A DNA stretch of 36,295 nt from an uncultured Clostridia bacterium (lineage in GTDB: Bacteria; Bacillota; Clostridia; Oscillospirales; Oscillospiraceae), in NCBI GenBank assembly GCA_945948185.1, contig CAMFAL010000012.1:1-36295 (forward strand), written 5' to 3'. Positions within the stretch are counted from its first letter, which is position 1; the number at the start of each line of letters is the position of its first letter. The position numbers and the translations under genes were made by a program. This document shows positions 1 through 36,295 of this stretch, piece by piece. Under the pieces are notes generated by a model. The model saw only the letters and a list, made by a program, of their open reading frames with translations, ran no database searches and was not told where the DNA came from.

Positions 1-724
1 CGGCGTCCAGCACCTGCTGGATGCGGTGGACGTTGGAGGCGAAGGTGGTGACGATAATGCGCTCGTCGCAGTTCTGGAACTGGCGGGCAAAGGTGGCGCC
101 CACCGTTTTTTCCGAGGGGGTGAAGCCGGGACGCTCCACGTTGGTGGAGTCGGCGCACAGGGCCAGGACCCCCTCCTTGCCCAGCTCGCCCAGGCGGGCC
201 AGGTCGATCACCTCTCCGTCGATGGGGGTGGAGTCGATCTTGAAGTCGCCGGTGTGGACCACGGTGCCCAGGTGGGTGTGGATGGCGAAGGCCACGGAGT
301 CGGCGATGGAGTGGTTCACGTGGATGAACTCCACGGTGAACTTGCCGGCCCGGACGGACTTGCCGGGCTCCACGGTGATGAGCTTGGTGCTCTTCGTCAG
401 CTGGTGCTCCTCCAGCTTCAGCTTGATGAGGCCGGCGGTGAAGCGGGTGCAGTAGATGGGCATGTTCACCTGCTTCAGCACGTAGGGGATGGCTCCCACG
501 TGGTCCTCGTGCCCGTGGGTGATGAAGAGGCCGCGGATACGGGCGCGGTTCTTGATGAGGTAGCTGACATCAGGGATGATGCTGTCGATGCCGTACATGT
601 CGTCCCCGGGGAAGGCCATGCCGCAGTCCACCACGATGATCTCACCGCCAAACTCGTAGGCGGTCATGTTTTTGCCGATCTCGTTGAGACCGCCCAGGGG
701 GATGATCTTCAATTTTTCTGCCAT
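1..724 (-). CDS. rnj: Ribonuclease J, N-terminal part (cut by window edge)
   Basis: This is a metallo-beta-lactamase/beta-CASP family ribonuclease that acts in mRNA decay and RNA maturation in Firmicutes, with endonuclease and 5'-3' exonuclease activity. About 241 residues are visible, starting MAEKLKIIPLGGLNEIGKNM. The zinc-binding signature HGHEDH lies at residues 70-75, and the later metal-ligand strand has HTGDFKID. The start ATG (724-722) is preceded by AGGAG about 7 nt upstream. The C-terminal beta-CASP and dimerisation parts lie outside the window. The gene is divergent from the LacI regulator. B. subtilis has two paralogues (J1, J2); which one this matches cannot be decided here. The family call is secure. 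Confidence 0.95.
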   Translation of the reverse strand, partial: MAEKLKIIPLGGLNEIGKNMTAYEFGGEIIVVDCGMAFPGDDMYGIDSIIPDVSYLIKNRARIRGLFITHGHEDHVGAIPYVLKQVNMPIYCTRFTAGLIKLKLEEHQLTKSTKLITVEPGKSVRAGKFTVEFIHVNHSIADSVAFAIHTHLGTVVHTGDFKIDSTPIDGEVIDLARLGELGKEGVLALCADSTNVERPGFTPSEKTVGATFARQFQNCDERIIVTTFASNVHRIQQVLDA

Positions 725-986
725 AGATATGAAAACTCCTTTTTCAATTACAGAATATGTAGGCTCCATATCTCCGGTTCTCCGGGCATGACAAGAAAAC
801 GTGCGAAAATGGGCACGCTAAATAGAGACGCCCGTCGTCCGTACGGCCCCGTTTCGCCGCCGGAGGTCTGGTCACGTCATGCCAGTGGAGGTATGGAACT
901 GTCGTTTATTTTTGACCGGCAGGACCCCGTCCTCCGGAAAAATACAAGAAAAACAGCGGGAGAGCCTGGCTCTCCGTCGCCTAACC
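725..986 (-). promoter_or_regulatory. Long structured 5' leader of RNase J
   Basis: This 260-bp stretch has no supported gene. Read on the minus strand from the predicted start it holds a tight hairpin (GGAGAGC/GCTCTCC, 959-975) followed a few bases later by a T-rich run (plus-strand A-run about 945-955), which resembles an attenuator. A second GC-rich pairing (AGGAC/GTCCT) lies near 925-935. An in-frame plus-strand reading is only the antisense shadow of RNase J running onward. A regulatory role is inferred from length and structure only. Confidence 0.35.
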
Positions 987-992
987 TGGTAT

Positions 993-1001
993 AGTATACC
1001 A
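993..1001 (-). promoter_or_regulatory. Extended -10 promoter for RNase J
   Basis: On the minus strand TGG-TATACT forms an extended -10 element. No good -35 hexamer sits at the standard distance. Transcription would start near 986 and give an untranslated leader of about 260 nt. The site lies inside the near-palindrome GGTATAGTATACC (988-1000). Confidence 0.5.
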
Positions 1002-1013
1002 CAGGAAACCGGG

Positions 1014-1025
1014 TTTGTATACAAA
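1014..1025. promoter_or_regulatory. 12-bp perfect palindrome between divergent promoters
   Basis: TTTGTATACAAA is a perfect palindrome between the RNase J promoter and the LacI-type promoter. It could be an operator, but nothing ties it to a particular regulator. Confidence 0.3.
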
Positions 1026-1118
1026 AATTTTGCATTATGGTAAACTTGTCCTCTGAGGGTACGGAAGCTGAGGGGCGTTTTCTACAAAAAACCAGAAAAA
1101 ATTCCGCCGGGCTGTGAA

Positions 1119-1146
1119 TTGACTTTCCCGGTGGAACTGCTATGAT
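1119..1146 (+). promoter_or_regulatory. Sigma-A promoter of the LacI-type gene
   Basis: TTGACT (1119-1124) and TATGAT (1141-1146) are separated by 16 bp. The predicted start is about 30 nt upstream of the regulator's ATG. Confidence 0.7.
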
Positions 1147-1148
1147 AT

Positions 1149-1163
1149 GTACAGGATGTGTAC
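1149..1163. promoter_or_regulatory. Putative autoregulatory operator
   Basis: GTACA-GGATG-TGTAC is a perfect 5-bp inverted repeat with a 5-bp centre. It begins 3 bp after the -10 box, covering the transcription start of the LacI-type gene. The position suits repression by its own product. Classical LacI operators have a CG at the centre, which is absent here, so the assignment is tentative. Confidence 0.35.
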
Positions 1164-1184
1164 GTTAACAGGGAGGGGGAGCCT

Positions 1185-2219
1185 ATGAGAGCCACCATTA
1201 AAATGATCGCGGAAAAAGCCGGCGTGTCCATCGGCACGGTGGACCGGGTGCTCCACGACCGGCCCTACGTGAAGGCGGAGGTGCGGGAGCGTATCCTGCG
1301 GGTCATGGAGGAACTGGACTACCACCCCAACCGCATGGCCAGCGCCCTGGCCCTCAGCGGCACGCCCCGGCACCTGGCGGTGATTCAGCCGGTATGGGCG
1401 GGCTATGTATATGAGGAGATGGCCGCCGGCGTGGCTCGCTTCCTGGAGGAGCGCCGGGATTTCAACGTCTCTGTGGAGGTGCTGGAGTACCCTCAGGAGG
1501 ACGTGGGGACCTGCCTGCGGCAGATGGAGGAAGCGGTGCGGGGCGGCGCTCAGGCCATCGCCCTCTGCGCCACGGACTGCCTGGAGATCCGGGAAAAGCT
1601 GGCGGAGCTGTCCGGGCGGCAGGTGCCGGTGGTGACCTTCAACTCGGACATTCCGGCGGGTGACCGGATGTGCTACGTAGGGGAGGACGCCCACCACGCC
1701 GGCCGTGTGGCGGGGGACATCGCCTTCAAATTCCTGCGGCCGGGGGACCATCCCCTGGTGGTCTATGCCGGCCCCTCCTACGCCGGCCACAAGGCCCGGA
1801 CCGAGGGCTTTCTGGAGCGGCTGGGAGAACTGGGCTTTGACTGCCGCGATTGCCGGGTGGAGGCCACCCACAACGACTATGACGAGACCTACGCCGCCGT
1901 GAAGCAGGCTCTGCAGGACCCGGCCCTGACCTATATCTACATGGCCAACCGCAGCGTCCCCGCCTGCGTCCAGGCCATTGAGGACCGCGGCGCCGCCGGA
2001 CGGGTGCGGGTCCTGGCCCACGACAGCAACCCCCTGGTGGGGCAGTTCCTGCGGGAGGGAAAGGTGGATTTCACCATCGACCAGGACCTAGCCTACCAGA
2101 GCTATCAGGCACTGACGCTGCTGCTCCACTTCCTGGCAGAGCACAAGCTGCCGGAGCAGGAGCGGTTCTGCCCGCCCAGCCCCATCCTCAGCGCGGAGTT
2201 GGTGCCGGATACCAAATGA
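1185..2219 (+). CDS. LacI-family transcriptional regulator
   Basis: This is a cytoplasmic DNA-binding regulator of 344 residues. The N-terminal LacI helix-turn-helix (about residues 5-50) is visible in KMIAEKAGVSIGTVDRVLHD followed by the hinge-type DYHPNRMASALA. The rest is a periplasmic-binding-protein-like ligand domain that normally senses a sugar or related small molecule. An upstream in-frame ATG (1158) exists, but the ATG at 1185 follows the strong ribosome site GGGAGGGGG and gives the usual LacI N-terminus. The neighbour downstream is an MFS exporter, and a terminator-like hairpin separates them. The effector is unknown. Control of its own promoter is suggested by the palindrome at 1149-1163. 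Confidence 0.9.
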   Translation: MRATIKMIAEKAGVSIGTVDRVLHDRPYVKAEVRERILRVMEELDYHPNRMASALALSGTPRHLAVIQPVWAGYVYEEMAAGVARFLEERRDFNVSVEVLEYPQEDVGTCLRQMEEAVRGGAQAIALCATDCLEIREKLAELSGRQVPVVTFNSDIPAGDRMCYVGEDAHHAGRVAGDIAFKFLRPGDHPLVVYAGPSYAGHKARTEGFLERLGELGFDCRDCRVEATHNDYDETYAAVKQALQDPALTYIYMANRSVPACVQAIEDRGAAGRVRVLAHDSNPLVGQFLREGKVDFTIDQDLAYQSYQALTLLLHFLAEHKLPEQERFCPPSPILSAELVPDTK

Positions 2220-2230
2220 ATGACTGACAA

Positions 2231-2257
2231 ATGGGGGACGCCGGGTCCCTCATTTCT
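2231..2257 (+). terminator. Probable intrinsic terminator after the LacI-type gene
   Basis: ATGGGGGAC (2231-2239) pairs with GTCCCTCAT (2245-2253) with one wobble, and a short T-rich tail (TTTCTC) follows. The U-tract is weak, so read-through into the MFS gene is possible. Confidence 0.5.
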
Positions 2258-2301
2258 CCAGGGAAATGTGTGTGCGGACACAGAAAGGAAGTGGGCGTGT
2301 T

Positions 2302-3495
2302 ATGAAACGAAACAGCGCCGTTACGGCATCCACGCTGGCCCTTATGGGGCTGGGCTTTGCCCTGGGCGCCTGCGAATATGTGGTGGTGGTCATCCTGCCG
2401 GACATCGCGGAGGGCCTGGGAGCCTCTCTGGGGGCCGCCGGGAAGCTGGTGGGGGTCTTTGCCGCCGGGTACGCCATCGGCACCCCCGTTGTCACGGCTG
2501 CCACGGGGCGGCTGCCACGGTTCCGGCTGTTGATGACCCTGCTGGGGCTGTTCATCGCCGTCAACGCCGTCAGCATGCTGGCCCCCGGCCTGGGGGTGCT
2601 GTATGTCTCCCGGGCCCTGGCGGCGGTGCTGACCGGCACCCTGACGGCGGTGGCCTTCCTGTTTGTCCAGGAGGTGGCTCCCCCGGAGCACACCGCCCGG
2701 GCAATCGCCATGGTGTACACCGGCATGTCCCTGGCCACGGTGGTGGGGAACCCCCTGAACAAGACCCTCAGCGCCGCCTTCGGCTGGCGGGCGCCCTTTG
2801 CGGTAATCCTCATCGCGGGTGTCATTCTGCTGCCGGTGCTGGCCCGGGTTCTGCCCCACACCGGCGCCGTGGAGGGCGCCCAGACCGGCTTCTGCCGCCA
2901 GTTCACGGTGCTGCGGGACCCCCGCTATTCCCTGTGCGTGCTCATGACCATCTGCTGCTACGCCGCCACCTACGTGGTCTACACCTATGTCACCCCCATC
3001 CTGACGGAGGTGCTGGGGGTGGGGGAGACCCTCATCAGCCCCCTGCTGATGGCCGTGGGCGTCTGCTGCATGTGCAGCAACCTGCTGGCGGGCTGGCTGG
3101 GCACCCGGGGCGACGTGAAGCGGACGCCGGTGGTGCTGGCCCTCCAGACCGGGCTGTTCCTGGCCATGCCGCTGCTGCTGGGCAGCCGCTGGACGGGCTT
3201 GCCGGCGGTGTTCGCCATGTGCCTGCTGATGTATCTGCTGAGCACCCCGGTCCAGTACCACGCCTCCGCCCTGGCGGAGACGGAGCACCCCTATGCCGTC
3301 AGCCTCTGCGCGTCGACCCTGTCCGTGGCGGGCAACATCGGCATTGCACTGGGGTCCTTCGCCAGCAGCGGCCTCCAGGAGGTTCTGGGCCTGCGGCCCC
3401 TGGGCTTTCCGGCGGCGGCCTTCGCCCTGGCGGCGCTGGTGTTGAACCTGGCGCTGGCGGCTGCGATGAAAAAAGCGCCCCGGAAGGGCGTGTAG
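2302..3495 (+). CDS. MFS transporter, AraJ/DHA1-type efflux permease
   Basis: This is a 397-residue inner-membrane protein with about 12 hydrophobic segments spread over its length, the size and pattern of DHA1 drug or sugar efflux permeases. Near the N-terminus, GVFAAGYAIGTPVVTAATGR matches the loop between helices 2 and 3 of this family, where a basic residue ends the loop. The start ATG at 2302 follows AGGAAG with a spacer of roughly 10 nt. An upstream in-frame start (2266) lacks a better ribosome site. The gene sits just after the LacI-type regulator and may be controlled by it. The substrate cannot be read from the sequence. Confidence 0.85.
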   Translation: MKRNSAVTASTLALMGLGFALGACEYVVVVILPDIAEGLGASLGAAGKLVGVFAAGYAIGTPVVTAATGRLPRFRLLMTLLGLFIAVNAVSMLAPGLGVLYVSRALAAVLTGTLTAVAFLFVQEVAPPEHTARAIAMVYTGMSLATVVGNPLNKTLSAAFGWRAPFAVILIAGVILLPVLARVLPHTGAVEGAQTGFCRQFTVLRDPRYSLCVLMTICCYAATYVVYTYVTPILTEVLGVGETLISPLLMAVGVCCMCSNLLAGWLGTRGDVKRTPVVLALQTGLFLAMPLLLGSRWTGLPAVFAMCLLMYLLSTPVQYHASALAETEHPYAVSLCASTLSVAGNIGIALGSFASSGLQEVLGLRPLGFPAAAFALAALVLNLALAAAMKKAPRKGV

Positions 3496-3549
3496 GGGCG
3501 GATACCAACCGCCCGCTGGGGTCCCGCCCGCGGGAGCGCGGGAATTGCG
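3496..3549. repeat. GC-rich hairpins between the MFS stop and repeat copy A
   Basis: GGGCGG/CCGCCC around ATACCAA forms a stem-loop directly after the MFS stop codon, and further CCCGC/GCGGG pairings follow. A related GC-rich tail with a shared GGGGCGCAATTCCCGCGC string follows repeat copy D, so this may be a variable outer part of that repeat. No gene is supported. Confidence 0.4.
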
Positions 3550-3993
3550 CCCCCCATTCTTTTTCGGCTTGCCGAAAAAGAACCCTCCAGAGGGGCTTCT
3601 CTTGCCGCTACGCGGCAATTCACCTTCTGCGCCGTGCACGGTGGAAGAAAAAGGCGCTTGGGCGGATCAACTTGACACCTTCGTGTCAAGTTGACCGCAA
3701 TACGGGAGTCGCCGTAGCCGGTGCGGTACCGACTTGCGGGCTTGTACCGGGTGCGCCACACCCCGGAAAAACAGAGAAGTGCTTCCCCGCGTTTGGGGGC
3801 GTGTGTGCGGCTTTCGCCCGCCCCGGGGGGGGAATCCAAAGGGGAGGGGCCGCAGCCCCCCCCCTTTTTGTGTCGTTAGGGGGTGTGGGGGCGAATCGAA
3901 ACGCCCCCACGTTTCTGGAAGGGGGTCAAGGGGGAGGTGTCTTTGCGCCAAAGACATCTCCCCCCTGGTTCCCCACTCCCCCGGCGGGGGAGT
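3550..3993 (-). repeat. Modular palindromic repeat, copy A (type II 3' module)
   Basis: This is a 444-bp element in reverse orientation. In element order, from high to low coordinates, it has a leading hairpin ACTCCCC/GGGGAGT (3993-3975), the conserved 35-nt hairpin (3930-3964), a GTGGGGGCG/CGCCCCCAC hairpin, a long GC palindrome (about 3838-3869), and the 12-bp dyad TCAACTTGACAC/GTGTCAAGTTGA (3667-3694). The 3' module includes TTGCCGC/GCGGCAA and a TTCTTTTTCGGC hairpin ending in GGGGGG. The 3' module matches copy D and differs from copies B and C by an extra segment of about 45 bp. It fills most of the gap between the MFS gene and gdpP. No reading frame is conserved among copies. Confidence 0.85.
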
Positions 3994-4001
3994 ATTTTTT
4001 T
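3975..4001 (+). terminator. Intrinsic terminator on the plus strand at the edge of copy A
   Basis: ACTCCCC and GGGGAGT form a 7-bp stem followed by ATTTTTTT. Read on the plus strand this is a good terminator for MFS transcripts. It is also the leading hairpin of repeat copy A read in reverse. Confidence 0.65.
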
Positions 4002-4009
4002 CTTTTCCA

Positions 4010-4038
4010 TTGCACATTTTTGACGGGAATGATATACT
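4010..4038 (+). promoter_or_regulatory. Promoter of the gdpP-rplI block
   Basis: TTGCAC (4010-4015) and TATACT (4033-4038) are 17 bp apart, immediately after the terminator at 3975-4001 and about 35 bp before the gdpP start. Confidence 0.6.
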
Positions 4039-4077
4039 GTTAGAATCTATCAGTATGCGGTGAAAGGAGATTTCGCC

Positions 4078-6072
4078 ATGAATCACAACAAACTCTCCCG
4101 TCTGCTGGAACCCAATCTGAAGCTGTACTTCCTCTGCCTGGCGGTGTTCGTCTTGGCGGCCGTTACCGTCAGCATCCCCCTGGCGGTGGTGGAGGGTGTC
4201 GCCGCAGTGGCCCTGTACCTCTATTTTTCCCAGAACAACAAGAAGCGCCGCCAGAGCGTTTTGCAGTATATCGACAGCGTCACCGGCAGCGTGGATACCG
4301 CCAGCAAATCCACCCTCATCAATTCCCCCCTGCCCATTATGGTGTTCCGCCCGGACACCGGCGAGGTCATCTGGAGCAACGAGAATTTCCTCCAGCTGGC
4401 CGGGGTGCGGGAGCATCTGTTCGAAATGCGGGTGGAGGACGCCGTGCCGGAATTCCCGGTCCAGTGGCTGCTGGAGGGCAAGCAGGAGTGCCCCAACCGG
4501 GTCTTTATGAACAACCGGCGCTTCCGGGTCTACGGCAGCCTGGTGCGGGCCAAGGGCCGGGGCGGAGAGCAGAATCTGGTGGCCACCACCTACTGGGTGG
4601 ACACCACCGACGCTGATGAGCTGCTGGAGACCTACACCGCCACCCGCCCGGTGCTGGCTGTTCTGATGCTGGACAACTACGAGGACCTGATGAAGGCCTG
4701 CGCCGACACCCAGCGCAGCGCCGTCCTGGCCCAGATCGACGAGAAGCTGGGCGCCTGGGCCTCCGCCGGAGAGGGCCTGCTGCTGAAAACGGAGCGGGAC
4801 CGCTACCTGTTCATCTTCGAGGAGCAGCACTACGAGCACTTCGTGGAGGAGAAATTCTCCATCCTGGACGCCATCCGGGCTATCAAGGTGGGCGAGGGCG
4901 TCCACCCCACGCTGTCCATCGGCATGGGCAAGGACGTGGACAGCTTCCCGGAGCTTTATAAAAACGCCTCGCTGTCCCTGGAGATGGCCCTCAGCCGGGG
5001 CGGCGACCAGGCGGTGGTCCGCAACAAGGTGGACTTCGAGTTCTACGGCGGCCGGGCCAAGGCCACGGAAAAGCGCACCAAGGTGAAGTCCCGGGTCATG
5101 GCCAACGCCCTCAGCGAGCTGATGGCGGACGCCAGCGAGATCTACGTCATGGGTCACAGCTTCGCGGATATGGACGCCGTGGGCGCCGCCGCGGGTATCT
5201 GCTGCGCCGCCCGGAAGCGGGGCAAGCGGGCCCAGATCGTCATCGACCTGGAGCACAACGCCGCCCTGCCGGTGCTGAAAAAGCTGGGGGCCCTGCCGGA
5301 GTACAACGGCGTGTTCATCTCCGGCAGCGACGCCTTCGTGAAGATGCGCCCCGGCGCTCTGCTGGTGGTGGTGGACACCAACCGCCCCGACATGGTGGAG
5401 AGCCATCAGGTGCTGGAGGCCTGCAACCGGGTGGCGGTCATCGACCACCACCGACGGGCCGCCACGTACATTGAGAACGCCGCCTTCAGCTTCCACGAAC
5501 CCTACGCCTCCTCGGCGGCGGAGCTGGTGACGGAGCTGCTGCAATATCTGGTGGAGCCCGCTGACCTCCTGCGGGAGGAGGCGGAGGCCTTGCTGGCCGG
5601 CATCGTGCTGGACACCAAGCGCTTCACCCTCCGCACCGGCGGCCGCACCTTCGAGGCGGCGGCCTTCCTGCGGCGGGCCGGCGCCGACACGGCGGAGGTC
5701 CAGCGCCTGTTCCAGAACGACCTCAACGACATGGTCTCCCGCTACGACATCATCCGCCGGGCGGAGATGTACCGGGAGGACATCGCCCTGGCGGTGATCC
5801 CCCAGGACGGCGTGGACCGGGTGGCAGCGGCTCAGGCGGCCGATGAACTGCTGACCCTCAAGGGCGTGAAGGCGTCCTTCGTGATCTACCGCAACGGCGA
5901 CGACGTGCTCATGTCCGCACGCTCCCTGGGCGAGGTCAACGTCCAGGTGATTCTGGAGACTCTGGGCGGCGGCGGAAATTCCTCCCAGGCCGGCGGCCGG
6001 GTGGAGAACGGCGATATTCTGACGGTCCGCAGTCAGTTGACGGACGCCATCGACGCCTACTTTGAAAAATAA
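4078..6072 (+). CDS. gdpP: Cyclic-di-AMP phosphodiesterase GdpP (DHH/DHHA1)
   Basis: This is a 664-residue membrane enzyme that hydrolyses c-di-AMP to pApA. Two transmembrane segments lie at about residues 15-50, then a PAS-like region (about 80-175), a degenerate GGDEF-like region (about 185-325) and the DHH phosphodiesterase domain. Visible metal ligands include H360, D364/D366 in GHSFADMDAVG, D433 in VVDTNRPDM and DHH at 456-458. The C-terminal DHHA1 glycine motif is GGGGNSSQAGG near residue 635. The ATG at 4078 follows AAAGGAGA by 7 nt; an in-frame GTG at 4060 lies upstream of that site and is rejected. The gene order gdpP-rplI-dnaB is the one seen in Bacillus (yybT-rplI-dnaC). The protein probably tunes c-di-AMP level, and through it potassium and turgor control. 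Confidence 0.95.
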   Translation: MNHNKLSRLLEPNLKLYFLCLAVFVLAAVTVSIPLAVVEGVAAVALYLYFSQNNKKRRQSVLQYIDSVTGSVDTASKSTLINSPLPIMVFRPDTGEVIWSNENFLQLAGVREHLFEMRVEDAVPEFPVQWLLEGKQECPNRVFMNNRRFRVYGSLVRAKGRGGEQNLVATTYWVDTTDADELLETYTATRPVLAVLMLDNYEDLMKACADTQRSAVLAQIDEKLGAWASAGEGLLLKTERDRYLFIFEEQHYEHFVEEKFSILDAIRAIKVGEGVHPTLSIGMGKDVDSFPELYKNASLSLEMALSRGGDQAVVRNKVDFEFYGGRAKATEKRTKVKSRVMANALSELMADASEIYVMGHSFADMDAVGAAAGICCAARKRGKRAQIVIDLEHNAALPVLKKLGALPEYNGVFISGSDAFVKMRPGALLVVVDTNRPDMVESHQVLEACNRVAVIDHHRRAATYIENAAFSFHEPYASSAAELVTELLQYLVEPADLLREEAEALLAGIVLDTKRFTLRTGGRTFEAAAFLRRAGADTAEVQRLFQNDLNDMVSRYDIIRRAEMYREDIALAVIPQDGVDRVAAAQAADELLTLKGVKASFVIYRNGDDVLMSARSLGEVNVQVILETLGGGGNSSQAGGRVENGDILTVRSQLTDAIDAYFEK

Positions 6073-6105
6073 GAAACCATTGGTAATATAAAGGAGTAAC
6101 AAGCA

Positions 6106-6555
6106 ATGAAAGTCATTTTGCAGCAGGACGTGAAGGGCCAGGGCAAGAAGGGCCAGCTGGTGGAGGTCTCCGAGGGCTATGCCCGCAATTTCCTCCTGCC
6201 CAGGAAGCTGGCCATCCCCGCCACCACCGACGCCATCAACACCATGAACCTGAAGGAGAAGGCTAGGCGCGCCGAGGAGGCCCGCCAGAAGGCCGAGGCC
6301 GAGGCCACCGCCGAGAAGCTGAAGGAGTGCCAGGTGAAGCTGACCGCCAAGGCCGGCAACGGCGGCAAGCTCTTCGGCGCCGTCACCACCAAGGAGATCT
6401 CCGAGGGCCTGAAGAAGCAGTTCGACATCGATATCCCCAAGCAGAAGCTGGTGCTGGACGACCCCATCAAGGCCTTCGGCACCTACCAGGTCAAGGCCAA
6501 GCTGGGCTTTGAGGTGGTGGCCACCGTGTACGTGGCGGTCTACGAGGAGAAGTAA
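6106..6555 (+). CDS. rplI: Large ribosomal subunit protein bL9
   Basis: This is a 149-residue ribosomal protein binding 23S rRNA. The N-terminal L9 domain is clear ([20 protein letters not shown], then [13 protein letters not shown]), followed by the long connecting helix rich in Ala, Glu and Lys (about residues 40-75) and the C-terminal domain with [12 protein letters not shown]. The length is normal for the family. The start follows AAAGGAG about 8 nt upstream and lies 33 bp after gdpP, so the two genes are probably co-transcribed. Repeat copy B begins 5 nt after the stop codon. Confidence 0.97.
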
Positions 6556-6560
6556 GAATC

Positions 6561-7002
6561 CTCTCCCCTTCGGGAGAGACGGGGGGAGGGGGAGATGTCT
6601 TTGGCGCAAAGACACCTCCCCCTGCGACCCCCTCCAGAAACGTGGGGGCGTTTCGATTCCGCCCCCACACCCCCTAACGACACAAAGGGGCGGGGCTGCG
6701 GCCCCTCCCCGTTGGAAACCCCACCCCGGAGGGGTAGCGGCAGCGAAAAGGGGAGCAGGGACCATACGATGACCACCCCGAAAGCCGCACCCAAGCCCCC
6801 AGATGCGGGGAAGCAGTTCTCTGTTTCACCAGGGTATAGCGCACCCGGTACGGGCCTGCAGGTTTGCACCCACCGGCCACGACGACCCCGTGTTTGCGGT
6901 CAACTTGACACAAGTGTGTCAAGTTGATCCGCTTAGCGCCTTTTCCTTTGGACCGTGAACGGCCCGTTTCCTTTTCGGCGCTGACGAAAAGGAAATGGGG
7001 GG
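6561..7002 (+). repeat. Modular palindromic repeat, copy B (type I 3' module)
   Basis: This is a 442-bp element between rplI and dnaB. The leading hairpin is CTCTCCC/GGGAGAG (6561-6578), the 35-nt conserved hairpin is 6588-6622, and the GTGGGGGCG/CGCCCCCAC hairpin is 6642-6668. A partly decayed GC palindrome lies near 6684-6713. The dyad TCAACTTGACAC-AAGT-GTGTCAAGTTGA is 6900-6927. The 3' module is a TTTCCTTTTCG/CGAAAAGGAAA hairpin (6967-6995) ending in GGGGGG. No U-tract follows any hairpin, so an rplI transcript could run through into dnaB. The dnaB ribosome site lies 30 bp beyond the element. Confidence 0.88.
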
Positions 7003-7045
7003 TTCAGTATCCCCGCCCCCTGTCAGGGGGCAAAGGAGGACCACC

Positions 7046-8401
7046 ATGGCAATGGAAGACCTTTTGATCCGGCAGATGCCCCACAGCCTGGAAGGCGAGC
7101 AGGCCGTCCTGGGCTCCATGCTGATCGATCCTGACTGCGTCAAGGACGTGATGGACAAACTGCGCCCGTCGGACTTCTACCTGCGGCAGAACCGGGAGAT
7201 CTTCGAGACCATCTACTCCATGTTCAGCTACGCCAGGCCCATCGACGGCATCACCGTCTGCGAGGAGATGCAGAAGAACGGCACCTATGACGACCAGACC
7301 ACCCGTTCCTACCTGGCCCAGCTGATGGAGATCACCCCCACCAGCGCCAACGTCATGGAGTACGTGGCCATCGTCCGGGACAAGGCCCTGCTTCGCGGCG
7401 TGGCCCAGGCCTCGGCGGAGATCACCGCCATGGTGCAGGAGGGCGTGGGCGAGGCCGCCGAGATTCTGGAGGCCGCCGAGCAGAAGATCTACGCCATCCG
7501 CCGGGGCCAGAGCGCCCAGGACATGGTCCCCCTGCGGCAGGTGTTGCCGGACGTGCTGGACCGCCTGAGCGAGATGAGCGAGAGCGAGGACCATCTGCCA
7601 GGCCTGTCCACCGGCCTGTCCGCCGTGGACAACAAGATCACCGGCCTGAACAAGTCCGACCTGATCCTGCTGGCCGCCCGTCCCGGCATGGGCAAGACCT
7701 CCTTCGCTTTGAACGTGGCCCTGAACGTGGCAAAAAACACAAAAAAGACCGTGGCGGTGTTCTCTCTGGAAATGTCCCGGGAGCAGCTGGCCATGCGCCT
7801 GCTTTCTTCCGAGGCCCTGGTGGAGAACAACCGGCTCAAAACCGGCAACCTCCGGGAGACCGACTGGGAGAAGATCGCCGGAGCCGCCACCATTCTGAAC
7901 AAGGTGGACATCCGCATCGACGACAACCCCATGCTGTCCGTGGCGGACATGAACGCCAAGTGCCGCCGCCTGGACAGCCTGGGCCTGGTGGTCATCGACT
8001 ACCTGCAGTTGATGACCTCCGCCGGAGGCAAGGGAAACAGCGGCGAGAACCGCCAGCAGGTGGTTTCCGATATGTCCCGTATGCTGAAGATCATGGCGAA
8101 GGAGCTGAACGTCCCCGTCATCTGCCTGAGCCAGCTGAGCCGTGCCAACGAGAAGCGGGACGACAAGCGGCCCATGCTGTCGGACCTCCGTGAGTCCGGC
8201 GCCATCGAGCAGGACGCGGATATCGTTCTGTTTTTGTACCGGGATGACTATTATAATGAGGACTCGGAAAAGCACAACATCGCCGAGTGCATCGTGGCGA
8301 AGAACCGCCACGGCGAGACGGGCAAGGTAGAGCTGCGGTGGATGCCCGAGTACACCCAGTTCTCGACGCTGGATAACCGCTATGGCGACGACGATGACTG
8401 A
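7046..8401 (+). CDS. dnaB: Replicative DNA helicase
   Basis: This is a hexameric 5'-3' helicase of the replication fork, 451 residues. The N-terminal primase-interacting domain starts LIRQMPHSLEGEQAVLGSML. The RecA-like domain carries Walker A in ARPGMGKTSFALN, the Walker B-like LVVIDYLQLM and the LSQLSRANEKR/DLRESGAIEQDAD region. The ATG at 7046 follows AAAGGAGG with a 6-nt spacer. Reading can be extended in frame upstream to 6995, but that enters repeat copy B and is not family-like. Its 3' end overlaps tilS by 20 bp, so the genes are translationally coupled. In Bacillus the orthologue is named dnaC. Confidence 0.96.
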   Translation: MAMEDLLIRQMPHSLEGEQAVLGSMLIDPDCVKDVMDKLRPSDFYLRQNREIFETIYSMFSYARPIDGITVCEEMQKNGTYDDQTTRSYLAQLMEITPTSANVMEYVAIVRDKALLRGVAQASAEITAMVQEGVGEAAEILEAAEQKIYAIRRGQSAQDMVPLRQVLPDVLDRLSEMSESEDHLPGLSTGLSAVDNKITGLNKSDLILLAARPGMGKTSFALNVALNVAKNTKKTVAVFSLEMSREQLAMRLLSSEALVENNRLKTGNLRETDWEKIAGAATILNKVDIRIDDNPMLSVADMNAKCRRLDSLGLVVIDYLQLMTSAGGKGNSGENRQQVVSDMSRMLKIMAKELNVPVICLSQLSRANEKRDDKRPMLSDLRESGAIEQDADIVLFLYRDDYYNEDSEKHNIAECIVAKNRHGETGKVELRWMPEYTQFSTLDNRYGDDDD

Positions 8402-9743
8402 GCTGCGGCCCGCACGGGCCTTTCTGCGGGAGAAATTCCCCCACGGCGGCAGCGTGCTGTGCGCCGTGTCCGGCGGGCTGGATTCCATGTGCCTGCTGCA
8501 TGTTATGCTGGAGCAGCCGGGATTCCGGGTCACCGCCGCCCACTTTAACCATGGCCTCCGGGGCGCGGAGGCTGACCGGGACGAACAGTTCGTCCGGGAC
8601 TACTGCGCCCGGCACCATGTGCCCTTTGTCTCCGGGGCCGGGGACACCCGGGCGTTGGCGGAGCGGGAGGGGCTCTCCATCGAGGAGGCCGCCCGGAAGC
8701 TGCGCTACGCCTTTTTGAAGGAGACGGCGGCGGAGCGGGGCTGCGACGCCATTCTGACGGCCCACCACGCCGACGACAACGCCGGGACCATGCTGCTGAA
8801 CCTGATCCGCGGCACCGGCTCAGCGGGGCTGGCCGGGATCCCCCCGGTGCGGGGCAATGTGTGCCGCCCCTTCCTGCGCGTCACCCGCGCGGAGCTGGCG
8901 GACTACGCGCAGAGCCATCACATCCCCCATGTGGAGGACGAAACCAACGATGACCCCGAGGCCGCCGCCCGGAACGCCCTGCGGAGCAGCGTGCTGCCGG
9001 TGCTGCGGCAATTGAATCCCCGGTTCGCGGAGAACATGGCCCGGACCGCCTCCATCCTGCGGGAGGAGAGCGACGCTCTGGAGTCCATGGCCCGGGGCCT
9101 GCTGGACCAGGTGAAGGAGCTGCCGGACGGCGTATCGGTCCCCTGCCTGATGCTGACGGAGGTCCCGGCGGCGGTGGCGGAGCGGGCGGTGCTGCAATTG
9201 CTGGCCCAGACGGCCGGACACCGCAGGGACCTGACCGCCGCCCACGTGCTGGCGGTGCTGGACCTGGCCCGGGGAGACCGGACAGACCTGGAGGTCACTC
9301 TGCCCTACGGCCTGACGGCCCGGCGGAAGAAATACACGCTGGAAATCACCCGGCGGCCTGCCCGGCCCGGCAGTTTGCCCATTGCCGTAGGCGGCACCGT
9401 GACATTCGGCGGGACGGAGGTCATGATTTCCAATCAAGCGCTGCCGGGGGCGCTGCCCATGAACCTGCCCGAAGGAGCGGCCATGACGGTGACACCCTGG
9501 CGGCCCGGCGACTGGCTGCGGCTGCCCGGCAGCCGGGGGAGGCGCAGCTTCAAGCGCCTCTGTGCAGACCGGGGCCTGACCCCGGCGGAGCGGGACCGGC
9601 TCCCGGTGCTGCGGGTGGGGGAGGCCCACGCCGCCGACCCGTTGTTCGGCGTTTCCCAGGACTTTGCACCCTGTTCCGGAGAACAGACGGTGTTTGTAAG
9701 ATTTTCTACAAAAAAGACAGAGGAGAAACAACATGAGAAGTGA
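8382..9743 (+). CDS. tilS: tRNA(Ile)-lysidine synthetase
   Basis: This enzyme converts the wobble C of tRNA-Ile(CAU) to lysidine with ATP and lysine, which is essential for decoding AUA. It has 453 residues. The PP-loop ATP pyrophosphatase motif is SGGLDSM at residues 30-36, followed by HFNHGLRG and the HHADDNAGTMLLNL region. The C-terminal substrate-binding domain includes PGDWLRLPGSRGRRSFKRLC. The start is uncertain between ATG 8382 and ATG 8394; neither has a clear ribosome site because both lie inside the end of dnaB, so coupling is likely. It overlaps hpt by 11 bp. The order tilS-hpt-ftsH is conserved in Firmicutes. Confidence 0.95.
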   Translation: MATTMTELRPARAFLREKFPHGGSVLCAVSGGLDSMCLLHVMLEQPGFRVTAAHFNHGLRGAEADRDEQFVRDYCARHHVPFVSGAGDTRALAEREGLSIEEAARKLRYAFLKETAAERGCDAILTAHHADDNAGTMLLNLIRGTGSAGLAGIPPVRGNVCRPFLRVTRAELADYAQSHHIPHVEDETNDDPEAAARNALRSSVLPVLRQLNPRFAENMARTASILREESDALESMARGLLDQVKELPDGVSVPCLMLTEVPAAVAERAVLQLLAQTAGHRRDLTAAHVLAVLDLARGDRTDLEVTLPYGLTARRKKYTLEITRRPARPGSLPIAVGGTVTFGGTEVMISNQALPGALPMNLPEGAAMTVTPWRPGDWLRLPGSRGRRSFKRLCADRGLTPAERDRLPVLRVGEAHAADPLFGVSQDFAPCSGEQTVFVRFSTKKTEEKQHEK

Positions 9744-10287
9744 GATGGAGCAAGATATCCTGAAGGTTCTGGTGACCGAGGAGGAACTGAAGGCCCGTAT
9801 CCAGGAGATGGGCGACGAGCTGTATGACAGATTCCAGGGCAAGGACCCCCTGTTCCTCAGCGTGCTGAAGGGTTCCTTCGTGTTTATGGCGGACCTGGTC
9901 AGGGCCTGCCAGCTCAAGAGCGACGTGGAGTTCATCGCCGTCAGCTCCTATGAGAACGCCACCGCGTCCTCCGGCCGGGTGAAGATCAACCACGACATCC
10001 AGCAGGACATCACCGGCCGCCACCTGGTCATTGTGGAGGACATCCTGGACTCCGGCAACACCCTGGCCTTTTTGAAGGAGTACTTCATGACCAAGGGCGC
10101 CGCGTCCATCACCATCGTCACCCTGCTGGATAAGCCCTCCCGCCGGGAGAAGGCCATTACCGCCGACCTGGCCGGCTTCGTGGTGCCCAACGAGTTCGTA
10201 GTGGGCTACGGCCTGGATTACTGCCAGCAGTACCGCAACATGCCCTACATCGGCGTGCTGAAGCCCGAGGTCTACGAGGGAAAGTAA
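9733..10287 (+). CDS. hpt: Hypoxanthine phosphoribosyltransferase
   Basis: This purine-salvage enzyme makes IMP or GMP from hypoxanthine or guanine and PRPP. It has 184 residues, normal for the family. The PRPP-binding loop is VIVEDILDSGNTL (about residues 98-110), the pyrophosphate loop is LKGSFVFMADL, and the base-binding tail includes FVVPNEFVVGYGLDY. The ATG follows GAGGAG and overlaps the tilS end. The last 28 codons and the stop are part of an exact 85-bp sequence that recurs 230 bp downstream. The gene itself is intact. Confidence 0.95.
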   Translation: MRSEMEQDILKVLVTEEELKARIQEMGDELYDRFQGKDPLFLSVLKGSFVFMADLVRACQLKSDVEFIAVSSYENATASSGRVKINHDIQQDITGRHLVIVEDILDSGNTLAFLKEYFMTKGAASITIVTLLDKPSRREKAITADLAGFVVPNEFVVGYGLDYCQQYRNMPYIGVLKPEVYEGK

Positions 10288-10288
10288 G
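10204..10288 (+). repeat. 85-bp direct repeat, copy 1 (hpt 3' end)
   Basis: This segment covers the final 28 codons of hpt plus stop. It recurs without a single difference at 10434-10518. The bases flanking both ends differ between the copies, so the match is exactly 85 bp. Confidence 0.95.
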
Positions 10289-10433
10289 GCAGTAGCCCAC
10301 CGCGGCGCGGAAGCGCCGCCGCCGGGTACGGCGTACGAGCGTTTTGCGGGGCAAAACCTCGGAACGCCCCGGATTCACTTCGGGACGTTCTGATTAAATC
10401 AAAGGGCTCCCGCCGGGCTTGCCCGGTGGGAAA
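10289..10433. other. 145-bp hairpin-rich insert between the two hpt ends
   Basis: The insert holds several perfect or near-perfect inverted repeats: CGGCGC/GCGCCG, GTAC-GGC-GTAC, GTTTTGC-GGG-GCAAAAC, TGATTAAATCA, and CCGGGC-TT-GCCCGG near its right end. No reading frame of note is present. It does not match the ~445-bp repeat family in this window. Its origin is unclear. Confidence 0.75.
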
Positions 10434-10518
10434 GGCTACGGCCTGGATTACTGCCAGCAGTACCGCAACATGCCCTACATCGGCGTGCTGAAGCCCGAGG
10501 TCTACGAGGGAAAGTAAG
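10434..10518 (+). repeat. hpt: 85-bp direct repeat, copy 2 (detached hpt 3' end)
   Basis: This is an exact second copy of the hpt 3' end, in a frame unconnected to hpt and with no start of its own. It lies 41 bp upstream of the ftsH start codon. Only the natural short hpt-ftsH spacer follows it, which suggests the 145-bp insert plus one copy was added to an originally compact junction. Confidence 0.95.
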
Positions 10519-10559
10519 CCCCCGATCCCTGACAACCCACTCCCAAAGGAGGAACTCTT

Positions 10560-12410
10560 TTGACAAAGCAACACCGCACATCCAATTTCAGCCTGCTGTT
10601 TCTGGTGCTGGTGATCTTCCTGTGCCTCAGCTGGATCTGGCAGATGAACAGCGATACCCCCCAACTGGATTACGCCCAGGTCCGACAGCTCTTCCAGCAG
10701 GAAAAGGTGGAGGAGCTGACCGTCAGCGAGCGGCATGTGCTGACCCTGAAGCTGAAGGACAGCACCGACAAGGTGCGCTACCAGCTGTACAGCTTCGAGC
10801 TGTTCTATGAGGACCTGGATCCCCTGATCCAGGAGCAGTATGCCAAGGGCATCATCAAGCACTATGACTATCCCCCCAAGGAGAGCACCAACTGGCTGGA
10901 GGTCCTGCTGCCCTGGCTGCTGATGGCCGGCGTGATGGCCCTGCTGTGGTATCTCATGGTGGCCCGTGCCCAGGGCGGCATGGGACCGGACCGCATGGCC
11001 AAGTTCGGCGCCGCCCGCACCCGGGGCCTCAGCGACAAGGACAAGAAGGTCACCTTCGGTGATGTGGCCGGAGCCGACGAGGAGAAGGAGGAACTCCGGG
11101 AGATCGTGGAGTTCCTGAAGGACCCCAAGCAGTTCATCTCCCTGGGGGCCCGCATCCCCAAGGGCGTGCTGCTGGTGGGCCCTCCGGGCACCGGCAAGAC
11201 CCTGCTGGCCAAGGCCGTGGCCGGGGAGGCTCAGGTGGGCTTCCTGTCCATCTCCGGCTCCGACTTCGTGGAGCTGTACGTGGGCGTGGGCGCCAGCCGC
11301 GTCCGGGACCTGTTTGACCAGGCCAAAAAGACCGCCCCCTGCATCGTGTTCATCGACGAGATCGACGCCGTGGGCCGCCAGCGCGGCACCGGCCTGGGCG
11401 GCGGCCACGACGAGCGGGAGCAGACGCTGAACCAGCTGCTGGTGGAGATGGACGGCTTCGCCGCCAACGAGGGCGTCGTCGTCCTGGCCGCCACCAACCG
11501 GGCCGACGTGCTGGACCCCGCCCTGCTGCGGCCCGGCCGTTTCGACCGGCAGATCTACGTGGGCCTGCCGGACATCAAGGGCCGGGAGGAGATTCTGAAG
11601 GTCCACGCGAAAGGCAAGCCCCTGGCGGAGGACGTGGATTTGAAGAAGCTGGCCCAGGGCACCGCAGGCTTCACCGGCGCGGACCTGGAGAACCTCATCA
11701 ACGAGGGCGCCCTGCTGGCGGGCCGGAAGCACCAGAAGTTCATCACCATGGCCGATTTGAAAGAGGCCGAGATCAAGGTCATTGCCGGCCCGGAGAAGCG
11801 CAGCCGGGTGATCCCCCAGCACGAGCGGGAGCTGACCGCCTGGCACGAGGCGGGCCACGCAGTGGTGATGCACGCCCTGCCGGACCAGGACCCCGTCAGC
11901 CAGATCACCATCGTCCCCCGGGGACAGGCGGGCGGCATGACCATCTCCCTGCCGGAGGAGGACCGTTCCTACCTGTCCAAGCGGTACATGGAGGACCAGA
12001 TCGTGGCGCTGCTGGGCGGCCGGGTGGCGGAAAAGCTGTGCCTGGGCGACATTTCCACCGGCGCCAGCAACGACATCCAGCGGGCCACCGCCATCGCCCG
12101 GAAGATGGTGGCCTCCTACGGCATGAGCGACAAAATGGGCACCGTGGCCTTCGACTCCGGACACGACGAGGTGTTCATCGGCCGCACCATGGGCCAGAGC
12201 CGGGGCTATTCCGAGGCCGTGGCCGCCCAGATCGACGAGGAGGTCAAGGCCGTCGTCGGCGCCGCTTACCAGCGCTGCGAGAATATCCTCCAGAGCCACC
12301 GGAAGCAGCTGGACGCCGTGGCCGGGTACCTCCTGGAGCACGAGACCATGGAGCGGGAGGCTTTCCTGAAGGTATTCGAGGAGTCCGGCGCCGCTCCGGA
12401 AGAGGCCTGA
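10560..12410 (+). CDS. ftsH: ATP-dependent zinc metalloprotease FtsH
   Basis: This membrane-anchored AAA+ protease degrades misfolded membrane proteins and short-lived regulators. It has 616 residues. Transmembrane segments lie at about 11-29 and 114-134 with a short extracytoplasmic domain between. Walker A GPPGTGKT is at 207-214, Walker [10 protein letters not shown] at 262-270, and the arginine-finger region is LLRPGRFDR. The zinc motif HEAGH is at 429-433. The start codon is TTG at 10560, chosen because AAAGGAGG lies 7 nt upstream and no ATG gives an intact N-terminal helix. A strong terminator closes the block. Confidence 0.96.
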
Positions 12411-12435
12411 GAGCGAAAGTGACAATACGCAAAAG

Positions 12436-12463
12436 CCGCCCGCGTTGCCGCGGGCGGTTTTTT
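12436..12463 (+). terminator. Strong intrinsic terminator after ftsH
   Basis: CCGCCCGCG (12436-12444) pairs with CGCGGGCGG (12449-12457) around the loop TTGC, followed by TTTTTT. Confidence 0.93.
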
Positions 12464-12714
12464 GTGCCTGTTTTGAGCGGAAGGGGCGGCCGGGGACGGG
12501 CTTTGTGAAAATCCCATGGAAACGGCCCGTCTTTTTCCGGGACGGTTTCGGCAAAATCACGAAAACAATTGTCCGCAATATGAGGACAAAAGCGGGCGCA
12601 ACTATTTTTAAATGAGGGGAAAATCCACATCTGGCGGACAAAGAGGGGGGCAGCCGTCCCAAAATCAAAGAAACCGGACAAAAACCGACGGAAAGATTCT
12701 GTGGATAATTGACC
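12464..12714. promoter_or_regulatory. Intergenic region with repeated GGACAAA boxes
   Basis: This 250-bp stretch has no gene. It contains three GGACAAA boxes on the plus strand (12584, 12636 and 12676), one TTGTCCGC in the opposite sense at 12569 that mirrors GCGGACAA at 12634, and a distant GACGGGC/GCCCGTC pairing. It is AT-richer than its surroundings. It may hold control sites for the liv operon, but no known operator (for example CodY) is recognisable. Confidence 0.25.
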
Positions 12715-12743
12715 TTGCAAAACGGAGGGAAAGCACGTAAAAT
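12715..12743 (+). promoter_or_regulatory. Promoter of the liv operon
   Basis: TTGCAA (12715-12720) and TAAAAT (12738-12743) are 17 bp apart. The predicted leader of about 48 nt contains a GGGACA/TGTCCC hairpin (12757-12774) just before the ribosome site. Confidence 0.6.
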
Positions 12744-12797
12744 GCTTTTCATACAAGGGACAACTGTCTGTCCCAGTCAAACAGGAGGATGAAAAGA

Positions 12798-13991
12798 ATG
12801 AAGAAACTGTTCGCATTCGTGCTGGCGCTGGTCATGGCTCTGAGCCTGGCGGCCTGCGGCGGCGATAAGAGCTCCGATAGCAGCACTCCCGCCGCCAGCG
12901 GCGACAAGGTTGTGAAGATCGGCGTCTTTGAGCCCCAGACCGGCGACAACGGCGCCGGCGGCAAGCAGGAGATCCTGGGTATGCAGTACGCCAACACCGT
13001 CCAGCCCACTGTGGAGATCGGCGGCGAGACCTATCAGGTCCAGCTGGAGATCGTGGATAACCGCACCACCGCCGAGAACGGCCCCTCCGCCGCTGCCGAG
13101 CTGGTGAACCGCAACGTGTCCATCGTGCTGGGCTCCTACGGCTCCGGCGTCTCCATGGCCGGCGGCAAGGTTTTTGAGGAGGCCGGCATCCCCGCCATCG
13201 GCGTCACCTGCACCAACCCCCAGGTCACCGCGGACTGCTCCGTGTACCACCGCATCTGCTTCCTGGACCCCTTCCAGGGCACCGTTCTGGCCAACTATGC
13301 CTTCAACGAGCTGGGCGTCAAGACCGCTTACGTGCTGGGTATGCTGGGCAGCGACTATGACCAGGGCCTGATGTACTACTTCAAGGAGGCCTTCGAGGCT
13401 CTGGGCGGCACCGTCAAGAGCGAGGACTTCCCCGAGGGCAGCGCCAACTTCGTCTCCTACATCAACAACGCCAAGGCTGAGGGCGCGGGCGTCATCTTCG
13501 CTCCCGTCTCCATCAACTACGCGCAGCTGATCATCGAGGCCGCCGCGGCTCAGGGCTTTGAGGGCGCTCTGCTGGGCTCCGATACCTGGGACAACAACAT
13601 GGTCATCGAGTCCGCCAAGGGCAAGGACACCCAGATCTTTGTGACCACCTTCTATCAGGAGGGCGGCAATGCCGACTTCGATAACGGCATCAAGGAGTGG
13701 ATCAACGCCAACGCCGACGCCAAGACCAACAACGGCGGCAACGACATGGTGGCGGCTGTCACCGCCATGGGCTATGACGCCTACTTCACCGCTCTGGAGG
13801 CCATCAAGGCCGCCGGCAGCACCGATCCCAAGGCCGTGCTGGAGGCTCTGCCCGGCGTGACCTACGAGGGCGTTTCCGGCCACATCGAGTTCGACGACAT
13901 CGGCGACGCCGTCCGTGACTCCGCCTTCATCAAGACCGCCAACACCGCCGACGGTGTTTGGGACTTCGTGAAGGTCCAGGGCGTCGAGTGA
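12798..13991 (+). CDS. livJ: Branched-chain amino acid ABC transporter, substrate-binding lipoprotein
   Basis: This is an extracellular lipid-anchored solute receptor, 397 residues, of the LivJ/LivK (periplasmic-binding type I) family. The signal peptide ends in a lipobox (ALSLAAC, Cys about residue 18), followed by a low-complexity linker rich in Ser, Asp, Thr and Ala. The mature domain begins VVKIGVFEPQTGDNG and contains LGSYGSGVSMAGGKV, typical of amino-acid binding lobes. ATG 12798 lies 9 nt after AGGAGG; the in-frame ATG at 12789 touches that site and is unlikely to be used. It is the first gene of a five-gene importer operon. The ligand is probably Leu/Ile/Val, although urea, amide or other amino-acid receptors share this fold. 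Confidence 0.92.
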   Translation: MKKLFAFVLALVMALSLAACGGDKSSDSSTPAASGDKVVKIGVFEPQTGDNGAGGKQEILGMQYANTVQPTVEIGGETYQVQLEIVDNRTTAENGPSAAAELVNRNVSIVLGSYGSGVSMAGGKVFEEAGIPAIGVTCTNPQVTADCSVYHRICFLDPFQGTVLANYAFNELGVKTAYVLGMLGSDYDQGLMYYFKEAFEALGGTVKSEDFPEGSANFVSYINNAKAEGAGVIFAPVSINYAQLIIEAAAAQGFEGALLGSDTWDNNMVIESAKGKDTQIFVTTFYQEGGNADFDNGIKEWINANADAKTNNGGNDMVAAVTAMGYDAYFTALEAIKAAGSTDPKAVLEALPGVTYEGVSGHIEFDDIGDAVRDSAFIKTANTADGVWDFVKVQGVE

Positions 13992-14011
13992 TCTGAGACA
14001 ATTCAGCAGAA

Positions 14012-14047
14012 GGGGATGGCGGGTGACCGCTCGCCATCTCCTTTTTT
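14012..14047 (+). terminator. Internal terminator between livJ and livH
   Basis: GGGGATGGCG (14012-14021) pairs with CGCCATCTCC (14032-14041) with one wobble, followed by TTTTTT. It sits inside the operon and would allow more receptor than permease to be made by partial read-through. Confidence 0.8.
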
Positions 14048-14137
14048 CGCCGTTTTCCTGGGTCGCCTCGAAAGCGCGGGTGCGCCTGCTTTTTCGAGAC
14101 GACCCACCAACAAGAAACAACCACAGGAGGTTTCCCC

Positions 14138-15016
14138 ATGCAAGAATTGCTGCCTTATCTGATCAACGGCATTTCCGTGGGCGGCCAGTATGCCCTGATC
14201 GCCATTGGCTATACCCTGGTTTACGGCATCCTGCGCCTGATCAACTTCGCCCACGGCGACGTGTTTATGGTGGCCGGCCTGGTGATGGTCTACGCCACCA
14301 CATCCATGCCCTTCTATATCGCCCTGCCCCTGGTGCTGATCGCTACGGTCATCCTGGGCTTCGTCATTGAGCGGGTGGCCTACAAGCCCCTGCGCAGTGC
14401 TCCCCGCATGTCCCTGATGATCTCCGCCATTGGTGTCAGCTACCTGATCCAGAACCTGGCGTTCTATATCACCGGCGGTGTGCCCCAGCCCGTCAGCAAC
14501 CCCATCCCCTGGATCTCCGAGAACGTGACCATCCTGGGCGCCTCCACCAAGCGGGTGACCCTGGTGACCCCGGTGCTGACCATCCTGCTGGTGGTGGCCC
14601 TGGTGTACCTCATCAACCACACCAAGATCGGCATGGCCATGCGGGCCGCGGCCAAGGATTTCGAGACCGCTCAGCTCATGGGCATCAAGATCAACGCCGT
14701 CATCTCCATGACCTTCGTCATCGGCTCCTTCCTGGCGGCGGTGGGCTCCATGCTGTACTTCACCAACTATCCCTCCGTGGCCATCACCTCCGGCGGTATG
14801 CCGGGCCTGAAGGCCTTTGTGGCGGCGGTGTTCGGCGGCATCGGTTCCATCCCCGGCGCCGTGGTGGGCGCGTTCATCATCGGCCTGTGCGAGGAGATCA
14901 TCAAGGGCCTGGGCTACACCACCTTCTCCGATGCCTTCACCTTCGCGCTGCTGATCGTGGTCCTGTGCGTCAAGCCCACCGGCCTGTTCGGTGAAAAGGT
15001 CACCGACAAGGTGTAA
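14138..15016 (+). CDS. livH: Branched-chain amino acid ABC transporter permease LivH
   Basis: This is a 292-residue integral membrane permease with about eight hydrophobic segments. It opens LPYLINGISVGGQYALIAIG and continues with GILRLINFAHGD, the LivH signature (YG-ILRLINFAHG). Near the C-terminus, FGGIGSIPGAVVGAFIIG is the conserved permease loop that meets the ATPase. ATG 14138 follows AGGAGG. It pairs with LivM to form the membrane channel. Confidence 0.95.
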   Translation: MQELLPYLINGISVGGQYALIAIGYTLVYGILRLINFAHGDVFMVAGLVMVYATTSMPFYIALPLVLIATVILGFVIERVAYKPLRSAPRMSLMISAIGVSYLIQNLAFYITGGVPQPVSNPIPWISENVTILGASTKRVTLVTPVLTILLVVALVYLINHTKIGMAMRAAAKDFETAQLMGIKINAVISMTFVIGSFLAAVGSMLYFTNYPSVAITSGGMPGLKAFVAAVFGGIGSIPGAVVGAFIIGLCEEIIKGLGYTTFSDAFTFALLIVVLCVKPTGLFGEKVTDKV

Positions 15017-15029
15017 GGAGGGAGGCGAC

Positions 15030-16135
15030 ATGACAATGAAGAAGAAAAAGACGATCTTTACGGCCGTGGTGCTGGCAGTTCTGCTGGCGGCCTGCGTCGC
15101 TGTGGACCTGACTCTGCCCAGCTACCACATCGCCGTCACCGTCATCAAGAAGGCCACGGTTTACGCCCTGGTGGCTGTGTCCATGAACCTGCTGAACGGC
15201 TTTACGGGCCTGTTCTCCCTGGGCCAGGCGGGCTTCATGCTGCTGGGCGCCTATGCCTACGGCGTGCTGACCATCCCCGTGGCCAAGCGGGCCAGCGTGT
15301 ACCAGTACTTTGACGGCGGCGCCATCCAGTTCTCCCTGCCGGAGATCTTCGCCGGCTTCCTGGGGGACACCGTGGGCTCCACCGTGGGCATGCTGCTGGC
15401 CCTGCTGGTGGGCGGCCTGCTGGCGGCCCTGATGGCCTACCTGATCGGCCTGCCCGTCCTGCGGCTGAAATCCGACTATCTGGCCATCGCCACCCTGGGC
15501 TTTGCCGAGATCCTGCGGGCCTTCTTCCAGTGGAACGCCCTGGGCCCCATCACCAACGGCTCCAACCTGCTGAAGAGCTATCCCACCTTTGCCCACGCCA
15601 CGCCCTACGTCATTCTGGCAGGCCTGATGATCGCCGTCATCCTGCTGCTGATCACCTCCACCTACGGCCGGGCCTTCCGGGCCATCCGGGACGACGAGGT
15701 GGCGGCGGAGGCCATGGGCATCAACCTGGCCCGCCACAAGCGCATGGCCTTCATCATCAGCTCCTTCTTCGCCGGCATCGGCGGCGGCATGATGGCCATG
15801 TACATGGGCACCATCGCGGCGGCGCCCTTCAAGAGCACCCTGACCTATGAGATCCTGCTGATCGTGGTCATCGGCGGCATCGGCTCCATCACCGGCTCCG
15901 TCCTGGCCAGCTTCCTGTATATCTTCTCCTCCGAGTGGCTGCTGCGCGGCCTGGACTCCGGCAAGTTCCTGGGCATCAATTCCCCCATCTTCAAGAACGG
16001 CTTCCGCATGGTGGTGCTGTCCGTCATCATCATGTGCATCGTGCTGTTCTTCCGGAAGGGCATCATGGGCGACAAGGAGCTGCCGGACCTGCTGGACAGA
16101 AGGTCCAGAAAGCGTAAGAAGGAGGCTGCCGGCAA

Positions 16136-16139
<4 letters not shown>
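15030..16139 (+). CDS. livM: Branched-chain amino acid ABC transporter permease LivM
   Basis: This is a 369-residue membrane permease, partner of LivH. The family motif NLLNGFTGLFSLGQAGFMLL lies near residue 55, and GRAFRAIRDDEVAAEAMGIN is the cytoplasmic coupling loop. The tail is very basic (RRSRKRKKEAAGK). ATG 15030 follows GGAGGGAGG 13 bp after the livH stop. The stop overlaps the livG start by 4 bp. Confidence 0.95.
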
Positions 16140-16970
<831 letters not shown>

Positions 16971-16978
<8 letters not shown>

Positions 16979-17681
16979 AATTGAAAACCTGCATGTGAAT
17001 TACGGCGGCATCCAGGCCCTGCGGGGCATCTCCCTGGAGGTGCCCGACGGCAAGATCGTCACCCTGATCGGCGCCAACGGCGCCGGCAAGTCCACCACTC
17101 TGCGGACCATCACCGGTCTGGTCAAGGCCGCCTCCGGCTCCATCCAGTGGAACGGAGAGGAGCTGCTGGGCAAGTCCATCGACAAGATCGTGACCTCCGG
17201 CATTGCCATGAGCCCCGAGGGCCGACGGGTATTCCCGGACATGACGGTGCTGGAGAACCTGAAGATCGGCGCCTACCTCCGCAAGGACAAGGCGGAGATC
17301 GAGAAGGACATCAAATGGGTGTACAGCCTGTTCCCCCGCCTGGAGGAGCGCTCCTGGCAGCTGGCGGGCACCCTGTCCGGCGGCGAGCAGCAGATGCTGG
17401 CCGTGGGCCGGGCCCTCATGTCCCGCCCCAAGCTGATGATGCTGGATGAGCCCTCCCTGGGCCTGGCGCCCCTGGTGGTGCAGGACATCTTCTCCATCAT
17501 CCGGGAGATCAACCGCCAGGGCGTGACGGTGCTGCTGATTGAGCAGAACGCCAACATGGCCCTGAAGATCGCGGACCTGGCCTACGTGCTGGAGACCGGC
17601 ACCATCACCATGAGCGGCACCGGCGCGGAGCTGCTGGCGGACGAGCGGGTGAAAGAGGCTTACCTGGGCAAAAACAGCTGA
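16971..17681 (+). CDS. livF: Branched-chain amino acid ABC transporter ATPase LivF
   Basis: This is a 236-residue cytoplasmic ATPase. It has Walker A GANGAGKST, the signature LSGGEQQMLAVGRALMSRPK, Walker B LMMLDEPSLGLAP and the switch region LLIEQNANMALKIA. It forms the heterodimeric motor with LivG. The start is inside livG, and the operon ends here with a terminator 3 bp after the stop. Confidence 0.96.
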
Positions 17682-17684
17682 ACA

Positions 17685-17710
17685 AAAGAGCGGCGCAAGC
17701 CGCTCTTTTT
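17685..17710 (+). terminator. Terminator of the liv operon
   Basis: AAAGAGCGGC (17685-17694) pairs with GCCGCTCTTT (17699-17708) around the loop GCAA, followed by a short T-run. Confidence 0.92.
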
Positions 17711-17718
17711 GTATCATC

Positions 17719-17747
17719 GGAAACTTTTTTGCATACCATAACGTCTG
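17719..17747 (+). promoter_or_regulatory. ECF-sigma-type promoter
   Basis: GGAAAC (17719-17724) followed by TTTTTT, then CGTCTG (17742-17747) after a 17-bp spacer. This matches the known B. subtilis ECF pattern (TGAAAC, about 16 bp, CGTC) and not the housekeeping one. The predicted start at about 17754 gives a leader of roughly 16 nt that carries the AAAGGAGG ribosome site. Confidence 0.6.
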
Positions 17748-17769
17748 ATGGAATAAAGGAGGATTTGCC

Positions 17770-18384
17770 GTGAAAAAGCTGATTTTGATACTTGCGCTGC
17801 TGCTGGCTCTGTCCGGCTGCGGCCAGAAGGCCGAGACCCCGCCCCCTGCACCGGAGACACCAGCGGAGACCCCTGCGGAAACCCCGGCCCCGCCCACGGA
17901 GGACCGGAACCCCACGGCGGCGGAGCTGGGCCGGGAGGAGACCACGGAGCTGGCCTTCACCGTGGAGGGGGAGACGGAGCTGATCCCTGTCACCCTGTAT
18001 ATCGGCCAGGGCTACTCCATCTATATTCCCAGCGAAGGCTGGCGGCTGGAGAAGTGGGTGGACGACGGTATCCCCGAGGACACCTGGGAGAGCACCGTCA
18101 ACGATGATGTGGAGCTGACGGTGTCCCATTACAGCGGAAAGACCTGGATGGAGGCCCGGGACGCCTTCGTGCGGGACGAGGATTATGTGTTCGAGGACCT
18201 GATGGGCGGCGAGCTGGGCGACCCCCTGACCGGCATGGACGAGGACGGCGATTATCTGAGCTTCATGGTGGCCGAAGGGGCCGACACCGTTTACGTCATC
18301 TCCTGGGAGTACCCGGCGGAGGCCGCCGAGGGCTTCGGCACCCGGCTGGGCGTGATGGCGGATACCTTCCGGGTCATGGAATAA
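17770..18384 (+). CDS. Putative lipoprotein, ECF-controlled
   Basis: This is a 204-residue predicted lipoprotein of no recognised family. The signal peptide MKKLILILALLLALSGCG ends in the lipobox LSGC (Cys 17). A Pro/Glu/Thr/Ala-rich linker with PAETPAETPA repeats (about residues 22-45) precedes an acidic globular part with many Asp, Glu, Trp and Tyr residues (about 55-204). The start codon is GTG, fixed by AAAGGAGG 7 nt upstream. The gene is monocistronic, between its own promoter and terminator. The ECF-like promoter suggests a cell-envelope stress role, which is inference. Confidence 0.75.
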   Translation: MKKLILILALLLALSGCGQKAETPPPAPETPAETPAETPAPPTEDRNPTAAELGREETTELAFTVEGETELIPVTLYIGQGYSIYIPSEGWRLEKWVDDGIPEDTWESTVNDDVELTVSHYSGKTWMEARDAFVRDEDYVFEDLMGGELGDPLTGMDEDGDYLSFMVAEGADTVYVISWEYPAEAAEGFGTRLGVMADTFRVME

Positions 18385-18392
18385 GGCAGGAG

Positions 18393-18420
18393 AGAACAGG
18401 CTTCGGCCTGTTCTTTTTTT
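18393..18420 (+). terminator. Terminator after the lipoprotein gene
   Basis: AGAACAGGC (18393-18401) pairs with GCCTGTTCT (18406-18414) around the loop TTCG, followed by a run of seven T. Confidence 0.95.
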
Positions 18421-18421
18421 C

Positions 18422-18865
18422 CGCCCCTGCCGGGGCGCACGGGGGAAAGGGGGAGATGTCTTTGGCGCAAAGACACCTCCTCCTGCGACCCCCTCCAGAA
18501 ACGTGGGGGCGTTTCGATTTCGCCCCACACCCCCTAACGACACAAAGGGGAGAGGCCGCGGCCCCTCCCCTTTGGATTTCCCTCCCGGGGACGGGGCAGC
18601 GGCAGCGGAAAGAGAGGCTGATCTATTCGATAACCACCTCGAAAGCCGCACCTGCGCCATCAAATGCGGGGAAGCATTTCTCTGTTTCATCAGAGTATAG
18701 CGCACCCGGTACAAGCCTGCAAGTCTGTACCGCACCGGCCACGGCGACCCCCGTATAGCGGTCAACTTGACACAAGTGTGTCAAGTTGATCCGCCCCAGC
18801 GCCTTTTCCTTTGGACCGTGAACGGCCCGTTTCCTTTTCGACGGCGCCGAAAAGGAAATGGGGGG
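18422..18865 (+). repeat. Modular palindromic repeat, copy C (type I 3' module)
   Basis: This is a 444-bp element directly after the terminator. The leading hairpin is CGCCCC/GGGGCG (18422-18437), the 35-nt hairpin is 18449-18483, and the near-perfect 30-bp GC palindrome is 18544-18573. The dyad with loop AAGT is 18762-18789. The TTTCCTTTTCG/CGAAAAGGAAA hairpin (18830-18858) ends in GGGGGG. A single C is missing from the CGCCCCCAC arm compared with copies B and D, which breaks any shared reading frame. It lies in the 5' flank of arcA. Confidence 0.88.
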
Positions 18866-19012
18866 TTCAGCCCTCGCGCGCCGCGGCAGCGGTGCCTTCC
18901 CACTGCGCTCCCCGGAGGGAAAGCAAATTTTCCATTTCCGTGTATGAAAATCCAAAATCCAGAGACCCTATGCAGGAACCCATTTGAAAGCCTGAAAAGG
19001 AGTGATCTGATT
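18866..19012. other. arcA upstream region
   Basis: These 147 bp follow repeat copy C and contain no convincing sigma-A hexamer pair. An in-frame ATG at 18944 lacks a ribosome site within range. The AAAAGGAG at 18995-19002 decides the arcA start at 19013. The arcA promoter may lie inside or upstream of repeat copy C. Confidence 0.4.
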
Positions 19013-20236
19013 TTGGAAACGGGAATCCATAACACCTCGGAGATCGGCCGCCTGCGGAAGGTCATGCTGCACCGGCCCGGCCTGGAGCTGGAAAACCTGA
19101 TGCCCGAATACCTGGAGCGGCTGCTGTTCGACGATATCCCCTACCTGAAGGACGCCCAGCGGGAGCACGACGCCTTCGCGGACTGCCTGCGCCAGCAGGG
19201 CGTGGAGGTGGTGTACCTGGCCGACCTGGTGGTGCAGTCTCTCACCGGCCGGGAGGTGCGGGAGGACCTGATCCGCCAGTTCCTGGACGAGTCCGGCATC
19301 ACGGACCACCGGAGCCGGGAGCTGCTGGAGGACTATCTGGAGCGGATGGACGACCGGGAGATGGTGGCTGCCATGATGGCGGGCGTCCGGAAGGACCAGC
19401 TGCGGGGCAGCGGCGGCAGGCTGGGGGACTATCTCGCCAACCTGGAGGACGGCTACCCCTTCGCCGTGGACCCCATGCCCAACCTGTATTTCACCCGGGA
19501 CCCCTTCGCCACCATCGGCACCGGCGTGTCTATCCACAAGATGCACACCCCCACCCGAAACAGGGAGACCCTCTTCGGCAAGTTCATTTTTGAGCACCAT
19601 CCGGAATACCGGAACGCCCCCCGCTGGTACGACCGGGGAGAGACCAGCTCCCTGGAGGGCGGCGACATTCTGGTGCTGAGCCCCGAGGTCCTGGCGGTGG
19701 GCATCTCCCAGCGGACCCGGGAGGACTCCATCGACACCCTGGCGGAGGCCGTCCTTTCCTACGACGGCACCTTCCGGAAGGTCCTGGCCTTCAATATCCC
19801 CAAGACCCGGTCCTTCATGCACCTGGACACGGTCTTTACCATGGTGGACCGGGACAAGTTCACCGTTCACCCCAACATTCTCTCCAGTATCACCGTGTTT
19901 GTCATGGAGCTGGACGAAAACCGGAAAATGAAGATCCGCCAGGAGGATGGCCGCCTGGAGGACATTCTGAAGGAGCACCTGCACCTGGACAAGGTGACCC
20001 TGATCCCCTGCGGCCAGGGCAGTGAGATCGACGCCGCCCGGGAGCAGTGGAGCGACGGCAGCAACACCCTGGCCATCGGCCCCGGCGAGGTGGTGGTGTA
20101 CTCCCGCAACCACGTCACCAACCGCTCCCTGGAGGAGGCGGGCATCCGCATCCACACCATTCCCAGCGCGGAGCTGAGCCGTGGCCGGGGAGGGCCCCGG
20201 TGTATGAGTATGCCCCTCTGGAGGGATGATCCCTGA
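19013..20236 (+). CDS. arcA: Arginine deiminase
   Basis: This enzyme converts arginine to citrulline and ammonia, the first step of the ADI energy pathway. It has 407 residues. It opens ETGIHNTSEIGRLRKVMLHR as usual for ADI. Active-site motifs include NLYFTRDPFA, the catalytic His in MHLDTVFTMVD and the nucleophile Cys at about 397 in GRGGPRCMSMPL. The start is TTG at 19013, with AAAAGGAG about 10 nt upstream; an ATG at 18944 would add an unrelated N-terminus without a ribosome site. The gene leads a cluster with ornithine carbamoyltransferase and a carrier. Confidence 0.95.
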   Translation: METGIHNTSEIGRLRKVMLHRPGLELENLMPEYLERLLFDDIPYLKDAQREHDAFADCLRQQGVEVVYLADLVVQSLTGREVREDLIRQFLDESGITDHRSRELLEDYLERMDDREMVAAMMAGVRKDQLRGSGGRLGDYLANLEDGYPFAVDPMPNLYFTRDPFATIGTGVSIHKMHTPTRNRETLFGKFIFEHHPEYRNAPRWYDRGETSSLEGGDILVLSPEVLAVGISQRTREDSIDTLAEAVLSYDGTFRKVLAFNIPKTRSFMHLDTVFTMVDRDKFTVHPNILSSITVFVMELDENRKMKIRQEDGRLEDILKEHLHLDKVTLIPCGQGSEIDAAREQWSDGSNTLAIGPGEVVVYSRNHVTNRSLEEAGIRIHTIPSAELSRGRGGPRCMSMPLWRDDP

Positions 20237-20240
20237 TAGC

Positions 20241-20347
20241 CCGGTGACCCCACCGGAACGGGGGAGGGGGACATTTTTCTTTTGAAAAGAGAAGTGTCCC
20301 CCCACGCCCCCCAAAGAGAAACCCGGGAGGATTTCGATTTCAACACC
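20241..20347 (+). repeat. Diverged fifth copy of the 5' part of the modular repeat (copy E)
   Basis: It starts 4 nt after the arcA stop with the leading hairpin CCGGTG/CACCGG (20241-20256). GGGGGAGGGGG follows, then a long hairpin GGGGGACA/TGTCCCCC (20266-20302) whose inner U/A-rich arms pair with wobbles, then a C-run, GAGAAAC, a G-rich arm and TTTCGATTTC. The order and spacing match the first quarter of copies A-D, but most bases of the hairpin arms differ. The rest of the element is absent and two other stem-loops take its place. Confidence 0.6.
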
Positions 20348-20350
20348 GTC

Positions 20351-20448
20351 GCGGCATTGCGATTCCCGGCCCCTTCGGGGCCGCCAATCGCGCCGCTTCC
20401 TCGAAACAGACTCGCTTCATCCGCCACTGGCGGCGCTTCGCCTGTTTC
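20351..20448 (+). other. Two stem-loops between arcA and arcB
   Basis: The first (20351-20396) has CGGCCCC/GGGGCCG at its tip, GCGATT/AATCGC below it and GCGGC/GCCGC at the base. The second (20403-20448) has outer arms GAAACAG/CTGTTTC and an inner CCGCC/GGCGG. Neither is followed by a U-tract. They may act as RNA-processing or stability elements within the arc transcript. Confidence 0.5.
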
Positions 20449-20507
20449 ACCCGTCCCCCGGCAGGAGGAAAAGATAATATACTTCATATTGAAAAGGAGA
20501 AATCACC

Positions 20508-21506
20508 ATGGCAGTGAATTTGAAAGGCCGGAGCTTTCTGACTCTGGAGGATTTCACCCCGGAGGAGATCCGTTATATGCTGGACCTGGCCCGTGACCTG
20601 AAGGCCAAGCGCCGGGCGGGCATCTGCGAGCCCACCATGAAGGGCAAGCACATCGTGCTGCTGTTTGAAAAGACCTCCACCCGCACCCGCTGCTCCTTCG
20701 AGGTGGCCGCCACCCAGGAGGGCGCCCACGTCACCTATCTGGACGCGGGCAGCTCCCAGATGGGCAAAAAGGAGTCCCTGGAGGACTCCGCCAAGGTCCT
20801 GGGCCGCTTCTTCGACGGCATCGAGTACCGTGGCTACGAGCAGAAGGTGGTGGAGGACCTGGCCAAGTGGGCGGGTGTCCCCGTGTGGAACGGCCTGACC
20901 GACGCGGACCACCCCACCCAGATCCTGGCGGACATGCTGACCATCGAGGAGCATTGCCACAAGCCCCTGAACAAGGTGAAGGTGGTGTTCCCCGGCGACG
21001 TGCGGAACAACATGTGCTACGCCTGGATGATCGGCGCCGCCAAGATGGGCATGCACTTCGTGGCCCTGGGCCCCGAGGAGCTGGCCAGGGAGATGGACAA
21101 GGACCTGATCAACCGTGTCTTTGCCGAGGCCCGGAAAAACGGCGGCCTCATTGAGATCACCGACCACATGGAGGACGTGAAGGACGCCGACGTGATTTAC
21201 GGCGACATCTGGGCCTCCATGGGCGAGGAGGCCCTGATCCCCAAGCGGGCGGAGCTTCTGTCCCCCTACCGGGTGACGGAGGAGACCCTGAAAGCCACCG
21301 GCAACCCCGACGTGCTGTATATGCACTGCCTGCCCTCCTTCCACGACTTTGAGACCAAGCTGGCAAAGGAGTGGCACGACAAGGGCGTGGACATCCGGGA
21401 GGTCACCGACGAGGTGTTCCGCAGCAAGCACTCCGTGGTGTTCGACGAGGCGGAGAACCGGATGCACACCATCAAGGCCGTCATGGTTGCCACCATTGGA
21501 AAATAA
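20508..21506 (+). CDS. arcB: Ornithine carbamoyltransferase (probably catabolic)
   Basis: This enzyme interconverts citrulline plus phosphate with ornithine plus carbamoyl phosphate. It has 332 residues. The carbamoyl-phosphate loop is FEKTSTRTRCSFE (STRT at 57-60), followed by NGLTDADHPTQILADM and the ornithine-site MHCLPSFHD. ATG 20508 follows AAAAGGAG. Its position between arginine deiminase and a basic amino-acid type carrier favours a catabolic role (arcB); an anabolic argF role cannot be excluded from sequence alone. Confidence 0.93.
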   Translation: MAVNLKGRSFLTLEDFTPEEIRYMLDLARDLKAKRRAGICEPTMKGKHIVLLFEKTSTRTRCSFEVAATQEGAHVTYLDAGSSQMGKKESLEDSAKVLGRFFDGIEYRGYEQKVVEDLAKWAGVPVWNGLTDADHPTQILADMLTIEEHCHKPLNKVKVVFPGDVRNNMCYAWMIGAAKMGMHFVALGPEELAREMDKDLINRVFAEARKNGGLIEITDHMEDVKDADVIYGDIWASMGEEALIPKRAELLSPYRVTEETLKATGNPDVLYMHCLPSFHDFETKLAKEWHDKGVDIREVTDEVFRSKHSVVFDEAENRMHTIKAVMVATIGK

Positions 21507-21521
21507 AAAGGGGGGACCCCT

Positions 21522-22910
21522 TTGGAAAAGAAATCATTCCACATGCCCACGGCCTACACCATCCTGTTCCTGCTGATCATCCTGGTGGCCATTGCCACCT
21601 GGCTGATCCCGGCGGGGGCCTACGACTACGTGGACGGAGTCCCGGTGGCGGGCAGCTACCACCTGACGGAGGCCAATCCCCAGGGCGTGGGGGCGGTGCT
21701 GAAGGCGGCCTTTTCCGGCTTCTTCGATGCCGTGGATGTCTGCGTGTTCATCCTGATGGTGGGCGGCTTTCTGGGCGTGGTCATGAAAACCGGCGCCGTG
21801 GACGCCGGCGTGGCCCACACCATCCGGCTTCTGGGCGGCCGGGAAAAGTGGCTCATCCCCATCCTCATGGTGCTCTTCGGCCTGGGCGGCACCACCTACG
21901 GCATGTGGGAGGAGACCATGGCCTTCTACCCCCTGCTGCTGCCGGTGTTTCTGGCGGCGGGCTATGACGCGGTGGTGGGTATCTCCGTGATCCTGCTGGG
22001 CGCCGGGGCCGGCGTCATCAGCTCCACGGTGAACCCCTTCGCCACCGGCATCGCCGCGGGCTTTGCCGGGGTGTCCCTGGGGGAGGGACTCCTGCTGCGC
22101 GCCATCCAGTGGGTGGTGTTCGAGGGAGCGGCCATCTGGTTCGTCATGGCCTACGCGGCGAAGGTGAAGAAGAATCCCTCCAGGTCCGTGGTGGGCGTGG
22201 GCGCCGGAAAAATCCACGTCAGCATGGAGGAGGGGGTCCCCTTCACCGCCCGGCGGAAGGCCATCATGGCGGTGTTTACGTTGGTGTTCCTCATCATGAT
22301 CTACGGCGTCATCCCCTTTGACGAGATGGGCCTGCCTCTGCCTGCCTTAGGCTGGTGGTTCCCGGAGCTCTCCGCACTGTTCCTGGTGGGCGGCATCGTG
22401 GTGGGCCTTATGGACCGCATGAGCGAGGCGGAGATCGCGGACACCTTTGTGGCGGGCTGCGCGGACCTGTTGGGGGTAGCCTTCATCATCGGCATCAGCC
22501 GGGGCATTACCGTTCTGATGAACGACGGCGGTATCACCGACACCGTCCTCCACTGGGGCGAGCAGGCCCTGGCAGGGGCGGGGCCCGTCAGCTTCGTGCT
22601 GCTGGTGTATCTCATCTACCTGCCCCTGACCATCCTGATCCCCTCCTCCTCGGGCCTTGCCACCCTGTCCATCCCCATCATCGCGCCCCTGGGCCGGTTC
22701 GCGGGGGTGGGAGGCGACTTGGTGGTGACGGCCTTCCAGTCGGCGTCCGGCCTGGTGAACATCATCACCCCCACGGCGGCGGTGGTCATGGGCGCACTGG
22801 CCCTGGGGCATGTGCCCTACGACCGCTGGGTCAAATATGTATGGAAACTGATATTGTATTTCCTTCTGCTGACCATGGCGTTTTTGGTGATCGGCGCCAT
22901 CATGGCGTGA
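21522..22910 (+). CDS. arcD: YfcC/ArcD-type membrane carrier, probable arginine-ornithine exchanger
   Basis: This is a 462-residue membrane protein with about 11-12 hydrophobic segments, of the DcuC/ArcD/YfcC superfamily. It has PTAYTILFLLIILVAIATW and IPAGAYDYVDG near the start, GGTTYGMWEETMAFYPLLLP in the middle, and the conserved LTILIPSSSGLATLSIPII and SASGLVNIITPTAAVVMGAL later. The start is TTG 21522 behind a G-rich ribosome site; ATG 21543 is an alternative. The gene lies 15 bp after arcB, so export of ornithine in exchange for arginine is the likely job. The family also contains dicarboxylate-type members, so the substrate is inferred from context. Confidence 0.82.
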   Translation: MEKKSFHMPTAYTILFLLIILVAIATWLIPAGAYDYVDGVPVAGSYHLTEANPQGVGAVLKAAFSGFFDAVDVCVFILMVGGFLGVVMKTGAVDAGVAHTIRLLGGREKWLIPILMVLFGLGGTTYGMWEETMAFYPLLLPVFLAAGYDAVVGISVILLGAGAGVISSTVNPFATGIAAGFAGVSLGEGLLLRAIQWVVFEGAAIWFVMAYAAKVKKNPSRSVVGVGAGKIHVSMEEGVPFTARRKAIMAVFTLVFLIMIYGVIPFDEMGLPLPALGWWFPELSALFLVGGIVVGLMDRMSEAEIADTFVAGCADLLGVAFIIGISRGITVLMNDGGITDTVLHWGEQALAGAGPVSFVLLVYLIYLPLTILIPSSSGLATLSIPIIAPLGRFAGVGGDLVVTAFQSASGLVNIITPTAAVVMGALALGHVPYDRWVKYVWKLILYFLLLTMAFLVIGAIMA

Positions 22911-22917
22911 AAAAGGC

Positions 22918-23374
22918 GCCCCCTTTCCAGGGGGCTTGGGGAAAGGGGGAGATGTCTTTGGCGCAAAGACACCTCCCCCTTAAACCCCCTCCAGAAATGT
23001 GGGGGCGTTTCGATTTCGCCCCCACACCCCCTAACGACACAAAGGGGAAGGGCCGCGGCCCCTCCCCTTTGGATTTCCCACCCCGGAGACGGTTGGGGTG
23101 GCCATCCCGAAAGCCGCTCCCATACCCCAAATGCGGGGAAATACTTCTCTGTTTTGCCGGGGGATAGCGCACCCGGTACGGGGCTGCAAGTTTGCACCGC
23201 ACCGGCCACGACGACTCCCGTTTTGCGGTCAACTTGACACATCTGTGTCAAGTTGATCCGCCCAAGCGCCTTTTTCTTCCACCGTGCACGGCGCAGAAGG
23301 TGAATTGCCGCGTAGCGGCAAGAGAAGCCCCTCTGGAGGGTTCTTTTTCGGCAAGACGAGAAAGAATGGGGGGG
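22918..23374 (+). repeat. Modular palindromic repeat, copy D (type II 3' module)
   Basis: This is a 457-bp element beginning 7 nt after the arcD stop. The leading hairpin is GCCCCCT/AGGGGGC (22918-22935), the 35-nt hairpin is 22945-22979, and the 30-bp GC palindrome with one mismatch is 23041-23070. The dyad with loop ATCT is 23229-23256. The 3' module has TTGCCGC/GCGGCAA and a TTCTTTTTCGGC hairpin (partly decayed on the right) ending in GGGGGGG. The 3' module agrees with copy A. A convergent minus-strand operon ends about 100 bp further on. Confidence 0.88.
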
Positions 23375-23473
23375 CATCCCCCGTGCGCCCCGGCAGGGGC
23401 GCAATTCCCGCGCCGCAAAGCGGCGCATTCCCCGGGTCCCGCAGGAAAGAGCGACAGGCGGCTGAAAGCTGCC
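23375..23473. other. GC-rich spacer between copy D and the convergent operon
   Basis: It contains GCGCCGC-AAA-GCGGCGC, a perfect 7-bp stem, and a GGCGGC/GCTGCC pairing beside the end of the minus-strand gene. The GGGGCGCAATTCCCGCGC string is shared with the outer flank of copy A. No U-tract terminator is clear for either direction. Confidence 0.4.
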
Positions 23474-23773
23474 TTATCTCAGCTTTTCCTCATAGTCCCG
23501 CAGGGTCCCCTCCGTCATCAGCGACAGCTTGTGCAGCCGCTCATTCACCATGTCCCACATGCACATGGGCAGGTGGTCCCGGTGGCCCCGGTGCAGCGTC
23601 ACGCACTCAAAGCAGTTGCCGTGATGGGGGCAGGCCTCTTTGCAGGGGCAGTGGTCGCCGCTCTCCCGCACCTGCTTCAGAAATTCCTTCTTGATGGCCA
23701 TGGCCTCCTCGTGGCGGCCCTCCCGGTCCAGGTCGTTCTGCCGGATGGCCAGCTCGTTGCCGTCGATTTTCAT
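23474..23773 (-). CDS. Small Cys/His-rich protein (DUF6485-like)
   Basis: This is a 99-residue soluble protein. The middle carries a dense metal-ligand pattern, CPCKEACPHHGNCFECV, then HRGHRDHLPMC. This resembles the short Cys-rich family with a C-P-x-H-G-x-C-x-E-C core (DUF6485-like, from memory). It probably binds zinc or an Fe-S centre; the function is unknown. The N-terminus is charged and helical. Its start overlaps the MBL-fold gene by 4 bp, and it is the last gene of the MerR-led operon. Confidence 0.75.
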   Translation of the reverse strand: MKIDGNELAIRQNDLDREGRHEEAMAIKKEFLKQVRESGDHCPCKEACPHHGNCFECVTLHRGHRDHLPMCMWDMVNERLHKLSLMTEGTLRDYEEKLR

Positions 23774-24489
23774 ACATCGTCCTCCTCAAATTCAAATACC
23801 TGTCCCACTGCGGTGACAGGCACCGTCTGCGGGGAAAACTGGGGAAACTTGGTCAAAAACTGCTGTGTAAAGCCAAACTCTCCCCACTGGTGCATGGGGA
23901 GAAAGCGGCGGATGTCCGCCAGCTCCAGGAAGTGCTTCGGCCCCCGGAAGCCGTCCTCTCCCAGCCGGGGGTCCAGGGGCAGCATGGCCAGGTCCAGCCG
24001 CCGCCCCCGGAGGGGCTCCGTGTACCGCTTGAAATTGACCTCCATGTTCCGGTTCCAGCCCGGGTCCTCGCCCTCCCAGTGCCACCAGTTCAGGTCCCCG
24101 GCGTGGAAAATGGCCTGTCCGTCCGCCGTTACCAGGAAGGCCACGCCCTCGTCGGTGGAGGGGAACGTCTCCACCGTGACAACCGGCAGGGGAGAGATGG
24201 TGTCCTGCTTGCCCAAGCGGATACATTTGGCGGCTGTTGCTTCGGAAAGCCCCCATTTTTCCAGGTTCCGGGGCGTCAGGCGGATATCGCTGCCCAGCAG
24301 GAAGGCGTGGGCGTCCAGTGAGAATATTTCCGGCTTGAAGTGGTCCTCGTGCCGGTGGCTGGAAAAGACCAGAAGGGGGACCCCCGGCCGCAGAGCCGGG
24401 AGTTCCCCTTTCCACCAGTCAAACAGCAGCGTCACGGTTGGCAGCTCCGCCAGGAAGCCGCTGTGGTCCAGAAAGGTGACCCGCGTCAT
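23770..24489 (-). CDS. MBL-fold metal-dependent hydrolase
   Basis: This is a 239-residue cytoplasmic protein of the metallo-beta-lactamase superfamily. The metal motif HRHEDH is at residues 45-50 and HAGDLNWWHW at 129-138, with several further His and Asp residues towards the C-terminus (ALPMHQWGEFG region). It is most like the stand-alone UlaG/YfhI-type MBL proteins; the substrate is unknown. ATG 24489 overlaps the ybjQ-like stop by 4 bp, and the downstream gene overlaps its stop by 4 bp, so the three are tightly coupled. Confidence 0.85.
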   Translation of the reverse strand: MTRVTFLDHSGFLAELPTVTLLFDWWKGELPALRPGVPLLVFSSHRHEDHFKPEIFSLDAHAFLLGSDIRLTPRNLEKWGLSEATAAKCIRLGKQDTISPLPVVTVETFPSTDEGVAFLVTADGQAIFHAGDLNWWHWEGEDPGWNRNMEVNFKRYTEPLRGRRLDLAMLPLDPRLGEDGFRGPKHFLELADIRRFLPMHQWGEFGFTQQFLTKFPQFSPQTVPVTAVGQVFEFEEDDV

Positions 24490-24797
24490 ACGAACTTGAC
24501 AGCGGTGCCGTAGGCCACCACCTCGGCGGCGCCCTGCATCACGGAGGAGGAGGCGTACCGCATTCCCACCACGGCGTCGGCCCCCAGGGCCTCGGCGGCC
24601 TCCACCATCCGCTTGGTGGCGATGGCCCGGGCTTCGTTCAGCATCTCCGTATAGCCCACAATCTCGCCGCCCACCAGGGTCTTCATACCGGCCATGAAGT
24701 CACGGCCAAAGTTCTTGCTGTACACCACGGTCCCCTTTACCACATCCAGGGCCTGGAAGGCCTGACCGGGGATGGTTTCAATAGTTACGAGCTTCAT
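24486..24797 (-). CDS. YbjQ/UPF0145 family protein
   Basis: This is a 103-residue protein of the YbjQ (UPF0145, heavy-metal-binding domain) family, recognisable from KGTVVYSKNFGRDFMAGMKT, VGGEIVGYTEMLNEAR and ALGADAVVGMRYASSS. Known structures are pentameric rings; the biological role is unsettled. ATG 24797 follows GGAGG about 8 nt upstream, whereas a longer in-frame start at 24815 would precede that site. The start overlaps the end of the small membrane protein gene by 20 bp. Confidence 0.88.
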   Translation of the reverse strand: MKLVTIETIPGQAFQALDVVKGTVVYSKNFGRDFMAGMKTLVGGEIVGYTEMLNEARAIATKRMVEAAEALGADAVVGMRYASSSVMQGAAEVVAYGTAVKFV

Positions 24798-25041
24798 ATT
24801 CTTCTCCTCCTTCAATCTCTTTCAAACGGCTCCGCAGGCTGAAGGCCAGCGGCACCAGACAACACAGCTCCACAAGGGCCAGCACCAGCAGCACCGTGGA
24901 CAGTACCCCATCAGGGCGCCGTATCCATCGGATCAACAGCAGCATGACGGCGGTGAACACCAGCCATCCGCCGCTGACCAGGGCCGACAGAACGGCCTGC
25001 CGCCGGGCGGCCCGGATGAACTCAGTATTTTTTGACGGCAT
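24778..25041 (-). CDS. Small membrane protein with the same tail as the MerR protein
   Basis: This is an 87-residue protein with a short basic N-terminus, two transmembrane segments (about 18-38 and 47-67) and a charged tail ending RLKEIEGGEEYEARNY. The upstream MerR protein ends with the same arrangement: two helices and RLREIGKGDEDAVKKY. The two therefore look like paralogous membrane modules, one free and one fused to a DNA-binding domain. The genes overlap by 20 bp. It may associate with the MerR protein in the membrane. The function is unknown. Confidence 0.75.
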   Translation of the reverse strand: MPSKNTEFIRAARRQAVLSALVSGGWLVFTAVMLLLIRWIRRPDGVLSTVLLVLALVELCCLVPLAFSLRSRLKEIEGGEEYEARNY

Positions 25042-25672
25042 CTTCGTCCCCCTTGCCGATCTCCCGCAGCCGCTGCACCAGGGCGATCACCACGCCCAGA
25101 ATCACCACGCAGGGAATGGCGATGAACAGAACCAGCAGCGGCAGGGGCGGCGCCCCCGCCGGGTCCGCCTCAAAGGCCCATAAAAACAGCCAGATGAGTC
25201 CCGCCATCAGCACCGCCATGACCACGGCGGCGATCACCGGAGCCGCGTACCGGCGCTTCATATCCAGCTTCTGTTTGTCCATAAAGGTCGTTCCCTCCTG
25301 TTCCATCTGCTCCATCCGCTCCAGCAGGGCTTTGGCGTCCAGAGCGTCCAGCTTTTCGGCACAGTCCGTCAGCCCCGCGCAGAGCTGGGCGGCGGAGCGC
25401 AGGTTCTCCTGCTCCCGCTCCAGCGTCACCAGATGGCGGCGCATGCCGTCCCCCACGGTGCGGCTGCCGGTCTGCATCTGGCGAATCTCCTCCAGCGGGA
25501 AGCCCAGCTTCCGCAGCAGCTTGATGCGCCGCAGGGCGTCCACTTCGGCCTCTCCGTAATCCCGGTAGCCGTTCTCGCTGTTCCGCCGTGGGGTCAGGAG
25601 ACCCTCGCCCTCGTAAAAGCGGATGTTCTTCTTCGTGATGCCCACCAGGGCCTCCACCTCGTTGATCTTCAA
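25022..25672 (-). CDS. MerR-family regulator with C-terminal membrane anchor
   Basis: This is a 216-residue regulator. The N-terminal winged helix of the MerR family is clear (KINEVEALVGITKKNIRFYE, GYRDYGEAEVDALRRIKLLR), followed by a dimerisation coiled coil (about 75-135). Two transmembrane segments (about 140-160 and 170-195) and a charged tail replace the usual ligand domain. TTG 25672 is preferred because GAGGTGA sits 6 nt upstream and it gives the standard MKINEVE start; an in-frame GTG at 25681 lies within that site. The gene leads a five-gene overlapping operon behind a MerR-type promoter, so autoregulation is likely. The signal is probably sensed at the membrane, which is inference. 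Confidence 0.85.
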   Translation of the reverse strand: MKINEVEALVGITKKNIRFYEGEGLLTPRRNSENGYRDYGEAEVDALRRIKLLRKLGFPLEEIRQMQTGSRTVGDGMRRHLVTLEREQENLRSAAQLCAGLTDCAEKLDALDAKALLERMEQMEQEGTTFMDKQKLDMKRRYAAPVIAAVVMAVLMAGLIWLFLWAFEADPAGAPPLPLLVLFIAIPCVVILGVVIALVQRLREIGKGDEDAVKKY

Positions 25673-25696
25673 GCCGCTCACCTCGTTTCTGCTGTC

Positions 25697-25727
25697 AGCC
25701 TACACCTTCCAGAAGGGGGAAGGTCAA
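25697..25727 (-). promoter_or_regulatory. MerR-type promoter with 19-bp spacer and operator dyad
   Basis: On the minus strand TTGACC (25727-25722) and TAGGCT (25702-25697) are 19 bp apart, the overlong spacing typical of MerR-activated promoters. A perfect inverted repeat, ACCTTCC (25704-25710) and GGAAGGT (25718-25724), is centred in the spacer. Transcription would begin about 18 nt before the TTG start of the regulator. Confidence 0.8.
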
Positions 25728-25778
25728 GGGGTTTTTCAAAAAAATTTGGGGCGGGGGTGGGAAAGTCCCCCGGACCTG

Positions 25779-25787
25779 TGGTATGAT
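25779..25787 (+). promoter_or_regulatory. Extended -10 promoter of mutY
   Basis: TGG-TATGAT forms an extended -10 element with no good -35. Its expected start point, about 7 bp downstream, coincides with the A of the mutY ATG (25794). No ribosome binding site lies before that ATG. Confidence 0.5.
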
Positions 25788-25793
25788 GATACC

Positions 25794-26870
25794 ATGAATG
25801 ACTTGGATTTGACAACTGAAAAGCTCCCGGCGGCCTTCACGCCGCCGCTTTTGGCCTGGTACCGGGCCAACGCACGGGACCTGCCCTGGCGAAAGACAGC
25901 GGACCCCTACCGCGTCTGGGTGTCGGAGATCATGCTTCAGCAGACCCGTGTGGCGGCGGTTCTGGGCTATTATGCCCGGTTTCTGGAGGCCTTCCCCTCG
26001 GTGGAGGCTTTGGCAGACGCCCCGGAGGAGCGGCTCATGAAGCTGTGGGAGGGCCTAGGCTATTACAGCCGGGCCAGGAACCTCCAGAAGGCGGCGAAGG
26101 CCGTTGTGGAGCGGGGCGGCTTCCCGGACACCTATGAAGGCTTGATAGAGCTGCCCGGTATCGGGGACTATACCGCCAGCGCCATTGCCGCGGCGGCCTT
26201 CGGGCGGCGGGAGGCGGCGGTGGACGGCAACGTCCTGCGGGTGGTGACCCGCGTCACCGACTGCCGCGGCGATATCCTGGACCCCAAGACCAAAAAGGCT
26301 GTCCGGGACCAGGTGCAGGCCGTCATGCCCACCGCGGAGGCGGATATCCGCATCTTCTGTCAGGCTACCATGGAGCTGGGGGCTACGGTCTGCGTCCCGG
26401 GCGGCCCGCCCAAGTGCGATGTTTGCCCGGTGCGGGACCTGTGCCTGGGCCGCATCCGGGGTACGGCGGAGAGCCTCCCGGTGAAGAAGCCCAAAAAGGC
26501 CCGGAAGATGGAAGAAAAGACGGTCTTTCTCCTGCTGCGGGAGGGCCAGGCGGCCCTGCGGCGGCGGCCCGGAACGGGACTGCTGGCGGGCCTGTGGGAG
26601 TTCCCCAATGCGGAAGGGGCTTTGGACGAAGAAGCCGCCCCGGCCCAGGTGACCGCCTGGGGCCTGGAGCCGAAGCAGTGGAAAAACAAGCTGACGGCCA
26701 GGCACATCTTCACCCATGTGGAGTGGCACATGACGGGGTATACTCTGGAGGTGGCCGGAAACGGCCCGGAGGAATTCGAGTGGGTGGACCTGGACGGCCT
26801 GGAAGCCCACGCCGTTCCCTCGGCCTTTGCCAGGTATTACGCCGAGGCGAAAGAACTGATGAAAGGATAG
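25794..26870 (+). CDS. mutY: A/G-specific adenine glycosylase
   Basis: This base-excision repair enzyme removes adenine opposite 8-oxoguanine. It has 358 residues. It has WVSEIMLQQTRV with catalytic Glu 45, the helix-hairpin-helix LPGIGDYTASAI (120-131) and the catalytic Asp 144 in VDGNVLRV. The iron-sulfur cluster ligands are spaced C-X7-C-X2-C-X5-C (CVPGGPPKCDVCPVRDLC), one residue longer in the first gap than in E. coli. A C-terminal NUDIX-like 8-oxoG recognition domain follows (RRRPGTGLLAGLWEFPN). No Shine-Dalgarno precedes ATG 25794, and the promoter suggests a leaderless mRNA. The gene is divergent from the MerR operon. Confidence 0.94.
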   Translation: MNDLDLTTEKLPAAFTPPLLAWYRANARDLPWRKTADPYRVWVSEIMLQQTRVAAVLGYYARFLEAFPSVEALADAPEERLMKLWEGLGYYSRARNLQKAAKAVVERGGFPDTYEGLIELPGIGDYTASAIAAAAFGRREAAVDGNVLRVVTRVTDCRGDILDPKTKKAVRDQVQAVMPTAEADIRIFCQATMELGATVCVPGGPPKCDVCPVRDLCLGRIRGTAESLPVKKPKKARKMEEKTVFLLLREGQAALRRRPGTGLLAGLWEFPNAEGALDEEAAPAQVTAWGLEPKQWKNKLTARHIFTHVEWHMTGYTLEVAGNGPEEFEWVDLDGLEAHAVPSAFARYYAEAKELMKG

Positions 26871-26880
26871 GAGTGCGATC

Positions 26881-27123
26881 ATGGGATGGTTACTTGGCCT
26901 GCCGCTGGGCATCTTCCGGCTGCTGTTCGGACTTCTGATGCTGGCCCTGCGGCTGGCGCTGCCCATTGCCGTCCTCGTGGTGCTGGTGGTGCTGTACCGC
27001 CGGAAAACGGGCGCTCATACTGCGCGGCCCCGGCAGGAAAAGCCGAAGGAGCCGGAGTTTGACGGTCCGGTATACACCGTGGACTACGAGGAAGTGGACG
27101 AGGACGAGCATGGAACTTATTAA
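26881..27123 (+). CDS. Small single-span membrane protein
   Basis: This is an 80-residue protein of no recognised family. A long hydrophobic N-terminal stretch (about residues 3-38) is followed by a basic patch, then a Lys/Pro/Glu region and a very acidic tail (DYEEVDEDEHGTY). The ribosome site AGGAG lies about 8 nt before the ATG. It starts 10 bp after mutY and overlaps the next small gene by 14 bp. Hydrophobic character with correct start signals supports a real gene; the function is unknown. Confidence 0.65.
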   Translation: MGWLLGLPLGIFRLLFGLLMLALRLALPIAVLVVLVVLYRRKTGAHTARPRQEKPKEPEFDGPVYTVDYEEVDEDEHGTY

Positions 27124-27301
27124 TATTCTGCTGATTGCCCTGCTGTTGCTGCTGGTGCGGAAGCTGGCGTGGTGTCTCAGGTGGCTGTGGTGCTATTACC
27201 ATGGCCGGGAGACCCCGGCGCCCATTTCCTTTTTTCCCCGCCGCACCGGCGAGGCCTTTGAGGGCCACATCCGGCAGGCCCGGGATGACGAGGAGGACTG
27301 A
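27110..27301 (+). CDS. Small membrane-associated protein
   Basis: This is a 63-residue protein starting inside the end of the preceding gene. The N-terminal half is hydrophobic with Trp, Cys and Tyr (LLLVRKLAWCLRWLWCYY), and the C-terminal half is charged and ends DDEED. GAGGACGAG before the ATG is a weak ribosome site, so coupling to the upstream gene is likely. No family is recognised. Confidence 0.5.
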   Translation: MELINILLIALLLLLVRKLAWCLRWLWCYYHGRETPAPISFFPRRTGEAFEGHIRQARDDEED

Positions 27302-27304
27302 CCA

Positions 27305-27790
27305 ATGGCGTTCTGGAGGAAAAGCGAAGACCCCTGGGATATGGAGCCCAGGCCCGTGGGGACAGTAAGCCCCGTGACCCCGGACCGGGATGAGGAGCCG
27401 GAGACCCTGGCGGATTCCCTGAAAGCCTGGAACGAGGCCAGAAAAGAGAAGAAAGCCCGGCGGGAGGAACCGCTGCCGCCCATGACCTGCCCTTGGTGCG
27501 GGAAGGAGATGGAGACCGGCTACCTTATGGGAAACCGGGGCATCTGGTGGGCGCCGGGGCGTCCCGGCACCTGGGCCAAGTGGGTCAGCGCCGCGGCGGC
27601 GGAAGGCGCCGTACAGGTGGATACCGAAGGCGCTCTGTTCACCTATCAGACCGCTTGGGCCTGTCAAGGCTGCCGCAGGCTGGTGACGGACCTTCCGGAA
27701 CCGGCTCCGCACCTGATGGAGGGGGAACAGCGGGAGGCCGAGGAAAACGCGCAGGTCCGCCGGCAGGCGGAACAGGCAAAACAAGGATAA
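27305..27790 (+). CDS. Zinc-ribbon protein (DUF6487-like)
   Basis: This is a 161-residue soluble protein. A charged N-terminal half (about residues 1-58) precedes CPWCGKEMETGYLMGNRGIW, followed about 50 residues later by CQGC, giving a CxxC...CxxC zinc-ribbon pattern resembling the small DUF6487-type domain (recalled, not searched). The C-terminus is a Glu/Gln/Ala-rich helix. It lies 3 bp after the previous gene with a GGAGG-like site overlapping its start region. The function is unknown. Confidence 0.65.
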   Translation: MAFWRKSEDPWDMEPRPVGTVSPVTPDRDEEPETLADSLKAWNEARKEKKARREEPLPPMTCPWCGKEMETGYLMGNRGIWWAPGRPGTWAKWVSAAAAEGAVQVDTEGALFTYQTAWACQGCRRLVTDLPEPAPHLMEGEQREAEENAQVRRQAEQAKQG

Positions 27791-27808
27791 AGAGAGAGGA
27801 AAAAACCG

Positions 27809-28396
27809 ATGGCACAACTCTATTTCAAATACGGAGCCATGGGCTCCAGCAAAACCGCCAACGCCCTGATGGCCCGGTTCAACTATGAGGAGCGGGGCCA
27901 GCAGACCCTGCTGGTGAAGCCCCGGCTGGACACCCGGGACGGGGACCACATGGTGGTCTCCCGCATTGGGCTGAAATACCCCTGCATTTATTTTGACGAG
28001 CTGCAAACGCTCACCATCATGGAGCTACAGCAGAACGCCTGCATCATCGTGGACGAGGCCCAGTTTTTGACCAAGGAGGAGGTCATGTACCTGGTGTACA
28101 TCGTGGATGACCTGGGCATCCCCGTCATCTGCTACGGCCTGCGGGCGGACTTCAAGGGGGACCTGTTCCCCGGCAGCGAGGCCCTGCTGGTGATGGCGGA
28201 CAAGCTGGAAGAGGTCAAGACCATCTGCTGGTGCGGCAAGAAGGCCATGTTCAACGCCCGGTTCGACTCTACCGGCAAGGTCCTGAAGGAGGGCGAGCAG
28301 GTGGTGCTGGGCGCCAACGACCAGTACATCGGCCTGTGCCGCAAGCACTGGCGGGAGGGCAACCTTGGCCCGGACTTCGACGTGAGGGCGCTATGA
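27809..28396 (+). CDS. tdk: Thymidine kinase
   Basis: This type-II thymidine kinase phosphorylates thymidine with ATP in pyrimidine salvage. It has 195 residues. The P-loop is GAMGSSKTAN (residues 9-18), the Walker B-like segment is IIVDEAQFLTKEEV, and the lasso/zinc region includes CWCGKKAMFNAR and CRKHW. The substrate-site strand GLRADFKGDLFPGS is typical. AGAGAGG precedes the ATG. It overlaps the radical SAM gene by 4 bp. Confidence 0.95.
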   Translation: MAQLYFKYGAMGSSKTANALMARFNYEERGQQTLLVKPRLDTRDGDHMVVSRIGLKYPCIYFDELQTLTIMELQQNACIIVDEAQFLTKEEVMYLVYIVDDLGIPVICYGLRADFKGDLFPGSEALLVMADKLEEVKTICWCGKKAMFNARFDSTGKVLKEGEQVVLGANDQYIGLCRKHWREGNLGPDFDVRAL

Positions 28397-29265
28397 TCTG
28401 TACATGGTGCCCCCGGAACTGCGGGGCGGAACGAACAGAAACGAAACGCGGCGGCGTCTGCCGCCAGCCCAGCCTCCCGGTGGCGGCGAAGGCCATGCTG
28501 CACCAGTGGGAGGAGCCGTGTCTCGTGGGCGAGCACGGCGCGGGAACCGTGTTTTTCTCCGGGTGCAATCTCCGGTGCTGCTTCTGCCAGAACGGCCCCA
28601 TCTCCCAGGGGGAGGTGGGCAGGCCCATCACGGCGCAGCGGCTGCGGGAGATTTTTCGCGAGCTGATCGCCCAGGGGGCCGCCTGTCTGGACCTTGTCAC
28701 CCCCACCCACTTTACACCTGTGATTCTGGAAGCCCTGGGGGAGGACCCGTGGCCGGTGCCGGTGGTGTGGAACTGCGGCGGGTACGAAAAGCCGGACACG
28801 TTACGGCTGCTGGAGGGCAAGGTCCAGGTGTACCTGCCGGACCTGAAATACGCCCTGCCGGGCCCGGCGAAGCGGTATTCGGCGGCGGAGGACTACTTTG
28901 ACTGGGCCAGTCAGGCCATTCTGGAGATGTTCCGCCAGACGGGGCCGTACCAAATGGAAAACGGCCTGCTGACAAAAGGCGTCCTGATCCGGCACCTGAT
29001 CCTGCCGGGAGAACTGGAGAACACCCGGCGGGTCATCGACTGGGTGGCGGAGACCTTCAAGCCCGGGGACGTGCTGTTTTCTTTGATGAGCCAGTACACC
29101 CCCCAGCCGGGCGCCGCGGGCAACCTGGCCCGCCATGTGACGAAGGCGGAGTACCGGGCGGCGGTGCAGTACATGGAGAACTGCGGCATTACCGACGGCT
29201 ACACCCAGGAGCGGACCTCCGCCAGGGAGGAGTACACCCCGGACTTTGACCTGAGGGGGGTATGA
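28393..29265 (+). CDS. Radical SAM protein, PflA/PflX-like
   Basis: This is a 290-residue iron-sulfur enzyme. The radical SAM motif CNLRCCFC (C58, C62, C65) binds the 4Fe-4S cluster that cleaves S-adenosylmethionine. An extra N-terminal Cys set (C3, C6, C10, C23 in CTWCPRNCG and GGVC) marks the PflX-like branch that resembles pyruvate-formate lyase activating enzymes. Further conserved pieces are LHQWEEPCLVGEHGAGTVFF and VWNCGGYEKPDTL. The target protein or reaction is unknown. Start ATG 28393 overlaps the tdk stop. Confidence 0.88.
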   Translation: MICTWCPRNCGAERTETKRGGVCRQPSLPVAAKAMLHQWEEPCLVGEHGAGTVFFSGCNLRCCFCQNGPISQGEVGRPITAQRLREIFRELIAQGAACLDLVTPTHFTPVILEALGEDPWPVPVVWNCGGYEKPDTLRLLEGKVQVYLPDLKYALPGPAKRYSAAEDYFDWASQAILEMFRQTGPYQMENGLLTKGVLIRHLILPGELENTRRVIDWVAETFKPGDVLFSLMSQYTPQPGAAGNLARHVTKAEYRAAVQYMENCGITDGYTQERTSAREEYTPDFDLRGV

Positions 29266-29592
29266 CGGTGAAGGAAAAACGAAGAGACCTTTGGTTCTGG
29301 GCAGTGCTGGTGATCCTGCTGGCCGCAGTCCTGGGAACAATCATCTGGCTATTGTTTCCCCGGTCCCTGGCGGAGCTTGTGGATACCTCCGCTCCGGTGG
29401 AGCTGCGCATCCAACGGTATGACCGGGAGAGCGCGGAGCTGTCAGTTTGGAGGAGAACTGACCTGGTTCAAGCAAAGGGATGCGTCTGATCCGGAGGGCA
29501 AACGGGACCGTGTTCTGCTGCTGGATTACTGGGGAAGGACCTGGGGCGATGATCTCCGCCGGGAGCTGCTGGCTGCCTTGGAGCAGGCCTGA
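29262..29592 (+). pseudogene. Membrane-anchored small protein gene broken by a frameshift
   Basis: The first frame (29262-29489) encodes a basic N-terminus, one transmembrane segment (about residues 10-33) and a soluble start ending ...RESAELSV. After the TTT run at 29446-29448 the sensible sequence moves to the next frame (GGELTWFKQRDASDPEG ... LRRELLAALEQA, stop at 29592). Removing one T gives a continuous 109-residue protein (..ESAELSVGGELTW..). Either the gene is a recent pseudogene, or the base is a sequencing error, or slippage occurs. It overlaps the radical SAM gene by 4 bp. No family is recognised. Confidence 0.7.
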
Positions 29593-29636
29593 GTCCCCGA
29601 ATCGACAAAGACTGGGCAAAAATGCCAAAAAACCTG

Positions 29637-29665
29637 TTGCAATCACGGCGCAATTCATGTAACAT
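29637..29665 (+). promoter_or_regulatory. Probable promoter of the YegP gene
   Basis: TTGCAA (29637-29642) and TAACAT (29660-29665) are 17 bp apart, 37 bp before the start codon. The -10 matches only four of six consensus bases. Confidence 0.45.
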
Positions 29666-29701
29666 GGTGGCATCACCAATTACATACAGGAGGGACATGG
29701 C

Positions 29702-30070
29702 ATGGGTAAATTCGTGATTCGCAAGACCAATACGGGCATTAAGTTCGATCTGAAGGCCGGCAACGGCGAGGTCATCGCCACCTCTGAGGTCTATTCCTCC
29801 GAGGAGTCCTGCCGCACGGGCATTGCCAGCGTGCAGAAGAACGCGCCGGTGGCTGCCGTGGAGGATCAGACTGTTGAGGGCTTCGCCTCCGAAAAGCACC
29901 CCAAGTTCGAGATGTATACGGACAAGGCCGGCGAGTTCCGCTTCCGCCTGAAGGCCACCAACGGCCAGATCATCGCCGTCAGCGAGGGCTACAAGGCCAA
30001 GGCCGGCTGCGTCAACGGCATCGAGTCCGTGAAGAAGAACGCGCCGGACGCTCCTGTGGAGGAAGTGTGA
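29702..30070 (+). CDS. YegP family protein (tandem DUF1508)
   Basis: This is a 122-residue protein with two copies of the short DUF1508 fold. The first is KFVIRKTNTGIKFDLKAGNG ... YSSEESCRTGIASVQKNAP, the second KFEMYTDKAGEFRFRLKATN ... YKAKAGCVNGIESVKKNAP. Each repeat has the family's basic beta-hairpin and the GI-SV-KNAP end. The function is poorly known. ATG 29702 follows AGGAGGG by 7 nt. A small gene follows after 10 bp and both are closed by one terminator. Confidence 0.9.
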   Translation: MGKFVIRKTNTGIKFDLKAGNGEVIATSEVYSSEESCRTGIASVQKNAPVAAVEDQTVEGFASEKHPKFEMYTDKAGEFRFRLKATNGQIIAVSEGYKAKAGCVNGIESVKKNAPDAPVEEV

Positions 30071-30080
30071 GGGCCGGACT

Positions 30081-30302
30081 GTGACGGATATCAAGGAAAA
30101 GATCGAAGAACTGGCCGAAAAGATCATGAAGGACAGCGCCCTGCAGGCCCAGTTCAAAAAGGACCCCGTGAAGGCGGTGGAGAAGCTGCTGGGGGTGGAC
30201 CTGCCCGACGACGTGATCGACAAGGTGGTCAAGGGCGTGCAGGCCAAGGTCTCCGTGGACAAGGTCTCCGGCGCCGTGGACGCTCTGAAAAAACTGTTTT
30301 GA
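30081..30302 (+). CDS. Small leader-peptide-like helical protein
   Basis: This is a 73-residue, highly charged helical protein with a GTG start behind GAGGG (spacer about 7). The central part FKKDPVKAVEKLLGVDLPDD resembles the N-terminal leader domain of Nif11/nitrile-hydratase-type RiPP precursors, but there is no Cys/Ser/Thr-rich core or Gly-Gly cleavage site, and no modifying enzyme is beside it. Similar stand-alone small proteins occur in other Clostridia (recalled). It is co-transcribed with the YegP gene. The function is unknown. Confidence 0.7.
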   Translation: MTDIKEKIEELAEKIMKDSALQAQFKKDPVKAVEKLLGVDLPDDVIDKVVKGVQAKVSVDKVSGAVDALKKLF

Positions 30303-30310
30303 ATGCCGCG

Positions 30311-30340
30311 AAGCCGTATCCGGACCCCGGATACGGCTTT
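30311..30340 (+). terminator. Terminator-like hairpin after the YegP pair
   Basis: AAGCCGTATCCGG (30311-30323) pairs perfectly over 13 bp with CCGGATACGGCTT (30327-30339). Only a short T-run follows, so it may also work as an RNA end stabiliser. Confidence 0.75.
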
Positions 30341-30441
30341 GATGTTACGGCTCTTGATATTTCCGCAACGAAGCTGCCTTGTGAAATCACCGGGTTTTTC
30401 CCATCAGTCCAAAAGGGAAAAGGAGCGATAGCGTTTCTCCA

Positions 30442-30470
30442 TTGCCAAGCCCCGCCGGATACGGTATAAT
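30442..30470 (+). promoter_or_regulatory. Sigma-A promoter of the flavoprotein gene
   Basis: TTGCCA (30442-30447) and a perfect TATAAT (30465-30470) are 17 bp apart, 43 bp before the ATG. Confidence 0.8.
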
Positions 30471-30513
30471 GGTTCCTGAAAGATTCCCTATTACAGATCA
30501 GGAGGGTCCAATT

Positions 30514-31140
30514 ATGAAAATCGTCGCAATCAACGGCAGCCCCCGGAAGAACGGCAATCTGGCGCAGCTGCTGGAGGTGGTCCGCAAAGAGGTGGAGGCC
30601 GCCGGCGTGGAGTTTGAGGTGCTCCAGCCCGGCGCCAACGTCCGCCCCTGCATGGCCTGCTACAACTGCCTGGACACCGGCAGCCTCCGCTGCGTCATGA
30701 AGGACGACGGCGTCAACGATATCATTGCCGCCTGCTGCGAGGCCGACGGCATCCTGCTGGCTTCTCCCGTGTACCACGCGGGCATCGCCGGCAACATGAA
30801 GTGCGTGCTGGACCGCATGATGCTGGCCGCCGGCTGCGGCGTGAACCAGTTCCACCACAAGGTGGGCGGCGCCCTGTGCACCCTGCGCCGCAGCGGCGGC
30901 AGCGAGACCTACCACCAGCTGCTGGCCACCATGGACTGCATGGAGATGGTGCTGGTCACCGCCGACTACTGGGGCGCGGTCCACGGCGCCGAGCCAGGCG
31001 AGGCCCTGAGCGACACCGAGGGCGTGGACGTGGCCGCCCAGCTGGGCCGCAACATGGCCTGGATGGTGAAGGTCCTGGCGGAGAGCAAGGTGCCCGTGCC
31101 GGAGCGGGGCCACCGGGCCATGACCAACTTTATCCGCTGA
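30514..31140 (+). CDS. Iron-sulfur flavoprotein / NADPH-dependent FMN reductase family
   Basis: This is a 208-residue flavodoxin-fold protein. The FMN phosphate loop is AINGSPRKNGN (residues 5-15), and the second loop is LLASPVYHAGIAGNMK. A Cys cluster C-X2-C-X2-C-X7-C (CMACYNCLDTGSLRC) matches the spacing of iron-sulfur flavoproteins (Isf), which bind a 4Fe-4S cluster beside FMN and pass electrons in anaerobes. The ATG follows GGAGGG by 7 nt; an in-frame upstream ATG at 30442 lies inside the promoter and is rejected. The gene is monocistronic. The electron partner is unknown. Confidence 0.85.
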   Translation: MKIVAINGSPRKNGNLAQLLEVVRKEVEAAGVEFEVLQPGANVRPCMACYNCLDTGSLRCVMKDDGVNDIIAACCEADGILLASPVYHAGIAGNMKCVLDRMMLAAGCGVNQFHHKVGGALCTLRRSGGSETYHQLLATMDCMEMVLVTADYWGAVHGAEPGEALSDTEGVDVAAQLGRNMAWMVKVLAESKVPVPERGHRAMTNFIR

Positions 31141-31155
31141 TTTTTCCCGAAAGGC

Positions 31156-31184
31156 TGTCACCTTTTGACGCCCGGGAGCATCTA
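31156..31184 (+). promoter_or_regulatory. ECF-sigma-type promoter of the sigma/anti-sigma operon
   Basis: TGTCAC (31156-31161), then CTTTT, then CATCTA (31179-31184) after a 17-bp spacer. This is the same layout and spacing as GGAAAC-N17-CGTCTG at 17719-17747. It would serve autoregulation by the sigma factor downstream. An overlapping sigma-A-like pair (TTGACG 31165-31170, TATATG 31187-31192, 16 bp apart) is an alternative. Confidence 0.5.
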
Positions 31185-31189
31185 TCTAT

Positions 31190-31201
31190 ATGACCGGTCA
31201 T
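31190..31201. promoter_or_regulatory. 12-bp palindrome at the predicted sigma-operon start
   Basis: ATGACCGGTCAT is a perfect palindrome at the expected transcription start of the ECF promoter. It could be a protein-binding site; no regulator is identified. Confidence 0.3.
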
Positions 31202-31203
31202 TC

Positions 31204-31239
31204 GGGGACGCGATGACGGAATCATCGCGTCCCCCTTTT
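31204..31239 (+). terminator. Strong hairpin, terminator of the flavoprotein gene
   Basis: GGGGACGCGATGA (31204-31216) pairs perfectly with TCATCGCGTCCCC (31222-31234) around the loop CGGAA, followed by CTTTT. It also lies directly downstream of the ECF-type promoter, inside the leader of the sigma gene. Confidence 0.8.
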
Positions 31240-31261
31240 CAAGGAAGGAGCAGACCACTGG

Positions 31262-31756
31262 ATGTTCACACCACAGGAAGTTTTGGATAAGGAGGCCTTC
31301 TGCACGCAGGTGATTGCCTGCCAGGAGACCATGTTCCGCACGGCCAAGGCCATCCTCCGGCAGGACGAGGACGCCGAGGACGCGGTGCAGGAGGCCATCT
31401 GCACGGCTTTCGCCAGCCGGGACTCCCTGCGGGATGTTCAGCGGTTCAGGCCTTGGATTCTGCGGATTCTCACCAACAAATGCTACGATCTCTGCCGGAA
31501 GCGGCGGCCCACCGTGGACCTGGACGAGATGGCGGACCGGCTGCCGTCGGACAGCCCGGACCACGACCAGCGGATGACCCTGTGGCAGGCGGTCCTGTCT
31601 CTCAGCGACGAGCTGCGGGTGACCGTCACCCTGTTCTACTACGAGGGACTTTCCGTGCGGGAGATCGGGCAGGCGCTGGGGATCAGCGAAGCGGCGGTGA
31701 AAACGCGTCTGTCCCGGGGGCGGGCGCGGCTGCGCCTTCTGCTGGAAGAGAAATGA
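31262..31756 (+). CDS. ECF RNA polymerase sigma factor (SigV-like)
   Basis: This is a 164-residue group-4 sigma factor. Region 2 is visible in AKAILRQDEDAEDAVQEAI and FRPWILRILTNKCYDLCRKR. Region 4 carries the HTH EGLSVREIGQALGISEAAVK followed by TRLSRGRARLRLLL. The next gene encodes an RsiV-type anti-sigma factor, so a SigV-like role (lysozyme or cell-wall stress) is plausible. The ATG lies 11 nt after AAGGAAGGAG. The sigma stop overlaps an ATG of the next gene, so production of the pair is coupled. Confidence 0.93.
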   Translation: MFTPQEVLDKEAFCTQVIACQETMFRTAKAILRQDEDAEDAVQEAICTAFASRDSLRDVQRFRPWILRILTNKCYDLCRKRRPTVDLDEMADRLPSDSPDHDQRMTLWQAVLSLSDELRVTVTLFYYEGLSVREIGQALGISEAAVKTRLSRGRARLRLLLEEK

Positions 31757-31764
31757 GGTGCAAG

Positions 31765-32604
31765 ATGGATCAGTTTGATGAGATGCTGAAACAACGGGCG
31801 AGGGAGGAGCCCTTCCCTCTGCCGGAGGACTATGCCGGACGGGTCTTTCAGACCTGCGCCGCGCTGGAAGAGACCAAGCCGCGGAAGCGGCATCCCTACC
31901 GCTGGACGGCCTGGGCCGCCGCGGTCCTGGCGCTGTTCATCGCGGTGCCCAACGTGTCCCCGGCGGCTGCCGCCGCCATGAAGGACCTTCCGGTGCTGGG
32001 GGCCATCGTGCGGGTAGTGACCTTCCGGAACTACGTCTACGACGACGGCTTCCACAGCGCGGATGTCTCCGTGCCGGAGCTGGAGGGCGGCCAGGCCGCC
32101 CAGACAGTCAATGAGCAGGTGCGTGACTACACCGACCGGCTCATTGGGCGGTTTGAGGAGACCTGCGAGGCGGAGCTGGGCCGGGAGGGCTATCTGGGCC
32201 TGGATGTGACCAGTGCCGTGGTGACGGACAGCGACGATTGGTTCACCCTCCGCATCGACGCGGTGGAGACCCAGGCCAGCGGCTATCAGTTCAGCCGCTT
32301 CTACCACATCGACAAGGCCACCGGCCGGCCGGTGATGCTGAAAGACCTGTTCCGGGAGGACGCGGACTATTCCGCTGCTCTTTCCGAAGAGGTGCGGCGG
32401 CAGATGGAGGCGCGGATGGCCGCGGACTCTGACGCCTCCTATTTCCCGGAGGAGCTGACGGAGATCGGCCCGGACCAGAACTTCTATTTCAATGAAGATG
32501 GAGAGCTGGTGCTGGTGTTCGATGAGTACACCATTGCCCCCGGCTCCATGGGGATGCCGGAATTTGCCATCCCGACGGATGTGTATGAGATATTACTGAA
32601 ATGA
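31765..32604 (+). CDS. RsiV-like anti-sigma factor (DUF4163/DUF3298)
   Basis: This is a 279-residue single-span membrane protein. The cytoplasmic N-terminus (about residues 1-45) should bind the sigma factor. One transmembrane helix (about 47-68, WTAWAAAVLALFIAVPNV) follows, then an extracytoplasmic part with the DUF4163-DUF3298 organisation of RsiV, including YQFSRFYHIDKATGRPVML, LKDLF and NFYFNEDGELVLVFDEYTIAP. RsiV in B. subtilis binds lysozyme and is then cleaved, which frees SigV; the same is inferred here. ATG 31765 follows GAGGTG closely; ATG 31753, overlapping the sigma stop, is an alternative. Confidence 0.88.
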   Translation: MDQFDEMLKQRAREEPFPLPEDYAGRVFQTCAALEETKPRKRHPYRWTAWAAAVLALFIAVPNVSPAAAAAMKDLPVLGAIVRVVTFRNYVYDDGFHSADVSVPELEGGQAAQTVNEQVRDYTDRLIGRFEETCEAELGREGYLGLDVTSAVVTDSDDWFTLRIDAVETQASGYQFSRFYHIDKATGRPVMLKDLFREDADYSAALSEEVRRQMEARMAADSDASYFPEELTEIGPDQNFYFNEDGELVLVFDEYTIAPGSMGMPEFAIPTDVYEILLK

Positions 32605-32617
32605 GGAAGCAAAGCAG

Positions 32618-32923
32618 ATGAAACGGATATTTGTGTGTTTGCTGGCAGCGGTGCTGCTGCTGGCCTGCGCCGGCTGCGGCGGGAAGAAGTCTGAGGCGGC
32701 AGCCGAAGAAAAGACCCTGACCGGCACTCTGGATGAGGTGAAGGACTTCATGTTCGTGGTGACGGACCAGGACGGCACCAGCTATGCCCTGAACTTCGAG
32801 AAGAAGCCTGAGGGCCTGGCGGATGTCAGCGTGGGTGACAGCGTGACGGTGACCTACACCGGGGAGCTGTCGGAGATCGACGCCTTCACCGGAACGGTCC
32901 TGCGGGTGGAACAAGCGAAATAA
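32618..32923 (+). CDS. Small lipoprotein
   Basis: This is a 101-residue predicted lipoprotein. The signal peptide has two possible lipobox cysteines (LLAC at about 17, CAGC at about 20). A Lys/Glu/Ala-rich linker leads to a small beta-rich domain (TGTLDEVKDFMFVVTDQDGT ... VGDSVTVTYTGELSE) that looks like a compact OB-type barrel. The gene lies 13 bp after the anti-sigma gene and shares its terminator, so it probably belongs to the same stress regulon. The function is unknown. Confidence 0.75.
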   Translation: MKRIFVCLLAAVLLLACAGCGGKKSEAAAEEKTLTGTLDEVKDFMFVVTDQDGTSYALNFEKKPEGLADVSVGDSVTVTYTGELSEIDAFTGTVLRVEQAK

Positions 32924-32933
32924 GCGCAAATGG

Positions 32934-32960
32934 AAAGCCGCGGCGTATGCCGCGGCTTTT
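32934..32960. terminator. Terminator of the sigma operon, possibly bidirectional
   Basis: AAAGCCGCGGC (32934-32944) pairs with GCCGCGGCTTT (32949-32959) around the loop GTAT with a T-run on the plus side. An A-run on the other side could serve the convergent minus-strand gene ending at 32975. Confidence 0.9.
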
Positions 32961-32974
32961 CCTGTAAAGAACTT

Positions 32975-34009
32975 TTATTTGCGGCCGTCCAGCTTTCGGA
33001 GGGCATCCATGGCCTCCTCGAAGCCCCTGGCAATGGCGGAGGGGTGGGCACGCAGGATGCGCAGAGAGCGGTGGTAGGTTCTGGCGGTGCGCTCCCGGAC
33101 GGCGTGCTTGCGGTCCCGGACCTTCTCGATGGCGTCGTTCAGGTCGGCGCGGCGCTCGGCCAGCCGCTCTGCCGTTATGTCGGGCAGGTCCTCCAGGTGG
33201 TCCCGGCAGGTCTCCAGGGCGTCGGCGATGGTGTCCAGAATGTCCAGCTTGACCTCGGCGCGGCGGCGGAGATTGGCCTCCAGCCGCTCCTGACGCCGCT
33301 CGGTCCGCTCCTCCCGAGCCTGGCGCTGCCCGGCCAGCTCCGCTTCCACCCGGCTTTGCAGCAGCCGCTTTTCCAGCTCCGTCTTTTCCCGGAAGCGGCG
33401 CAGGTCGTCCTCCGCGAAGGCGGCGGCCACCTCAGCCCGTTTGGCCAGCCGCCGCAGGTCCTCGTTCTCCTCCGTGAGCCGGGTCAGCATATCCCGCAGG
33501 TCCAGAGCGGCCTGGACGGACTGGACCACGTCTGCGGTGAACACCGCGGTCAGCGCCAGGGCCAGGGGGTCCACCAGCCAGGAGGGCACGTCCGCCAGCA
33601 GCCGGGCGATGGGCGGGTGGATGAACCGCACCAGCAGGATGGAGAAGAAGCCCCAGGCGATGGAGCTGGAGAGGCAGATGTGGCCGTTCAGATTGAATTT
33701 CTTTTTGGAGTAGTCCCAGTAGCGGACCTTGAACATCCGCTCCATGGCGGCGCCGGTGACGTATTCCAACGCCGTGGCGGCCAGCATGCCCAGCAGCCAG
33801 ATCAGCCACAGACTGTCCGCCGCCGGCAGGGTAGCGAAGAGAATGATGATGGCGCCGGAGCCGTAGATGGGCAGCAGGGGGCCGTGGAGAAAGCCCCGGT
33901 TCACCCAATGGCGCTGGCAGAGGGAGACGTAGCAGCTCTCCCACACCCAGCCGCAGAAGCAATAGAAGAAAAACAGCAGGACCCACTGGCCCGCGGTGTA
34001 GATGTGCAT
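32975..34009 (-). CDS. CmpB-type putative ABC transporter permease with coiled-coil tail
   Basis: This is a 344-residue membrane protein. The N-terminal half has about five hydrophobic segments with the ABC_trans_CmpB (PF06541) hallmarks FFFYCFCGWVWESCYVS, NRGFLHGPLLPIYGSGA and RYWDYSKKKFNLNGHICL. The second half (about residues 165-340) is a long Arg/Glu/Leu-rich coiled coil, predicted cytoplasmic. Despite the family name, no ATPase is nearby and transport is unproven. The ATG follows AAGGAG. It lies 27 bp downstream of yifB on the same strand. Confidence 0.85.
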   Translation of the reverse strand: MHIYTAGQWVLLFFFYCFCGWVWESCYVSLCQRHWVNRGFLHGPLLPIYGSGAIIILFATLPAADSLWLIWLLGMLAATALEYVTGAAMERMFKVRYWDYSKKKFNLNGHICLSSSIAWGFFSILLVRFIHPPIARLLADVPSWLVDPLALALTAVFTADVVQSVQAALDLRDMLTRLTEENEDLRRLAKRAEVAAAFAEDDLRRFREKTELEKRLLQSRVEAELAGQRQAREERTERRQERLEANLRRRAEVKLDILDTIADALETCRDHLEDLPDITAERLAERRADLNDAIEKVRDRKHAVRERTARTYHRSLRILRAHPSAIARGFEEAMDALRKLDGRK

Positions 34010-34036
34010 AATAACTCCTTCCTGAGATGTCAGGCA

Positions 34037-35554
34037 TCAGCCCTTTAAAATGTCAGTGCTGCGGTACTGAATGGCCTCCGCCAGATGCGCGGCGCCGATG
34101 TCTGGGGCGCCGTCCAGATCCGCGATGGTGCGGGCCACCCGCAGGATGCGGTCGTGGGACCGGGCCGTCAGGCCCATGCGGGCGAAGGCGTTTTTCATCA
34201 GGGCCTCCCCGGCGCCGTCCAGGCGGCAGAATTCCCCGATCTGGGCGGGGGTCATATGAGCGTTGCAGGCGACGGAGGTGCCGTCAAACCGCCGGGTCTG
34301 GATGGCCCGGGCGTTGTCCACCCGATTCTTCACATCGGCGGAGGACTCCGGGACCTCCCTGCGGCGCATGGCCTCGTACTCCACGGAGGGGACGTTCACA
34401 TGGAGGTCGATGCGGTCCAGCAGGGGACCGGAAATCTTCTCCACGTACTTCTCCACCTCCCGGTCGGAACAGGTGCACTTCCCGGAGGGGTGGCCCCGCC
34501 AGCCGCAGCGGCAGGGGTTCATGGCGCAGACCAGCTGGAACCGGGCGGGCAGATGCAGGGTGCCTCCGGCCCGGGCTACCGTCACCTCCCCGTCCTCCAG
34601 GGGCTGGCGCATGGCCTCCAGCACGTCCCTGTGAAACTCCGGCAGCTCATCCAGAAACAGGACGCCGTTGTGGGCCAGGGAGATCTCTCCGGGCCGCATG
34701 GCGGGGCCGCCGCCTGTCAGAGACGCGGCGGAGGCGGTGTGGTGGGGGCTGCGGAAGGGACGGCGGGTCAGCAGGGGATGACGGGGGTCCGCCATGCCCG
34801 CCACGGACCAGATGCCGGAGACCTCCAGGGCCTCCGCCCGGCTCATGTCCGGCAGGATGGAGGGCAGCCGCTTGGCCAGCATGGACTTGCCGGCGCCGGG
34901 AGAGCCGATCAGCAGCAGGTTGTGGCCTCCCGCGGCGGCGATCTCCAGCGCCCGCTTCACGTTTTCCTGGCCCATGACATCCCGCAGGTCCGGCAGGTCC
35001 GCGGTGTCCTCCTCCGGCTCCCAGACGGGAGCGGGGGACAGGGGGGCCTCCCCCCGGAGATGGGATACCAGGCTATGCACGTCCGGGACGCCGTAGACCG
35101 TCATGCCCCCGGCCAGGGTGGCCTCGGCGGCGTTTTCCGCCGGGACGAACAGATGGCGGATGCCTGCCTGTCTGGCCGCCATGGCCATGGGCAGCACGCC
35201 GCTGACGCCCCGCAGGGCGCCGGTGAGGGACAGCTCCCCCAGAAAGGCCGCGTCGGCGGGCAGGGGCGGCACCGCCTCGGAGGCCGCCAGGATGCCGACG
35301 AAGATGGGCAGGTCGTAGACGGTGCCCGCCTTCTTCTGGCCGGCGGGGGCCAGGTTGACCGTGATGCGGCTGACGGGGAATTTGGCGCCGCAGTTCTTCA
35401 CCGCCGCCCGGACCCGCTCCCGGGCCTCCCGCACGGCGGCGTCCGGCAGACCCACCACATCAAAGGCCGGCAGGCCGCCGGAGAGAAAGCACTCCGCGCT
35501 GACCTCGTAGCCGGTGATGCCGCTGAGCCCCAGGGAACGCACTGTCACTACCAT
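34037..35554 (-). CDS. comM: YifB/ComM family Mg-chelatase-like AAA ATPase
   Basis: This is a 505-residue AAA+ protein. The N-terminal Lon-protease-like fold reads LSGGLPAFDVVGLPDAAVRE and KFPVSRITVNLAPAG. Walker A is GSPGAGKSMLAKRLPSIL, and Walker B and sensor regions are GVLFLDELPEFHRDVLEAMR and CAMNPCRCGWRGHP with a Cys cluster. In naturally competent bacteria ComM is a helicase that extends branch migration during transformation; elsewhere the role is unclear. ATG 35554 is used; no strong ribosome site is evident. It is divergent from the pyruvate:ferredoxin oxidoreductase gene. Confidence 0.93.
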   Translation of the reverse strand: MVVTVRSLGLSGITGYEVSAECFLSGGLPAFDVVGLPDAAVREARERVRAAVKNCGAKFPVSRITVNLAPAGQKKAGTVYDLPIFVGILAASEAVPPLPADAAFLGELSLTGALRGVSGVLPMAMAARQAGIRHLFVPAENAAEATLAGGMTVYGVPDVHSLVSHLRGEAPLSPAPVWEPEEDTADLPDLRDVMGQENVKRALEIAAAGGHNLLLIGSPGAGKSMLAKRLPSILPDMSRAEALEVSGIWSVAGMADPRHPLLTRRPFRSPHHTASAASLTGGGPAMRPGEISLAHNGVLFLDELPEFHRDVLEAMRQPLEDGEVTVARAGGTLHLPARFQLVCAMNPCRCGWRGHPSGKCTCSDREVEKYVEKISGPLLDRIDLHVNVPSVEYEAMRRREVPESSADVKNRVDNARAIQTRRFDGTSVACNAHMTPAQIGEFCRLDGAGEALMKNAFARMGLTARSHDRILRVARTIADLDGAPDIGAAHLAEAIQYRSTDILKG

Positions 35555-35769
35555 AAAACCGCCGCCTCCCGCATAGACTTGTCCGGCAGCCTTTCGGCTC
35601 CGGAATGTGAGATTGCTGAAAAGGGAAAAACCGCCTGTATTTGAAAAAGGATATCACGTTTGGACGAAAAAGGGAACCCTGCCACGGAAAATTACCCAAA
35701 GAAAGAAAACGGATTTTGTCTCTTCCGCAGAAAAAGGAAAAAATTGCGCAAAAAATAACAAAGTGCAGG
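35555..35769. other. AT-rich divergent intergenic region
   Basis: This stretch between comM and the oxidoreductase gene is clearly AT-richer than the genes, with A-runs and no supported coding sequence. Short plus-strand frames lack ribosome sites. The comM promoter is probably here but no clear hexamer pair stands out. Confidence 0.4.
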
Positions 35770-35798
35770 TTTACAGGCGGAAGCTGGCGTGATATAAT
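35770..35798 (+). promoter_or_regulatory. Strong promoter of pyruvate:ferredoxin oxidoreductase
   Basis: TTTACA (35770-35775) and TATAAT (35793-35798) are 17 bp apart, with TG one base before the -10 (extended -10). The leader of about 88 nt contains a GCTGCC/GGCAGC hairpin (35854-35869) shortly before the AGGAGG ribosome site. Confidence 0.85.
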
Positions 35799-35886
35799 GA
35801 GGACGCATGAGAATTCGGGGGAGAGAGTCCGAGTTTCGTGTTTTGGTAAGCTTGCTGCCGCGGGGCAGCGATTTAATAGGAGGTAA

Positions 35887-36295
<409 letters not shown>

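Follow-up and report, generated by a model that had tools for sequence, protein, structure and literature searches.

Modular intergenic elements with inverted hairpin ends, probably mobile, in the Oscillibacter/Dysosmobacter group

Introduction

The question raised by this locus is what kind of entity is repeated in it. A sequence-only reading of the window (the whole stretch of DNA that was analysed, 36,295 nucleotides from an uncultured member of the Oscillospiraceae) had described four copies of an intergenic palindromic repeat, and had suggested that this undescribed family is either a mobile element of the MITE or REP type or a transcribed structured RNA. We have followed the repeat through the genus and the family, and analysed its architecture, its insertion sites, its hairpins and the genes associated with it.

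The copies in the window

BLASTN and alignment confirm the four homologous copies, here called A to D, each of about 440–460 nt. With copy B as query, copy C is matched at E = 5.7e-143, copy D at 4.1e-98 and copy A (reversed) at 4.8e-77. The features of the window are listed below.

3546–3993, minus strand: copy A; tail at 3546–3654, left-arm end near 3993
3584–3628, minus strand: 45-nt nested insertion in the tail of copy A, the same as in copy D
6561–7006, plus strand: copy B, between genes read as rplI (ends 6555) and dnaB (starts 7046)
6561–6578, plus strand: outer left hairpin of copy B, CTCTCCC..GGGAGAG, read from the sequence
6588–6622, plus strand: 35-nt left terminal hairpin of copy B, GGGGGAGATGTC...ACACCTCCCCC, a nearly invariant alignment block
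6642–6668, plus strand: GTGGGGGCG/CGCCCCCAC hairpin of copy B, from sequence and four-way alignment
6687–6710, plus strand: GC palindrome of copy B, GGGGCGGGGCTGCGGCCCCTCCCC, from sequence and four-way alignment
6734–6759, plus strand: centre motif of copy B, TAGCGGCAGCGAAAAGGGGAGCAGG; similar motifs seen by eye at the element centres of relatives
6762–7006, plus strand: conserved right arm of copy B (core, exchangeable hairpin, tail), from iterated nhmmer
6896–6932, plus strand: exchangeable hairpin of copy B, GCGGTCAACTTGACAC..GTGTCAAGTTGATCCGC; differing hairpins at the same place in other elements
6940–7006, plus strand: tail of copy B, a terminal hairpin module mismatched internally at GG/GG; paired elements have it as their inverted end
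18422–18869, plus strand: copy C, directly 3' of a hairpin and T run that by eye resemble a terminator
about 20255–20340, plus strand: fifth copy, truncated, left arm only; variant resembling that of locus L024
20338–20455, plus strand: separate palindromic repeat of about 118 nt, adjoining the fifth copy
22918–23374, plus strand: copy D, between a plus-strand gene ending at 22910 and a convergent gene ending at 23474
23295–23339, plus strand: 45-nt nested insertion in the tail of copy D, from the alignment

The series of hairpins and the core GCGCACCCGGTAC that had been noted from the sequence appear as invariant columns of the four-way alignment, which contains long invariant blocks. The ends required slight correction: the tail module runs a few bases further than had been thought, to 7006 in B and to 18869 in C, and the arm of D ends at about 23373. 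All four copies lie between genes called by a purpose-made codon-usage gene finder, as had been claimed (the gene names rplI, dnaB and argF were assigned by reading translations). The first hairpins of B, C and D likewise follow the upstream stop codon closely, by about 6, 38 and 8 nt respectively, while A is reversed. No transposase was seen in the window copies, again in agreement with the earlier description.

In each window copy the conserved arm forms one side only, the other being a different left arm; the two ends are of different type. The 45-nt nested insertion is common to A and D and missing in B and C, which implies that copying of A, of D or of a parent shared by both came after the insertion. 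The repeat unit first recognised is real, but it is only one variant of a larger modular element, described below.

Other repeats were observed in the window. The palindromic repeat of about 118 nt at 20338–20455 (AACACCGTCGCGGCATTGCG...) has six matching pieces in its own genome and many in the seven relatives searched, and is sometimes nested in elements, as in the rplI-dnaB inserts of relatives G059, G029 and G024. A palindrome at 3492–3515 (GTAGGGGCGG...CCGCCC) adjoins copy A, with similar ones in the rplI-dnaB inserts of G018 and G013. There is also an exact 85-nt duplication (10204–10288 and 10434–10518) over the 3' end of a gene ending at 10287.

Architecture of the two-armed element

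Across 171 loci and the window, the closest full-length tail pairs all point outward (60/60, orientation '-+') and lie 300–1578 nt apart; a few of these loci show the same place twice, and partial and antisense matches were filtered out. The tail is therefore an inverted end, and the paired elements have terminal inverted repeats like those of MITEs (60/60 tail pairs inverted). Iterated nhmmer traced the homology along an arm of about 246 nt, and 156 distinct sequences cover more than three quarters of the model. Alignment of 46 of these 156 arms gave the conserved stretches TGCGGG, GCGCACCCGG, GCACCG and CCCCCG, and the interval between core and tail is in these arms a hairpin whose sequence varies by element. 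In the two-armed elements at L042 and L043, which carry XRE genes, the arms are homologous to the window arm.

Additional hairpins are found outside the tails. The two outer flanks of one element are more alike than in random pairings, with a mean score of 14.1 against 7.0 (sd 10.4) and 15 of 75 above the random 95th percentile. For the inner arms of one element the mean is 26.9 against 13.2 (sd 26.1), with 5 of 73 above the random 95th percentile, and the two arms of one element are thus not clearly more alike than arms across elements. At L025 (1080–1230), an outer hairpin unit, CGCGCCACGGCGCGGGACGGAG, is seen in tandem copies adjoining the tail.

We picture a two-tailed element as two inverted arms of about 250 nt each. 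Each arm would consist of a conserved core, an exchangeable hairpin and the terminal hairpin (the tail, with its GG/GG mismatch), followed by the outer hairpins. Copies A–D would then be payload-free forms with an alternative left arm.

Distribution

BLASTN with copy B in its own genome gave a total of 22 matching pieces, further places on other contigs included; several pieces are self-complementary or split. For genome counts a covariance model of the tail was used, with 84 candidates scored per genome. Of the 61 genomes sampled in the genus, 47 have the tail module. The expectation of hundreds of copies per genome is not borne out: the own assembly (1.63 Mb, 82% complete) has 11 tail modules and other carriers have 1–71, among them G047 with 71, G020 with 68 and G045 with 57; high numbers may be underestimates given the 84 candidates scored and the many matches at contig ends. 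At family level, a match at E ≤ 1e-5 was found in 8 of 150 sampled genomes and 7 of 106 genera, the own genus counted.

A DNA pattern search found at least 120 stretches. The 80 named matches listed comprise 59 with Oscillibacter or Dysosmobacter in the title, 20 titled Oscillospiraceae bacterium and one titled Clostridia bacterium. The copies are members of an element family of the Oscillibacter/Dysosmobacter group. A plasmid search found no element, and a phage search gave a single weak match, in an unannotated faecal contig. One viral contig has a tail close to its end, with phage-like genes and a frame that by eye resembles an integrase next to it. At L246 (5292–6680), a viral contig ends with an integrase-like gene, again judged by eye, followed by an element centre and tail; this element may lie at a prophage border.

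The family does seem to be undescribed, as had been supposed: an Rfam scan of the window gave no match at gathering scores, and no description of such a repeat family was found in the open-licence PubMed Central literature.

Insertion sites and mobility

For every one of the four window sites, at least two relatives lack the element. The site of copy A is empty in G013 and in G029 (where the gap is about 170 nt), that of copy C in G029 and G042, and that of copy D in G013 and G057. Of 27 measured junctions at the site of copy B, between rplI and dnaB, counting those with both genes found (and thus not L178 and L195, where rplI is missing), 17 are without the element and only 37–130 nt long, the nearest being G042 with 37 nt. 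The remaining 10, the own genome counted, are 244–1042 nt long and hold differing variants. The site of copy D is occupied in G000, G007 and G029, and sites occupied across several species in this way may reflect old inheritance. At the empty sites found, the relatives are too diverged for a target-site duplication to be defined.

None of 153 elements lies wholly within a called gene (of at least 100 aa), and at L287 one tail reaches into the end of a 253-aa called frame. For the 107 elements with two called neighbours (46 of the 153 were skipped for a missing neighbour), 92 are in co-directional gaps (control 254/360), 8 in convergent gaps (46/360) and 7 in divergent gaps (60/360), with p = 0.007.

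The tails within single genomes differ in how alike they are: among the tails compared, the 10 of G051 fall into two identical classes of 5, 7 of G045 into five classes, and the 10 of G038 are all different. On the basis of these identity classes, the spread seems to be recent in certain genomes but old in others.

The mobility of a MITE- or REP-like element, one of the two original suggestions, is supported by the empty orthologous sites of A–D, by the inverted terminal modules and by the identical tails within one genome. We conclude that the elements are very probably mobile.

Covariation of the hairpins

A covariance model and a covariation analysis, proposed with the original description, show that the tail hairpin covaries. 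In the tail alignment, reduced to 127 distinct rows, pairing holds in 96.7% of cells, changes on both sides are seen at 18 of 21 pairs, and there are 366 double-changed cells against a shuffled mean of 85. The covariation score is 0.388, compared with 0.140 for shuffled alignments and at most 0.106 for slid versions. The alignment has 149 rows fitted to the structure; 18 rows score at or below 34 bits, and 13 of these are the antisense of a tail. Without these 18 weak rows (111 distinct rows), 97.3% of cells are paired and 332 are double-changed, whereas 300 shuffles gave 83 such cells on average and at most 101; double changes then occur in 16 of 21 pairs, where the shuffled mean is 12.9 and the maximum of 16 is also reached by shuffles. 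In the 46 aligned arms RNAalifold predicted a four-pair core helix, TGCG/CGCA, with compensatory changes at two pairs.

The stem changes are mostly from one Watson-Crick pair to another. The hairpins expected of the suggested structured RNA do covary, but such exchanges fit palindromic DNA as well as RNA. The outward strand of the tail folds better than its complement in 133 of 144 sequences. The asymmetry between G-T cells (137, of which 89 are at one position) and A-C cells (74) was considered as a test for RNA and is not decisive; the strand bias comes largely from that one position. A permissive Rfam scan of five loci gave as its only match within an element a sub-threshold serC leader in L029 (22.3 bits against a threshold of 35, E = 0.3); an S10 leader, also in L029, lies outside the element.

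Candidate mobilising enzymes

A form of the element bearing a transposase was not seen in G038, G051 or G045, where outward pairs enclose at most about 1.0 kb, save for one 135-kb pairing in G045; nor was a parent element with a transposase found in these genomes or among the 60 tail pairs, the largest of which has 1578 nt inside. Movement would be in trans, by an enzyme that recognises the terminal hairpins, probably as single-stranded DNA.

RAYT-like genes, whose best NCBIfam match is REP_Tyr_transpos (below its cut-off), are present in 15 of 61 genomes, namely 15 of 47 carriers of the element and none of 14 non-carriers (p = 0.011 for presence and 0.010 for tail number, values that ignore phylogeny). 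Contig C11 of G059 has such a gene at a distance of about 2 kb from an element. The other 32 carriers, including the own (incomplete) genome, G047, G020 and G045, have no RAYT-like gene, and no tail was found within nine RAYT-like stretches of 2.4–2.6 kb. Some of the RAYT-like genes at L313–L321 are broken or in pieces, and several occupy a recurring position between genes read as gyrB/parE and gyrA/parC.

Y1_Tnp genes, a set that includes ordinary IS200 genes and overlaps the RAYT set, occur in 22 of 61 genomes, 21 of them carriers (p = 0.009 for presence, 0.0004 for tail number), and group II intron (GIIM) genes in 7 of 61, all carriers (p = 0.14 and 0.015). Y1_Tnp correlates with tail number better, and GIIM about as well, and the RAYT link is therefore not specific. 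A RAYT-like (HUH tyrosine) transposase is the leading candidate for the mobiliser, although we regard it as a possibility that is more doubtful than not.

REP sequences are short hairpins (20–40 bp) tagged with GTAG or CGTC, whereas the tail is 67 nt long, with GTAG within 12 nt of 0 of 269 tail ends and CGTC within 12 nt of 9 of 269. The heptamer CCCCGTC, which holds the CGTC tag of some REPs, is found in 41 of 269 outer flanks against 9.8 in shuffled ones, and to judge from this the outer hairpins may be CGTC-tagged palindromes. In the outer 110 nt of the 269 tails GTAG is rarer than expected (18 against 59).

Weighing the explanations

The best explanation, and in our judgement a probable one, is a family of mobile, non-autonomous DNA elements with hairpin ends. 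It could be argued instead that the copies are a transcribed structured RNA, either a cis-acting leader or a small RNA, which is multicopy by chance and whose hairpins are selected as RNA. This would account for the strong tail covariation, the long-range core helix of four pairs with compensatory changes at two of them, the 92 of 107 elements in co-directional gaps and the better folding of the outward strand in 133 of 144 tails. However, the window has no Rfam match at gathering scores and the permissive scan only the sub-threshold serC leader, the stem changes are mostly between Watson-Crick pairs with a strand bias due largely to one position, and the presence of the element is patchy. Moreover, the tails of two-tailed elements are inverted, so that a single transcript cannot read both in the same sense. 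An RNA of this kind is in our view improbable.

We give still less credence to two further proposals. One is that these are static, vertically inherited intergenic structures, acting as terminators or insulators and shuffled by recombination. The outer hairpins could indeed stop transcription, all 10 tails of G038 differ, and some sites are occupied in several species with related modules (that of D in G007 and G029, and the site shared by L024 and L145); against this stand the 17 of 27 genomes without an element between rplI and dnaB and the differing variants in the other 10, the two identical classes of 5 tails in G051, and the nested insertion common to A and D. The other, to which we assign much the same low probability, is a strict REPIN/REP system, in which REP doublets are maintained by their own RAYT gene. 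Inverted hairpin pairs that are extragenic and non-autonomous, RAYT-like genes confined to carriers, and the CCCCGTC heptamer in outer flanks would all be expected of it, but the ends and the arms (about 250 nt) greatly exceed REPs in length, the GTAG and CGTC tags are absent or rare at the tail ends, 32 of 47 carriers are without a RAYT-like gene, and the nine RAYT-like stretches are without a tail. The mobile family of non-autonomous elements is therefore the reading that we retain.

Associated XRE and DUF6809-like genes

The association of the family with XRE genes could not be seen by the earlier reader, who had only the window. Beside copies A–D there is no XRE or DUF6809-like gene, and among 8 further places in the own genome an XRE occurs at one, with its 5' end toward the element. 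The models for XRE and for its DUF partner were built from matches near elements, and the background count was made with this XRE model too. In named records (131 elements in 120 loci), paired elements have an XRE inside in 12 of 53 cases and abutting in 14 of 53, giving 26 of 53. For single-tail elements the numbers are 5 of 78 abutting and 18 of 78 on the inward side within 1.3 kb, giving 23 of 78, and 82 elements are without an XRE. The named loci were picked by one tail pattern, and these counts therefore describe that tail type. Abutting XREs have their 3' end toward the element in 17 of 19 cases, and XRE density is 0.145 per kb near tails compared with 0.026 per kb farther away.

A DUF6809-like gene lies within 300 nt of 19 of the 53 XRE matches found within 1.5 kb of a tail, and conversely 19 of 21 DUF-like proteins at elements are at most 170 nt from an XRE. 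In G038 (one contig) and G051 together, where 20 of 23 element places were taken in, an XRE is present at 12 of 20, inside, adjoining or, at L286 and L296, inward within 1 kb; 5 of these 12 also have a DUF6809-like match. At L042, in G055, a gene read as rplI is followed by an element that contains an XRE together with a small divergent gene. At L285 (2637–3877), three tandem XRE genes adjoin one element, and a DUF6809-like gene lies upstream.

Of the 19 aligned members only 4 match the DUF6809 Pfam family at E ≤ 0.01, and in another search the two best were below the Pfam cut-off; these few sub-cut-off matches are the reason for the name 'DUF6809-like'. The Pfam family itself is wider, with an XRE and a tail at 3 of 30 loci fetched with that model. 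PADLOC gave only two weak DrmD model matches for the DUF-like partner, and its structure model is all-helical with a mean pLDDT of 85. The XRE repressor, partly with a divergent DUF6809-like gene, would be a payload or a self-regulator of the element.

Comparison with known elements

Classical MITEs are short and non-autonomous, have inverted ends and insert beside genes. The present elements share these features. A parent insertion sequence was seen neither in G038, G051 and G045 nor among the 60 tail pairs, and the divergence of the empty sites leaves a target-site duplication undefined.

REPINs and REPs, with their RAYT transposases, are non-autonomous, extragenic, inverted pairs of hairpin modules in many copies (PMC3116915). 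The present elements have all of these features, and some carriers have a RAYT-like gene. They differ in their tails of about 67 nt within arms of about 250 nt, in the lack of a GTAG tag at the tail, in the frequent association with XRE and DUF6809-like genes, and in that most carriers have no RAYT-like gene. BOX elements of Streptococcus pneumoniae are modular composite intergenic repeats of 67–637 bp with terminal inverted repeats and secondary structure, regarded as non-autonomous mobile elements (PMC3049150). Compared with that account by description rather than by sequence, the present arms are inverted, the hairpins are exchangeable and regulator genes are associated. The 'TIRYTs/TIRtrons' are long inverted-repeat families linked to tyrosine transposases and spread separately from the transposase (PMC3733652). 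They offer the nearest idea to a RAYT-driven reading of the present elements, except that the nine RAYT-like stretches examined here have no tail.

The elements appear to work most like REPINs and BOX elements, the latter likeness being by description alone. They are assigned to neither, in the case of REPINs because the size and tag of a REP are not found at the tail.

Implications

The XRE association is the most interesting part of the element family. As a speculation that we think rather unlikely, we put forward a new class of selfish DNA, made up of giant elements akin to REPINs. Pairing, and not sequence, would be what is kept in their arms, an enzyme in trans would recognise their hairpins in single-stranded form, and the XRE repressor that they carry, partly with a DUF6809-like partner, would control or protect the element. 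In such selfish DNA the hairpins would be swapped or compensated, so that pairing persists.

If the reading of the copies as a mobile family is right, it would be an abundant mobile element of common gut bacteria, often at assembly breaks, that inserts structured DNA among housekeeping genes, rplI and dnaB for example. It would be a case of a DNA element in which pairing is conserved instead of sequence. It would also spread small XRE and DUF6809-like genes, and would provide a genetic context for the uncharacterised DUF6809-like proteins.
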